64,000 bases of DNA, taken from Rhodanobacter sp. (GTDB lineage Bacteria; Pseudomonadota; Gammaproteobacteria; Xanthomonadales; Rhodanobacteraceae). Both the position numbers and the translations under genes were made by a program. Below the pieces are notes generated by a model. The model made no database searches, was not told where the DNA came from, and saw only the letters and a list, made by a program, of their open reading frames with translations. Positions 1 through 64,000 of the stretch are shown piece by piece (within the stretch, counting starts at the first letter, position 1; every line of letters begins with the position of its first letter). The DNA lies in contig JANJTA010000005.1 in assembly GCA_024711345.1 (NCBI GenBank), positions 62,001-126,000 of the forward strand. Reading direction: 5' to 3'.

Positions 1-1063
1 GCATCTGGCCGTCCACCTGCTTGGCCACCCAGGCGCTGCGCATCAGCAATTCGTCCGCCGTCTTGGCATAGAACTGCGGGTCGGTGCGCAGGAACTTGAG
101 GAAGTCGGCAAAGCTGCCGGTGAAGCCGGTTTCCTGCATCACCTCCAGCATCTGCGCGTGGATCTTCGCCACCTGGTCGAGGCCGATCTGATGGATCTCG
201 TCAGGCCCCAGGTCGAGCGTGGTGTATTCGCGGATCTGCTGGCGATAAAACGCCTTGCCGTCCGGCAACGCCTCGGCCGCCAACGTGCGGCGCGCCCGCG
301 GCACGTATTCGTCGCGGAAGAAGGCCAGCAGCTTCGCATAGGCGGGGATCACCCCGTCGCGGATCTGCCGCAGCGCCTGACCCTGCAGCGCCTGCGCGCG
401 ATCGGCCGGGATCGACGCCGGCAGTTGCTTGAACGGCTCGTAGAAGCTGCTCTGGGTCGGGTCTTTCAGCTCGGCTACCGCGGCGATCGAGGCGTCGCGC
501 CCGTCCAGCACCGCCCGCGGCACGCTGAAACCGCGCTTGAGGCCGGCGCGCATGTTGGCGATCTGCTGGTCGAAATAGGCCGGGACCTGGCCGAGCCGGT
601 CGAGGTAGCGCTGGTAGTCGGCGGCCGTGCGCAGGCGGTCGCCGCCCAGCACGTAACCGAGATCGGACCAGAACGCGGAGTCGCTGTTGAACGGCATCTG
701 CCAGGCCCGGAACTTCTGCCCGGCGACGAAGTTGCCGATCTGTTCGCGATAGATCGCGTAGTTGACCTGGTTGGCCGGCGACAATCGCGTCACGTCGACG
801 CCGTCGAGCCGCTTCAGCACGCCCTGCCAATACGCCAGCCGCCGCTGCTGGCTGGCGGCATCGACCTGGTCGAGCCGGCCGCCGTTCGGCTGCGGCTCGC
901 CGGCGGTGCTGATCCCCGCCTGGCCGGTGCGCCAGGCCCATTCGGCGTCGTAGATGGCCTTGAAGCGCGCATCGGCAGCGGCGTCGGCGTTGACGGGCGT
1001 GCCGGTCGCATGCAGCGGCATCACGCTGCACACCAGCGCGAGCGCGGCCAGCCGCGCCATCAT
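1..1063 (-). CDS. DUF885 family protein (secreted, 3' part missing at window edge)
   Basis: Reverse-strand frame reads MMARLAALALVCSVMPLHATGTPVNADAAADARFKAIYDAEWAWRTGQAG...; open to the left edge; signal peptide-like N-terminus. Confidence 0.75.
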   Translation of the reverse strand, partial: MMARLAALALVCSVMPLHATGTPVNADAAADARFKAIYDAEWAWRTGQAGISTAGEPQPNGGRLDQVDAASQQRRLAYWQGVLKRLDGVDVTRLSPANQVNYAIYREQIGNFVAGQKFRAWQMPFNSDSAFWSDLGYVLGGDRLRTAADYQRYLDRLGQVPAYFDQQIANMRAGLKRGFSVPRAVLDGRDASIAAVAELKDPTQSSFYEPFKQLPASIPADRAQALQGQALRQIRDGVIPAYAKLLAFFRDEYVPRARRTLAAEALPDGKAFYRQQIREYTTLDLGPDEIHQIGLDQVAKIHAQMLEVMQETGFTGSFADFLKFLRTDPQFYAKTADELLMRSAWVAKQVDGQM

Positions 1064-1176
1064 CAGGGGCTTGTTCACACGGGTTCCTTGTAGCGGGACG
1101 ACGTCATCAACCATCACGCGGGGTGAGGCGAACGTCTATCCTCGCCGCCATTCCGCGGCATGGCAACAGGGCCCGC

Positions 1177-1881
1177 TCAGCCGAGATCGAGCTTGCCCAC
1201 GCCGACCGCGCGCAGATAGGCGGCCAGGTTGCGCTCCTCGGCGTCGACGAAGGTTTCGCCGCTGGGCTCGCAGGTGTCGATGCGGTCCGGACGGAAATTG
1301 CGGAAGTCATTGCGCAGCCGGCACCACGCGCCCAGCGTCCACTTGCCGCCCCAGAACGACAGGCACAGCGGCTCGACCTCGCGCGTGCTGGCGTTGCCGC
1401 CTTCGTCGCGGTACGCCAGCCGCAGCACCTGGCTGCCGACGATGGCCGCGTGCAGCCGGTCGATCAGGGCGGCGAAGTCCTCGCGGTACTGGTCGCGCCA
1501 GACCGGCGCAAAGATCCGCGTGCGCGTGGCGCGCTCGCGCAACTCCGGCGGCAGCACCGCCTCGATCTTCAGCAGAGCGGACTGCGCGCTTTCGGCCAGT
1601 TGGGTGCCGGCGAACGCGCGCACGAAACGCGAACCGACCACCAGCGCTTCGAGCTCATTCGCGGTGAACATCAGCGGCGGGATGTCCGAACCCTTGCGCA
1701 ACACGTAGCCGACGCCGGCCTCGCCCTCGATCGGCACGCCGGACAACTGCAGGTCGGCGACGTCGCGATACACCGTGCGCTGCGACACCCCCAGGGTCTG
1801 CGCCAGCGCGCGCGCCTGCAGCGCGGTACGCCGGCCGCGCAGGGCATGGATGATGAGGAACAGGCGATCGGCTCGACGCAT
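1177..1881 (-). CDS. YafY/WYL-domain HTH transcriptional regulator
   Basis: MRRADRLFLIIHALRGRRTALQARALAQTLGVSQRTVYRDVADLQLSGVPIEGEAGVGYVL is a DeoR/YafY-type HTH; WYL-like C-terminus (LSFWGGKWTLGAWCRLRNDFRNFRPDRI). Confidence 0.9.
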   Translation of the reverse strand: MRRADRLFLIIHALRGRRTALQARALAQTLGVSQRTVYRDVADLQLSGVPIEGEAGVGYVLRKGSDIPPLMFTANELEALVVGSRFVRAFAGTQLAESAQSALLKIEAVLPPELRERATRTRIFAPVWRDQYREDFAALIDRLHAAIVGSQVLRLAYRDEGGNASTREVEPLCLSFWGGKWTLGAWCRLRNDFRNFRPDRIDTCEPSGETFVDAEERNLAAYLRAVGVGKLDLG

Positions 1882-1941
1882 CCGCGCATCATCGCCGAGG
1901 CGGACGACGGCGAACAGCGCCGGAGGTCACGGCTCATCGCA

Positions 1942-2574
1942 TCACGCCGTCCGCGTGGCCAGCAGTTCGGCATCCTTCGCCGCGGCGCGCTGCATCGCCG
2001 GGCGCGCCAGCACGCGGTCGATGTAGGCATGGATCACCGGCAGCTCCGGCACCAGCTTGAACATCGTGGTCCAGTTCAGCGCGGTGCCCCACAGCACGTC
2101 GGCGGCGCTGAAGGTGTCGCCGAGCAGGTACGGACCCTTGCCGAGCTGGTCGACCAGCGTCTGCAGCATGGTGTCGTAGTCGCCGTAGGGTGAGGTCGAC
2201 GGCGGCGCCGGCTCGCGCTGCAGGGACCTGTCCACGATCGCCGGCTCGAAACACGAACCGTAGAACACCAGCCAGCGCAGGTACGGCCCGCGCAGCGGGT
2301 CGCCCAGCGGCGGCGCCAGTTTCGCCGCGGGATAGAGGTCGGCCAGGTAAATGAACACGGCCGGCTGCTCGGTGACCAGCGCGCCGGCGTGGTGGATCGC
2401 CGGCACCTTGCCCATCGGGTTGATCGCCAGATAGTCCGGCTCGCGCTGCTCGCCGGCCTTCAGGTCGAGCACGTGCAGGTCATAGTCGGCGCCGAGTTCC
2501 TCGAGCAGCGCGCGGGTGCCGGCGGAGCGGCTCTGCGGCGCATGAAAGAAGGTGACGCGCGGGGTGGTGTCCAT
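1942..2574 (-). CDS. Glutathione S-transferase family protein
   Basis: N-terminal thioredoxin-like fold and GST-C pattern (NPMGKVPAIHHAGALVTEQPAVFIYLADLYP). Confidence 0.9.
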   Translation of the reverse strand: MDTTPRVTFFHAPQSRSAGTRALLEELGADYDLHVLDLKAGEQREPDYLAINPMGKVPAIHHAGALVTEQPAVFIYLADLYPAAKLAPPLGDPLRGPYLRWLVFYGSCFEPAIVDRSLQREPAPPSTSPYGDYDTMLQTLVDQLGKGPYLLGDTFSAADVLWGTALNWTTMFKLVPELPVIHAYIDRVLARPAMQRAAAKDAELLATRTA

Positions 2575-2589
2575 GCGGGTGCTCCTGAC

Positions 2590-2958
2590 TCAAGCCGGGG
2601 GAAGCTGGCAGACCACCTCGAGGTTGTGCCCGTCGGGGCCGATCACGAAGGCGGCGTAGTAGTTCGCGTGGTAATGCGGGCGCAGGCCCGGCGCGCCGTG
2701 GTCGCTGGCGCCGGCGAGCAGCGCGGCGGTGTGGAACGCATCCACCTGCGCGCGGTTGCCGGCGACGAAGGCCACGTGCAGCGGGGTCGGCGCGGCCGGT
2801 CCTGCGACCAGCCAGAACTCCGGCTCGTCGCGGCCCATGCCGACCGCGCCGGGGTATTCCTTCACCACGCCGATGCCCAGCGGAGCCAGCGCCTGGTCGA
2901 AGAACGCCTGGCTGCGGGCGAGGTCGCTGCTCGGCAGGCTGATGTGGTCGATGATCAT
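2590..2958 (-). CDS. VOC (glyoxalase/bleomycin resistance) family protein
   Basis: MIIDHISLPSSDLARSQAFFDQALAPLGI...HYHANYYAAFVIGPDGHNLEVVCQ. Confidence 0.9.
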   Translation of the reverse strand: MIIDHISLPSSDLARSQAFFDQALAPLGIGVVKEYPGAVGMGRDEPEFWLVAGPAAPTPLHVAFVAGNRAQVDAFHTAALLAGASDHGAPGLRPHYHANYYAAFVIGPDGHNLEVVCQLPPA

Positions 2959-2986
2959 GGCGCTCCTTCAATGGCCGTGATTGGCA

Positions 2987-3391
2987 TCAGAGATGCCGTG
3001 TTTCGGCCGGCGCCGACATCCAGTTGTCGTGGCGACCGTCGGAGTAGCGCAGCGGCGCGTCGATCAGTTCCTGCGGCTGGACGTCGTCGAGGCAGGCCAC
3101 GCTGACCGACACGAAGTCGCCGCCGATTTCCTCGATATGACCGCGGCCGAAGGAATGCACACCGCAATGCCTGCAGAACAGGTGATGGACACGGCCGGTG
3201 TTGAACCGGTAGTCCGACAAGGCTTCCTCGCCCGCCAGCAGACGGAAGGCGTCCGGCCGCACGACCGCCCCCCAGTCGCGCGTCTTCGTGCAGATCGAGC
3301 AGTTGCAGCGGCCGGTGCCGGCGGCGAGGTCGATGTCGGCCTCGTAGCGCACCGCGCCGCAGTGGCAGCTGCCGTGGTAGGTCCGGATCAT
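2987..3391 (-). CDS. GFA family zinc-binding protein
   Basis: [16 protein letters not shown]...[13 protein letters not shown]...[13 protein letters not shown] cysteine pattern. Confidence 0.9.
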
Positions 3392-3573
3392 CGCTTGCTC
3401 CGGGGCCGGAAGACGATGTAGGTCAGCGCGGCCAGCAGGACGCGCCGGCGCGCACGCGGCGCGGCGGCATCCGTCGGCGCCGCCTTGGGCAGCTTGTACT
3501 GCCCGTCCAGCAGCAGGCCATTGAGATAGAGCGGGCGGTAGGCCATCAGGGTGCGTTGCAGTAGCGGATGCAT
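3388..3573 (-). CDS. Small hypothetical protein (61 aa)
   Basis: ORF stop overlaps the GFA start codon (ATGA, 3388-3391) and fills the gap between the DJ-1-like gene and the GFA gene on the same strand. Confidence 0.5.
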
Positions 3574-3583
3574 GCTTTTCTCC

Positions 3584-4192
3584 TCACGCGGCCACGGCTT
3601 CGCCGACGCACCACGGCGGCAGCTGGGCGTGCTTGAACAGGCGGTACCAGTGCTCGCGGTCGCTGGGGCTGTACAGGTCCAGCGTGCGGATCACCTCGCG
3701 GGCGAACTCCACGCTGCCCAGGTGGCTGGCGCTGATCACGCCGCCGTCGCTGACCGCCAGTACGCCGGCGTCGTATTGCTCCGCGCCGGCGTAGGCCGGC
3801 ACGTGGCTGGCGATGTGCCCGGGCCAGTTGCCGGTGTGCCGGCAGTGGTCGAGCAGGCCGGCGCGGGCCAGGGCCAGCACGCCGCTGTCGATCGCCGCCA
3901 CCGGCGCGCCGGCCGTGTACAGCCGGCGGATTGCCGCCACCGCCGCGGCGCCTTCGTCGCGCTGCCACAGGTGGCCGCCGGGCACGATCAGCAGCGCCGC
4001 GCGCTGGAGGTCGAGTTCATCCAGCGCCAGCTCCGGCTGCACGGTGAGGCCGCCCATCGAGGTCACCGGCGCCTTCGAGAAGCCCACCGCCTGCACCTGC
4101 CAGTCGCCGGGGCGGCGGATCTCGCACAGCGCCAGTGCGGCCTGCCAATCGGCATAGCCGTCGAACACCAGGAAATAAACCGTGTCGCGCAT
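3584..4192 (-). CDS. DJ-1/PfpI family protein
   Basis: MRDTVYFLVFDGYADWQAALALCEIR...ALLIVPGGHLWQRDE...VAAIDSGVLALARAGLLD. Confidence 0.85.
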   Translation of the reverse strand: MRDTVYFLVFDGYADWQAALALCEIRRPGDWQVQAVGFSKAPVTSMGGLTVQPELALDELDLQRAALLIVPGGHLWQRDEGAAAVAAIRRLYTAGAPVAAIDSGVLALARAGLLDHCRHTGNWPGHIASHVPAYAGAEQYDAGVLAVSDGGVISASHLGSVEFAREVIRTLDLYSPSDREHWYRLFKHAQLPPWCVGEAVAA

Positions 4193-4344
4193 GTCGTGTC
4201 CCTCCGTGTGGAGACACAGCTTGACCACCCCTTGCTGCCAACGTGATGTCAGCAGCGGGGCCGGATGCGGGCGCGCGGGGCGCCGGGCTGGCACCGTTCA
4301 GCCCGGACCGGGACAATGGCGCTTCCTCTTGCCATGGACCCGAC

Positions 4345-5361
4345 ATGAAACCCGTCTCGCTGATCCAGTTCCTGATCGAGGAACGCCGCGCCGGCCACAT
4401 CAACGCCGAACTCTCGCTGCTGATCGAAGTGGTCGCGCGCGCCTGCAAGCGCATCGGCGTGGCCACCGGCAAGGGCGCGCTGGGCGGCGTGCTGGGCATG
4501 GCCGGCACCGACAACGTGCAGGGCGAGGCGCAGAAGAAGCTGGACGTGATCTCCAACGAGATCCTGCTGGAGGCGAATGCCTGGGGCGGCCACCTCGCCG
4601 CCTGCGCCTCGGAGGAAATGGAAGACCCGCAGCAGATCCCGGACGGCTATCCGAAAGGCCAGCACCTGCTGCTGTTCGACCCGCTGGACGGCTCCTCCAA
4701 CATCGACGTGAACGTCTCCGTCGGCACCATCTTCTCGGTGCTGCGCTGCCCGGACGGCGTGACCGAGCCGAAGGCCGAACACTTCCTGCAACCGGGCACC
4801 ACCCAGCTGGCCGCCGGCTACGTGGTGTACGGCCCGGCCACCGTGCTGGTGCTCACCTTCGGCCACGGCACCCACGAGTTCACGCTGGACCGCGAAGTGG
4901 GCAGCTTCATCCTCAGCCGGCGCGGCATCCGCATTCCCGAGCAGACCGCCGAATTCGCCATCAACATGTCCAACCAGCGCCACTGGCAGGCGCCGATGCA
5001 GCGCTACGTGGGCGAGCTGCTGGCCGGCAGGACCGGCCCGCGCGGCAAGGACTTCAACATGCGCTGGGTCGCCTCGATGGTCGCCGACGTGCACCGCATC
5101 GTGACCCGCGGCGGCGTGTTCTATTACCCGCTGGACGCGAAGATCCTCGACAAGGGCGGCAAGCTGCGCCTGATGTACGAGGCCAACCCGATGGCCTTCA
5201 TCATCGAGCAGGCCGGCGGCGCCGCCACCACCGGGCGCGAACGCATCATGGAGCTGCAGCCGACCGGCCTGCACCAGCGCGTGCCGGTGTTCCTCGGCTC
5301 GAAGCAGGAAGTCGAGCTGGCCACGCACTACCATCGGGAGGCTGACGGCGCCGTGAGCTGA
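4345..5361 (+). CDS. fbp: Fructose-1,6-bisphosphatase class I
   Basis: [27 protein letters not shown] and [32 protein letters not shown] signatures. Confidence 0.97.
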
Positions 5362-5365
5362 CGCC

Positions 5366-5466
5366 CTGCGCCCTCCCCTGTTCGCCGGGGAGGGCTGGGG
5401 TGGGGTCGCTCTTCGCTCCAGCGGCAAAGGCGCCCCCTCCCGACCTCCCCCTGCGTTGCAGGGGAG
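5366..5466. repeat. Intergenic degenerate inverted repeat (CCCTCCCCTG..CCGGGGAGGG / CCTGCGTTGCAGGGGAG)
   Basis: Two G/C-rich palindromic halves between fbp and the patatin gene; similar to the 39955-40112 element. Confidence 0.5.
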
Positions 5467-5495
5467 AAGACCCACCAAGATCGACATCGACACCC

Positions 5496-6413
5496 ATGCC
5501 CTTCCCCCGCCTGCTCCTGCCATTGCTCGCCACGCTGGTGCTGGGTGCCTGCACGCACGCAGCGAAACCCGTGCCGCCACCGCCGCCCGCAGCACCCGCA
5601 CCGGTGAAGCTGAAGATCGGCCTCGCCCTCGGTGGCGGCGCGGCGAAGGGCTTCGCCCACATCGGCGTGATCAAGATGCTGGAAGCCAGCGGCATCCATC
5701 CGGACGTGGTCGCCGGCACCAGCGCCGGCAGCGTGGTCGGCGCGCTGTACGCCAGCGGCATGGACGCGTTCGCGCTGCAGCAGACCGCGTTCGGCCTGGA
5801 CGAGGCGAAGATCCGCGACGTGCGGCTGTTTTCCGGCGGCCTGGTGCAGGGCCAGGCGCTGCAGGACTACGTCAACCAGCTGCTGCACAAGCAGCCGATC
5901 GAGCAGTTGAAGCTGCCGTTCGCCGCGGTCGCCACCGAGCTGGAGACCGGCACGCGCACGGTATTCGTGCGCGGCAACACCGGCCGCGCAGTCCGCGCGT
6001 CGTCGAGCATTCCCGGCGTGTTCGAGCCGGTCGAGATCCACGGCAAGCACTACGTCGACGGCGGCGTAGTCAGCCCGATCCCGATCGACGCGGCGCGCCA
6101 GCTCGGCGCCGACTTCGTGATCGCGGTGGACATCTCCGCCGCACCCGATGGGCGCAACCCGCAGGACATGATGGGCATCGTCGGCCAGTCGCTCACCATC
6201 ATGGGCCGGCAACTGGCCGCGCAGGAAAGCGCGCGCGCCGACGTGGTGATCCGGCCCGACCTCGCCGGCATCGGCCCGACCGATTTCGAGCAGAAGAACC
6301 AGGCCATCCTGGCCGGCGAGAAGGCCGCGCTGGCGGCGGTTCCCGCGATCCGCGCCAAGCTCGCCGCGATGGTCGCCGCGCGCCAGGCAGCGGCGGCCAC
6401 GGTCGCGCCCTGA
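5496..6413 (+). CDS. Patatin-like phospholipase (RssA-like), predicted lipoprotein
   Basis: Lipobox LVLGAC; KIGLALGGGAAKGFAHIGVIKMLEASGIHPDVVAGTSAGSVVGALYASG; YVDGGVVSPIP (Asp of the Ser-Asp dyad). Confidence 0.92.
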   Translation: MPFPRLLLPLLATLVLGACTHAAKPVPPPPPAAPAPVKLKIGLALGGGAAKGFAHIGVIKMLEASGIHPDVVAGTSAGSVVGALYASGMDAFALQQTAFGLDEAKIRDVRLFSGGLVQGQALQDYVNQLLHKQPIEQLKLPFAAVATELETGTRTVFVRGNTGRAVRASSSIPGVFEPVEIHGKHYVDGGVVSPIPIDAARQLGADFVIAVDISAAPDGRNPQDMMGIVGQSLTIMGRQLAAQESARADVVIRPDLAGIGPTDFEQKNQAILAGEKAALAAVPAIRAKLAAMVAARQAAAATVAP

Positions 6414-6498
6414 GCCCCACCGGCCGTGCCGTCCTGCACTTGGCGCAGGCGACCGGCGGGTTGTAGCGTTCGAGGCTTCCCCGCGCCGGAATCCTCCC

Positions 6499-8556
6499 AT
6501 GCTGAAACGCCCGCACCTGCCCGCTCCCTTGCTGCTGCTGGCCTTCGCGCTGGCACCGCACGCCTTCGCCGCCGCGCCCGCGGTTGATCCGCGCATCGAG
6601 CAGGTACTGGCCCAGCTGGGCAAGGCGCAATCGATCCAGGCGGTGGCGATCTCGCCGGACGGCAAGCAGCTGGCGTGGGTGATCCAGCGCGACGGCAAGC
6701 CGGCGATCGAGGTGGCCGACGCCGACGGCCGTCATGCGCACCGCGTCAGCGCCGCGGCCAGGGCGGGCAGCTGCGCCGAATCCGGCATCGCGTGGGCGCC
6801 CGATTCGCGCCGCCTCGCCTTCGTTGCCAACTGCCACGTCGACCTCACCAGCACCCAGGTGATGCAGAACGCCATTTACCTCGCCGACACGCGCGGCACC
6901 GGCGCACCGGCGCGCCTGGCCGAACTGCAGGGCTACGTGCGTTCGCTGCAATGGACCGCCGACGGCCAGTCGCTCGGCTTCCTCTACGTGGCCGGTGCCA
7001 CCCGCCACGCCAGCGCGGTGGCGGCGGCCAAGCCGGCTGCCGGCGAGATCGGCGTGAGCGGCGTCGAGGTGCAGCGCGTGGCCAGCCTCGACGTGGCCAG
7101 CGGTACGCTGCGCGAGCTGACCCCGGCCGGCCTGTACGCGTATGAATTCGACTGGTCGCCGGATGGCGCGCGCATCGCCTACACCGCCGCGCTGCCGCCG
7201 GGCGACAACAACTGGTGGATCGCCAGGCTCTACGTGCAGAACGCGCAGGCCGGCGCCGACGCGCGCGTGCTGGTCGACCCGGCCGACCCTGCCAGCGGTA
7301 CGTTGCACGGCCTGCAGCTCGCGCTGCCGCGCTGGTCGCCGGACGCCACGCGGATCGCCTTCATCGGTGGCCTGATGAGCGACCAGGGCGCCACCGGCGG
7401 CGACCTCTACGCGGTGCCGGCGGGCGGCGGCGCGCCGGTCAACCTCACGCCTGGCAGCAAGGTCACGCCGAGCTGGCTGCGCTGGACGTCGCCGCAGTCG
7501 ATGCTGGTCAGCCAGGTCAGCAATGGCCACAGCCAGCTGGCGGATTACGCCGTATCCGCCACGCGCGCCGCGCAGCAGCGCGTGCACTTCACCCTGCCGG
7601 CCAGCATCGGCGACGGCAGCGCGTCGATGGCGATGTCGCTGTCGGCCGACTTCAAGCGCATCGCCTTCGTGCAGAGCTCGTACGCCGCCGCCAGCGAGGT
7701 GCATGCCGGCGTGCTGGGCCATGCGCCGCCGCCGGCGGTGACTTCGTTCAACGCCGCGCTGAAGCCGGCCTGGGGCAAGGCCGAGTCGGTGGAGTGGAAC
7801 AACGAAGGCTTCCACGTGCAAGGCTGGCTGCTGTACCCGGCCGACTACGACGCGGGCAAGCGCTATCCGATGATCGTGGTGGTGCACGGCGGCCCGTCCA
7901 GCGCGGTGATCCCGCGCTGGCCCGGCGTCGGCTACGGCGGCGCGCCGCTGGCGGCGCTGGGCTATTTCGTGTTCATGCCGAACCCGCGCGGCAGCTTCGG
8001 CCAGGGCGAGCAGTACGTGCAGGCGAACCGCAGGGACTTCGGCTACGGCGACCTGCGCGACATCCTCGCCGGCGTCGACGCGGTGGAGAAGAAGGTGCCG
8101 GTGGACGACCATCGGCTCGGCCTCACCGGCTGGAGCTACGGCGGCTTCATGAGCATGTTCGCGCCGACCCAGACGCAGCGCTTCCGCGCCGTGGTCGCCG
8201 GCGCCGGCATCGCCAACTGGCAGAGCTATTACGGCCAGAACCTGATCGACCAGTGGATGCCGCCGTTCTTCGGCGCCAGCGTGTACGACGATCCGGCGGT
8301 GTACGCGAAGAGCTCGGCGATCAACTTCATCAAGCAGGTGAAGACGCCGATGCTGATCGTGGTCGGCGACCGCGACGCCGAATGCCCGGCGCCGCAGTCG
8401 TTCGAGATGTGGCACGCCTTGCGCGCGCAGCACGTGCCGACCTCGCTGGTGGTGTACCCGAACGAAGGCCACCACTTCGTCGATCCCGCGCACCAGCGCG
8501 ACGTGCTGCAGCGGGCGCTGGGCTGGTTCGCGAAATACCTGCCGGCGTCGGAATGA
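6499..8556 (+). CDS. S9 family peptidase (prolyl oligopeptidase/acylaminoacyl peptidase type)
   Basis: Signal peptide, beta-propeller repeats (WSPDGARIAY), catalytic GWSYGG, DRDAECP and HHF motifs. Confidence 0.93.
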   Translation: MLKRPHLPAPLLLLAFALAPHAFAAAPAVDPRIEQVLAQLGKAQSIQAVAISPDGKQLAWVIQRDGKPAIEVADADGRHAHRVSAAARAGSCAESGIAWAPDSRRLAFVANCHVDLTSTQVMQNAIYLADTRGTGAPARLAELQGYVRSLQWTADGQSLGFLYVAGATRHASAVAAAKPAAGEIGVSGVEVQRVASLDVASGTLRELTPAGLYAYEFDWSPDGARIAYTAALPPGDNNWWIARLYVQNAQAGADARVLVDPADPASGTLHGLQLALPRWSPDATRIAFIGGLMSDQGATGGDLYAVPAGGGAPVNLTPGSKVTPSWLRWTSPQSMLVSQVSNGHSQLADYAVSATRAAQQRVHFTLPASIGDGSASMAMSLSADFKRIAFVQSSYAAASEVHAGVLGHAPPPAVTSFNAALKPAWGKAESVEWNNEGFHVQGWLLYPADYDAGKRYPMIVVVHGGPSSAVIPRWPGVGYGGAPLAALGYFVFMPNPRGSFGQGEQYVQANRRDFGYGDLRDILAGVDAVEKKVPVDDHRLGLTGWSYGGFMSMFAPTQTQRFRAVVAGAGIANWQSYYGQNLIDQWMPPFFGASVYDDPAVYAKSSAINFIKQVKTPMLIVVGDRDAECPAPQSFEMWHALRAQHVPTSLVVYPNEGHHFVDPAHQRDVLQRALGWFAKYLPASE

Positions 8557-8580
8557 ACCGCGGCGACGGCCGCCGCGCGT

Positions 8581-9687
8581 TCAGAACAGCTCGCCCTGCG
8601 GCGACGCCTTGCGCGGCGGCACGAAGCGCGTGGTGTCGAGGCTGAGTTCGCGGGCGCGGCCGAAGCCGTGCCGGCGGCAGGCGAGCTCGAAGCGCTTGCG
8701 CAGCAGCTCGGCAAACACGCCCTGGCCGCGCATGCGGGTGCGGAAGTCCGCGTCGTAGTCGCGGCCGCCGTTCATCTGCTGCACCAGGCTCATCACGTGC
8801 TCGGCGCGCTGCGGCGCGTGCAGGGCGAGCCATTCGCGGAACAGCGCCTTCAGTTCCCACGGCAGGCGCAGCGTGGTGTAGCCGGCGCAGCGGGCGCCGG
8901 CGGCGTGCGCGCGTTCCAACACCGCTTCCAGGTCCTTGTCGTTGAGCGCGGGGATGATCGGCGCCACCAGCACGCCGACCGGCACGCCGGCCTCGGCTAG
9001 CCTGGCGATGGCTTGCAGGCGGCGATGGGGTGCGCTGGCGCGCGGTTCGAGTCTCGCGGCGAGCTGGTTGTCCAGCGAGTTGACCGAGACGAACACCTGC
9101 ACCAGGCGCTCGCGCGCCATCGGCGCGAGGAGATCGAGGTCGCGCTCGACCAGGGCATTCTTGGTGACGATGGTGCACGGGTGGTGGCACTCGGCCAGCA
9201 CTTCCAGCGCGGCACGGGTCAGCCGCCATTTTTTCTCGATCGGCTGGTAGGGATCGGTGTTGCTGCCGATGTTGATCGGGCTGACCTGGTAACCGGGTTT
9301 GGCGAGGTCGGCGCGCAGCACCTCGGCGAGGTTGGTCTTGGCGCGCAGCTTCGTCTCGAAGTCCAGCCCCGGCGAGAGGTTGAGGTAGCTGTGGCTGGGC
9401 CGCGCGAAGCAGTAGATGCAACCGTGTTCGCAGCCGCGATACGGGTTCAGCGCCTGATCGAAGGCGATGTCGGGCGAGTCGTTGCGGCTGATCACGCTCC
9501 TGGCACGTTCCTCGGTGACCTCCGTGCGCGGGCGCGGCGCATCCTCGTCCAGCAGTGCGCTCTGCCAGCCGTCGTCCTCGGCCTGATGGCGGATCGATTC
9601 GAAGCGGCCTTCCGGATTGGAGGCGGCACCGCGACCCTTGTGCGCGCGGATCGTGGGCAGCGATGGCGATGGCGGCAGCTCGTCCAT
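8581..9687 (-). CDS. PA0069 family radical SAM protein
   Basis: NPYRGCEHGCIYCFARPSHSYLNLSPGLDFETKL; CxxxCxxC cluster motif; start ATG at 9687. Confidence 0.92.
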   Translation of the reverse strand: MDELPPSPSLPTIRAHKGRGAASNPEGRFESIRHQAEDDGWQSALLDEDAPRPRTEVTEERARSVISRNDSPDIAFDQALNPYRGCEHGCIYCFARPSHSYLNLSPGLDFETKLRAKTNLAEVLRADLAKPGYQVSPINIGSNTDPYQPIEKKWRLTRAALEVLAECHHPCTIVTKNALVERDLDLLAPMARERLVQVFVSVNSLDNQLAARLEPRASAPHRRLQAIARLAEAGVPVGVLVAPIIPALNDKDLEAVLERAHAAGARCAGYTTLRLPWELKALFREWLALHAPQRAEHVMSLVQQMNGGRDYDADFRTRMRGQGVFAELLRKRFELACRRHGFGRARELSLDTTRFVPPRKASPQGELF

Positions 9688-9832
9688 CGGCGCAGTGTGG
9701 CGCGGCAGGGTCTCAGGCGTCGCGACATCCTGGCGCGGGAGTGACCGGCCGCGCAGCCGGTGCAAGGCCGCGACGCTATGATGCGGCCGTTCGCCGCCGC
9801 CGGCGGCGCTTCCACCTGTCGGGACCCACCTC

Positions 9833-10072
9833 ATGCGCTGGCTGCTGCTCGTCTGCACCCTCTTCGCGTTCGTGCTGTGTTTCACCCGCCAGGGCGCGGG
9901 CGCCTGGGGTTTCTGGCTGCTGCTCGGGCTGGTCGGCGTCTTCGCCACCACGCTGGCCTTCGTGCAGGCGCGGATCGCCGGCAATGCGCGCGGGGAGAGC
10001 CTTTCCGAGTACGACCTGAAGCGGCTACGCGAAGGCAAGGACCCGCTGGGGCACGACCGCAGCTTGCGCTAG
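9833..10072 (+). CDS. Small membrane protein
   Basis: MRWLLLVCTLFAFVLCFTRQGAGAWGFWLLLGLVGVFATTLAFVQARI: two predicted TM helices. Confidence 0.65.
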   Translation: MRWLLLVCTLFAFVLCFTRQGAGAWGFWLLLGLVGVFATTLAFVQARIAGNARGESLSEYDLKRLREGKDPLGHDRSLR

Positions 10073-10114
10073 GCGAAGCGGTGGCCATCCCGGCACGCCG
10101 CCGTGGCCAAAAGA

Positions 10115-10143
10115 AAACGCAGCGGCGCGGGCCGCTGCGTTTC
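10115..10143. terminator. Rho-independent (possibly bidirectional) terminator
   Basis: AAACGCAGCGGC-GCGG-GCCGCTGCGTTT hairpin between convergent genes. Confidence 0.75.
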
Positions 10144-10163
10144 GAGTGTCCAAACGACCCGGG

Positions 10164-11834
10164 TCAGTGGTGGAGGTCGACGTCCTTGGTCTCGCGCACG
10201 AACAGCATGCCGATCACGAAGGTCATCGTGGCAATCACCACGGGATACCACAGACCGGCGTAGAAGTTGCCGGTGGCCGCCACGATGCCGAACGACACCG
10301 AGGGCAGGAAGCCGCCGAACCAGCCGTTGCCGATGTGGTAGGGCAGGCTCATCGAGGTGTAGCGGATGCGGGTGGGGAACATCTCCACCAGCCAGGCGGC
10401 GATCGGTCCGTAGACCATCGTCACGTAGAGCACCAGGATGGTCAGCAGCAGGATCACCATCGGCGTATTGGTCTGCGCCGGGTCGGCCTTGGCCGGGTAA
10501 CCGGCCGCGGCCAAGGCCTTGCCGACGCTGTCGCCGAATGCCTTGCTCTGCGCGGTGAAGTCGGCCTTGGCCAGGGCGCCGCCCTCGAACGCGGGGAACT
10601 CCTGGCCGCCGACCGAGACCACCGCCACCGAGCCCGGCGCCGCAGCCACGTTCTCGTACGGCACGCCGCGCTTGGCCAGGTAGCTCTTGGCCACGTCGCA
10701 GGAGCTGGTAAAGACCTTCTTGCCGATCAGGTCGATCTGCACGCTGCAGCCGGCGGGATCAGCCTGCACCTTGACCGGCGCCGCCACGCTGGCCGCCTCG
10801 ATCGCCGGGTTGCCGTAGTGGGTGAGGCCCTTGAAGATCGGGAAGTAGGTCACGGCGGCGAGCAGGCAGCCGGCCAGCACCACCGGCTTGCGCCCGATCT
10901 TGTCCGACAGCCAGCCGAACACCACGAAGAACGGCGTGCCGATCAGCAATGCGGCAGCGATCAGCAGCTGGGTGGTGGTGGCGTCGATCTTCAGCGTACT
11001 GCCGAGGAAGTACATCGCGTAGAACTGGCCGCAGTACCACACCACGGCCTGGCCGGCGGTGGCGCCGAGCAGGGCCAGGATCACCAGTTTCAGGTTGCCC
11101 CAGCGCGCAAACGATTCGGTCAGCGGCGCCTTCGACTGCTTGCCTTCCTCCTTCATCTGCTTGAACACCGGCGACTCGGCCAGTTGCAGGCGGATGTATA
11201 CCGAGATGGCCAGCAGCAGCGAGGACAGCAGGAACGGAATGCGCCAGCCCCAGTCGTTGAACTTGTCGCCGAGCATCCACTTGCAGCCCAGGATTACCAG
11301 CAGCGACAGGAACAGGCCGAAGGTGGCGGTGATCTGGATGAAGCTGGTGTACAGGCCGCGCTTGCCCTGCGGCGCGTGTTCGGCCACGTAGGTGGCCGCA
11401 CCGCCGTACTCGCCGCCGAGCGCCAGGCCCTGCAGCATGCGCAACGCGATCAGGATCACCGGCGCGGCCACGCCGATCGAGCCGTAGCTGGGCAGCAGGC
11501 CGACGAAGAAGGTGGACAGGCCCATGATCACGATGGTGATCAGGAAGGTGTACTTGCGCCCGACCAGGTCGCCGACCCGGCCGAACACCAGTGCGCCGAA
11601 CGGACGCACCGCGAAGCCGGCGGCAAACGCCAGCAGGGCGAACACCAGCTGGCTCGCTTCATTCAATCCCGAGAAAAACTGGTGGCCGATGATCACGGCC
11701 AGCGAGCCGTACAGGTAGAAGTCGTACCACTCGAACACGGTGCCCAGGCTGGAAGCCAGGATCACCCGCTTGTGGCTGACGTCGAGCGCACCGCCGGCCT
11801 TGCTGCCGATGGCGTCGATGGCATTGGTGGCCAT
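10164..11834 (-). CDS. MHS-type MFS transporter with an extra hydrophilic loop
   Basis: GTVFEWYDFYLYGSLAVIIG, RPFGALVFGRVGDLVGRKYTF, LALGGEYGGAATYVAEHAP. Confidence 0.92.
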   Translation of the reverse strand: MATNAIDAIGSKAGGALDVSHKRVILASSLGTVFEWYDFYLYGSLAVIIGHQFFSGLNEASQLVFALLAFAAGFAVRPFGALVFGRVGDLVGRKYTFLITIVIMGLSTFFVGLLPSYGSIGVAAPVILIALRMLQGLALGGEYGGAATYVAEHAPQGKRGLYTSFIQITATFGLFLSLLVILGCKWMLGDKFNDWGWRIPFLLSSLLLAISVYIRLQLAESPVFKQMKEEGKQSKAPLTESFARWGNLKLVILALLGATAGQAVVWYCGQFYAMYFLGSTLKIDATTTQLLIAAALLIGTPFFVVFGWLSDKIGRKPVVLAGCLLAAVTYFPIFKGLTHYGNPAIEAASVAAPVKVQADPAGCSVQIDLIGKKVFTSSCDVAKSYLAKRGVPYENVAAAPGSVAVVSVGGQEFPAFEGGALAKADFTAQSKAFGDSVGKALAAAGYPAKADPAQTNTPMVILLLTILVLYVTMVYGPIAAWLVEMFPTRIRYTSMSLPYHIGNGWFGGFLPSVSFGIVAATGNFYAGLWYPVVIATMTFVIGMLFVRETKDVDLHH

Positions 11835-11991
11835 GATGTTTCCCTCCCGAATAGTATGAGATGCCTCTGCCCGGAACCCTGGGGAGAAGTCGGAAGGTGC
11901 GGACCGTCCCTTGCCCCGGGCCGCACCTCGTCATCCTCCCGCCTGGGCGGGAGGTTGCTCGGCGGCGCGCCGGGGCACGCCGCCATGAACC

Positions 11992-13371
11992 TCAGAAGCG
12001 ATAAAGCGCGTTGAGGCTGAACTGGTTGCCGGTGGTGGTCTTGCGATCCGTGCCGTTGCTGGTGGAGTCGAGCTTGTCGTGCATCCATTCGGCGCTGAGG
12101 TCGTACGACCCGGCGGTGTACTGCAGGCTCAGCGCGGCCTGGCGGTTGCGCAGCAGGCCGGTCGCGCCGTTGCCCATCCAGGCGATCACGTCCTTGGCGT
12201 CGGGTTTGCTGTAGGCGTAGAACGCATACAGGCTCCAGTTCGGCGTGAAGCTGTAGCCCGCCTGCACGAAGCCGCCCCGTTCGCTGATGTCGCCGAACTG
12301 CGACATGGCGCCGAAGATCTCGCCGAGGCCGTTGCCGGTATAGGCCAACCCCTTGAATGTCCACGGGCCGGGCTTCCACTGGCCGCCGATTTCGTAGCCG
12401 GTGCTCTTCACGCTGGACTGGATCGGCGTCGGCGCGGTGCCGCCGACACCGCGCAGGTCGACCTTGCTGTAATGCGCGGCGAAGTACGCCAGCCAGGTCT
12501 TGTCCGCCACGCGCAGGCGCGCCTCCAGCTGCGGGCGGAAGCCGGCGCTGCCGGCGGTGAGGTAGTTGACGTTGTTGCCCGGTCCGCTCCAGGTGCCTTC
12601 GAACGCGCCCACGTCCAGCCGCCACTGCGCGCCGGTGCTGCCGTGGTTGAGGTCCTGCATCACCACCACGCCGGGGAAACGCCAGCCGCCGTAGCCGGAG
12701 CCGAAGCCGAGCGGGAACGCGATGTGCGCCAGCGAGGTCGGCGTGTTGTCGACCGGGAACATCAGGTCCCATTGCTGGCCGATGCGCACGGTGGTGCCGC
12801 TCTCGGGATTGGTCAGGTCCATGTAGGCCTGGCGCAGGCGCGGCGTCGGCTGCTGCTGGCTGTACGCGCCGGTGCCGTTGAAGCCGCCGAAGAAGTCCAT
12901 CTCGATGCGCCCGCCGCCGCTCCAGTTGCCGGCGAACTTGGCGCCCTTGAAGTCGAGCCAGAAGCGCGTGTTGCGCACGTCGACGCCGGACAGCGAGCCC
13001 TTCGAGCCGGGGATCGGGAACAACGCGTTCTGGCCGTTGCCGTAGGTGAAGCTCTTGTTCTGGCTGAACGCGCTGGCGCTGACGAAGCCGTGCAGCGCCA
13101 CCGACACGCCGGGCGCACTGCTGAACACCGGCGTCGCCGCGGCTGGAGCCGCCGCCACGTTCTGCGCCGGCGCGGTCGGCTGGGCAGGCGCGGCCTTCTG
13201 CGCCTGGATCATCGCCTTCAACTCGTTCAACTGCTGCTCGAGCTGCGCCACGCGCTGTTCGAGCTGCTGCTCGCGCGCGCTGTCCTGCGCGTGACCGGCC
13301 AGCGGAAGCATCAGCGCGCAGGCCATGCTCAGGGCCAGCGCGGAATAACGATGGACAGGTCGTTGGCTCAT
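11992..13371 (-). CDS. DcaP-like trimeric outer-membrane porin with N-terminal coiled coil
   Basis: Signal peptide; [27 protein letters not shown] coiled coil; beta-barrel pattern ending ...LNALYRF (C-terminal Phe). Confidence 0.85.
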
Positions 13372-13718
13372 GCGTGCGTCTCCCCGGAGGTTTGGTGGGA
13401 TGGGCTGCTCAGCGGCAACTCCATCAGCTGTTTTCGAATGCTTGTCGTAAGCGGGCTTCGGCGGAAAGCGGACTGCGGGCGCTTTTGGCGTATCGCGAAT
13501 CCCCATCCCCCATCCCGGCACTTCGAGCATGGCCATGCTGCGGCGCGAGCGACTATTCGCCAATGGTCGAACTTCGACCAAAGTCGAGACGACGGCCCGG
13601 CGCCACCTCCGCGACGATCGGGCTACACTCGAAAACGTGCACGCCGCCGGGCGCTTGCCTGCGTCCGCCGCGTTACCCCCGTCGCCATCTTCCATGCCGA
13701 GCCAGCAGGAGCCCAGCC

Positions 13719-15659
<1,941 letters not shown>

Positions 15660-15745
15660 CCGCGCCCCTGCCGCGCTTCCCCTGCCCGCAGGTGGAGCGC
15701 GGCAAGGGATAATCGTCACCTGCCCGGCCGTCGCAAGAGTCCCGC

Positions 15746-16423
15746 ATGACCGACATCCTGATTGCCGACGACCACCCGCTGTTCCGCGATGCCCTGCAGC
15801 GCGCGGTGCTGGCTGCAGTGCCGCAGGCGCGCGTGCACACGGCCGACAGCGTGCACGCCCTGCTCGGCCTGATCGAGCAATTCCCCGACGCCGAGCTGTT
15901 GCTGCTGGACCTGCACATGCCCGGCGCCCGCGGCTACTCCGCGCTGGCGCACATCCGCGGCCAGTACCCGGGGCTGCCGACCATCGTGGTCTCCGGCCAC
16001 GAGGAAGCCCAGGTGGCGCGGCGCGCGCTGGCGCACGGCGCGTCGGCGTACATTCCCAAGTCCACCGCCGGCGAGGACATCGTGGCGGCAATCCGCGCCG
16101 TGCTCGACGGCGACGTCTGGCTGCCGCCGCAACTGGTCGGCGGCAGCGCCGAGCTCAAGCCCGACGAAGCCGACGCCGCGGCGCGCATCGCCGCGCTCAC
16201 TCCGCAGCAGTTCCGCGTGCTCACCATGATCGCCGAGGGTCTGCTCAACAAGCAGATCGCCTGGGAGCTGGGCGTCTCCGAGGCCACCGTGAAGGCGCAC
16301 ATGACCGCGATCATGCGCAAGCTCGGCGTCAACAACCGCACCCAGGTCGCGCTGGCCGCCAGCCAGCTGGCGGTCGAACCCGGCACGATGCAGCCGATGC
16401 CCGAGGACGAGGCCGGGGAATGA
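15746..16423 (+). CDS. LuxR-family response regulator (CrbR/ErdR-like)
   Basis: MTDILIADDHPLFRDAL receiver domain; LTPQQFRVLTMIAEGLLNKQIAWELGVSEATVKAHMTAIMRKLGVNNRTQ HTH. Confidence 0.92.
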   Translation: MTDILIADDHPLFRDALQRAVLAAVPQARVHTADSVHALLGLIEQFPDAELLLLDLHMPGARGYSALAHIRGQYPGLPTIVVSGHEEAQVARRALAHGASAYIPKSTAGEDIVAAIRAVLDGDVWLPPQLVGGSAELKPDEADAAARIAALTPQQFRVLTMIAEGLLNKQIAWELGVSEATVKAHMTAIMRKLGVNNRTQVALAASQLAVEPGTMQPMPEDEAGE

Positions 16424-16568
16424 GCGACGCGCAACCGGCGTCGCGACCGGCAGCGCAGCGAGGCCTCGCCCGGCGCACGGGCCGCGCCCCATGCATCGCT
16501 CGGCGCGTGGCGAGCGTTTGACCTGACTTCACGCGCCGGCGCCGGAGGGGTGCGCCCGGTCCGGTTCG

Positions 16569-19500
16569 CTAATCCGCTGAAGCCGCCGGCTCGCCCTGCT
16601 TGCGCACCAGCGCGGTCAGCAGGGCGCGCAGCGCGGCGGGGCGCACCGGCTTGTGCAGCAGCGGGTAGCCGAGGGCGCGGGCGCGCTGCTTCAGTTCGCT
16701 GCTGCCGTCGGCGGTGATCATCGCCACCGGCGGCAGTTCGCCCACCGCCCTGGCCAGTTGCTGCAGCGCCAGCAGGCCGTCGGTGTTGTCGGCCAGGTGG
16801 TAGTCGGCGAGGATCAGGTCCACCGGACCACGGCGCAACTCGGCGCGCGCCTGCGCCGCGTTGAGCGCGATGCGGCAGTCGACGCCCCAACGGTTGAGCA
16901 AGGCGCGCATGCCGTCGAGGATGGCCGCGTCGTTGTCCAGGCACAGCACGGTCAGCGGCAGCTGCTTGTCGGCGCCGCCACGCTGCACGCGTTGGCGCCG
17001 CGCCGGCACCGCCTCGTTGCGCGGCACGGTCACCGCGAAGCAGCTGCCATGCTCGACCCGCGAATGCAGGTCGAGCCGGTGGCCGAGGATGCTGGCCAGG
17101 CGATCGCAGATCGACAGGCCCAGGCCCAGGCCTTTCTCGCCCCACGGCGAGGGCTGCTCCAGCCGCTGGAATTCGTCGAAGATGCGCGCGCGCTGCTCCG
17201 GCGCAATGCCCGGACCGGAGTCCCACACCTCGATGCGCACCTTGTCCGTGCCCACCCGCCGCGCGCCCAGCAGCACGCTGCCCTTGCTGGTGTAGCGCAG
17301 CGCGTTGGAGAGGAAATTCTGCAGGATGCGCCGCAGCAGCTGCGGGTCGCTGCGTACCGCCAGGCCGGTGGGCACCACGCGCAGGCGCAGGCCGCGTTGT
17401 TCGGCGAGCACGGCAAACTGCGCCTTCAGCGAATCGAACAGCTCGGCCAGGGCGAACGCGCCCACTTCCGGATGGTAGCTGCCGGCGTCCAGCCGCGACA
17501 CGTCGAGCAGCGCGTCGAGCAGATCCTCGGCGGCGCGGAACGAGGCGTCGATGCGCTCGGCCAGCCCGCTGGCCTCGTCATCCAGGCCCGGATGCTGGCG
17601 CAGTGCCGAGGTGAACAGCCGCGCCGCGTTGAGCGGCTGCAGCAGGTCGTGGCTGGCGGCGGCGAGAAAGCGCGTCTTGGAGATGTTTGCCGTCTCCGCC
17701 GCACGGCGCGCCTGTGCGGTGGCGGCCAGCGCCTCGGACAGTTCGGCGGTGCGCTGCTCCACGCGCAGCTCCAGTGTCTCGTTCACCTCGATCAGCGCCT
17801 GCTCGGCGTGCTTGTACGCGGTGACGTCGGTGTAGGTGGTGACGTAGCCGCCGCCGGGCAGCGCGCGGCCGCGCAGCTCGATCACCGTGCCGTCCGGGCG
17901 CACGCGCTGGAACAGATGCGCCGAGCCGGCCTGCATGTACTGGATGCGCTTGGCTACGTGCGCCTCGACCTCGCCCGGTCCGCATTCGCCGCGCTCGGCG
18001 TTCCAGCGGATCAGCTCGGCCACCGGCACACCCACGTACACCATGCCGTCGGGGTAATCGAACAACTCGAGGTAGCGCCGGTTCCACGCCACCAGGCGCA
18101 TCCGCGCGTCGACCACGCTGATTCCCTGCGAGACGTTTTCCAGCGTGGTGGACAGCAGCTCGCGATTGAAGCGCAGTTCCTGCGAAGCCTCGTCCAGCAG
18201 CGCCATCGACTCGGCCAGGTCCAGGCCGCTGCCGGACAGGGCGCTGATCAGGATGCGTCGCGCGTTGGCCGCGCCCACCGCCGAGGCGAGCAGGCGCTCG
18301 GTGTACTGGATCAATGCGCGGTCGGCCGCCTCGCCGGCCAGCAGCGGCTTGCCGCGCCGCTGGGCGTACTCGTCGAAGGCGCGCGCGCTGCTGCGCTCGC
18401 CCACGATGCGCTCGGCGATGGTGCGCAGGTCGGCCACCGCCACGCGGCCGCGCCAGTCGCCGCTGCCGCCGCGGCTGGCCGGGTCGGCATCCATGAACAC
18501 CGCCGCGTGCAGGCGCTCTTCGAGGCTCGGCCGCAGCCGCAGCGAGACGAACACCAGGCAGCCCACGTTGACCAGCAGCGACCAGAAAGTGCCGTGCATC
18601 ACCGGATCCCAGCCGCTCAGGTAGAACAACGCCTGCGGGCGCAGCCAGTCCCAGCCGAACGGGCCTTGCCGCAGCCAGTCGTCGGTACGCACCAGCGCCG
18701 GCAGCAGCAGCGTGTACAGCCACACCGCGAAGCCGCCGGCCAGGCCGACGATCACCCCGCGACGGCTGGCGCCGCGCCAGTACAGCGCGGCGATCAGCGC
18801 CGGCGCGAACTGTGCCACCGCGGCGAACGCCAGCAGGCCGGTGGCGGCCAGGTTCTCGGCGTTGGCGGCCACGCGGTAGTAGGCGTAGGCCATCACCGCC
18901 AGCAGCACGATCGCCACCCGGCGCACGCCCAGCACCAGCTGCGACAGGTCGCTGCGCTGCTCCAGCCGCAGCGCGCGGATGCGCAGCAGCGCCGGCATCA
19001 CCAGATCGTTGCTGATCATGGTGGACAGCGCCACCGAGGCCACGATCACCATGCCGGTGGCCGCCGAGAAGCCGCCGATGAAGGCCAGCAGCGCCATGCC
19101 ACGGTCGCCATGGGCCATCGGCAGGGTCAGCACCCAGGCGTCGGCGGTGCCGTCGCGCACCAGCGGCATGTGCACGCCGGCCGCCACGATCGGCAATACC
19201 GCCACGCTGACGATGATCAGGTACAACGGCACCATCCAACGCGCACGCCGGAGGTCGCCGGTGTCTTCGCATTCGACCATGCCGATCTGGAACTGCCGCG
19301 GCAGGCAGAACATGGCGCAGAACGCCAGCATGGTCTGCGCGAGGAAGCCCGGCGACAGGCCATGGCTGAGCTGGGTCAACGGCCGCTGCACCGTCTCGAC
19401 CACGCCCGGCCCCTGCCACAGCGCGTAGCCGGCCAGCGCCATGAAGGCGAGCAGCTTGATCAGCGACTCCAGCGCGATCGCCAGCATCATGCCGTGATGG

Positions 19501-20057
19501 TGCTCGGTGGCGTCGATGCTGCGGGTGCCGAACAGGATCGCAAACACCGCCAGCAGCACCGCGCACCACAGCGCGCTGTCGACGCCGCCCGCCGTGACCA
19601 TGCCGTGCCTGACCCCGCCGAGCACGCCGTAGGACATCGCCACCGCCTTGAACTGCAGCGCGATGTACGGCACCACCGCGACCACCGCGATCACCGCCAC
19701 CAGCGCGGCCAGTCCGTGCGACTTGCCGAAGCGCGCGCCGATGAAGTCGGCGATCGAGGTGATGTTGCGCTGCCTAACCGTCTGCACCAGCCGGCGCAGC
19801 AGGCCGTAGCCGAACACGAACAGCAGGATCGGACCGAGGTAGATCGGCAGGTAGGCCAGCCCGTCACGCGCGGCCGTGCCGACCGCGCCGTAGAACGTCC
19901 ATGACGAGCAGTACACCGCCAGCGCCAGGCTGTAGACGATCGGGCGCAACCGCGGCTGGCGCGGGTACAGCGGCCGACGGTCGCCGGCGTAGGCCACCAC
20001 GAACAGCAGCCCGACGTACAGCAGCGACACCAGCAGCAGCAGCCACCCCTGAATCAC
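16569..20057 (-). CDS. SSS-transporter-domain hybrid sensor histidine kinase (CrbS/MxtR-like)
   Basis: N-terminal Na+/solute symporter-like TM region; PAS; HisKA FLAAASHDLLQPLNAARLF; HATPase GLGLGLSICDRLA; C-terminal receiver LTVLCLDNDAAILDGM. GTG start at 20057. Confidence 0.93.
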   Translation of the reverse strand: MIQGWLLLLVSLLYVGLLFVVAYAGDRRPLYPRQPRLRPIVYSLALAVYCSSWTFYGAVGTAARDGLAYLPIYLGPILLFVFGYGLLRRLVQTVRQRNITSIADFIGARFGKSHGLAALVAVIAVVAVVPYIALQFKAVAMSYGVLGGVRHGMVTAGGVDSALWCAVLLAVFAILFGTRSIDATEHHHGMMLAIALESLIKLLAFMALAGYALWQGPGVVETVQRPLTQLSHGLSPGFLAQTMLAFCAMFCLPRQFQIGMVECEDTGDLRRARWMVPLYLIIVSVAVLPIVAAGVHMPLVRDGTADAWVLTLPMAHGDRGMALLAFIGGFSAATGMVIVASVALSTMISNDLVMPALLRIRALRLEQRSDLSQLVLGVRRVAIVLLAVMAYAYYRVAANAENLAATGLLAFAAVAQFAPALIAALYWRGASRRGVIVGLAGGFAVWLYTLLLPALVRTDDWLRQGPFGWDWLRPQALFYLSGWDPVMHGTFWSLLVNVGCLVFVSLRLRPSLEERLHAAVFMDADPASRGGSGDWRGRVAVADLRTIAERIVGERSSARAFDEYAQRRGKPLLAGEAADRALIQYTERLLASAVGAANARRILISALSGSGLDLAESMALLDEASQELRFNRELLSTTLENVSQGISVVDARMRLVAWNRRYLELFDYPDGMVYVGVPVAELIRWNAERGECGPGEVEAHVAKRIQYMQAGSAHLFQRVRPDGTVIELRGRALPGGGYVTTYTDVTAYKHAEQALIEVNETLELRVEQRTAELSEALAATAQARRAAETANISKTRFLAAASHDLLQPLNAARLFTSALRQHPGLDDEASGLAERIDASFRAAEDLLDALLDVSRLDAGSYHPEVGAFALAELFDSLKAQFAVLAEQRGLRLRVVPTGLAVRSDPQLLRRILQNFLSNALRYTSKGSVLLGARRVGTDKVRIEVWDSGPGIAPEQRARIFDEFQRLEQPSPWGEKGLGLGLSICDRLASILGHRLDLHSRVEHGSCFAVTVPRNEAVPARRQRVQRGGADKQLPLTVLCLDNDAAILDGMRALLNRWGVDCRIALNAAQARAELRRGPVDLILADYHLADNTDGLLALQQLARAVGELPPVAMITADGSSELKQRARALGYPLLHKPVRPAALRALLTALVRKQGEPAASAD

Positions 20058-20137
20058 GTCACCTTCTCCCGGCCGGACCATCGACGGGCGGCGCGCCCGC
20101 GCTTGTGCCGTGGCGGTGGCAGCGGCACCATGCGCGC

Positions 20138-20782
20138 ATGATCGCCGCGCCCGTATCGACACTCGCCAACGTAGCAGAGCAGTTGCGCGATGACGAGATT
20201 CACGTGTGGCGACTGGACTACCGGCGCGAGGACGGACGAACCCCGCTGCGTGCGCTGCTGGCCGCCTATCTTGGCACCACGGCGGAGCGGGTGCTGCTGC
20301 GCGAGGGCGAACACGGCCGCCCCGCGCTCGCCGCCGGGCTGGATCCCTCGCTCGACTTCAACTGGTCGCACAGCGGCAGCCACGCCCTGGTCGCGGTGGG
20401 CCGGCACGTTGCGCCGGGGATCGACCTCGAATGCCTGCGCCCGCGTCAGCATGCGGTGGAACTCGCCCGCCGCTTCTTCAGCGCCGAAGAGGCGGCGGCC
20501 CTGGCCACGCTGCCGGAAACCGAGCGCAGCGCCGCCTTCCTCGAACTGTGGACCGCCAAGGAAGCGGTGCTGAAGGCGCTGGGTCGCGGCCTCGCCTACG
20601 GCCTGCACCGGCTCAGCATCGCCAGCGTGGGCGGACAGCTGCAGTTGCGGCGGCTGCAGGGCGACGACGCCGGGGCCTGGCAACTGCAGCGCCTCGCGCT
20701 TGATCACGGCCTGATCGGTGCGCTGGCCTGGCGCGGCGGCGAGCGGCGGATCCGCCTCGGCACGCTTGCCAGCGGCGGCTGA
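20138..20782 (+). CDS. 4'-phosphopantetheinyl transferase, Sfp/HetI type
   Basis: [31 protein letters not shown] and [19 protein letters not shown] signatures. Confidence 0.93.
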
Positions 20783-20859
20783 TCGGCGCACTGTTTCCGG
20801 CCCGTCGACCGGCCCGCGCGCGCCATCCGTCGTCCACCGCCGAGGATCGTCCTTCCGCC

Positions 20860-21603
20860 ATGACCCTGCTCAGCGTCAACCTCAACAAGATCGCCGTGTT
20901 GCGCAATTCGCGCGGCGGCCGCGAACCGGACATCTGCCGCGCCGCGCAGACCTGCATCGAGAGCGGCTGTGGCGGCATCACCGTGCATCCGCGGCCGGAC
21001 CTGCGCCACGTACGGCCCGACGACGTGCGCGCGCTGGCCGCGATGCTGCGCGGACGGGTGGAGTACAACATCGAGGGCAACCCGTTCGCCGCCGCCCGCG
21101 GTGCCTATCCGGGCCTCATTGCGCTGGCCCGCGAGGTGCGCCCCACCCAGGTCACCCTGGTGCCGGACAGCGACGGCCAGATCACCTCCGACCATGGCTT
21201 CGACCTGCGCCGTGACGCCGCCCGGCTGCGGCCGCTGGTCGGCGAGCTGCGCGAGCTGGGTTGCCGGGTCAGCCTGTTCGTCGACGCCGGCAGCCGGGAT
21301 TTCGAGCTCGCCGCGGCGATGGGCGCGCAGCGCATCGAGATCTACACCGGCCCCTATGCCGAGGCGTTCGCCGACGGGCAACCCGCGGCGGCCCTGGCGG
21401 CGTGCGCCGACACCGCGCGGCGCGCCCAGCAGGCCGGCCTGGCGGTGAACGCCGGGCATGACCTCAGCCAAGCCAACCTGGGCACGTTCAAGGCGGCAAT
21501 CCCCGGCCTGGCCGAAGTCTCCATCGGCCATGCGCTGATCGGCGAGGCGCTGTACGAGGGGCTGGCCACCACCGTGCGCCACTACCTGCAGATCCTGCGT
21601 TGA
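20860..21603 (+). CDS. pdxJ: Pyridoxine 5'-phosphate synthase
   Basis: [61 protein letters not shown]. Confidence 0.97.
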
Positions 21604-21635
21604 AGCGGGTGCGCCGGCGCCTCATGCCGCAAAAG

Positions 21636-21667
21636 AAAACCCCCGCGGAAAGGCGGGGGTTTTCGTT
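21636..21667. terminator. Rho-independent terminator between convergent pdxJ and exbD
   Basis: AAAACCCCCGC-GGAAA-GGCGGGGGTTTT hairpin, A/T tracts on both sides. Confidence 0.85.
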
Positions 21668-21692
21668 GGCACGTTGCCGCGACGGCGACCGC

Positions 21693-22103
21693 TCAGAAGT
21701 TCTCGGTAAAGCCGATCTTGACCAGCTTGTAGCTCTTCGCAGCGGCCAACACCCGCGCCACATGCTCGTAGGCCACCGCGTCGGCCGCAGCGATCTGGAT
21801 CTCCGGCTGGTTGTTCAACGACTGCTGGCCGATCACCGCGAGCTGCGCCTTGAGGCCCAGCTCGTCCACCGGAATGTCGTTCCAGTACAGCGCACCGGTC
21901 TGGTCGATCTTCAGGTGGATCGGCTCCGCCGGATTGGTCGGCGGCGGCTGATTCGGATTCGGCTGCGGCAGGTCGACCTGGATGCGATGCGCCAGTACCG
22001 GTGCGGTGATCATGAAGATGATCAGCAGCACCAGCATCACGTCGACCAGCGGCGTGACGTTGATCTCCGACATCGGTCCACTGGTGTTGGTAGAGAAGGA
22101 CAT
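21693..22103 (-). CDS. ExbD/TolR family biopolymer transporter (second copy)
   Basis: GPMSEINVTPLVDVMLVLLIIFMITAPVLAHRIQVDLP. Confidence 0.95.
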   Translation of the reverse strand: MSFSTNTSGPMSEINVTPLVDVMLVLLIIFMITAPVLAHRIQVDLPQPNPNQPPPTNPAEPIHLKIDQTGALYWNDIPVDELGLKAQLAVIGQQSLNNQPEIQIAAADAVAYEHVARVLAAAKSYKLVKIGFTENF

Positions 22104-22107
22104 CTCG

Positions 22108-22530
22108 TTACTCCTTCGGCGCGTCGGTGGTCATGAACGCAACATGCACCATGCCGGAATCCTTGGCGTCGCCGATGATCTTCTTCACGACCTTGAACTC
22201 GGTGTTCTTGTCCGCGCGGATCTGCAGCTCCGGCTGCGGCGACTTCTGCGCATTCACCGCAAACTGTGCCCGCAGCTCGGCTTCGGTGACCAGATGGTCA
22301 TTGAAGTACGTGCTGCCGTCCTGCTTGACCGCCAGGTCCAGCGGCGGCACCGACATTTCCGAATCCGGCGTCTTCGGATTCGCCGTAGGCAGATCGATTG
22401 TGATGGAGTGCGACATCAGCGGCGCCGTGATCATGAAGATGATCAGCAGAACCAGCATCACGTCGACCAGCGGCGTGACGTTGATTTCCGACATCGGGCC
22501 GCCGGAATTGCCACCTAGGCTGACAGCCAT
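22108..22530 (-). CDS. exbD: ExbD/TolR family biopolymer transporter (first copy)
   Basis: GPMSEINVTPLVDVMLVLLIIFMITAPLMSHSITIDLP. Confidence 0.95.
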   Translation of the reverse strand: MAVSLGGNSGGPMSEINVTPLVDVMLVLLIIFMITAPLMSHSITIDLPTANPKTPDSEMSVPPLDLAVKQDGSTYFNDHLVTEAELRAQFAVNAQKSPQPELQIRADKNTEFKVVKKIIGDAKDSGMVHVAFMTTDAPKE

Positions 22531-22541
22531 GGGTCAATCCC

Positions 22542-23315
22542 TCACTTCTGGCTTTCGACGCGCGAACCGGTGGCGAAGAAGTCGTGCAGGTCGTGCGCGA
22601 ATTCGTCGAAGCGGGCGTAGACCACGCGGTTCGAACGGCTGAAGAAGTTGTACGCGAACAGCGCCGGGATCGCGGCGAACAGACCGAAGGCGGTCATGAT
22701 CAGCGCCTCGCCGACCGGGCCGGCCACCGCGTTCATCGACGCGTTGCCGGAAGCGGCGATGCGGATCAGCGCGTGGTAGATGCCCCACACGGTACCGAGC
22801 AGACCGACGAACGGCGCGGCGGAACCGACCGTGGCGAGCAGGGTCATGCCGCCTTCCAGACGCATGCTCTCGCGGGCCACGGCTTGGCGCAGGGCGCGGT
22901 CGATGAACTCCGAGCGGCTCAGCGACTCGGCCAGACGACCGGTGGTGCCGGCGGCTGCCGTGGCCTGCTGATGGTGGGCGACCGCCGAGGCGGCGTCGAG
23001 CGCGATCTTGGAGAACGGCTCGCTGCGCGGCTGGGCTTCCAGTTCGCGGATCGCGTCCTGGGTGGAGCCGTTGCCCCAGAACCCGTTGATGACCTTGTCG
23101 GCGCGGGCCTTCACCGTCGCGTTGCGGATGCCGTTGGCGATGATGAAGTACCAGGACAGGAACGACATCGCAACCAGGGTCACGAAGACGACCCAGCCGA
23201 GCCAGTCGAAGTTCTGGATCAGGTTGTCGAAGCCCATCTGCTTCATGGCTTCGGCGTTGGTATTGCCACCCATGGCCTGTGCGGCACCGGTCGTATCAGG
23301 AGTCTGTAGGAACAT
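22542..23315 (-). CDS. exbB: ExbB/MotA/TolQ family proton channel
   Basis: LEGGMTLLATVGSAAPFVGLLGTVWGIYHALIRI...GPVGEALIMTAFGLFAAIPALFAYN. Confidence 0.95.
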   Translation of the reverse strand: MFLQTPDTTGAAQAMGGNTNAEAMKQMGFDNLIQNFDWLGWVVFVTLVAMSFLSWYFIIANGIRNATVKARADKVINGFWGNGSTQDAIRELEAQPRSEPFSKIALDAASAVAHHQQATAAAGTTGRLAESLSRSEFIDRALRQAVARESMRLEGGMTLLATVGSAAPFVGLLGTVWGIYHALIRIAASGNASMNAVAGPVGEALIMTAFGLFAAIPALFAYNFFSRSNRVVYARFDEFAHDLHDFFATGSRVESQK

Positions 23316-23371
23316 AACGCTACCCTAGGGAAGTCAAGCGTGAACTGTAACTGTAAACCGGGCGAACCCGG

Positions 23372-24031
<660 letters not shown>

Positions 24032-24250
24032 CTGTCACTGTCTGGAGCTGATCAAACCGAAGGAGAACGTTGCCGCAGGGCTTGGCCCCGAACTCGTCAG
24101 ATGCCTTGACGGATCCGGAGGGAACGTGCCACTGGGGAGACGCAGGGAAAGGTTGAAACGGTACAACAGCACATGACATTTGTATAGCACCGCAGGGCGA
24201 ATCATATGGACGTCCATCCTGCCCCGCGGCCTGCCACGCGCTTCAACCGG

Positions 24251-25540
24251 TCATTCGGCACCGGTCTTTTTCAGCCAATCCCTTGCCTTCGCCGCCGTCT
24301 CCGGATCCTTGGCAGCGTTCTTCATCGCGGCGATCGCCGCCGGCTTGTTCTTCAAGCCGCGTTCGGACTCGGCCAGCAGCATGTACGCCGTGCCCTTGTG
24401 CTGTACGCCCTTGTCGATGGCCTGCTGCACCAGGCTCTTGGCCTGGCTGTACTTGTTCTCGCTCAGCAGCAGGCGCCCGGCGCGCAGTGCGGCCTCGCCA
24501 TCGCTGGCCAGCGGGATGGCCTTGTTGTAGTAGCCGATCGCCTTGTCGACGTTGTTGCCGATCTCGGCGGCCTGGCCGAGCAGCACGTAGGTTTCCGCGT
24601 CGGGCTTGATCATGCCCTTGCCGATGCCGTCCTCCAGCACCTGCTGGGCCTTGAGCGCGTTCGGCGTCGGGTCCGAGCTTTCCTGGCCGGTGATCAGATA
24701 CAGCTTGGCCAGGTTCACGTACTGGGTATCCTTGTTGAGCGTGCCGGCGGCGCGGGCCTTCTCCAGCAGCTGGATCGCCTCGGGATACTTGTGCGCCTGC
24801 ATCAGCACGGCGACCGCGTTGTTGAGCGCGTTCGGATCGCCAGGATTGGAATTGAGCTGGCTGGTGGCGAGCTGGGCCGCCTTGTCGTCCTGGCCGGACT
24901 CGGCGTAGCTGGCCATCAGGATCTGATCCCAGGTCGGCTGCGGCTTGTCGGTCAGCGACTTGGCCTTGGTGATCGCGGCGATCGCCTCGGGATACTTGTT
25001 GAGCCGATAGTAGGCATTGCCTTCGAGCGCATACGAGTCGGCGGTTTCCTTCCTGCCTTCGGCGCGCCACTTGGCGACCGTGTCCAGCGCGGGCTGGTAC
25101 TGCTCGTCAGCCAGCTGGAACTGCGCCAGCATGTACAGCAGCTGGAAGTAGGTGTCGTTCGGCATCACGCCGAGCGCCAGCGCGCGCTGCAGCGTGCTGA
25201 TGGCGCCCTTGATGTCGCCGTCGTTGTAGTGGAGGCTGGCCATGCCCTGCAGGGCCAGTGCCTGGGCGTACTTGCTCTTGCTGCTGTCGATGATCGGCTG
25301 CAGCAGCTGTTCGGCCTTGGCCTTGTCGCCTTCGTTGACAGCGTCGAGGCCGTCGTTGAGGTTCTTCTGGTCCTTCGGGCTGCTCAGATCGAGCTTGGGC
25401 TCGGTGCGCGTCGCGTTCGGATACAGCGCCTCCTTCTTGGGTTTGGCGTCGTCGCTCTTGCGCGCCAGGGCCGGGCTGCTGGCCACGCCCAACAGCAGCG
25501 CAACGCCGGCCAGCATGGTTAACCCTCGGGCATGCTTCAT
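24251..25540 (-). CDS. Tetratricopeptide-repeat protein, secreted
   Basis: Signal peptide; multiple TPR units (YPEAIAAITKAKSLTD, DKAIGYYNKAIPLASDGEAALRAGRLLLSENK). Confidence 0.85.
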   Translation of the reverse strand: MKHARGLTMLAGVALLLGVASSPALARKSDDAKPKKEALYPNATRTEPKLDLSSPKDQKNLNDGLDAVNEGDKAKAEQLLQPIIDSSKSKYAQALALQGMASLHYNDGDIKGAISTLQRALALGVMPNDTYFQLLYMLAQFQLADEQYQPALDTVAKWRAEGRKETADSYALEGNAYYRLNKYPEAIAAITKAKSLTDKPQPTWDQILMASYAESGQDDKAAQLATSQLNSNPGDPNALNNAVAVLMQAHKYPEAIQLLEKARAAGTLNKDTQYVNLAKLYLITGQESSDPTPNALKAQQVLEDGIGKGMIKPDAETYVLLGQAAEIGNNVDKAIGYYNKAIPLASDGEAALRAGRLLLSENKYSQAKSLVQQAIDKGVQHKGTAYMLLAESERGLKNKPAAIAAMKNAAKDPETAAKARDWLKKTGAE

Positions 25541-25784
25541 GGTGATCCTCGTGATGTCTGGGCGTGTCGTAGTGACGCGGGGGATTACGAAGCCTAACTC
25601 GACCCGGCACGCGATAACAAGTTGCAGTGCCGCATCAAAGATCGTTAGGAATCAATTGCTTGGCTCGGGCTGCCGGTCAGGGTGCCAAATTGGCATGGCA
25701 CCACCGGCCTCGGCAGCGGCCGCCGCGAAGGCCCGCCGCCCCGGATGGGCGGGCAGCGGGGGCCTTGCGCCGGCGCAGCGAGCG

Positions 25785-28313
<2,529 letters not shown>

Positions 28314-29393
28314 TTATAGCAGGCGCGTCAGCGCGCCTTGTTCCACGTGGAACACTTGGGCAGGCAGCCCTTGCAGTGCGACGGGCAATTCGGTGCCGGT
28401 CAATAACACCTGGGCATCCGCCGCCAGCAACAGGGTCACCACCGCGGTTTGATGGGCCAGGTCCAGTTCCGAGGCAAGGTCGTCGAGGCAGACGACTGGC
28501 CATTCGCCACACTGCTCCGCGTACAACTCGGCCTGTGCCAGCAGGCAGGCCAGCGCCGTGAGCTTCTCCTGCCCGCGGGACAAATGCTCGCGCAAGGGCG
28601 CCTGCTCGAACGTGATCGACCAGTCCGCCCGATGCGCGCCAAGGGTCGTATGCCCGCGGGCGAGGTCCCTGGCCCGCTGCCCGCGCAACTGCCCGGCCAG
28701 GTCCAGCTCGTCCGACCAGCCGCGGCGATAACGCAACTCGAATGCGCCCAGTTCCGGCAGCAAGCCGGCGAGGCTGTCCCGCAGCTTTGGACGCAACCGG
28801 TCCAGATAGTCGCGCCGTTGCTGGTCGATCTGCTCGGCGGCCAGAGCCAGCTCCGCCTCCCATGGCGCAAACAGCTCGTCGGCAGGTGGCGAAGAGGCCC
28901 GCAACAGGCTGTTGCGCTGTTTCAGCGCACGCTGGTAGCGGCGCCAGAGGGACAGAAAGGCATGTTCCACGTGGAACACGCCCCAATCCAGATACCGCCG
29001 GCGTTCCTCCGCCGCACCGGCGATCAAGCCATGCGACCCGGGCTCAAAACAGACCACCGCGCATTCGCCGACCAGCTGCCCCAGCGCCACACCGGCACCA
29101 TCCAGTTTCGCCTCCCAGCGCCCGCCGCCCCGCCCGAGGCCAAGCCGGCGCACCCGCCCATCGGCATGCCGCAGCTCGGCGAAGATCGACAGTTGCGTGG
29201 CGCCCCGCTGCAACAGCGTCTCCTTCGCGCCGCTGCGGAAGGAGCGCGCATGCGACAGCAGGAACGCTGCCTCCAGCGCGCTGGTCTTGCCGGCGCCGTT
29301 GGCGCCCACAAAGACGTTGACCGCCGGGCCCAGCGCCACGTCGACGTTGCTGAGGCAGCGCAGGCCGCGCACGCGAAGCCGCTCCAGCCTCAT
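28314..29393 (-). CDS. recF: DNA replication/repair protein RecF
   Basis: MRLERLRVRGLRCLSNVDVALGPAVNVFVGANGAGKTSALEAAFLLSHARSFR; LSRGQEKLTALACLLAQAEL; VCLDDLASELD. Confidence 0.96.
   Translation of the reverse strand: MRLERLRVRGLRCLSNVDVALGPAVNVFVGANGAGKTSALEAAFLLSHARSFRSGAKETLLQRGATQLSIFAELRHADGRVRRLGLGRGGGRWEAKLDGAGVALGQLVGECAVVCFEPGSHGLIAGAAEERRRYLDWGVFHVEHAFLSLWRRYQRALKQRNSLLRASSPPADELFAPWEAELALAAEQIDQQRRDYLDRLRPKLRDSLAGLLPELGAFELRYRRGWSDELDLAGQLRGQRARDLARGHTTLGAHRADWSITFEQAPLREHLSRGQEKLTALACLLAQAELYAEQCGEWPVVCLDDLASELDLAHQTAVVTLLLAADAQVLLTGTELPVALQGLPAQVFHVEQGALTRLL
28339..28354. promoter_or_regulatory. parS: parS-like ParB-binding palindrome
   Basis: Exact 16-bp palindrome TGTTCCACGTGGAACA. 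Confidence 0.85.
28963..28978. promoter_or_regulatory. parS: parS-like ParB-binding palindrome (second copy)
   Basis: Exact 16-bp palindrome TGTTCCACGTGGAACA, identical to 28339-28354. Confidence 0.85.
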
Positions 29394-29489
29394 GCGGGAA
29401 ATGTCCACAAACGGCAACGCCGGAGTCCCTGGCGGGAGCCCCGGCGTTGTTTATGCCTGCCGCGTCGGGCGAGCGCCATGCGCCGGTCG

Positions 29490-30590
29490 TCAGAGCCGCA
29501 ACGGCATGATCACGTGACGCGCCTGCTCGTTGTCGTGTTCCTGCACGAGGCAGCTCGACTGTGCATCGCGCAGGCTGAGGCGCGCCTGCTCCCCGCGCAA
29601 TGCGGAGAGCGCATCGAGCAGGTAGCCCACGTTGAAGCCCACCGCCAGGTCGGACACGTGGGTGTCGGCCTCGACCTCCTCCACCGCTTCTTCCTGTTCC
29701 GGGTTGTGCGCCACGATGCGCAGCTTGCCCGGCGACAGTTCCAGCCGCACGCCGCGGTACTTCTCGTTGGACAGGATCGCGGCGCGCTGCAGTGCACCGC
29801 GCAGCACCTCGCGGTCGATCGTGGCGGTCTTGTCCGCGCCCAGCGGGATCACTGCCTCGTAGTCGGGGAAGCGGCCGTCGATCAGCTTGGAGGTGAACAC
29901 CACGTCGCCGCGGCGCACGCGCAGGTGGTTGCGGCCGAACTCCAGCTCGACCTGGCCCTCGCCGGTTTCCAGCAGACCTACCAGCTCATTGACGCCCTTG
30001 CGCGGGATGATGATCTGCCGGCGTGTGCTCACCGAATTCTGCAGGCCGGTCTCCTTCATCGCCAGGCGGTGGCCGTCGGTGGCCACGCAGCGCAGGGTGT
30101 GTTCCTGCAGATCCAGCAGCATGCCGTTCAGGTAGTAACGCACGTCCTGATTCGCCATCGCGAAGGCCGTGCGTTCCATCAGGTCGCGCAACGCTTCTTC
30201 CGGCAGGCTGACCTTTTCCACCAGTTCGATCTCGTCGACGGTGGGAAACTCGCTGGCCGGCAGGGTCGTCAGGGTGAAACGGCTGCGCCCGGCGTTCAGC
30301 GCGATACGGTCGCCATTGAGCTTGACGTCGATCCGCGCGCCGTCGGGCAGGGCGCGCACGATGTCGAACAGCTTGCGGGCCGGGATGGTGACCTCGCCAT
30401 CGGCCAGTTTGTCAGCCTCGGTGGTGGCCACCATCTCCACTTCCAGGTCGGTTCCGGTCAGCGACAGCTTGCCGCCACCGACCTTGACCAACAGGTTGGC
30501 CAGCACCGGCAGCGTCTGGCGGCGTTCCACCACACCAACCACCTGCTGCAGCGGCTTGAGCAGAGCTTCTCGTTGGATGCTGAATTGCAT
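29490..30590 (-). CDS. dnaN: DNA polymerase III beta sliding clamp
   Basis: MQFSIQREALLKPLQQVVGVVERRQTLPVLANLLVKV; C-terminal HVIMPLRL. Confidence 0.98.
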   Translation of the reverse strand: MQFSIQREALLKPLQQVVGVVERRQTLPVLANLLVKVGGGKLSLTGTDLEVEMVATTEADKLADGEVTIPARKLFDIVRALPDGARIDVKLNGDRIALNAGRSRFTLTTLPASEFPTVDEIELVEKVSLPEEALRDLMERTAFAMANQDVRYYLNGMLLDLQEHTLRCVATDGHRLAMKETGLQNSVSTRRQIIIPRKGVNELVGLLETGEGQVELEFGRNHLRVRRGDVVFTSKLIDGRFPDYEAVIPLGADKTATIDREVLRGALQRAAILSNEKYRGVRLELSPGKLRIVAHNPEQEEAVEEVEADTHVSDLAVGFNVGYLLDALSALRGEQARLSLRDAQSSCLVQEHDNEQARHVIMPLRL

Positions 30591-30837
30591 GACTGTGCTT
30601 CCCCTATGCCTGCTGTTCTGTCTTTAAAAGAGGTTGGTGGTTGCTGTTGATGCGGTGGGTAACTTTTTTTTCCGAATTCTATCCATCAAATCAACAAGTT
30701 GCATGGTTTGTTGGCTGTGCTTGAACGAGCTGCCTGACGGTGGGCCATTTGTGGATAACTTTCGCGGCCGATCTTTCCACCCATTATCCACAGCTTGGCC
30801 CCTCGGCTATCCATAATTTTTGCCGCCGGCCACCCGC
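30591..30837. promoter_or_regulatory. oriC: Candidate oriC / dnaN upstream region with DnaA boxes
   Basis: Locally AT-richer dnaA-dnaN intergenic region; perfect DnaA boxes TGTGGATAA (30750-30758) and TTATCCACA (30784-30792), plus a degenerate TATCCATAA near 30809-30817; T-tract near 30664-30671. Confidence 0.65.
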
Positions 30838-32169
30838 TCAGCCGGTCAGCGTGCGAATCAGTTGCTCCCAGTCCTGGCGCATGCGCGCGTCAGTCTCGAT
30901 GAACTTGCGGATCGTCTTGCACGCGTGCATCACGGTGGTGTGGTCGCGCCCGCCGAACGCCTCGCCGATCTCCGGCAGGCTGTGCTCGGTCAGTTCCTTG
31001 GACAAGGTCATGGCGATCTGCCGCGGCCGCGCCAGCGAACGCACGCGCCGCTTGGACAAGAGGTCCTGCAGGCGCACGTTGAAGTACTCGGCGGTGATCT
31101 TCTGAATGTTGGCGATGGTGACCGCCTGCGCGTGCGTGGCCAGCAGGTCGCGCAGGGTTTCCTCGGCGAAGTCGGTGGTGATCGGCTTGCCGTAGAAGTT
31201 GGCCCGCGCGGCCAGCGTGTTCAGCGCGCCCTCGAGGTCGCGCACGTTGGAGCGGATGCGCTTGGCCAGCAGCATCGCCACGTGCTCGTCCACCGCCACG
31301 CCCTTGTCGTGCGCCTTGGCCAGCAAAATCGCCGCACGCGTCTCGAAATCCGGCGGTTCGATCGCCACCGACAGGCCCCAGCCCAGGCGCGATTTCAGCC
31401 GCGGCTCCAGCTTGTCCACTTCCTTGGGGTAACGGTCGCAGGTGAGGATGATCTGCTGCTTGGACTCGAACAGCGCGTTGAAGGTGTGGAAGAACTCTTC
31501 CTGCGTGGTGTCCTTGCCGGCGAAGAACTGGATGTCGTCGATCAAGAGCGCATCCACCGAGCGGAAGCGCAGCTTGAACTGGTCCATGCTCTTGGCGCGC
31601 AGCGCCTCGATCATCGAGCCGACGAATTGTTCCGAGCGCAGGTAGAGCACCTTGCAGTCGGGGTTGCGCTCGCGCATCAGGTTGCCGGCGGCGTGCATCA
31701 GATGGGTCTTGCCCAGGCCGGTGCCGCCGTACAGCAGCAGCGGGTTGTAGGCGCGGCCGGGGTTGGTGGCCACCTGCATGGCGGCGGCCTTGCCGAGCTG
31801 GTTCGACTTGCCCTCGACGAAGGTCTCGAAGGTGTAGTGCGGGTCCAGGTTGTGGTTGAACGCGGGAGCCGCCGGGGCCGCGGCAACCCGCGGCGCCGAT
31901 GTCGCCTTGGCCGGCGCGGCCGGCCGCGCCATGCTGGAGCCGACCTCCAGCCGCACCGGGCACGGCTTGCCGTCAAGCTGCAGCAGCATCGCCTCGATCT
32001 GTTCCAGATAGCGCCCGCGCACGGTGTCCAGGGTGTAGGAATTGGGCGCAAACAGCTGCAGGCCGTTGGCCTCTTCGCGCGCCTGCAGCGGCATCAGCCA
32101 GGTATGCAGGTCTTCGGCGCTCAGCTCGCCTTCGAGGCGCTCAAGGCAGCGCCGCCACAGATCACTCAT
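30838..32169 (-). CDS. dnaA: Chromosomal replication initiator DnaA
   Basis: [63 protein letters not shown]. Confidence 0.98.
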
Positions 32170-32266
32170 GGATAAAATCAACCACAGCTTCGGAGCGCTT
32201 GCGCGCGGGGTGATGGGTTAGTCTAGCAGCCTCCCCCGCACCCCCGGCCGCCACCTGTCCACAGCG

Positions 32267-32275
32267 GTATCCACA
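32267..32275. promoter_or_regulatory. Near-consensus DnaA box upstream of dnaA
   Basis: GTATCCACA (one mismatch from TTATCCACA), with a further TGTCCACA just upstream. Confidence 0.45.
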
Positions 32276-32294
32276 GGGCGTCCGCCACGGTCAT

Positions 32295-32324
32295 TTGACA
32301 GAGGCGGCGGCTACCCGACATACT
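32295..32324 (+). promoter_or_regulatory. Putative sigma70 promoter for rpmH-rnpA
   Basis: TTGACA (32295-32300), 18-nt spacer, CATACT; located about 40 bp upstream of rpmH. Confidence 0.5.
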
Positions 32325-32364
32325 TTCAAGCCTTTTTCCATCCACATTCCCTTCGGAGCAACCC

Positions 32365-32499
32365 ATGAAGCGGACCTTCCAGCCCAGCAAGCTCAAGCGC
32401 GCTCGCACGCACGGCTTCCGTGCCCGCATGGCCACCGCCGACGGCCGCAAAGTCCTCAGCGCCCGTCGCGCCAAGGGCCGCAAGCGCCTGATCCCGTAA
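32365..32499 (+). CDS. rpmH: 50S ribosomal protein L34
   Basis: [44 protein letters not shown] (44 aa; absent from the ORF track, evidently too short). Confidence 0.98.
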
Positions 32500-32514
32500 T
32501 TCGGCACGAGCGTC

Positions 32515-32919
32515 ATGGCCAACGCCGGGCTGCCGCGCGAAGCGCGGTTACGTCGGCCGGGTGACTTCGCCGCCTTGCGAACCAGCAGCGGACGCGCAGG
32601 CGGCCGCTGTTTTCATATGCGCTATCGCGACAATGGCCTCGACCATGCCCGGCTCGGTCTGGCGATTTCCAAGCGCGTCTCCAAGCGCGCGGTCGAACGC
32701 AACCGGATCAAGCGCCTGCTGCGCGAATCGTTCCGGCGCGTGCGCCACCAGCTGCCGGCGGTCGACATGATGGTGATGGCGCGCGAACAGGCCGCCGGTG
32801 TCCCCGGGCCGCAGTTGCTGGCCGAGCTCGATGGCTTGTGGAAAAAACTTCAGGCCGGCCATGCCGCCACGTCCGGGCCATTGAAGCCCGCCGGCGACAC
32901 CCGCACAATCGAGCGTTGA
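32515..32919 (+). CDS. rnpA: Ribonuclease P protein component
   Basis: LRRPGDFAALRTSSGRAGGRCF...RLGLAISKRVSKRAVERNRIKRLLRESFR. Confidence 0.96.
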   Translation: MANAGLPREARLRRPGDFAALRTSSGRAGGRCFHMRYRDNGLDHARLGLAISKRVSKRAVERNRIKRLLRESFRRVRHQLPAVDMMVMAREQAAGVPGPQLLAELDGLWKKLQAGHAATSGPLKPAGDTRTIER

Positions 32920-32983
32920 CCTTTTCCCTTCCTGTCTCCGCGGCGTGGACACGTGTCGTGGCGTTACCCGGATCTGCTACGCG

Positions 32984-34714
32984 ATGAATCAAACGCGCAC
33001 CTTCCTCCTGTTCGCCCTGCTGGCCGTGGCCTACTTCCTGTTCCTCGCCTGGGAGAAGGATTACGGCCCCCAGCCGCCGCCGCCGGAGGTTGCCAGCACC
33101 GGCGTCGCCTCGTCGACCGACGCCAGCGTACCGGGCGCGATCCCCACCGCCACTCCGGCCACGCCTGCTCCGGCCGCTCCGGCGCAGAGCGGTCAGAATG
33201 CTGCCGCGCCGGCGCAGCTGATCACCATCACCACCGACGTGTTGAAGCTGAGCGTGGACACCCGCGGCGGCAGCCTGGTGCACGCCGACCTGCTGGCCTA
33301 CCCGCAGGCGGCACGCACGCACAAGTCGCCGAACCCGCCGCCGACCGTGCTGCTGTCCAGCGACGAGGCGCATTATTCGGTGGCCCAGAGCGGCCTGGTC
33401 AGCAGCAGCGACAGCGCGCCGGCCGACCAGCCGAACCATCTGGCGCTGTTCCACGCCGAACACACCGCCTACGCGCTGGCCCCTGGCCAGGACGAGCTGA
33501 AGGTCGACCTCACCTGGCAGGACGCCGCTGGCCTCAAGGTCACCAAGACCTATACCTTCAAGCGCGGCAGCTACGTCATCGGCGTGAGCCAGCGCATCGA
33601 CAACGGCAGCGCCGCCGCATGGCATGGCAACGCCTACCAGCAGCTGCTGCGGGTCGAGCCACCGAAAGCCACCAACTGGCTGGCCAACTACACCAACCCC
33701 GAGACACGCAGCTTCCAGGGCGCCGCCTGGTACACCGGCGAAAAGTTCGAGAAGCTGCCGTTCAAGGACTTCGCCGAACCGAAGGACCAGCTCAACGCCT
33801 CGATCAAGGGCGGCTGGGCGGCGATGCTCAAGCTGTACTTCGTCACCGCCTGGATTCCGCCAGCCAACCAGACCGAGCAGTACGTCACCCAGACCATCAA
33901 CCCCGACAGCGCGCACCCGCGCTACCTGATCCGCACCGTCGGTCCCGCGCTCAGCGTGGCGCCGGGACAGAGCCTGACCAGCCAGTCGCGCCTGTACGTC
34001 GGCCCGAACGTGCAGGGCGCGATGGGCGCGATCGCACCGGGACTGGATCTGACCATCGACTACGGCATGTTCAAGATCATCGCCGTGCCGATGCACTGGG
34101 TGCTGTCGCAGTTCCACGCCGTCACCAAGAACTGGGGCGTGGCGATCATCCTGCTGGTGCTGCTGATCAAGGGCCTGAGCTGGAAGCTCACCGCCATCCA
34201 GTACCGCTCCAGCGCGCGCATGCGCAAGCTGCAGCCGCGCGTGCAGGCGCTGAAGGAGCGCTACGGCGACGACAAGCAGAAGATGCAGATGGCGATGATG
34301 GAGCTGTACAAGAAGGAGAAGGTCAACCCGATGGGCGGCTGCCTGCCGGTACTGATCACCCTTCCCGTCTTCTACGGCCTGTTCTTCGTGCTCGAGTACA
34401 GCCTGGAGCTGCGCCACGCGCCGTTCCTGTGGATCCCCGACCTCAGCGCGCCCGACCCGATCTACATCCTGCCGATCATCTACGCGATCGTGATGCTGGG
34501 CACGCAGTGGCTGAACCCGGTCGCGGCGGGCATGGACCCGACCCAGGCGAAGATGATGAAGGTGATGCCGCTGCTGTTCACCGTGATGTTCGCCTTCTTC
34601 CCCGCTGGCCTGTGCCTGTACTACGCCGTGAACGGCATCGTCGGCCTCGGCCAGCAATGGTGGATTACCCATCACGTGGATCGCGAGGACGCTGCGAAGC
34701 CCCAGGCCGCCTGA
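32984..34714 (+). CDS. yidC: Membrane protein insertase YidC
   Basis: MNQTRTFLLFALLAVAYFLFLAWEKDYG; large periplasmic domain; KNWGVAIILLVLLIKGLSWKLTAIQYRSSARMRKLQPR. Confidence 0.97.
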   Translation: MNQTRTFLLFALLAVAYFLFLAWEKDYGPQPPPPEVASTGVASSTDASVPGAIPTATPATPAPAAPAQSGQNAAAPAQLITITTDVLKLSVDTRGGSLVHADLLAYPQAARTHKSPNPPPTVLLSSDEAHYSVAQSGLVSSSDSAPADQPNHLALFHAEHTAYALAPGQDELKVDLTWQDAAGLKVTKTYTFKRGSYVIGVSQRIDNGSAAAWHGNAYQQLLRVEPPKATNWLANYTNPETRSFQGAAWYTGEKFEKLPFKDFAEPKDQLNASIKGGWAAMLKLYFVTAWIPPANQTEQYVTQTINPDSAHPRYLIRTVGPALSVAPGQSLTSQSRLYVGPNVQGAMGAIAPGLDLTIDYGMFKIIAVPMHWVLSQFHAVTKNWGVAIILLVLLIKGLSWKLTAIQYRSSARMRKLQPRVQALKERYGDDKQKMQMAMMELYKKEKVNPMGGCLPVLITLPVFYGLFFVLEYSLELRHAPFLWIPDLSAPDPIYILPIIYAIVMLGTQWLNPVAAGMDPTQAKMMKVMPLLFTVMFAFFPAGLCLYYAVNGIVGLGQQWWITHHVDREDAAKPQAA

Positions 34715-34785
34715 CGGACACCTTGGCGATCTTGCCTGATCGCCAGGCTCAGATGAGCGGCCATCCGTGGCCCCATCTCCCATCG

Positions 34786-34819
34786 AAGCGGCCGCGACGG
34801 GCAACCGCCGCGGCCGCTT
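34786..34819 (+). terminator. Putative terminator after yidC
   Basis: AAGCGGCCGCG ... CGCGGCCGCTTTCGTTT hairpin and T-rich tail. Confidence 0.65.
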
Positions 34820-34837
34820 TCGTTTAACCTGCCGCGC

Positions 34838-36181
34838 ATGAACCAGAACGCCGACACCATCGCCGCCATCGCCAGCGCCCCCGGCGCGGCGGGCGTGGGG
34901 GTGCTGCGCGTGTCGGGGCCGGCGGCGGCGGCGATCGCGCAGGCCCTGCTCGGCCGTGCGCCGCAGCCGCGCCACGCCCACTTCGCCGCGTTCCGTGACG
35001 GCGCGGGCGAGCTGATCGACCGCGGCCTGCTGCTCTACTTCCCCGCTCCGGCCTCCTACACCGGCGAGCGCGTGCTGGAACTGCAGGGCCACGGCAGCGC
35101 CGTGCTGCTCGATGCGCTGCTGCGCCGCGTGTGCGAACTCGGCGCGCGGCTGGCGCGCCCGGGCGAGTTCACCGAGCGCGCGTTCCTGAACGGCAAGCTC
35201 GACCTGGCCCAGGCCGAAGCCGTCGCCGACCTGATCGCGGCCCGCTCGCAGGCCGGCGCGCGTGCTGCGCTGCGCTCCATGGAAGGCGTGTTCTCGCGCA
35301 AGGTCGAGGCCCTGCTGCAGGCGTTGATCGCACTGCGCGTGCACATCGAGGCGGCGATCGACTTTCCCGAGGAGGAAATCGACTTCCTCGCCGACCCGGC
35401 CATCGCGGCGCAACTCGAAAGCCTGCGCGCCGAACTGGCTGCGCTGCTGCGCGAAGCGCAACGCGGCGTGCGTCTCAACGACGGCCTCAAGGTGGTCATC
35501 ATGGGCCGCCCCAACGCCGGCAAGTCCAGCCTGCTCAACGCACTGGCCGGCAGTGAGCGCGCCATCGTCACGCCGATTCCCGGCACCACCCGCGACGTGC
35601 TGCGCGAAGCACTGAGCCTGGATGGCATCGCCCTGGAACTGGCCGACACCGCCGGCCTGCGCGAGACGGAAGACGAAGTCGAACGCGAAGGCGTGCGCCG
35701 CGCGCACGGCGAGCTGCAACACGCGGACGTCGCGCTGCTGGTCACCGATGCCGAACATGCCGATGCCGACCGCGCCTTCTTCGCCGCGCTGCCGCCCGGC
35801 ATCGAACGTCTCGTGCTGGTCAACAAGATCGATCGCGACGGCCTGGTCGCCCGCGCCGAACCGCGTGATGGCCTCGTCTGGCTATGGGTCTCGGCGAAAA
35901 CCGGCGAAGGTCTCGACACCCTGCGCGAGCATCTCAAGCGCGTGGCCGGCGCCGGCAGCGGCGAAGGTGCCTTCAGTGCGCGCCGCCGCCACGTGCTCGC
36001 GCTGGAAAGCGCGCGCACTCATCTCGACCACACCGCCACCGTGCTCGCCACCAGCCGTGCCGGCGAGCTCGCGGCCGAGGACTTGCGCCAAGCCCAGCAC
36101 GCCCTGGGCGAGATCACCGGTACCTACACCAGCGACGACCTGCTCGGCGCGATCTTCTCCAGCTTCTGCATCGGCAAGTGA
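34838..36181 (+). CDS. mnmE: tRNA modification GTPase MnmE
   Basis: DTIAAIASAPGAAGVGVLRVSG; GRPNAGKSSLLNALAGSERAIVTPIPGTTRDVLRE; C-terminal CIGK. Confidence 0.97.
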   Translation: MNQNADTIAAIASAPGAAGVGVLRVSGPAAAAIAQALLGRAPQPRHAHFAAFRDGAGELIDRGLLLYFPAPASYTGERVLELQGHGSAVLLDALLRRVCELGARLARPGEFTERAFLNGKLDLAQAEAVADLIAARSQAGARAALRSMEGVFSRKVEALLQALIALRVHIEAAIDFPEEEIDFLADPAIAAQLESLRAELAALLREAQRGVRLNDGLKVVIMGRPNAGKSSLLNALAGSERAIVTPIPGTTRDVLREALSLDGIALELADTAGLRETEDEVEREGVRRAHGELQHADVALLVTDAEHADADRAFFAALPPGIERLVLVNKIDRDGLVARAEPRDGLVWLWVSAKTGEGLDTLREHLKRVAGAGSGEGAFSARRRHVLALESARTHLDHTATVLATSRAGELAAEDLRQAQHALGEITGTYTSDDLLGAIFSSFCIGK

Positions 36182-37078
36182 TCAATCGGCCTGCTGCGCG
36201 AGGAAGGCGCTCAGCTCGCGCCCGCTGGGCATGCCGCCTTGTGCGCCCAGTCGCGTCACCGACAGCGCGGCGGCGGCGCAGGCCTTGCGTACCGCTTGCG
36301 GCAGGCCTTCTTTCAAAAACACGGCCAGCGCGGCGTTGAAGGTGTCGCCGGCGCCGGTGCTGTCGACCACCTCGACCTTGAAGCCGTGCTGGTGGGCGGG
36401 CTCGCCTCCGTCGCGGTACCACGCGCCTTCGCCGCCGCGGGTGAGTACCACCGGACAGGGCGAGTGCCGCATCAGGTCACGGAAATCCTCGTGGGGATCG
36501 GCGCCGAGCAGGATCGCCAGCTCGTGCTGGTTCGGGGTGACGTAGCGGGCGAGTTGCAGCCAGTCGATGGGCAGCTGTTGCGCGGGCGCGGGGTTGAGGA
36601 TCACCGGCACGCCGAGGCGGTGGCCCAGGCGCACGGTGGCTTCCACCGTCTCCAGCGGGATCTCCATCTGCACCAGCACGGCGTCGGCGCGCGCGATCAG
36701 TGCCTGCGCCGCGGTGACCTGCGCCGGCGTGACACAGGCGTTGGCGGCGGGCACCACGATGATCTGGTTCTCGCCGCCGGCGACGGTGATCGAGGCGGTG
36801 CCGCTGGCGCCGTGCTCGAGACGCGCGACGTGATCCAGATTGACATGTTCGGCGGCGAGGCCGGCATGCAGCTGGTCGCCGAAGGCGTCGCGGCCGAGTG
36901 CACCGACCAGCGCCACCTCGGCGCCCAGCCGCGCGGCGGCCACGGCCTGGTTGGCGCCCTTGCCACCGGGCACGGTGAGGAAACGCTCGCCGAGGATGGT
37001 CTCGCCAGGGCCGACGAAGCGTGGCGCCTGGGTGACCAGGTCCATGTTGATGCTGCCCACGACGACGATGCGGCTCAT
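36182..37078 (-). CDS. rbsK: Ribokinase
   Basis: VVGSINMDLVTQAPRFVGPGETILGERFLTVPGGKGANQAVAAARLG; VDSTGAGDTFNAALAVFL. Confidence 0.93.
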   Translation of the reverse strand: MSRIVVVGSINMDLVTQAPRFVGPGETILGERFLTVPGGKGANQAVAAARLGAEVALVGALGRDAFGDQLHAGLAAEHVNLDHVARLEHGASGTASITVAGGENQIIVVPAANACVTPAQVTAAQALIARADAVLVQMEIPLETVEATVRLGHRLGVPVILNPAPAQQLPIDWLQLARYVTPNQHELAILLGADPHEDFRDLMRHSPCPVVLTRGGEGAWYRDGGEPAHQHGFKVEVVDSTGAGDTFNAALAVFLKEGLPQAVRKACAAAALSVTRLGAQGGMPSGRELSAFLAQQAD

Positions 37079-37130
37079 GCGTGCTTCCCGGTTTGTGTCC
37101 TTCGAAGCTTACCCGGTGAAGCCGTCACGT

Positions 37131-37205
37131 GTAGGAGCCCGCTGGCGGGCGATGCCTTTGCTCTGATGTCAGAAGCGAGAGCATCGCCCGCCAGCGGGCT
37201 CCTAC
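37131..37205. repeat. REP-like paired inverted repeat (GTAGGAGCCCGCTGGCGGGCGATGC family)
   Basis: Perfect 25-bp arms GTAGGAGCCCGCTGGCGGGCGATGC / GCATCGCCCGCCAGCGGGCTCCTAC flanking a 25-nt spacer. Confidence 0.9.
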
Positions 37206-37231
37206 AGGGAGGGAGTTACGCGGAGCGCGAG

Positions 37232-37864
37232 TCAGGGCGACGGAGCGCGGCCGAAGCCGGTGTCGCCGCCGGGCAGGAGCGCCGGCGCCGGGCCGGCCAC
37301 GGCGAGCAGGGACTGCGCGTAGCTGTCTTCCATGCTGATGGTGGAGACCTCGTCCCAGGCGAAGAACGAAGGCTCGCGCATCCACTCGGCGTCGGGGCTG
37401 AGTTCCTGCAGGTTGAAGCCGTCTTCCTCGACGTCGATCAGGCGGCCGATGTAGCAGACCTCGGACTCGTCCTCGCTGTCCACGTGCACGCCGATCACCG
37501 GCGCCTGTGCGCCGGCGGCCTGGATCACCTCGCGGATGTTGTCCAGCGGGAACCCGCGCGGCATGCGCGGCAGGATCTGCTTCAGCGCCAGCGCCTTCTC
37601 CATGAAGGCGTGGTGCTTGTCCGGCGCCTCCAGTTCGGTGACGTCGCGATGGCGCATCACGTACATGCCGTCGTAGCTGATGCCGTCGCCGACCACCCAG
37701 AGCAGGAAGAATTCGCGACCCACCCCGCCCACGTAGCCGCAGAAGCTGCCGTGCTCAAGCTCCTCGCGCCACAACCGCACCAGCGTCCGTTTCTGCTGCG
37801 CCTCGCGCAACTGGGCGCGCTGGCCGGTGTTCTTCAGTTCAATAACGTTGTTCACGGCGTTCAT
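37232..37864 (-). CDS. Conserved hypothetical protein
   Basis: 210-aa acidic protein MNAVNNVIELKNTGQRAQLREAQQKRTLVRLWREELEHGSFCGYVGGVGREFFLLWVVGDG; the only sensible frame in this interval. Confidence 0.7.
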   Translation of the reverse strand: MNAVNNVIELKNTGQRAQLREAQQKRTLVRLWREELEHGSFCGYVGGVGREFFLLWVVGDGISYDGMYVMRHRDVTELEAPDKHHAFMEKALALKQILPRMPRGFPLDNIREVIQAAGAQAPVIGVHVDSEDESEVCYIGRLIDVEEDGFNLQELSPDAEWMREPSFFAWDEVSTISMEDSYAQSLLAVAGPAPALLPGGDTGFGRAPSP

Positions 37865-37891
37865 TTTAGCAGATCGGCCTGACCGGCTTGT

Positions 37892-39226
37892 TCAGAGGAT
37901 GTAGCGGCTGAGGTCTTCGTCCCTGGCCAGGACACCCAGGCTTTTATCCACATGTTCGGCGTCGATCAGGTACTTTTCGCCGGATTTGTCCGCGGCCTCA
38001 TAGGAAATCTTCTCCAGCAGACGCTCCATCACGGTGTGCAGGCGGCGGGCACCGATGTTCTCGGTGCGCTCGTTCACCTGGAACGCGACCTCGGCCAGCC
38101 GATCGATGCCCGAGTCGGTGAACTCGATGATGACGCCCTCGGTGCCGAGCAGGGCGGCGTACTGCTTGGTCAGCGCGTTGTGCGGCTCGCGCAGGATGCG
38201 CTTGAAGTCATCCACCGACAGCGCGGAGAGCTCCACCCGGATCGGCAGGCGGCCCTGCAGCTCGGGAATCAGGTCCGACGGCTTGGCCAGCGAGAACGCG
38301 CCGGAGGCGATGAACAGCATGTGGTCGGTCTTCAGCGGGCCGTACTTGGTGGACACGGTGGAGCCTTCCACCAGCGGCAGCAGGTCGCGCTGCACGCCCT
38401 CGCGGCTGACCCCGGAGTGGCCGTAGTCGGAGCGCTGCGCCACCTTGTCGATCTCGTCGATGAACACGATGCCGTTCTGCTCGGCCGCTTCTACCGCCTG
38501 CGCACGCACTTCCTCGTCGTTGAGCAGCTTGCCGGCCTCCTCGTCGATCAAGAGCGGCCGCGCCAGCTTGATCGCCAGCTTGCGGCTCTGCGTCTTGGCG
38601 CCGCCGAGGTTCTGGAACATCTGGCGCAGCTGTGCGCCCATTTCCTCCATGCCCGGCGGCGACATGATCTCCACGCCCACGTTCATGGCGAAATCCAGCT
38701 CGATCTCGCGTTCGTCCAGCGCGCCCTCGCGCAGCTGCTTGCGCAGCTTCTGGCGAGTGTCGCTGTCGGTGGCCGGCGCGGCGTCATGGCTCCAGTCGGT
38801 CGGCGTCTGCCGGCGCGGCAGCAGCGCGTCCAGGATGCGGTCCTCGGCGCGGTCCTCGGCCTGGCTGCGCACGCGCTTGATCGCCTGCTCGCGGGTCAGC
38901 TTGTAGGCCACGTCGGCCAGATCGCGGATGATCGACTCCACGTCCTTGCCCACGTAGCCCACCTCGGTGAACTTGGTCGCCTCCACCTTCACGAACGGCG
39001 CGTTGGCCAGCGTGGCCAGGCGCCGCGCGATCTCGGTCTTGCCCACGCCGGTGGGGCCGATCATCAGGATGTTCTTCGGGGTGACCTCGTTGCGCATGGC
39101 CGGCTCCAGCTGCATGCGCCGCCAGCGGCTGCGCAGCGCCACCGCCACCGCGCGCTTGGCGTCGTGCTGGCCGATGATGTAGCGGTCGAGTTCGTTGACG
39201 ATTTCGCGGGGGGTCAGTTCGGACAT
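37892..39226 (-). CDS. hslU: HslU ATPase subunit of HslVU protease
   Basis: [53 protein letters not shown]-terminal LSRYIL. Confidence 0.98.
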
Positions 39227-39254
39227 GGGGCACCGGGAACGTTGGGTTTCAGCT

Positions 39255-39321
39255 CGTCATTCCGGCGCAGGCCGGAATCGCTCCTGGTTGAAATGCGATT
39301 CCGGCCTGCGCCCGAATGACG
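39255..39321. repeat. Intergenic inverted repeat in the hslV-hslU gap
   Basis: CGTCATTCCGGCGCAGGCCGGAATCG ... CGATTCCGGCCTGCGCCCGAATGACG. Confidence 0.85.
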
Positions 39322-39348
39322 ACTCTGGAGAGCATCGGCGCGCTGCGC

Positions 39349-39885
39349 CTACAGCTCTTCGATGGACGTGTTGTGATTGGTGTAGATGCAGATGTCGCCG
39401 GCGATCTTCAGCGCCTTCTCGACGATGGTGCGCGCGTCCAGCTCGGTGTTCTCCAGCAGGGCCATCGCGGCGGACTGGGCGAACGGGCCGCCCGAGCCGA
39501 TCGCGATCAGGCCGTGCTCGGGTTCCACCACGTCGCCGTTGCCGGAGATCAGCAATGAGGTTTCCCGGTCGGCCACCGCCAGCATCGCCTCGAGCCGGCC
39601 GAAGCGGCGGTCGGTGCGCCATTCCTTGGCCATCTCCACCGCCGCGCGGGTGAGGTTGTTGTTGTGCTTCTCCAGCTTCTGCTCGAACAGTTCGAACAGG
39701 GTGAACGCGTCGGCGGTGGCGCCGGCGAAGCCAGCCACCACCTCGCCGGTCTTGCCCAGCCGGCGCACCTTGCGCGCGTTGCCCTTCATCACCGTGTTGC
39801 CCAACGTGACCTGGCCGTCGCTGCCGATCACGACGCGGCCGCCGCGGCGCACGCAGACGATGGTGGTGGCGTGGAAGGATTCCAT
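39349..39885 (-). CDS. hslV: HslV protease subunit
   Basis: [59 protein letters not shown]. Confidence 0.98.
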
Positions 39886-39954
39886 GGGAGCTCCGCAGTT
39901 GTGCTTGAGCGGATGAAGTGGGGTCGTGGGCGGTGGCCTTCAATGTCGCGGTAC

Positions 39955-40112
39955 GAACCCTTCTCCCCTCGGGAGAAGGTGGCGCGTAGCGCCGGATGAG
40001 GGTGCGGTCGAAGCGCGGTGGGGAATCGAGCGAGAAACAGCTTCCTTCTTGAACATTGCGCGGGCCCCGAACCCTCACCCCAACCCCTCTCCCGCAGGGA
40101 GAGGGGTTTCAA
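39955..40112. repeat. Composite intergenic repeat (CCTTCTCCCCTCGGGAGAAGG ... CCCTCACCCCAACCCCTCTCCCGCAGGGAGAGGGG)
   Basis: Two hairpins and inverse-complementary flanks (GGATGAGGGTGCGG vs GAACCCTCACCCC) between xerC and hslV. Confidence 0.7.
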
Positions 40113-40115
40113 GGA

Positions 40116-41003
40116 TCACGGCTTGCGCTTCGCTCTCGGGTGGGCGGCGTCGTAGACGCGGGCCAGATGCTGGAAATCCAGATGCGTGTAGATCTGCGTG
40201 GTGGCGATGTCGGCGTGGCCGAGCAGCTCCTGCACCGCGCGCAGGTCGCCGGAGGATTCCAGCATGTGGCTGGCGAAGGTATGGCGCAGCAGGTGCGGGT
40301 GGATGTGCTTCGGCATGCCCTGTTGCAGCGCCAGCTTGTTCAGGCGCAGCTGCACCGTGCGCGGGCTGATCGGCGCGCCGCCGCGGCCGCGGAACACCGG
40401 GCCGTCGGCCGGCATGCCCTCGGCGGCGCCGAGCGCGCGCAGCGCGGCCACGGCGTGGCGACCGACCGGCACGATGCGGGTCTTGCTGCCCTTGCCGAGT
40501 ACGCGCACCTCGCCGTCGTCGAGCCGGAGGTCCAGCCAGCGCAGGCTGACCAGCTCGGACAGGCGCAGCCCGCTGGAATAGAACAGCTCCAGCATCGCGC
40601 GGTCGCGCGTGGCCAGCGCGCCGTCGCCGCCGGTTTCCACCAGCGCGGTCGCTTCGTCCACGTCGAGCACCTGCGGCAGCTTGCGGCGCACCTTCGGGCC
40701 GCGCACGCCGAGCAGCGGATCATTCGTCAACCGACCTTCGCGGGCGAGCTGGCGGAACAGGCTGCGGCACGAGGACAGCAGGCGCTGCAGGCTCTTCGGC
40801 GCCAGGCCGGCGCGATGTTCGCCGGCGATGAAGCTGCGCATCCGGTTCGCATCCAATGCATCGAACGCGACCAGCTGCTGCTCCTGCATGTAGCGCAGCA
40901 GCTTGGCCAGGTCGCGGCGATAGCCGGCCAGCGTATGCGGCGAGGCGTGCCGCTCGCCAGCGAGGCGGGCGAGCCATTGCTCGACCTGTTGGGCGGGTGT
41001 CAT
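40116..41003 (-). CDS. xerC: Tyrosine recombinase XerC
   Basis: R-K-H-R-H-Y pattern: SSGLRLSELVSLRW, HPHLLRHTFASHMLESSGDLRAVQELLGHADIATTQIYTHLD. Confidence 0.95.
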   Translation of the reverse strand: MTPAQQVEQWLARLAGERHASPHTLAGYRRDLAKLLRYMQEQQLVAFDALDANRMRSFIAGEHRAGLAPKSLQRLLSSCRSLFRQLAREGRLTNDPLLGVRGPKVRRKLPQVLDVDEATALVETGGDGALATRDRAMLELFYSSGLRLSELVSLRWLDLRLDDGEVRVLGKGSKTRIVPVGRHAVAALRALGAAEGMPADGPVFRGRGGAPISPRTVQLRLNKLALQQGMPKHIHPHLLRHTFASHMLESSGDLRAVQELLGHADIATTQIYTHLDFQHLARVYDAAHPRAKRKP

Positions 41004-41008
41004 CGCTC

Positions 41009-41695
41009 TCAGGAAATATCCCGCGAACGCGCCAGCGCGGCGGTGATGGTGGCCGAGATCATCTTCAGGAACAGCGTGCCCATGCCGGGCTGGAAACGGT
41101 CCGGGTTGGCGCTGCCGATCGCCAGGATGCCGCATTCGCCCAGACGCATCAGCGCGACCGAGCGGATCTGCCCGGCGTCGACGCCGAACAGGCGTTCGAG
41201 CTTCTCGGCGGACAGCCGGCCGGAAACCGGTTCGTTCTTCTGCAGGAACTCGCTGAACTCCGGCAGCGCAGCGGCGCCGCCGGGAATCTGCTGCAGCCAG
41301 TCCGCGCGCGGCAGCCGCGGCTGCTCGCCGAACAGCAGCAGGCGCACCTGCTCGGTGTGGAAATCCGCGCTGAGCTTGGCGATCACCGTGCGCGCGGTCA
41401 CTTCCATGGTGTTCGCGCGCAGCAGCGCCACGGTGAGCGCGTGCACGCGCTCCATCAGCTTCTCGTTCTCGGCGGCGATGGCGATCAGCTCGGCCAGCTG
41501 GCGTTCGAGTTCCGCGTTCTTGTCGCGCAGGCTCTGCAACTGGTACACCGCCAGCGACGACACCGCACCCTGCCCGCGCGGCATGGTCAGCCTGGCGGCC
41601 AGCTCGGGGTACTCGCTGAGGAACTCCGGATGGCGCTTCAGGTAGGCGGCGACCACGCGGGCCTGGGTGGCGTCGTCAAGCAGGGTGGCAGTCAT
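41009..41695 (-). CDS. DUF484 family protein
   Basis: AYLKRHPEFLSEYPELAARLTMPRGQGAVSSLAVYQLQSLRDKNAELERQLAELI; conserved xerC neighbour. Confidence 0.93.
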   Translation of the reverse strand: MTATLLDDATQARVVAAYLKRHPEFLSEYPELAARLTMPRGQGAVSSLAVYQLQSLRDKNAELERQLAELIAIAAENEKLMERVHALTVALLRANTMEVTARTVIAKLSADFHTEQVRLLLFGEQPRLPRADWLQQIPGGAAALPEFSEFLQKNEPVSGRLSAEKLERLFGVDAGQIRSVALMRLGECGILAIGSANPDRFQPGMGTLFLKMISATITAALARSRDIS

Positions 41696-41789
41696 GCGCG
41701 GGCATCCTCGAAGCGTGGCGGAGCGCGCGAGGGAAGCGCGCCATCCGGCCGGAGTGTGCGATGGACACGCGCGCGCTTCAACCGCCGCG

Positions 41790-42638
41790 TCAGGCCGCCG
41801 CCGCGGGCACCGGCCACTCGCCTTCGAACGCGAACGCGGCCGGGCCGGTCATCCACAGCGTGTGGCCGGGGCCGGCCCAGTCGATGCGCAGCGTGCCGCC
41901 GGGCAGCTCGACCGCCACCGCGGCGTCGACCTCGCCGCGCCGCCGCAGCACCGCCATCGCGGCGCAGGCGCCGGTGCCGCAGGCCAGCGTCCAGCCGGCG
42001 CCGCGTTCGTGCACGCGCAGGCGCAGGCGGCCGCGATCCATCTGCTGCACGAAGCCGGCGTTGGCGCCCAGGGCGAAGCGCGGATGATTCGTCAGCAGCG
42101 GCCCCAGCTGCAGCAACGCGGGGTCGGCCAGGTCGTCCACCGCGACCACCGCGTGCGGGTTGCCCATCGACACCGCGCCGATGTCCAGCGTCGCGCCGGC
42201 CACGGCAAGCTCGTAATGGTCGGCCGCGGCGTCGGCCGCGAACGGGATCCGCTTGGGTTCGAACACCGGTTCGCCCATGTCCACGGTGACCTCATTCGCG
42301 CCGAGCAGGCGCACCGTCACCGGGCCGGACGGGCTCTCGATCGTCACGTCCGCGCCGATCGCCAGCGCGCCGGCGCGGTGCAGCCAGGCGGCCACGCAGC
42401 GCACGCCGTTGCCGCACTGGCCCGACGGCGTGCCGTCGGCGTTCCAGATGCCGTAGTAGAACGCAGCGCCCGGGCTGCGCGCGGGCTCCACGCTGAGCAG
42501 CTGGTCGAAGCCCACGCCGGTATGGCGGTCGGCCAGCGCGCGGATCTGCGCCGCATCCAGCGCAAACGCACGCTGCCGGCAATCCAGCACGACGAAGTCG
42601 TTGCCGATGCCGTGCATTTTCGAGAAGCGCAGCTGCAT
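41790..42638 (-). CDS. dapF: Diaminopimelate epimerase
   Basis: MQLRFSKMHGIGNDFVVLDC; SGQCGNGVRCVAAW; ACGTGACAAMAVL. Confidence 0.97.
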   Translation of the reverse strand: MQLRFSKMHGIGNDFVVLDCRQRAFALDAAQIRALADRHTGVGFDQLLSVEPARSPGAAFYYGIWNADGTPSGQCGNGVRCVAAWLHRAGALAIGADVTIESPSGPVTVRLLGANEVTVDMGEPVFEPKRIPFAADAAADHYELAVAGATLDIGAVSMGNPHAVVAVDDLADPALLQLGPLLTNHPRFALGANAGFVQQMDRGRLRLRVHERGAGWTLACGTGACAAMAVLRRRGEVDAAVAVELPGGTLRIDWAGPGHTLWMTGPAAFAFEGEWPVPAAAA

Positions 42639-42651
42639 GGACGAACGCCGC

Positions 42652-42828
42652 TCAGTGCTGGCCGGCAGCCGGATCAGCAACGCTGGCCGGCAGCGCGGGC
42701 GTCGCCGGCGGCACCATGGTCGAGGCCGCGGCCGGCGGGCTCGGCAGCACCAGCGGCCCCTTGTTGCCGCAGCCGGCAAGCGCGGCAACGGCGAGGCAGA
42801 ACGGCAGCAGCAGGAAGGATCGGCGCAT
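42652..42828 (-). CDS. lptM: Small lipoprotein, LptM/YifL-like
   Basis: MRRSFLLLPFCLAVAALAGCGNKGPLVLPSPP (lipobox LAGC followed by GNKGPLxLP), immediately upstream of dapF on the same strand. Confidence 0.85.
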   Translation of the reverse strand: MRRSFLLLPFCLAVAALAGCGNKGPLVLPSPPAAASTMVPPATPALPASVADPAAGQH

Positions 42829-42940
42829 GGTCGGGATTCCTCGAAGACAGGCGCAGTATAGCGAGGCACCGCGGCCCGGCCGCGGCATCGCCGCTATCAT
42901 GCGCGTACGGATCGCACGACGCGGCGACGAGGTAACCACG

Positions 42941-43630
42941 ATGGACTGGAGCGCGCTGCTGCGCCTGCCGATGACCCTGCTGCTGGTGCTGGCGGCGGTA
43001 TTTGCGTTGATCACCCTGGTGCAGCTGGTGGCATTGCGTCAGCGCCTGCGCCGTGGCCGCCGCCTCGCCGCCAGCTGGCGCGCGCTGCTGTGCCTGGCCT
43101 GCTTCGCGCTGACCCTGCTGCTGGCCGGCGCCGGCGCCGCGCTGCGCGGCTACCGGTTGCTCGGCAGCGAGGCGCCGGTGGTCGAAATCGACGCGCGCAT
43201 CCTGTCGCCGCAGCGCTGGGCGCTCACCCTGAGCTGGCCCGACGGCAGCACGCGCCAGCTGCAGCTGGCCGGCGACGCCTGGCGCGTCGAGGCGGTCGTG
43301 CTGAAGTGGAAGCTGCCGGCGCTGCTGGCCGGCGTGCCGCCGCTGTACCGGCTCGACCGGCTGTCCGGCCGCTACGACGACCCCGCGCAGGAGGCGGTGG
43401 CGCCGCGCACGGTGATCGGCTTCGGCGAAGCCGGCGCATTCGACCTGCTCAACCTGAAGCAGCAATACCCGCGCTGGCTGCCCGAGATCGACACCGTCTA
43501 CGGCAGCGGCGCGTTCCTGCCGCTGGTCGATGGCGGCCACTACACGGTGAGCCTGATGCGCACCGGCGCGCTGGTGGCACGGGCGGATGCCGCGACTGCC
43601 GAGAAGATCAGCCACCCGCTGGGCGGCTGA
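42941..43630 (+). CDS. Membrane-anchored conserved protein (two N-terminal TM helices)
   Basis: MDWSALLRLPMTLLLVLAAVFALITLVQLVAL..., then a folded extracytoplasmic-type domain. Confidence 0.75.
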   Translation: MDWSALLRLPMTLLLVLAAVFALITLVQLVALRQRLRRGRRLAASWRALLCLACFALTLLLAGAGAALRGYRLLGSEAPVVEIDARILSPQRWALTLSWPDGSTRQLQLAGDAWRVEAVVLKWKLPALLAGVPPLYRLDRLSGRYDDPAQEAVAPRTVIGFGEAGAFDLLNLKQQYPRWLPEIDTVYGSGAFLPLVDGGHYTVSLMRTGALVARADAATAEKISHPLGG

Positions 43631-43673
43631 GGCAGGCGGCTCGCGTCGTCACTCGCGCCCGGCATCCGGCGGA

Positions 43674-44222
43674 TCAGTCATCGGCCCATGCCGCGAGCGC
43701 CGGGTCCTGGCGCAGTCGCGCCCATTCGAGTTTCAGCCAGGGCGTGAAGCGCTCCGGCCAACGGGCGATCTCGCGATCGAGCGCGGCCGGTGTGACGAAA
43801 CGCCAGGCCGCGACCTCGGCGGGATTGGCGCGCACCGGTTGCGTGCAGGTGCCGGCGTAGACCCAGCACAGTTCGTGCTCGGCGCCGAGGTCGCGGTAGT
43901 CGGCCTGGTACTCGAACTTGAACAGGTAGCGCAGCGGGCAGCGCATGCCCAGCTCCTGCTGCAGGCGTCGTTCGGTGGCCTGCTCCATGCTTTCGCCCTG
44001 GCGCGGATGGCTGCAGCAACTGTTGGCCCAGTAGCCGGGCCACAGCCGCTTGCCGCGGCTGCGTTGCTGCAACAGCAGCTCGCCGTGCCCGTTGAAGACG
44101 AACAGCGAGAACGCACGATGGCGCTGGCCGCGACCGTCGTGGGCGGCCGCCTTGCTGGCGTAGCCGACCGCGCGATCGTCGGCATCGACCAGGATCAGCT
44201 GCTCGGCTTCGGAGGAGACCAT
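43674..44222 (-). CDS. idi: Isopentenyl-diphosphate delta-isomerase, type I (Nudix)
   Basis: AFSLFVFNGHGELLLQQRSRGKRLWPGYWANSCCSHPRQGESMEQATERRLQQELG. Confidence 0.95.
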   Translation of the reverse strand: MVSSEAEQLILVDADDRAVGYASKAAAHDGRGQRHRAFSLFVFNGHGELLLQQRSRGKRLWPGYWANSCCSHPRQGESMEQATERRLQQELGMRCPLRYLFKFEYQADYRDLGAEHELCWVYAGTCTQPVRANPAEVAAWRFVTPAALDREIARWPERFTPWLKLEWARLRQDPALAAWADD

Positions 44223-44241
44223 GGGGTGGCGTAGCGACGCG

Positions 44242-46581
44242 TCAGCCAAAGGACACCTCCAGCGCCTGGTAGCCGGCGTCGCGCATCGCGCGGGCCACGC
44301 GCGCGCCGCCCTCGGGACACAGCGCGATCACCGCGCCGCCGCCGCCGCCGCCGGTCAACTTGGCGCCCAGCGCGCCGTGCTCGCGCGCCAGCTGGACCAG
44401 TTCCTCGATCTCGCGGCTGGACACCTGCAGCGCGTTCAACTGGCCCTGGCAGATGTTCATCAGCTCGCCGAGCTCGGCCAAGTCGCGGGCTTGCAGCGCG
44501 TCGAGCGCGTGCCGGGTCAGCAGGTCGATCTCGTCGAAGATGCGCTCGTAGCGCGCCGGGTGCTGCAGCCATGCCTGGCGCACGCGTGCCACCATCCTCG
44601 CGGTCAGGCTCTCGCTGCCGCTCAGGCCGATCACCAGCGGCAACGGCTGCGGCAGCGCGAGCGGACGGATCGTCGCCGGCGCGCCGCGCCGGTACAGCAG
44701 CGCCTGGCCATGGGTGGCAACCGTGTTGTCGATGCCCGAGGGCGTGCCGTGGGCGATCTTCTCGCACTCGAACGCCAGCGCGCAGACGCTGGCGTCGTCC
44801 AGGTCCAGCGCGCAGTGCCGGTCGAGCGCGCGGATCACCGCCACCGCCAGCGCCGCCGAACCGCCGAGCCCCATCGCCCGCGGCATCTCCGGCGCCACCT
44901 GGATGCGCAGGGCGCGCCGGCTCAGGCCGAGGCGTTCCAACAGCAGCGTCAGCGACTGCGCAAAGGAACCCGGGCGCGCCGGCTGCTGCAGGCGTTGCTC
45001 GATGCCCCAGCGCGGGATCAGCAGCGTAGTGCCATCGCGGGCGTCCTCCACGCGCGCGCGGATCGCCAGCGGCAGCGGCGCGGCGATCGCGTGGCGGCCG
45101 TACACCACGGCGTGCTCGCCGAGCAGGATCACCTTGCCGTGGCCGGTCGCCCATTCCGGCGTGCCGGCCCGCGGCCGGCCGTGGGCCGCGGGCCCCGGCG
45201 CCGCCTGCCCGCCCAGCTCGGCCACGATCAGTTGCGCCTTCCACAGCTTGATCTCGCCGTCGGCCAGCAGGCGTTCCACCACCTGATCGAACATCTGCGG
45301 CGTGGCGCCGGCCGCCAGCGCCACGCTGCGCGCGTGCAGGGTCATGTGGCCTTGCTGGATGCCATCGGTGACCAGCGCCCGCAAGGCGGAGAAGTTCTGC
45401 GCCAGGCCGACGGCAGCCATCATCTCGGCCAGTTCGCGAGCACCGGGCGAACCCAGCAGGCGGTGGTTGATCGCCACCATCGGGTTGGCCTGCAGCGAGC
45501 CGCCCACGGTGCCGACCTTGAGCGGCAGCTCGATGCTGCCGACCAGGTCGCCCTGCGCGTTGCGCGACCAGCGGGTCAGCGCGCGATAGCCCTGGTCGCG
45601 CGCGGCGTAGGCGTGCACCGCCGCCTCCAGCGCGCGCCAGTCGTTGCCGGTGGCCAGCGCCACCGCATCGACGCCGTTCATGACGCCCTTGTTGTGGGTC
45701 GCGGCGCGGTACGGGTCGACCAGCGCGAGGTCGTTGGCCAGGATGATGCCGTCGCGCACCTGTCCGCCGTCGTGGCCCTTGCCGGCCAGCGCATGCGCCG
45801 GGATCACCGCGCTGGCGCGCACCAGCGCGCGGTCGGTCAGGTTGGACAGGATGCGCAGGCAGGCCTTGCCGCCGGTGATCGCCTCGGCCAGCGGGGCCAC
45901 GCCCTCGCACATCGTGTTGACCAGGTTGGCGCCCATCGCGTCGCAGGTGTCGACCAGCAGGTGCAGCACCAGCATGTCGGGGCCGCCGTCCGGTGCGGCG
46001 TGGATCAGCACCTCGACGTCCGTCACGCCACCGCCGCGCGCGACCATGTTCGGGTGCAGGCTGTTGGCCAGGTTGATGATCTCCTCGCGCCGCTGCAGCA
46101 GGGCCGTGCGCGCCCTGCCCGCGTGGGCCACGCCGGTCAGCTGGACCTGGCCGATCAGCAACGGCCGGTCGCTCGCGGTGGTGAAGCCGCCGCAGCCGCG
46201 CACCAGCTTGGCGGCGGCGCTCAGCGCGGCCACGATCGACGGCTCCTCGACCACCAGCGGCACCACGTAGTCCTTGCCGTTGATCAGGAAGTTCAGGCCC
46301 AGCCCCACCGGCAACCCCATCACGCCGATGACGTTCTCGATCAGCTTGTCGGCCTGCGCCGGTTCCAGCCGCTGCGCACCGCTGGTCAGCGCGCGGTGAT
46401 CGGCCTGCGTCAGCAGTCCGCGGCTGCGCAGCAGCTGCAGTCGCTCGGTCACGCCCAGCCGATGGAAGCCGGGCAGGCGGGCAGGATGCTCGGGCGCGCT
46501 CGCCGCGCGGTCGTGCGGCATGTCGTCGGCGCAGGTGGCGGCAGGCGCGTCGGCCTGCCCGATGGCGGGTAACTGGTCCAC
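44242..46581 (-). CDS. Fusion protein: class II HMG-CoA reductase (N-terminal) + mevalonate kinase (C-terminal)
   Basis: HMGR part: VVEEPSIVAA, MGANLVNTMCEGVAP, ATHNKGVMNGVDAVALATGNDWRA, GLAQNFSALRALVTDGIQQGHMTLHAR. MvK part after about residue 475: GHGKVILLGEHAVVYGRHAIAAPLPLAIRA, MPRAMGLGGSAALAVAVIRAL, GTPSGIDNTVATHG, GAKLTGGGGGGAVIALCP. One uninterrupted 779-aa ORF with a GTG start. Confidence 0.93.
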   Translation of the reverse strand: MDQLPAIGQADAPAATCADDMPHDRAASAPEHPARLPGFHRLGVTERLQLLRSRGLLTQADHRALTSGAQRLEPAQADKLIENVIGVMGLPVGLGLNFLINGKDYVVPLVVEEPSIVAALSAAAKLVRGCGGFTTASDRPLLIGQVQLTGVAHAGRARTALLQRREEIINLANSLHPNMVARGGGVTDVEVLIHAAPDGGPDMLVLHLLVDTCDAMGANLVNTMCEGVAPLAEAITGGKACLRILSNLTDRALVRASAVIPAHALAGKGHDGGQVRDGIILANDLALVDPYRAATHNKGVMNGVDAVALATGNDWRALEAAVHAYAARDQGYRALTRWSRNAQGDLVGSIELPLKVGTVGGSLQANPMVAINHRLLGSPGARELAEMMAAVGLAQNFSALRALVTDGIQQGHMTLHARSVALAAGATPQMFDQVVERLLADGEIKLWKAQLIVAELGGQAAPGPAAHGRPRAGTPEWATGHGKVILLGEHAVVYGRHAIAAPLPLAIRARVEDARDGTTLLIPRWGIEQRLQQPARPGSFAQSLTLLLERLGLSRRALRIQVAPEMPRAMGLGGSAALAVAVIRALDRHCALDLDDASVCALAFECEKIAHGTPSGIDNTVATHGQALLYRRGAPATIRPLALPQPLPLVIGLSGSESLTARMVARVRQAWLQHPARYERIFDEIDLLTRHALDALQARDLAELGELMNICQGQLNALQVSSREIEELVQLAREHGALGAKLTGGGGGGAVIALCPEGGARVARAMRDAGYQALEVSFG

Positions 46582-46608
46582 GGGGATGTTCCTGGCTGGG
46601 TCGTCGAA

Positions 46609-47628
46609 TCAGTGCACCTGCACGCACGCGGCGCCGGCCGGGTGCAGGTCGAGTACGGGAAAGCCGGCGGCGCCGGCGGCCTGCCGGAAGGCCTGAAGGC
46701 GCGCAGCGTCGGTGGTCAGCGCGATGCCGACATCGCCGCCGCCGGCGCCGCAGGTCTTGTAGGCCACGCCCAGGCGTGCCGCCAGCGCGGCTAGCGCACG
46801 ATGCTCGGGGCAGAAGATGTCCAGGCCGCTGGCGGCGGCCAATCGCTCCAGCGCCAGCGCGTAGGCCGCCACCGCCTCGAGCAGTGCGGCCGCGCCGGTG
46901 GCGTCCGCGGCCGCCGTGGCGCAGTCGCCGAGCTCGCGCATCGCGGCGGCATGGCGCGCCGGTGCCTGCGCGCGCCATGCCGCCAGCCGCTGCAGAAAGA
47001 AGCTGGTCGAGGCCGGGCGGCCGGACCACACGCAGCACCACTGCAGCTCCTGCGGCCAGGTCGCTGGCGCGATCCGCGGTTGCCCGTCGTGCAGCCGGTA
47101 GACCAGCAGGCCGCCGTGCAGGCTGGCGGCGACGTCCAGTCCGCTGCCGTGGCCGTCCTGCGCGCGGCGGTGCGCGGCGCGCAGCGTGTCGAGGGATGGC
47201 GCGCCGCGCCGGCCCAGCGCACGGATTGCGCTGGCCAGCGCCACCGTCAGCGCCGCGCTGGAGCCCAGGCCCAGCTTGCGTCGGCGGTCACCGTCGGCGT
47301 GGAATGCGCGGGTGTCGAGGCTGGCGCGGAACGGCGGCGGCCGGTCCTCCGCGCCCAGCGTTTCCAGAATCGCACTGACCAGTCCCAACGACTCGGTGGC
47401 CGTCGCCTCCAGTGCGGGCCAGCGCATCCGTCCACTCGCATCCAGCCGGCCGTGCGCGGCATGAATGCCGAGCCCGGGCGCGCTGATCTCGTAGTCGCCG
47501 CCGTCGCTGTCTTCCAGCGCCACGCGTGCCTGGCGGTCGATCGCCAGCACCAGTGCGGGGGCACCCTCCAGCACCGCGTACTCGCCCGCGATCACCAGCT
47601 TGCCCGGCGCCGTTGCCAGCACGCGCAT
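46609..47628 (-). CDS. Phosphomevalonate kinase (GHMP family)
   Basis: MRVLATAPGKLVIAGEYAVLEGAPALVLAIDRQARV; RRKLGLGSSAALTVALASAI; TCGAGGGDVGIAL; operon context. Confidence 0.85.
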   Translation of the reverse strand: MRVLATAPGKLVIAGEYAVLEGAPALVLAIDRQARVALEDSDGGDYEISAPGLGIHAAHGRLDASGRMRWPALEATATESLGLVSAILETLGAEDRPPPFRASLDTRAFHADGDRRRKLGLGSSAALTVALASAIRALGRRGAPSLDTLRAAHRRAQDGHGSGLDVAASLHGGLLVYRLHDGQPRIAPATWPQELQWCCVWSGRPASTSFFLQRLAAWRAQAPARHAAAMRELGDCATAAADATGAAALLEAVAAYALALERLAAASGLDIFCPEHRALAALAARLGVAYKTCGAGGGDVGIALTTDAARLQAFRQAAGAAGFPVLDLHPAGAACVQVH

Positions 47629-48620
47629 CAGGGCGTCTCGCCGTCGTCGAGCAGCCGCGCGCCTTCGCCCAGACGGCTGCTCAGCACCTGTTCGACGCCA
47701 GGCAGCGCGGCCAGTGCCGCGGCCACCCGGGGCGCCGCCTCCGGCGTGCAGACGGCCTTCACCTGGGGGCCGGCATCGACAGTGAAGAAGACCGGCTCGC
47801 CGGCGTCCTCGCGCAAGGCGCGGATGCGCTGCATGCAGTCGACGGTGGCGCCGTTCCAGTACAGCAGCGGCGGCCGGCTGGACTGCATCACCGCATGCAT
47901 CTTCAGGCAGCTGTGTTCGCTCAGCTCGGCCAGCGCGGCAAAGTCGCGCGCCTGCACCGCGCGACGCGCGGCCGCCAGATCCGTCGCCGCGCTGTGCGTC
48001 CACGCCGGGTAGAACGGCGAGGTGCGGCGGCTGCGCTCCATGCCGACGCCCGAGCCGACGCGCTTGCGCCGGTGCGAGGTCACCGCGATGACCACCGCCA
48101 GCGGCCAGGCGGCGGCGTCCAGCAGCGGTTGCGCGATCGCATCCGTGCCGTCGTCGCGCTCGCCGGCGTCCAGGCCGACGAAGCCGCCGAACAGCGAGCG
48201 CGCCGCCGAACCCGAACCCCGGCGGGCCAGCATCGACAGGGTCCGGCGGTCCAGCCCGAGACCGAGCGCGGCATCGGCCGCCACCACCAGCGCCGCGAAG
48301 CCGGAGGCCGAGGAAGCCAGCCCCGCCGCGGTGGGGAAATGGTTGCGCGTGTCGATCCGCGCGCGCCGCGCGGTGCCGGCGCGCTGCCGCAGCAGGTCCA
48401 GGCAGGCGCTCACCCGGGCCAGCGCCGCCGGATCCTCCGCGCCGTTCAGGCGCAGCTCGTCATGCCGCAGCGACGCGTCGAACTCGACCCGGGTGCGCGT
48501 CCACGGCGCATCGAGGGTGATCGACAGGGAGCCGGTGGCCGGCAGGTTCAGGGTCGCGTCGCGTTTGCCCCAGTATTTGACCAGGGCAATGTTCGGCTGG
48601 GCTTGCGCGATGGCGGCCAT
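47628..48620 (-). CDS. mvaD: Diphosphomevalonate decarboxylase
   Basis: AQAQPNIALVKYWGKRDATLNLPATGSLSITLD; NHFPTAAGLASSASGFAALV; RRGSGSAARSLFGGFV; FFTVDAGPQVKAV. Confidence 0.93.
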   Translation of the reverse strand: MAAIAQAQPNIALVKYWGKRDATLNLPATGSLSITLDAPWTRTRVEFDASLRHDELRLNGAEDPAALARVSACLDLLRQRAGTARRARIDTRNHFPTAAGLASSASGFAALVVAADAALGLGLDRRTLSMLARRGSGSAARSLFGGFVGLDAGERDDGTDAIAQPLLDAAAWPLAVVIAVTSHRRKRVGSGVGMERSRRTSPFYPAWTHSAATDLAAARRAVQARDFAALAELSEHSCLKMHAVMQSSRPPLLYWNGATVDCMQRIRALREDAGEPVFFTVDAGPQVKAVCTPEAAPRVAAALAALPGVEQVLSSRLGEGARLLDDGETP

Positions 48621-48743
48621 CGGGGTTCCGGTGCGGGAGTGGCCGCGCCGCCGGCGCCGGCCTCCGGGCATTGTGCCGGCGGCGGCTCCTGCGTGACCTG
48701 ATGTACATCAGGCCGTGCCGGGCGACGCGCCTCTGCGCGTGGA

Positions 48744-49247
48744 TCAGTCGAGCGACCGCGCGTAGCGCCAGGCATCGGCGCCGTCTTCGTAGTAGTGCGC
48801 GTAGCGGCCGGCGCGGCGGAAACCGTGGCGTTCGTACAGCCGGATCGCGGCGTCGTTGTCGGTACGCACCTCCAGCTTCAGCGCGCGGCAGCCGCGGCGG
48901 CGCACGGCGGCGTCGGCGGCGACCAGCAGTGCGGAGCCGACGCCCTGGCCGCGCGCTTCCGGCGCGGTGGCCAGCGAGTACAGACGGGCCAGCGCGCTGC
49001 CCTTGCGGAAGAACAGCACGGCGCTGCCGAGCAGCCGGTGGTGATTGGCGCCGGCCACCAGCACCAGCGCGGAGTCGCTGTCCAGGTGGCGGCGGTACTG
49101 CGCGCGGCTCAGCCGGTCGCCGTCGAAGCTGCGCAGCTCCAGTGCGACCAGTGCGTCGAGGTCGCTCGCCAGGGCGCGCCGCACGCGCACGCCGGCGGCA
49201 GGCGCGTCGGGGCGTGGCGGCGGAGATGGTGATGGCGGGGTCGGCAC
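48744..49247 (-). CDS. GNAT family N-acetyltransferase
   Basis: LYSLATAPEARGQGVGSALLVAADAAVRRRGCRALKLEVRTDNDAAIRLYERHGFRRAGRYAHYYEDGADAWRYAR. Confidence 0.92.
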   Translation of the reverse strand: MPTPPSPSPPPRPDAPAAGVRVRRALASDLDALVALELRSFDGDRLSRAQYRRHLDSDSALVLVAGANHHRLLGSAVLFFRKGSALARLYSLATAPEARGQGVGSALLVAADAAVRRRGCRALKLEVRTDNDAAIRLYERHGFRRAGRYAHYYEDGADAWRYARSLD

Positions 49248-49410
49248 GCGCGGACTGTAGCAGCCGCCGGCGGCGACGCCCGGCCGCGGTTTACCCGCGC
49301 TTCAGCGCTGCCCTTGTGCCTGGCCGGCGCGGTGCGCAAACTGCGCGCTTTGCAAGAGCCGTCACGCTAGCGCGCGGCGCCCGCCATCGCCGTATCGCCC
49401 GAGTGGTGCC

Positions 49411-50895
49411 ATGACCCGTCTGGTCGTCGTTGTCGAAAAAGCCTCGGACTGGAGTTCGTACTACCCGTCCGTCGACGTGATGAGTGCGATGGACTACCTG
49501 CGCACGCCGGTCGGCGGCGACGACGAGCGCACCCACGTGATCAACCTGTGCCGCAGCTACAAGTACCTGGGCACCGGCTACTACGTCTCGCTGCTGGCCG
49601 AGGCGCGCGGGCACAAGGTGATGCCGTCGGTGCGCACGGTGAATGACCTGCGCCGGCGCTCGCTGTACGGCCTGGACATCGACGACCTCAACGCCAAGCT
49701 CACCCACTTCCTGCCGGCCGGCGGGCGCGACACCACCGACTTCGGCACCCTGGTCTACTTCGGCGAGACCGCCTACCCGGCGCTGCAGGACCTGGCCCGG
49801 CAGGTGTTCGAGATGTTCCCCTGCCCGCTGCTGCGCATCGAGTTCGAGCGCGACCGCGTGTGGCAGGTCAGCTCGATCAAGCCGGTCGGCCTGCACACCC
49901 TGGTCGACACCCAGGAGGATGCCTTCGCCGAAGAGCTCGACCGCTTCTCGCGCAAGTTGTGGCGCAAGCCGCGCGCGCGGCGCCAGTACCGCTACGACCT
50001 GGCGATGCTGGTCGACCCGAAGGAACAGATGCCGCCGTCGAACCGGAAGGCGCTGAAGTCGTTCATCGCGGCGGGCCGCGAGCTCGGCATCGAGGTCGAC
50101 CCGATCGGCAAGAACGACTACCAGCGGCTGGCCGAGTACGACGGCCTGTTCATCCGCGAGACCACCGCGTCCGACAACCACACCTACCGCTTCGCCCACC
50201 GCGCCGAGAAGGAAGGCATGGTGGTGATCGACGACCCCAGCTCGATCCTGCGCTGCACCAACAAGATCTACCTCAACGACCTGATGGTCTCGCGCAAGCT
50301 CGCTGTCCCTCGTACGGAGATCCTCTACCGCGACGACAGCAAGGGCATCAAGGAAGTGGTGGCCCGGCTCGGCTTCCCGCTGGTGCTGAAGATCCCGGAC
50401 GGCTCGTTCTCGCGTGGCGTGGTCAAGGTCGAGGACGAGGCGGCGCTGGCGCATGCGGCCAGCGGCCTGTTCCAGCACAGCGCGCTGCTGCTGGCGCAGG
50501 AATACGTCTACACCGAGTTCGACTGGCGCATCGGCGTGCTCAACCGCGAACCGATCTACGCCTGCAAGTACTACATGTCGCGCGGCCACTGGCAGATCTA
50601 CAACCACGGCGCCAAGGGCACGGCGAAATCCGGCGGCTTCGAGACCATCGCGCTGAAGGAGGCGCCGGCGGCGGTGGTCAAGCTGGCGCTGAAGGCGACC
50701 CAGCCGATCGGCGACGGCCTCTACGGCGTGGACCTGAAGCAGGTCGGCAACCGGCCGGTGGTGATCGAGGTGAACGACAACCCGTCGATCGACGCCGGCG
50801 TCGAGGATGCCTACCTCGGCGAGGAGCTGTACCTGCGCGTGATGCGGGAGTTCCTGCGCCGGATGGAGCGCAAGCGCCAGGGCGCTCCGCACTGA
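49411..50895 (+). CDS. RimK family ATP-grasp ligase with RLAN-type N-terminal domain
   Basis: MTRLVVVVEKASDWSSYYPSVDVMSAMDYL; ATP-grasp core FPLVLKIPDGSFSRGVVKVEDE, FDWRIGVLNREPIYACKYYM, VIEVNDNPSIDAGVED. Confidence 0.92.
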   Translation: MTRLVVVVEKASDWSSYYPSVDVMSAMDYLRTPVGGDDERTHVINLCRSYKYLGTGYYVSLLAEARGHKVMPSVRTVNDLRRRSLYGLDIDDLNAKLTHFLPAGGRDTTDFGTLVYFGETAYPALQDLARQVFEMFPCPLLRIEFERDRVWQVSSIKPVGLHTLVDTQEDAFAEELDRFSRKLWRKPRARRQYRYDLAMLVDPKEQMPPSNRKALKSFIAAGRELGIEVDPIGKNDYQRLAEYDGLFIRETTASDNHTYRFAHRAEKEGMVVIDDPSSILRCTNKIYLNDLMVSRKLAVPRTEILYRDDSKGIKEVVARLGFPLVLKIPDGSFSRGVVKVEDEAALAHAASGLFQHSALLLAQEYVYTEFDWRIGVLNREPIYACKYYMSRGHWQIYNHGAKGTAKSGGFETIALKEAPAAVVKLALKATQPIGDGLYGVDLKQVGNRPVVIEVNDNPSIDAGVEDAYLGEELYLRVMREFLRRMERKRQGAPH

Positions 50896-50991
50896 GCGGC
50901 TGCGCCCGCCCGGCCATCCAGGTTCGCGCGGGAGAAGGTTCGCGCAGCCGTCGTCTGCGCTTTCGCGGCGGTGACGAACAGAAATCGAAAC

Positions 50992-51249
50992 TCAGTGCCA
51001 GATCGCCGCGTGCAGCGTGCGCCGCCGCGGCCGGCACAGCGCCAGCAGCTGGCGCGGCAGCGCAGGCTCCAGCGCCAGCAGCACGACCAGCGGCGCGCCA
51101 AGCAGCCAGAACGCCGGCGTCCAGCCAAGCGACTCGGTGTACGCCGGCACCAGCGTACTCAGCAGCAGCCCGCCGCCGGCGAGCAGCCACAGCAGGGCGG
51201 CGCCGAGCAGGCGCTGGTGGCGGGCGGAAGGCAGGGCGGGCGCATGCAT
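50992..51249 (-). CDS. Small membrane protein
   Basis: MHAPALPSARHQRLLGAALLWLLAGGGLLLSTLVPAYTESLGWTPAFWLLGAPLVVLLALEP; two TM segments. Confidence 0.6.
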   Translation of the reverse strand: MHAPALPSARHQRLLGAALLWLLAGGGLLLSTLVPAYTESLGWTPAFWLLGAPLVVLLALEPALPRQLLALCRPRRRTLHAAIWH

Positions 51250-51366
51250 GGCGGTGCTCTCGTCGGGAGGAATGGGCGCAGGCTGGCGCGCCCCCATCTC
51301 ACCGGTTGCGACCTGCCCCGCCATGGCCCACGTAGAATGGAACGCAGCCACCTGCGAGAAGTCCTC

Positions 51367-52197
51367 ATGCCAGCCACCCAGTACGCCGTGTTCGGCCATC
51401 CGATCGGTCACTCGCTGTCGCCGCCGATCCACCGGGCGTTCGCACAACAGTTCGGCATCGAGCTTGCGTACCAGGCGATCGACGTGGCGCCGGCCGGATT
51501 TGCCGCGGCAGTGCGGCGCTTCTTCGCCGACGGCGGCCGCGGCGCCAACGTCACCCTGCCGCACAAGGCCGCCGCCTTCGCGCTGGCGGACGAGCGCAGT
51601 GCGGCCGCCACCCGCGCCGGCAGCGCCAACGTGCTGACCGCGCTGGCCGGCGGCCGGCTGGCCGCGCACAACACCGACGGCGATGGCCTGGTGCGCGACC
51701 TCACCGAGCGCCACGAGGCGGACCTGCGCGGCCACACCGCGCTGCTGCTGGGGGCCGGCGGCGCCGCGCACGGGGTGGCATGGAGCCTGCTGGACGCCGG
51801 GGTGGCCACGCTGACCATCGTCAACCGCTCGCCGGAGGCAGCCGACGTGCTGGCCGACGCGATCGGCGATCCGGCGCGGGCGCACACGCGCTACTGGGAA
51901 GACCTGGCCAGCATCGGCAGCTACGACCTGATCATCAATGCCACCTCGGCCGGCGTGCTGGGCGTGGCGCTGCAGCTGCCGTTCTCGCTGATCGGCGCGC
52001 GCGCGCTGTGCTACGACCTGTCCTACGGCGCGGCCGCCGCCAGCTTCCTGACCTGGGCGAAAACCGCCGGCGCGTGGCGTGCCTTCGACGGCCTCGGCAT
52101 GCTGGTGGAAACCGCCGCCGACGCGTTCGAGCTGTGGCATGGCCAGCGCCCGGATACCGAGCCGGTGTACCAGTCGCTGCGCCAGCAGGGCGCATGA
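51367..52197 (+). CDS. aroE: Shikimate dehydrogenase
   Basis: [69 protein letters not shown]. Confidence 0.96.
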
Positions 52198-52460
52198 ACG
52201 CGCTTGCGTGTCGCGCCGGCTGCGGCGCCTGCTGCATCGCCCCGTCGATCAGCTCGCCGATTCCGGGCATGCCCGATGGCAAGCCGGCCGGCGTGCGCTG
52301 CGTGCAGCTCACCGACGACCACCGCTGCGCGATCTTCGGCCGCCCCGAGCGGCCCGCGGTTTGCCGCCGCCTGGGTGCCGAGCCGGCGATGTGCGGCACG
52401 GATCGCGCCCATGCGCTGGCCTGGTTGGCGCGGCTGGAAGCGGCTACCGCCGCGCGCTGA
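52194..52460 (+). CDS. YkgJ family cysteine-cluster protein
   Basis: [64 protein letters not shown] overlap with the aroE stop. Confidence 0.88.
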
Positions 52461-52572
52461 GACGGTGCCGCCACGCCGCTGCAACATGGCCCGGCGATGA
52501 TGGCGCCGTCCGCCGGGAGCGTGTCGATGACGCGGACTCCCGCGTGCGGGATCGGTTTGCGCAGCAGGTGTC

Positions 52573-53118
52573 ATGCCCCGTTTTCTTCCCGTCGTATCGC
52601 CCCGCTACGCGCTCACGCTGGTCGGTCTGCTGCTGCTGACCGGTGGCGTTTTCCTCCGGTACTCCCGGGCGCCGACGAACGCCGCGTTGAACGTGGCCGC
52701 ACCCGCCGCGGCGGCTGCCGCCGACGCGCCGGGCGACGAGGCGCAGAGCGGCAGCGCCATCCTGCTCGGCCTGGCCCGCGACGCCATGCATGACGGACGT
52801 CTGATCGCACCGGCCGGCAGCAACGCGTTCGAGTTCTACCTGAGCGTGCTGCAGCTGGAACCGGGCAACCGCACCGCCGACGAGGCCCTGCGCGAATCGT
52901 TCCCGCGCGCGGCGGAGGAGGTCGAGCGCACCATCAACCAGAACGGCCTGGACGAGGCGCGCCGCGAGATCGACCTGCTGCGCGAGTTCGACCGCGACAA
53001 CTTCACCCTGGCCCTGCTCGGCGGCAAGCTCTCCGCCGCGCGCAACCTCGAGCGGCGGCAGCATGAGGCCGAGGCCGCGCGCATCCGCCAGGCGAACGCG
53101 GCGCGCGGCGCGCCGTGA
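52573..53118 (+). CDS. Hypothetical membrane-anchored protein
   Basis: Single N-terminal TM then helical domain (FEFYLSVLQLEPGNRTADEALRESFPRAAEEVERTINQNGLDEARREIDLLREFD). Confidence 0.75.
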   Translation: MPRFLPVVSPRYALTLVGLLLLTGGVFLRYSRAPTNAALNVAAPAAAAAADAPGDEAQSGSAILLGLARDAMHDGRLIAPAGSNAFEFYLSVLQLEPGNRTADEALRESFPRAAEEVERTINQNGLDEARREIDLLREFDRDNFTLALLGGKLSAARNLERRQHEAEAARIRQANAARGAP

Positions 53119-53125
53119 CCACCGC

Positions 53126-53659
53126 TCAGGCGGACGCCAGGTAGGCGTCCTTCAACCGCACGTAGTGGTCGGCCGAGTAGTGCAGCTGCTCGATCTCGCG
53201 CTCGCTTAGCCGGCGCACGAACCGCGCCGGGTTGCCCAGCCACAGCTCGCCCTCGCCGACCACCTTGCCCGGCGGCACCAGCGCGCCGGCGCCGACGAAG
53301 CCGTGCTGCATCACCACCGCGCCATCCAGCACGCTGGCGTGCATGCCGATCAGGCAGTAGTCGCCGATGGTGCAGGCGTGCACCACCGCGGCGTGGCCGA
53401 CGGTGACGCCCGCGCCGATCAGGCACGGGTAGCCCGGCCCGTACGGACCGGCGTGGGCGACGTGCACGATGGCGCCGTCCTGGATGCTGGTCTTCGCGCC
53501 GACGCGGATGTGGTTGACGTCGCCGCGCAGCACCGCGCCGGGCCAGATCGAGACGTCGTCGCCCAGCACCACGTCGCCGATCACGCTGGCGGCGGGGTCG
53601 ACGTGGACGCGTGCACCGAGGCTGGGCGCGATGCCCTTGAAACTGCGCAGGGGATTCAT
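53126..53659 (-). CDS. Gamma carbonic anhydrase family protein (left-handed beta-helix)
   Basis: VIGDVVLGDDVSIWPGAVLRGDVNHIRVGAKTSIQDGAIVHVAHAG hexapeptide repeats. Confidence 0.93.
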   Translation of the reverse strand: MNPLRSFKGIAPSLGARVHVDPAASVIGDVVLGDDVSIWPGAVLRGDVNHIRVGAKTSIQDGAIVHVAHAGPYGPGYPCLIGAGVTVGHAAVVHACTIGDYCLIGMHASVLDGAVVMQHGFVGAGALVPPGKVVGEGELWLGNPARFVRRLSEREIEQLHYSADHYVRLKDAYLASA

Positions 53660-53742
53660 CGGCCCATTCTAGCGGCGCCGCGCCGCCGTGCTTGATTTCG
53701 GCCGGCGCGCTCGCCACGCTGACGGCCTGCCAAGGAGCGCCC

Positions 53743-55800
53743 ATGAGTGACCACAACCCGCTGCTCGCCGACGACCCGCTGCCGGCGTTCTCGCAGATCC
53801 GGCCCGAACACGTCGAACCGGCGATCGACGCCATCCTCGCCGACTACCGCGCCGGCATCGACGCGCTGACCGCAGCGGGCGCGCCGCACGACTTCGCCCA
53901 CGTGATGCTGACCCAGGAGCGACTGGAGCAGCGCCTGGCGCGGGCCTGGGCGCCGGTGTCGCACCTGCATGCGGTGGCCGACAGCGAGGCCCTGCGCCAG
54001 GTCTACGGGCCGGCCGAGGAGAAGCTGACCGAACATGCGATCGAGCTGGGCCAGAACCGCGACCTCTACGCCGCGGTGCAGGCGCTGGCGGCAACGGCGG
54101 ATTTCGCCGCGCTGCCGCGGCCCGAGCGCACGCTGGTCGAGCACGCGCTGCGCGACTTCAGGCTGTCCGGCGTGGCGCTGGACGAGCCGGCGCGTTCGCG
54201 TTTCCGCGCGATCGGGGTGGAACTGTCGAAGCTCTCCACGGAGTTCTCCAACGCGGTGCTCGACGCCAGCGAGGCATGGCACGAGCACGTCACCGACGAG
54301 CGCGACCTTGCCGGCGTGCCGGAGTCCGGCCGCGCGGTGCTGCGCCAGTACGCCGAGGACCAGCAACTGGACGGCTACCTGGTGACCCTGAAACAACCCA
54401 GCGTGCAGGCGGTGCTGACCTATGCGGACAACCGCGGCCTGCGCGAGCGGGTGTACTGGGCCTATCAGACGCGCGCCTCCGATCAGGGCCCGGACGCGGG
54501 CAAGTTCGACAACTCCGCGCGCATCGAGCGGATCATGGCGTTGCGCCACGAGGCGGCGCAGCTGCTCGGCTTCGCCAATGCGGCGGAGGAGTCGCTGGCC
54601 ACCAAGATGGCCACCTCGCCGGCCGAAGTCATGGACTTCCTGCACGACCTGGCGGAGCGCGCCAAGCCGGTGGCGCAGCGCGAGCTGGCCCGGCTGCGCG
54701 AGTTCGCCAGCGCCGAGCTGAAGCTCGACAACCTCGAGCCGTGGGATGTCGGCTACGCGTCGGAAAAATTGCGCCAGCGCGACTACGCACTGGAAGAGGA
54801 ACAGCTCAAGCCGTACTTCCCGCTGCCGGCGGTGATCGACGGCCTGTTCGGCCTCGCCGGAAAGCTCTACGGCATCACCCTCGCCCCGCGCGACGGCGTC
54901 GACGTGTGGCATCCACAGGTGCGCTACTACGACGTGCGCGACGCCGATGGCCGCGTGTTCGCCGGTGCCTACGTCGACCTGTACGCGCGCAACGGCAAGC
55001 GCGGCGGCGCCTGGATGGACGTGTGCCGCGCCCGCTTCGACGACGACGGGCAGCACCAGCTGCCGGTGGCCTTCCTCACCTGCAACTTCGCGCCGCCCAC
55101 CGCAGGCAAGCCGGCCCTGCTCACCCACGACGACGTGCTCACCCTGTTCCACGAGTTCGGCCACGGTCTGCACCATCTGCTCACCGAGATCGCGCTGCCC
55201 TCGATCGGCGGCATCGACGGCGTCGAGTGGGACGCGGTGGAACTGCCCAGCCAGTTCATGGAGAACTTCGGCTGGAACCGCGAGGCGCTCGACCTGTTCG
55301 CGCGGCACTGGCAGACCAGCGAGCGGCTGCCGGACGCGCTGTTCGAGCGCATGCTGGCGGCGCGGCACTTCCATGCCGGGCTGTTCCTGGTGCGCCAGCT
55401 GGAGTTCGCCCTGTTCGACTTTCTGCTGCACCTGGAGTACGACCCGGCGCAGGGTGCGCGCGCGCTGGCCGTGCTGGAAAAGGTGCGCAAGCAGGTGGCG
55501 GTGCTGCATCCGCCGGCCTGGCAGCGCTTCCCGCATGGCTTCAGCCACATCTTCGCCGGCGGCTACGCGGCCGGCTACTACAGCTACCTGTGGGCCGAGC
55601 TGCTCAGCGCCGACGCGTTCGGCGCGTTCGAGGCAGCCGCGGCGCACGGCGGCAGCGTGATCGACCGCGTCACCGGCGAGCGCTTCCGCCGCGAGTTCCT
55701 CGCCGTCGGCGCCAGCCGCCCGGCGCTGGAGAGCTTCGTCGCGTTCCGCGGCCGCACGCCCGAACCGGAAGCGCTGCTGCGCAGCCACGGCTTGAGCTGA
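53743..55800 (+). CDS. prlC: M3 family metallopeptidase (oligopeptidase A)
   Basis: LFHEFGHGLHHLLTEI (HExxH), IGGIDGVEWDAVELPSQFMENF, FAGGYAAGYYSYLWAELLSADAF. Confidence 0.95.
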   Translation: MSDHNPLLADDPLPAFSQIRPEHVEPAIDAILADYRAGIDALTAAGAPHDFAHVMLTQERLEQRLARAWAPVSHLHAVADSEALRQVYGPAEEKLTEHAIELGQNRDLYAAVQALAATADFAALPRPERTLVEHALRDFRLSGVALDEPARSRFRAIGVELSKLSTEFSNAVLDASEAWHEHVTDERDLAGVPESGRAVLRQYAEDQQLDGYLVTLKQPSVQAVLTYADNRGLRERVYWAYQTRASDQGPDAGKFDNSARIERIMALRHEAAQLLGFANAAEESLATKMATSPAEVMDFLHDLAERAKPVAQRELARLREFASAELKLDNLEPWDVGYASEKLRQRDYALEEEQLKPYFPLPAVIDGLFGLAGKLYGITLAPRDGVDVWHPQVRYYDVRDADGRVFAGAYVDLYARNGKRGGAWMDVCRARFDDDGQHQLPVAFLTCNFAPPTAGKPALLTHDDVLTLFHEFGHGLHHLLTEIALPSIGGIDGVEWDAVELPSQFMENFGWNREALDLFARHWQTSERLPDALFERMLAARHFHAGLFLVRQLEFALFDFLLHLEYDPAQGARALAVLEKVRKQVAVLHPPAWQRFPHGFSHIFAGGYAAGYYSYLWAELLSADAFGAFEAAAAHGGSVIDRVTGERFRREFLAVGASRPALESFVAFRGRTPEPEALLRSHGLS

Positions 55801-55815
55801 TCCCTCCAGCACCCG

Positions 55816-55892
55816 GTAGGAGCCCGCTCGCGGGCGATGCCTTTGGGTCGGGATTCGGGATTCGTAAAGCATCGCCCACGAGCGGGCTCCCG
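55816..55892. repeat. REP-like paired inverted repeat, second copy
   Basis: GTAGGAGCCCGCTCGCGGGCGATGC ... GCATCGCCCACGAGCGGGCTCCCGC. Confidence 0.85.
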
Positions 55893-55911
55893 CGGTGGAC
55901 GCGGCGCAAAA

Positions 55912-55936
55912 AGAAAGCCCGCCGAAGCGGGCTTTC
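55912..55936 (-). terminator. Terminator of csp gene
   Basis: GAAAGCCCGC-CGAA-GCGGGCTTTC hairpin just downstream of the csp stop. Confidence 0.8.
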
Positions 55937-55959
55937 CTCAAGCGTTCGAGTGGTGAAAC

Positions 55960-56169
55960 TCAGACCGCCTGGACTTCCTCAGCCTGCAGGCCCTTCTGGC
56001 CCTTGGTGACGATGAACGTGACGCGCTGACCTTCCTGCAGGGACTTGAAGCCCGTGCCCTGGATCGCGCGGAAATGCACGAACAGGTCATCACCGCTTTC
56101 CGGGGTGATGAAGCCAAAACCCTTGGCGTCGTTGAACCACTTGACTGTACCGCTCTGACGATCCGACAT
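55960..56169 (-). CDS. Cold-shock protein
   Basis: [69 protein letters not shown] (RNP1/RNP2). Confidence 0.97.
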
Positions 56170-56383
56170 GTAACTTTTACCTTTGAAGCATGGATGTGTT
56201 TGCGGCCCGATGCGCAAGGCACGGGCTGCAAAGTAGACGCAAAAATAGGAGTTTCCTCGGACTCTTGCCCGCGCAGCATACACTGGAATGCGCGTTTCCG
56301 GTGATTTTTCCGCCACTTCCGTTCATCTGGCGGTATCCCGCCGGCCGCGCAGGGGCCGCGGGCGCTTCCCGTACAATGCGGCC

Positions 56384-57184
56384 ATGAAGATCGCCTCGTG
56401 GAACGTCAATTCGCTGAAGGTGCGCCTGCCGCAGTTGACCCAGTGGCTGGCCGACGCGCGCCCGGACGTGCTGGCGCTGCAGGAAACCAAGCTGGAAGAC
56501 GCCAGGTTTCCGGTGGACGAGCTGGCCGCGGCCGGTTACCGCGCGGTGTATTCGGGCCAGAAGACCTACAACGGCGTGGCCATCCTGGCCCGCGACGAGC
56601 CGCGCGACATCGTCACCGACATCCCCGGCCTGGACGACCCGCAGCGGCGCATCCTGGCCGCCACCATCGGCGACCCCGCTGCGGATCCGGCGCAGGCGCT
56701 GCGCGTGGTGAATCTCTACGTGGTCAACGGCAAGGCGATCGGCGACGAGAAATACGCCTACAAGCTGGATTGGCTGGGCAAGGTGCGCGAGTTCCTGGCG
56801 CGCGAGCTGGAACGCCACCCGAACCTGGTGGTGCTGGGCGACTTCAACATCTGCCCGGACGAGCGCGACGTCTACGACCCGGTCGCCTGGGGCGAGGACA
56901 TCCTGTGCTCGCCGCCGGAACGGGCCGCGCTGAAGGCGATCACCGACCTCGGCCTGCACGACAGCTTCCGGCTGTTCGAGACCGCGCCCGGGCACTACAG
57001 CTGGTGGGATTACCGGCAGGCGGCGTTTCGCCGCAACATGGGCCTGCGCATCGACCTGATCCTGATCGGCGAGGCGCTGAAATCCGCCGCCACCGCGGCC
57101 GCGATCGACCGCGAACCGCGCCGCTGGGAGCGCCCTTCCGACCACACGCCGGTGACGCTGGACCTGGATATCCGAACGACATGA
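56384..57184 (+). CDS. xthA: Exodeoxyribonuclease III
   Basis: MKIASWNVNSLKVRLPQLTQWL; ALQETKLED; YSWWDYRQAAFRRNMGLRIDLIL; SDHTPV. Confidence 0.96.
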   Translation: MKIASWNVNSLKVRLPQLTQWLADARPDVLALQETKLEDARFPVDELAAAGYRAVYSGQKTYNGVAILARDEPRDIVTDIPGLDDPQRRILAATIGDPAADPAQALRVVNLYVVNGKAIGDEKYAYKLDWLGKVREFLARELERHPNLVVLGDFNICPDERDVYDPVAWGEDILCSPPERAALKAITDLGLHDSFRLFETAPGHYSWWDYRQAAFRRNMGLRIDLILIGEALKSAATAAAIDREPRRWERPSDHTPVTLDLDIRTT

Positions 57185-57858
57185 CTGCAAAAAGCGAATG
57201 GCCCAGCTCGCTGGACGACGAGGAACTGGGCGAACTGGACCGCTACCTGCGCGCGCACACCGGCGAGGGCGACCTGTTGCTGGACGGCGTGCACGGCCTG
57301 CTCTCGGCGCTGGCGGTCGGCCCGCTGCAGGTGCTGCCGGACGAATGGCTGCCCGAGGTGCTGCACGAGCCGTTCACCGACGAGGGCGAAGGCAACCGCG
57401 TGCTCGCGCTGCTGGCCAAGCTCAACGACTCGATCGTCGCCGAGCTGGAGGTGGACGCCTACGAGCCGATCCTCGGCGAGGTCGAGACGGAAACCGGCCC
57501 GATGCTGTCCGCCGCCGGCTGGTGCGAGGGCTTCAGCCGCGGCATCGACCTGCGCGCCGGGCTGTGGGAAAGCCGGCTGAGCGAGGACCCGCAGCTGATG
57601 GAACTGCTCGGCCCGGTGATGGCGCTGGCGGTGGACGAGGGCATCCTCAGCGCCGACGCCGAGTTCGAGAAGCTCAGCGACGACGAATACGACGAGTGCC
57701 TGGCCCAGCTGCCGGGCGTGCTCGGCGCGGTGAACCAGTACTGGCAGGCCAAGCCGGCCACCGCGGCGGAGGTCGAGGCGATGGTGCGCCAGCAGCAGCC
57801 CGACCCCGGCGACGACGGCAACCCGCCGCGCCAGCGCAGCGGACACTGGGTGCATTGA
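57181..57858 (+). CDS. UPF0149/YecA family protein
   Basis: LLLDGVHGLLSALAVGPLQVLPDEWLPEV...WCEGFSRGIDLRAGLW; ATGA overlap with xthA. Confidence 0.9.
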   Translation: MTAKSEWPSSLDDEELGELDRYLRAHTGEGDLLLDGVHGLLSALAVGPLQVLPDEWLPEVLHEPFTDEGEGNRVLALLAKLNDSIVAELEVDAYEPILGEVETETGPMLSAAGWCEGFSRGIDLRAGLWESRLSEDPQLMELLGPVMALAVDEGILSADAEFEKLSDDEYDECLAQLPGVLGAVNQYWQAKPATAAEVEAMVRQQQPDPGDDGNPPRQRSGHWVH

Positions 57859-57863
57859 ATCCT

Positions 57864-57886
57864 TGGGAGCCCGCTCGCGGGCGAGG
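57864..57886. repeat. Solitary half-element of the REP-like family
   Basis: TTGGGAGCCCGCTCGCGGGCGAG matches one arm of the 55816-55892 element. Confidence 0.7.
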
Positions 57887-58027
57887 TTTTTCCGAACTCC
57901 GGACCTGCAAGCTCACCTCGCGCTTTCGTACTGTCGCGCCGGCGGAACGATCCGTTCCCGCCGTGGCGCTTGGATAACATGCTCCGCGCGATCATGTTGG
58001 CGCCATTGCATTCACCGGAGACCCGCC

Positions 58028-58861
58028 ATGAGCGATCGCCACATCACCCGCCGCATCCGCGGCATGGACACCTCCGACGGCGCCGGCGTGAAGCTGAAGC
58101 GGATCATCGGCCAGCCGGGGCTGGACATGATCGATCCGTTCCTGATGCTGGACGAGTTCCGTTCCGACAGCGCCGACGACTACATCGCCGGCTTCCCCGA
58201 GCACCCGCACCGCGGCTTCGAGACGGTTACCTACATGCTGGCCGGGCACATGCGCCACGGCGACAACCACGGCAACCGCGGCGACCTCACCCCGGGCAGC
58301 GTGCAGTGGATGACTGCCGGCCGCGGCATCCTGCATTCGGAGATGCCGCAGCAGGAAAACGGCCTGATGTGGGGCTTCCAGCTGTGGGTGAACCTGCCGG
58401 CGAAGGACAAGATGACCGCGCCGCGCTACCAGGACATCGGCCCCGAGCGCATCCCGGTGGTGCGCCCGGCGGCGGGCGTGGAGGTGAAGGTGATCGCGGG
58501 CACGCTGGCCGGCGCCACCGGCCCGGTCGAGGGCATCGTCACCGCGCCGGTCTACCTCGACGTCAGCCTGCAGCCGGGCGCGCAGTACACCCTGGCGCTG
58601 CCGGTCGGCCACCACGGCTTCGCCTACGTGTTCGACGGCGAGTCGGCCCTGGTCGGCGGCGAACAGCTGCGCCGCAGCGAACTGGGCGTGCTGTCCGAGG
58701 GCGAGCAGCTGCAGCTGGCCGGCGGCGAGCAGCCCTCGCGCCTGCTGGTGGTCGCCGGGCAGCCGCTGAACGAGCAGGTCACCCGCTACGGCCCGTTCGT
58801 GATGAACACGCCCGAGCAGATCCACCAGGCGATCGCCGACTTCCGCGCCGGCAAATTCTGA
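58028..58861 (+). CDS. Pirin family protein
   Basis: GLDMIDPFLMLDEFRSDSADDYIAGFPEHPHRGFETVTYMLAGHMRHGDNHGNRGDLTPGSVQWMTAGRGILHSEMP. Confidence 0.95.
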   Translation: MSDRHITRRIRGMDTSDGAGVKLKRIIGQPGLDMIDPFLMLDEFRSDSADDYIAGFPEHPHRGFETVTYMLAGHMRHGDNHGNRGDLTPGSVQWMTAGRGILHSEMPQQENGLMWGFQLWVNLPAKDKMTAPRYQDIGPERIPVVRPAAGVEVKVIAGTLAGATGPVEGIVTAPVYLDVSLQPGAQYTLALPVGHHGFAYVFDGESALVGGEQLRRSELGVLSEGEQLQLAGGEQPSRLLVVAGQPLNEQVTRYGPFVMNTPEQIHQAIADFRAGKF

Positions 58862-58877
58862 GATCGCCAACCGTGCT

Positions 58878-58949
58878 GTAGGAGCGCCGCTGGCGCGCGA
58901 TGCCTTTCGTTACGCGGCGAAAGCGCATCGCCCGCCAGCGAATTCCCAC
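58878..58949. repeat. REP-like paired inverted repeat, third copy (imperfect)
   Basis: GTAGGAGCGCCGCTGGCGCGCGATGC ... GCATCGCCCGCCAGCGAATTCCCAC. Confidence 0.8.
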
Positions 58950-58980
58950 CGAAGCCGGACGCCGAACGCAGTGGCTGGTT

Positions 58981-59802
58981 TCAGCCCTTCACGCTGCCCA
59001 GCAGCAGCCCCTGCAGGTAGTAGCGCTGCAGCGCCAGGAACAGCGCCAGCACCGGCAGCACGGTGACCACCGAGCCGGCCATCATCAGCTCGCTGTCCTG
59101 CGCATGCTCGCGCGCCAGCGAGGCCAGCCCGATCGGCAGCGTGTAGTGCTCCTGCCCGGTCAGCACGATCAGCGGCCACATGAAGTCGTTCCACGCGGCG
59201 AGGAAGCTGAAGATCGCCAGCGTCACGATGATCGGCTGCAGCAGCGGCAGCACGATCCGCATGAAGATGCGCCACTCGCCGGCGCCGTCGATGCGCGCCG
59301 CCTCCAGCAGCTCGTCGGGAATGCCGCGCGCGTACTGGCGCACCAGGAAGATGCCGAACACGCTGGCCAGCGCCGGCGCCACCACGCCGGCATAGCTGTT
59401 GACCAGGCCTGCGTATTTCAGCAGCAGGAACAGCGGCAGCATCGCCACCTGCGCCGGGATCACCAGCGCGCCGAGCAGCGCGCGGAACAGCCGTTCGCGC
59501 CCGGCGAAACGCAGCTTGGCGAAGGCGTAGCCGGCCATCAGGTTGAACACCAGCGACAGCGCGGTGATCGCGCTGGCCACCAGCACGCTGTTGAGCAGGT
59601 AGCGACCCATGCCGGCACGCAGGAACAGCTCGCGGTAGTTCGCCCAGCTCGGGTGCTGCGGCAGCAGCGGTGGCGGCAGTGCGCTGGCCTCGCCCGGCGC
59701 CATGAACGAGACCGACAGCATCCACAGCAGCGGGAACAGCGCCACTGCCGCCATGCCGAGCAGCAGGCCGTTGACCAGCGCCTTGGCCAAGCGCGGGGTC
59801 AC
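58981..59802 (-). CDS. Carbohydrate ABC transporter permease (MalG type)
   Basis: EAARIDGAGEWRIFMRIVLPLLQPIIVTLAIFSFLAAWNDFMWPLIV (EAA motif); GTG start at 59802. Confidence 0.94.
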   Translation of the reverse strand: MTPRLAKALVNGLLLGMAAVALFPLLWMLSVSFMAPGEASALPPPLLPQHPSWANYRELFLRAGMGRYLLNSVLVASAITALSLVFNLMAGYAFAKLRFAGRERLFRALLGALVIPAQVAMLPLFLLLKYAGLVNSYAGVVAPALASVFGIFLVRQYARGIPDELLEAARIDGAGEWRIFMRIVLPLLQPIIVTLAIFSFLAAWNDFMWPLIVLTGQEHYTLPIGLASLAREHAQDSELMMAGSVVTVLPVLALFLALQRYYLQGLLLGSVKG

Positions 59803-60677
59803 GGTGCCTCTCCGCGCCGCGACAGCTTCAGCAGCAGCACGGTCACCGCGAACATGAGCAGGAACAGCAGGAACGCCACCGCCGAGGCGGAGCCGAGGTT
59901 CCACCACTTGAAGCCCTCGTCGTACATCAGGTACAGCACGCTCACCGTGCTCTGCAGCGGGCCGCCCTCGGTCATCACGTAGGGCTCGGCAAACAGCTGG
60001 AAGTAGCCCGACACGGTGAGGATGCCCACCATCAGCATCGTGGGCCTGAGCATCGGCAGGGTGATGTGGCGGAACTGCCGCCAGGGTGAGGCGCCGTCGA
60101 TGCGGGCGGCCTCGTACAGCTCCGGCGGGATCGCCTGCAGCCCGGCCAGGAAGATGATCATGTTGTAGCCGAAGTTCTTCCACACCGCGAACGCGATGAT
60201 GGTCGGCATCGCCCAGTGCGGATCGCCCAGCCAGTCCACCGGCTGGATGCCGATGAGGCCCAGCACGTAGTTCGCCATGCCGTAGCGGGTGTTGAACAGG
60301 TAGCGCCAGATCACCGCCACCGCCACCACCGTGGTCACCACCGGGGCGAACAGCGCGGTGCGGAACAGCGGCTTGGCCGCCGCCAGCGGCGAGTTCAGCA
60401 GCAGCGCCGCGCCGAGCGAAGCCCCCATCGACAGCGGCACGCCCACCGCGACGAAGTACAGCGTGTGGCCCAGCGCGGACCAGAACAGCGGGCGGTGCAG
60501 CAGCTCCCAGTAGTTGCCCAGGCCGACGAAGCGCAGGTTGCGCAGGTCGGCCAGCGCGTAGAGGTCGTAGTCGGTGAGGCTGAGGATGAGCGCCGCCAGC
60601 ACCGGCAGCAGGAAGAACACGCCCAGCACGACGAGTGCCGGGGCAAGGAACAGCCACGCGCTGCGCGGCGAATTCAT
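59799..60677 (-). CDS. Carbohydrate ABC transporter permease (MalF type)
   Basis: MNSPRSAWLFLAPALVVLGVFFLLPVLAALILSLTDYDLY; YEAARIDGASPWRQFRHITLPMLRPT. Confidence 0.94.
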   Translation of the reverse strand: MNSPRSAWLFLAPALVVLGVFFLLPVLAALILSLTDYDLYALADLRNLRFVGLGNYWELLHRPLFWSALGHTLYFVAVGVPLSMGASLGAALLLNSPLAAAKPLFRTALFAPVVTTVVAVAVIWRYLFNTRYGMANYVLGLIGIQPVDWLGDPHWAMPTIIAFAVWKNFGYNMIIFLAGLQAIPPELYEAARIDGASPWRQFRHITLPMLRPTMLMVGILTVSGYFQLFAEPYVMTEGGPLQSTVSVLYLMYDEGFKWWNLGSASAVAFLLFLLMFAVTVLLLKLSRRGEAP

Positions 60678-61969
60678 GGCGTACGCTCGCGCGCGTGGTC
60701 GAGCACCCAGCGACGCTTGGCCAGGATGGCGTCGGCGCGGCGGTCGATCTCGGCGGTGGCCTGGTCGATCGTCATCCGGCCGGCGATCGCTTCGGCGGCG
60801 ACCAGCTGCATCTCGTTGGCGATGCGCTCCCACTCCGGCACCGGCGGGGCCGGCTTCACCCGTTCGAGTTGTTCGCGGAACGCGCGCAGCTTCGGGTCGT
60901 CGCGCAGCGCGGCGCCCTGCCACGAGCTGCGCCGCGGCGGCAGGTCGCCGAGCAGCGCGTAGAAACGCTGCTGCACCGCCGGTTGCGACAGGTATTCGAT
61001 CAGCTGCCAGGCGGCGTCCTTGTGCTTCGAGGTGCGGAAGATCACCAGGCTGGAACCGCCGGCCACGCCGATGCCGGCGCCGTCGGGGCCGGGCAGCGGC
61101 GCGGTGGCCCAGGCGTCCTGCTGCGCGGCCGGCAGGCGCGCGCGGAACTCGCCGATGTTCCACGGCCCGGACAGGTAGAACGCGTACACGCCGCGGCCGA
61201 ATTCCGTCCACGGATTGCCGGCCTCGACGTTGCTGATCGCCGGCGCCTGCTGCAGCTTGAAGGTGTCCACGTAAAAGGTGAGCGCGCGCTTGAAGCCGGC
61301 GCTCTCGAAGTTGCCGTAGCGGCCGCCGTCGCGCAGCAGCGGTTCACTCTGCTGCAGCGCCAGCGACATCAGCTGCTCGTACTCGTTGGTCGGCAGCAGG
61401 ATGCCGTAGCGGTGCTGCGCCGGGTCGCTCAGCGCGGCGAGCTGGCGGCGCCACTCGGCCCAGTTGCGCGGCGGCGCGTCGAAGCCGGCGGCCTCGAGCA
61501 GGTCCTTGCGGTAGAACAGCAGCCGCGTGTCGACGTACCACGGCACGCCGAGCAGCGCGCCGTCGATCACGTTGGTGGCCCAGATGCTGGCGAAGTAGTC
61601 GCGCGGCTGCACCACGAAGGAGGCGTCCACGCGCGCCTGCAGCGGTTCCAGTGCGCCGAGCGCGGCCAGCTCGGGCAGCCAGGTGTTGCCGAGCTGGCTG
61701 AGGTCCGGGGTGGAGCCGCCGGCGAACGCGGTGAGCAGTTTCTGGTGCGCCGCGGTCAGCGGCAGTTGCTGCACCTTCACCGTGATGCCGGGATGCGCGC
61801 GCTCGAACGCCGGCAGCAGCTGCGCGATCGCCTCGCCCTCGCGGCCGATGGTCCAGAAGGTGAGCTGCGTGGCCGGTGGCGCCGCTGCGCAGCCGCCCAG
61901 CAGCACGACGCCCGCGGCGATGGTGGCCAGCCACCGGCCGCGCCATGACCGGGGCGCAGGCGGCTTCAT
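60674..61969 (-). CDS. Extracellular sugar-binding lipoprotein of ABC transporter
   Basis: Lipobox VVLLGGCAAAP; LTFWTIGREGEAIAQLLPAFERAHPGITVKVQQLP... Confidence 0.93.
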   Translation of the reverse strand: MKPPAPRSWRGRWLATIAAGVVLLGGCAAAPPATQLTFWTIGREGEAIAQLLPAFERAHPGITVKVQQLPLTAAHQKLLTAFAGGSTPDLSQLGNTWLPELAALGALEPLQARVDASFVVQPRDYFASIWATNVIDGALLGVPWYVDTRLLFYRKDLLEAAGFDAPPRNWAEWRRQLAALSDPAQHRYGILLPTNEYEQLMSLALQQSEPLLRDGGRYGNFESAGFKRALTFYVDTFKLQQAPAISNVEAGNPWTEFGRGVYAFYLSGPWNIGEFRARLPAAQQDAWATAPLPGPDGAGIGVAGGSSLVIFRTSKHKDAAWQLIEYLSQPAVQQRFYALLGDLPPRRSSWQGAALRDDPKLRAFREQLERVKPAPPVPEWERIANEMQLVAAEAIAGRMTIDQATAEIDRRADAILAKRRWVLDHARERTP

Positions 61970-63429
61970 TTTTCCGCCGCCCCCGCGCCCAGCCAGCCGC
62001 CCTCGAAGCCGGCGCGTTCGAGCCCCTGGCGGATGTATGGATTCTTCTTCATCACCTTCCACACGAAGCCGTTGCGCCAGTTCTCGATCATCAACACGAT
62101 CGGGCCCTGGTCAATGCCCAGCTGCAGGGTATCGACCCAGCCCACGCCGGGCACCAGTTTGCCGGTGCGCAGCGTGGTGGGCGTGTGGAAGCTCAAGTTG
62201 AAGGCGTCGACGAAGCCGTACCGGTTGTAGATGTACTTGCCGTAGCGCTTCTGCATGGTTTCCAGCGCGGGGATCACCAGCTCCGGCGCGAACGCGATCG
62301 AGCCGGCCGCCGCGGTCGGCGCGATGGTGCCGTCGTCGCTGACGTAGTCGAGCCCGGCGCCGCGCGCGGTGTAGCCGTGGAAGGTGCGCTCGCCGGCGGC
62401 GCCCTCGACCACCAGGCCGCCCGGACCGTTGCTGGCGGTCAAGCCCCACACGTTCGGGCCGTAGCCGGTCCAGCCGCCGGGGTTGGCGATGGCGTAGTTG
62501 CGCTGGGCGATCACCGCGCGGCGGCTGTTTTCGAAGTAGTCCAGGTCGTGCTGGCGGCTCCAGGCGTCGCGGATGCCGCGGAAGTCGATCCAGCTCTGGC
62601 TGTACTGGTGACCGAACAGCGGCGCGAAGTTGAGGAAGGTCTGGCCCTGGAACGTGCCCCAGCTCAGGTGGTTGGTGGACAGCCATGCCGTCCATGCCTG
62701 CGGCCCGACCGGGTGGGTCGGCGAGCCGAGCGCGAGAACGTAGACCAGCATGCCCTCGTTGTAGCCCTTCCAGTCCGACGGGATGAACCGCCCGCCCGGG
62801 GTCCAGCCCATGCCGATCAGCGGCTTGCGCGGCTGCATCCACGGCCACTCGACACGGCGGTAGATGGTGTCGGCGAGCTGGCGGATCGCGGCTTCCTGCG
62901 GCGTGTCGCGGTCGTAGTACGACTGCGCGAACAGCACGCCGCCGAGCAGCAACGCGGTGTCCACGCTGGACAACTCGGTCCAGCGCGCGACGCGCTTGCC
63001 GCTGCGCATGTCGAGGAAGTGGTAGAAGAAGCCGTGGTAGCCGCTGGCGTCGTCCTCGCTGGCGTTCTGCGGTGCGTCGGCGAAGAAGCGCAGCGTGGCG
63101 AGGGTGCGTTCGACCGCCTGCTCGCGCGTGATGTAGTGGCGCTCCACGCCGATGCCGTAGGCGGTGAGGCCGAAACCCACCGCGGCGATCGAGGAGAACG
63201 ACTGGCCCGGCCAGGAATCCGGCACCAGCCCGTTCTGCGGGTTGCCGCTCTGCCAGAACCAGTCGAAGCTGCGCCGCTGGAGGTCGTCGACCAGCGCCTG
63301 TTGCCGGGCCGGCAGGTCGGCGTAGCCAGGAGCCGGTTGCCGCGCTGCGGCGGGTGTCTGCCAGCCGGCGCCGAAGGCCAGCAGGGCGGTAAGGGCAATG
63401 GCGCGCAGGATGCGGAAAGACATGGACAT
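61966..63429 (-). CDS. Glucoamylase family protein (secreted)
   Basis: Signal peptide; QRRSFDWFWQSGNPQNGLVPDSWPGQSFSSIAAVGFGLTAYGIGVERHYITREQAVERTLATLRFF. Confidence 0.9.
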   Translation of the reverse strand: MSMSFRILRAIALTALLAFGAGWQTPAAARQPAPGYADLPARQQALVDDLQRRSFDWFWQSGNPQNGLVPDSWPGQSFSSIAAVGFGLTAYGIGVERHYITREQAVERTLATLRFFADAPQNASEDDASGYHGFFYHFLDMRSGKRVARWTELSSVDTALLLGGVLFAQSYYDRDTPQEAAIRQLADTIYRRVEWPWMQPRKPLIGMGWTPGGRFIPSDWKGYNEGMLVYVLALGSPTHPVGPQAWTAWLSTNHLSWGTFQGQTFLNFAPLFGHQYSQSWIDFRGIRDAWSRQHDLDYFENSRRAVIAQRNYAIANPGGWTGYGPNVWGLTASNGPGGLVVEGAAGERTFHGYTARGAGLDYVSDDGTIAPTAAAGSIAFAPELVIPALETMQKRYGKYIYNRYGFVDAFNLSFHTPTTLRTGKLVPGVGWVDTLQLGIDQGPIVLMIENWRNGFVWKVMKKNPYIRQGLERAGFEGGWLGAGAAEK

Positions 63430-63508
63430 GCTGAAGCGCTCTCTCTCTGCGGGGGGAGGTGGCGGGTGCGGCGCCGGCCCGGCCAGCGCGACGCCGGGGG
63501 CGAATGGC

Positions 63509-64000
63509 TCAGGCGGGCATGGCCGGCGCCGGGCAGCAGCGGTCGAGGAACGCCTGGTGCGTCGGCATCAGCTCGACGCAGCTGGCGACCACGTGGCTCA
63601 CGCTGGCCATGAACGCGGCCAGCTCGGCGTCGGGCATCTGGTCGACCAGCGGGTGGTAGCCTTGCGGCGCGATGCGCTGGCCCAGCATCACCTGCACCCA
63701 GCTCGGAGTCGCGAACATCTCCTCGCCGTCGCGGAAGAAGCGCCCGCTGTCGCGGAACAGGCGGATGTTGTCCGCCAGTGCCGGCGGAATCGACATCGTG
63801 CGGCACTGCTTCCAGAACGGCGTGTCGTCGCGTTCGGTGGCGTGGTAGTGCAGGATCAGGAAATCGCGGATGTGCTCGTACTCGAAGCGCGCCTGGGCGT
63901 TGTAGCGCTCGATCAGCACCGGGCTGAAATCGCGCTGCGGCAGCAGGTTGAGCAGGCGCGCGATGCCGGACTGGATCATGTAGATGCTGGTCGATTCCAG
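63509..64000 (-). CDS. Flavin-dependent tryptophan halogenase family protein (C-terminal part; continues beyond window)
   Basis: LESTSIYMIQSGIARLLNLLPQRDFSPVLIERYNAQARFEYEHIRDFLILHYHATERDDTPFWKQCRTMSIPPALADNIRLFRDSGRFF. Confidence 0.9.
   Translation of the reverse strand: MESTSIYMIQSGIARLLNLLPQRDFSPVLIERYNAQARFEYEHIRDFLILHYHATERDDTPFWKQCRTMSIPPALADNIRLFRDSGRFFRDGEEMFATPSWVQVMLGQRIAPQGYHPLVDQMPDAELAAFMASVSHVVASCVELMPTHQAFLDRCCPAPAMPA

Follow-up and report, generated by a model that had tools for sequence, protein, structure and literature searches.

Isoprenoids, among them membrane lipids and quinones, can be made via the mevalonate pathway. In a 64,000-nucleotide stretch of DNA from the soil bacterium Rhodanobacter (the window, as the whole stretch analyzed is called below), a first-pass annotation had described one reverse-strand frame of 779 codons with a class II HMG-CoA reductase (HMGR), a linker and a GHMP-type mevalonate kinase (MvK), and had suggested that such a protein would join the consecutive steps from HMG-CoA to mevalonate and phosphomevalonate. 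The question raised by this locus is whether the two enzymes are indeed one protein and, if so, what this protein would do in its bacterium. Judging from the sequences, the gene fusion is real, old and conserved, and the frame most probably encodes one bifunctional biosynthetic enzyme for the conversion of HMG-CoA via mevalonate to 5-phosphomevalonate.

Architecture of the fusion gene

The coordinates of the frame, together with Pfam and NCBIfam searches, confirmed its described anatomy (Table 1). The translation of 779 codons contains no internal stop, and Pfam recovered all three domains on this one protein: HMG-CoA_red at residues 44-417 (365 bits; PF00368 model positions 2-368 of 368), GHMP_kinases_N at 544-623, and GHMP_kinases_C at 692-771. 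Among NCBIfam models, the HMGR half is matched by TIGR00532 (391.6 bits, cut-off 259.95), and the kinase half by the equivalog model TIGR00549 (244.2 bits, cut-off 163.05; model positions 2-276 of 276).

Table 1. Features of the fusion gene and of its operon in the window.
Feature	Position	Strand	Evidence
HMGR-mevalonate kinase fusion ORF, 779 aa, GTG start	44242..46581	-	HMMs; frame likewise fused in 80 further loci
N-terminal extension, residues 1-33, predicted disordered	46483..46581	-	pLDDT < 50 at residues 1-30
Class II HMG-CoA reductase domain, residues 34-455, including C-terminal flap with His	45217..46482	-	PF00368, TIGR00532; alignments with PDB 6dio/1qax/5wpj; residue conservation
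Interdomain linker, residues ~456-476, Ala/Gly/Pro-rich, predicted unstructured	45154..45216	-	pLDDT < 50 at residues 459-475; length in 81 sequences
Mevalonate kinase (GHMP) domain, residues 477-779	44245..45153	-	TIGR00549, PF00288, PF08544; Leishmania MvK 2hfs; conservation
Diphosphomevalonate decarboxylase (mvaD), 347 aa	47628..48671	-	TIGR01240, 279.6 bits (cut-off 171); PF22700, PF18376
Phosphomevalonate kinase-like GHMP kinase (pmk), 339 aa	46609..47628	-	TIGR01220, 116 bits, best family, below cut-off (165.7)
Type 1 isopentenyl-diphosphate isomerase (idi), 191 aa	43674..44249	-	NF002995, 177 bits; TIGR02150, 151.5 bits; both over cut-off

The HMGR motifs named in the annotation are all located within residues 112-418 (EEPS at 112, the Lys of THNKG at 298, the Asp of TGNDWRA at 314, and GHMTLHAR at 411-418). 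The catalytic residues of this half (E112/E113, K298, D314, and the flap His, H412/H416) are invariant in 81 of 81 fused sequences, so that the equivalents of E83, K267, D283, and H381 of Pseudomonas mevalonii are kept in all of them. The same invariance in 81 of 81 sequences is seen in the kinase half for K483 (motif-1 Lys), S575 (GLGGSA loop), E607 (Mg-ligand), and D618 (catalytic, PSGxDN). Both halves being full-length and over their curated cut-offs, with catalytic residues conserved throughout and a mevalonate operon around them, the protein would join the two steps as had been suggested.

The Pro/Ala/Gly linker, initially located at about 45145-45220, was placed here at about 45154-45216. 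It varies in sequence among the 81 fused proteins, and its length ranges from 16 to 61 residues. An AlphaFold2 model built from a 62-sequence input (pLDDT 82, pTM 0.56) has two ordered domains and values below 50 for residues 459-475; as expected, these scores fit two ordered domains on a predicted flexible tether. A Foldseek search with the model retrieved class II HMGRs (P. mevalonii and Delftia, E 1e-42) and then mevalonate kinases, that of Leishmania first (E 3e-20). The N-terminal extension aligns among Rhodanobacter relatives, and outside the genus most matches begin near residue 34. A plus-strand ORF of 783 aa (44221-46572) lies antisense over the fusion gene and was taken to be a high-GC shadow frame.

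The annotation had also raised the concern that a missed stop codon or a frameshift might separate the domains. This concern is settled: codon-position GC is constant across the HMGR, linker and kinase parts, and 80 related loci are open through the junction. Joining of two genes by a sequencing or assembly error is a practically negligible explanation, given an identical architecture at 81 loci in independent assemblies and codon GC that does not change through the junction, and an artefact of any of these kinds was ruled out.

Distribution and evolution of the fusion

The relatives considered here are the 80 best full-length matches in GTDB genomes, ranked by whole-length score. At least 80 other genomes carry the fusion, and in 80 of these 80 best relatives it lies in one frame, with about 51-96% identity; ranking by whole-length score favors fused genes, and the unbiased figure is therefore that of an evenly drawn sample of 369 genomes of the same class, where a full-length fused match was found in 9 genomes and a tenth match ends at a contig edge. 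In this sample, stand-alone class II HMGRs share only ~38-51% identity with the query, and stand-alone MvKs ~23-32%. The best 80 relatives are mostly gammaproteobacterial, many of them being metagenome-assembled genomes (MAGs), and they include Nevskia as well as named isolates (Dyella, Wenzhouxiangella, Salinisphaera halophila, Marinobacter gelidimuriae, Rhodanobacter lindaniclasticus, and Rhodanobacter thiooxydans). The Rhodanobacter relatives (R. lindaniclasticus, R. thiooxydans, and one Rhodanobacter MAG) have 85-96% identity. A few relatives are labeled Myxococcales, Planctomycetota, Thermoanaerobaculia, Calditrichaceae, and Nakamurella; these are the names given to MAGs, and misbinning or transfer may lie behind them.

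In domain trees with thin outgroup sampling (10 non-fused HMGR and 6 non-fused MvK sequences), the fused HMGR domains are monophyletic (local support 0.93), as are the fused MvK domains (0.91). Since each domain is monophyletic and the catalytic residues are invariant in the 81 sequences, one old fusion event appears to fit best.

Mevalonate operon

The fusion is the third gene of a four-gene operon on the minus strand with the order mvaD-pmk-[HMGR-MvK]-idi, which is kept in most of the related loci that have enough flanking sequence. The ATG of pmk overlaps the mvaD stop codon as TGATG, the GTG start of the fusion follows pmk after 27 nt and has AGGA upstream, and idi overlaps the 3' end of the fusion by a few bases. 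HMGR, MvK, phosphomevalonate kinase (PMK), and MvaD are all encoded together in the window; the PMK assignment is below the family cut-off, which makes the step after the fusion the least certain one.

Upstream of the operon, a gene for a RimI-like GNAT acetyltransferase (48744-49247, minus strand) is divergent from that of an ATP-grasp ligase with an RLAN N-terminal domain (49411-50895, plus strand). Elsewhere in the window, an AAA ATPase gene adjoins that of a proteasome-type subunit (37892-39226 and 39349-39885, minus strand), consistent with HslUV.

Proposed reactions and cofactor use

We infer both activities, the use of NADPH, the oligomeric state, and the physiological role from the sequence. 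The N-terminal class II HMGR, probably able to use NADPH, would reduce HMG-CoA in two hydride steps to mevalonate, and the C-terminal GHMP kinase would convert mevalonate with ATP to 5-phosphomevalonate, while the flexible linker would keep the two domains close and the two steps in a 1:1 ratio. The annotation's further suggestion, that mevalonate could be channeled between the domains, is speculative. Class II HMGRs work as dimers, and each dimer of the fusion would carry at least two kinase domains. The 5-phosphomevalonate would then be converted by Pmk, MvaD, and Idi of the same operon to isopentenyl diphosphate (IPP) and DMAPP.

NADH is the cofactor of the P. mevalonii HMGR, in which Asp146 is located at the adenine ribose of this cofactor. 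At the aligned position, the window protein and 80 of the 81 fused proteins have His, and the S. pneumoniae enzyme, which uses NADPH, has Tyr; the acidic NADH-selecting residue of the degradative P. mevalonii-type HMGR is absent from the window protein. In the Ruegeria HMGR, Asp154 at the cofactor site controls the use of NADH or NADPH (PMC12292504). From these residues we infer NADPH or dual cofactor use for the fusion.

The best NCBIfam model of the HMGR half, TIGR00532, bears the name "degradative, NAD," and the nearest solved relatives are the enzymes of Delftia and P. mevalonii; both would suit a reductase half that oxidizes mevalonate to HMG-CoA for catabolism, as in P. mevalonii, or acts reversibly, the kinase being incidental. 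Such a role is nevertheless very improbable, as a kinase is fused on, the operon holds pmk, mvaD, and idi, the NADH-selecting Asp of P. mevalonii is replaced by His, and most carriers have no detected canonical Dxr, so that biosynthesis would need the fusion. The family name is probably misleading here because of the His at the Asp146 position, and a degradative HMGR by name was set aside on this position and on the operon content.

Sources of HMG-CoA and IPP

The pathway context of the biosynthetic enzyme was surveyed in 46 genomes, namely the window's own and 45 other carriers. In the window's genome (a 99.8% complete assembly), HMG-CoA synthase (HMGS) was found neither with PF01154 nor with an HMGS of Nevskia as query nor with a profile of 10 HMGS sequences, and the same three query types did not find it in three further Rhodanobacter genomes (G369, G370, and G406). 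A 22-bit match to the HMGS profile in R. thiooxydans was rejected, the 324-aa frame being probably a FabH-like synthase. Among the 45 other carrier genomes, the PF01154 search detected HMGS in 25. The MEP pathway genes dxs and dxr are present in the window's genome; Dxr was found in all four Rhodanobacter genomes searched, and canonical Dxr over the cut-off in 8 of the 46 genomes.

By these searches, the 46 genomes fall into those with HMGS only (22), HMGS and a weak Dxr-like match (3), canonical Dxr only (8), and neither (13), while none has both; three Dyella genomes with HMGS carry such a weaker Dxr-like match. The mutual exclusion of HMGS and Dxr has a Fisher p of 0.0008, a value that ignores relatedness and MAG incompleteness and describes a pattern only. 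In one of the 13 genomes with neither gene, G371, a fragment of HMGS lies at the edge of a contig. Neither HMGS nor canonical Dxr was detected in G376, G379, G383, G384 (the isolate Wenzhouxiangella sediminis), G394, G397, G403, G404, G407, and G411. Since most carriers lack a detectable canonical Dxr, the mevalonate route via the fusion is probably the sole source of IPP in most of them.

In Rhodanobacter, a mevalonate operon with no detected HMGS occurs in the same genome as MEP genes, an unexpected and suggestive combination. As no HMGS was found in the window's Rhodanobacter, the pathway as encoded appears headless, and HMG-CoA would have to come from elsewhere, most simply from leucine catabolism; with dxs and dxr in the genome, Rhodanobacter may be able to do without the operon. 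That the Rhodanobacter operon is a decaying relic, or only salvages external mevalonate, the MEP pathway being present and HMGS lost, would agree with the finding of Dxr and no HMGS in all four Rhodanobacter genomes searched. This is unlikely, however: all four operon genes are intact in the window, with strong third-position GC and tight overlaps, the active sites are invariant, and the fusion gene is kept in R. lindaniclasticus, R. thiooxydans, and the Rhodanobacter MAG at the high identity given above.

A leucine-fed pathway is possible, though rather doubtful. In carriers without HMGS, HMG-CoA would arise from leucine breakdown via isovaleryl-CoA, methylcrotonyl-CoA carboxylase (MCC), and methylglutaconyl-CoA hydratase, and the fusion would pull it to mevalonate phosphate before its cleavage by HMG-CoA lyase. 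This reading competes with the classical acetyl-CoA-fed pathway and not with the two catalytic steps of the fusion. Apart from the searches that found no HMGS in four Rhodanobacter genomes by three query types, it is favored by a gene for an MCC beta-like subunit in the window's genome (G000:C8:25522-27168; best PDB match 3u9r, MCC beta, 874 bits), adjoined by an acetyl-CoA acetyltransferase gene, and by MCC beta matches in 11 of the 13 carriers with neither HMGS nor Dxr detected. However, the score of a PDB chain bearing the name propionyl-CoA carboxylase beta is close to that of MCC beta, and MCC alpha, methylglutaconyl-CoA hydratase, and other leucine genes were not identified in the 19.5 kb examined near the MCC beta gene. 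MCC beta is also common in carriers with HMGS, hence there is no contrast between the two groups of carriers, and a divergent HMGS could escape the searches, many of the comparison genomes being incomplete MAGs. A precedent is Trypanosoma brucei, which puts leucine carbon into sterols (PMC5993337). We treat the leucine route as a hypothesis, since the MCC beta gene is its sole genetic support. With still less confidence, the fusion may be regarded as the gateway to an HMGS-independent mevalonate pathway in Rhodanobacter and other HMGS-less carriers: it would convert leucine-derived HMG-CoA directly to phosphomevalonate, and the tethered kinase would render the first step effectively irreversible and prevent a leak of mevalonate.

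Hopanoid genes near the operon

Nevskia, Dyella, and others have hopanoid genes on the flanks of the operon (HpnH in 30 loci, HpnB in 23, HpnA in 13, and HpnI in 12), which suggests a joint mevalonate-to-hopanoid island in such loci. In the genomes of Nevskia, Dyella, and their relatives, HpnN and a squalene synthase-like gene also occur close by; the hopanoid clustering is seen at L012, L015-L019, L028-L030, L035, L036, L042, L076, and other loci. Squalene-hopene cyclase was not found in four Rhodanobacter genomes, and a hopanoid role in the window's Rhodanobacter was dropped on this ground. An HMG-CoA synthase of ~490 aa is encoded near the operon in 12 loci; divergent ~490-aa synthases are found at L016 (13455-14936), L090, L060, and L069, that of L016 scoring below every NCBIfam HMGS cut-off (TIGR01835, 178 vs. 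360 bits). The mevalonate pathway and squalene synthase were noted for Wenzhouxiangella in a passage of a genome paper on that genus (PMC7691419), a passage which does not mention the fusion.

Significance and comparison with known systems

A natural and evolutionarily stable HMGR-kinase protein offers a ready test of whether proximity or irreversibility raises flux, and is a possible part for engineering. The fusion is also a marker of gammaproteobacteria that seem to have exchanged the MEP pathway for the mevalonate pathway, and the carriers with no detected HMG-CoA synthase make leucine-fed isoprenoid synthesis directly testable.

The first-pass annotation knew of no characterized protein with this architecture, and searches of mostly open-access literature likewise gave no such protein and no report that mentions a fusion of HMGR with mevalonate kinase. 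A 2026 preprint on bacterial HMGR diversity (PMC13370337) gave no match for mevalonate kinase or for such a fusion. The fusion is apparently undescribed, while automatic domain databases very probably list the HMGR + GHMP architecture already.

The best-known bacterial HMGR fusion is the acetoacetyl-CoA thiolase-HMGR protein MvaE of enterococci. In MvaE of Enterococcus faecalis, the partner is a thiolase, which catalyzes an upstream, non-consecutive step and is N-terminal to HMGR, whereas here it is the next kinase, C-terminal to HMGR; the window protein has no thiolase domain, its Pfam domains being HMG-CoA_red and GHMP only. The class II HMGRs of P. mevalonii and Delftia acidovorans (PDB 1qax and 6dio) share the fold and the catalytic residues with the HMGR half, at 48-49% identity in structural alignment, but are single-domain proteins, and Asp146 of the former is His in the fusion. 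For the kinase half, the nearest solved relative is the mevalonate kinase of Leishmania major (PDB 2hfs/2hfu; 156 bits), which has the same motifs and about 35% identity but is a stand-alone enzyme; this half of the window protein (44245-45153, minus strand) is nearer to the trypanosomatid MvK than to solved bacterial or archaeal MvKs. Both MvaE and IspDF are listed as fused isoprenoid enzymes in a 2026 review (PMC13001223). IspDF of Mesorhizobium loti is likewise a natural fusion, but it belongs to the MEP pathway and combines non-consecutive steps.
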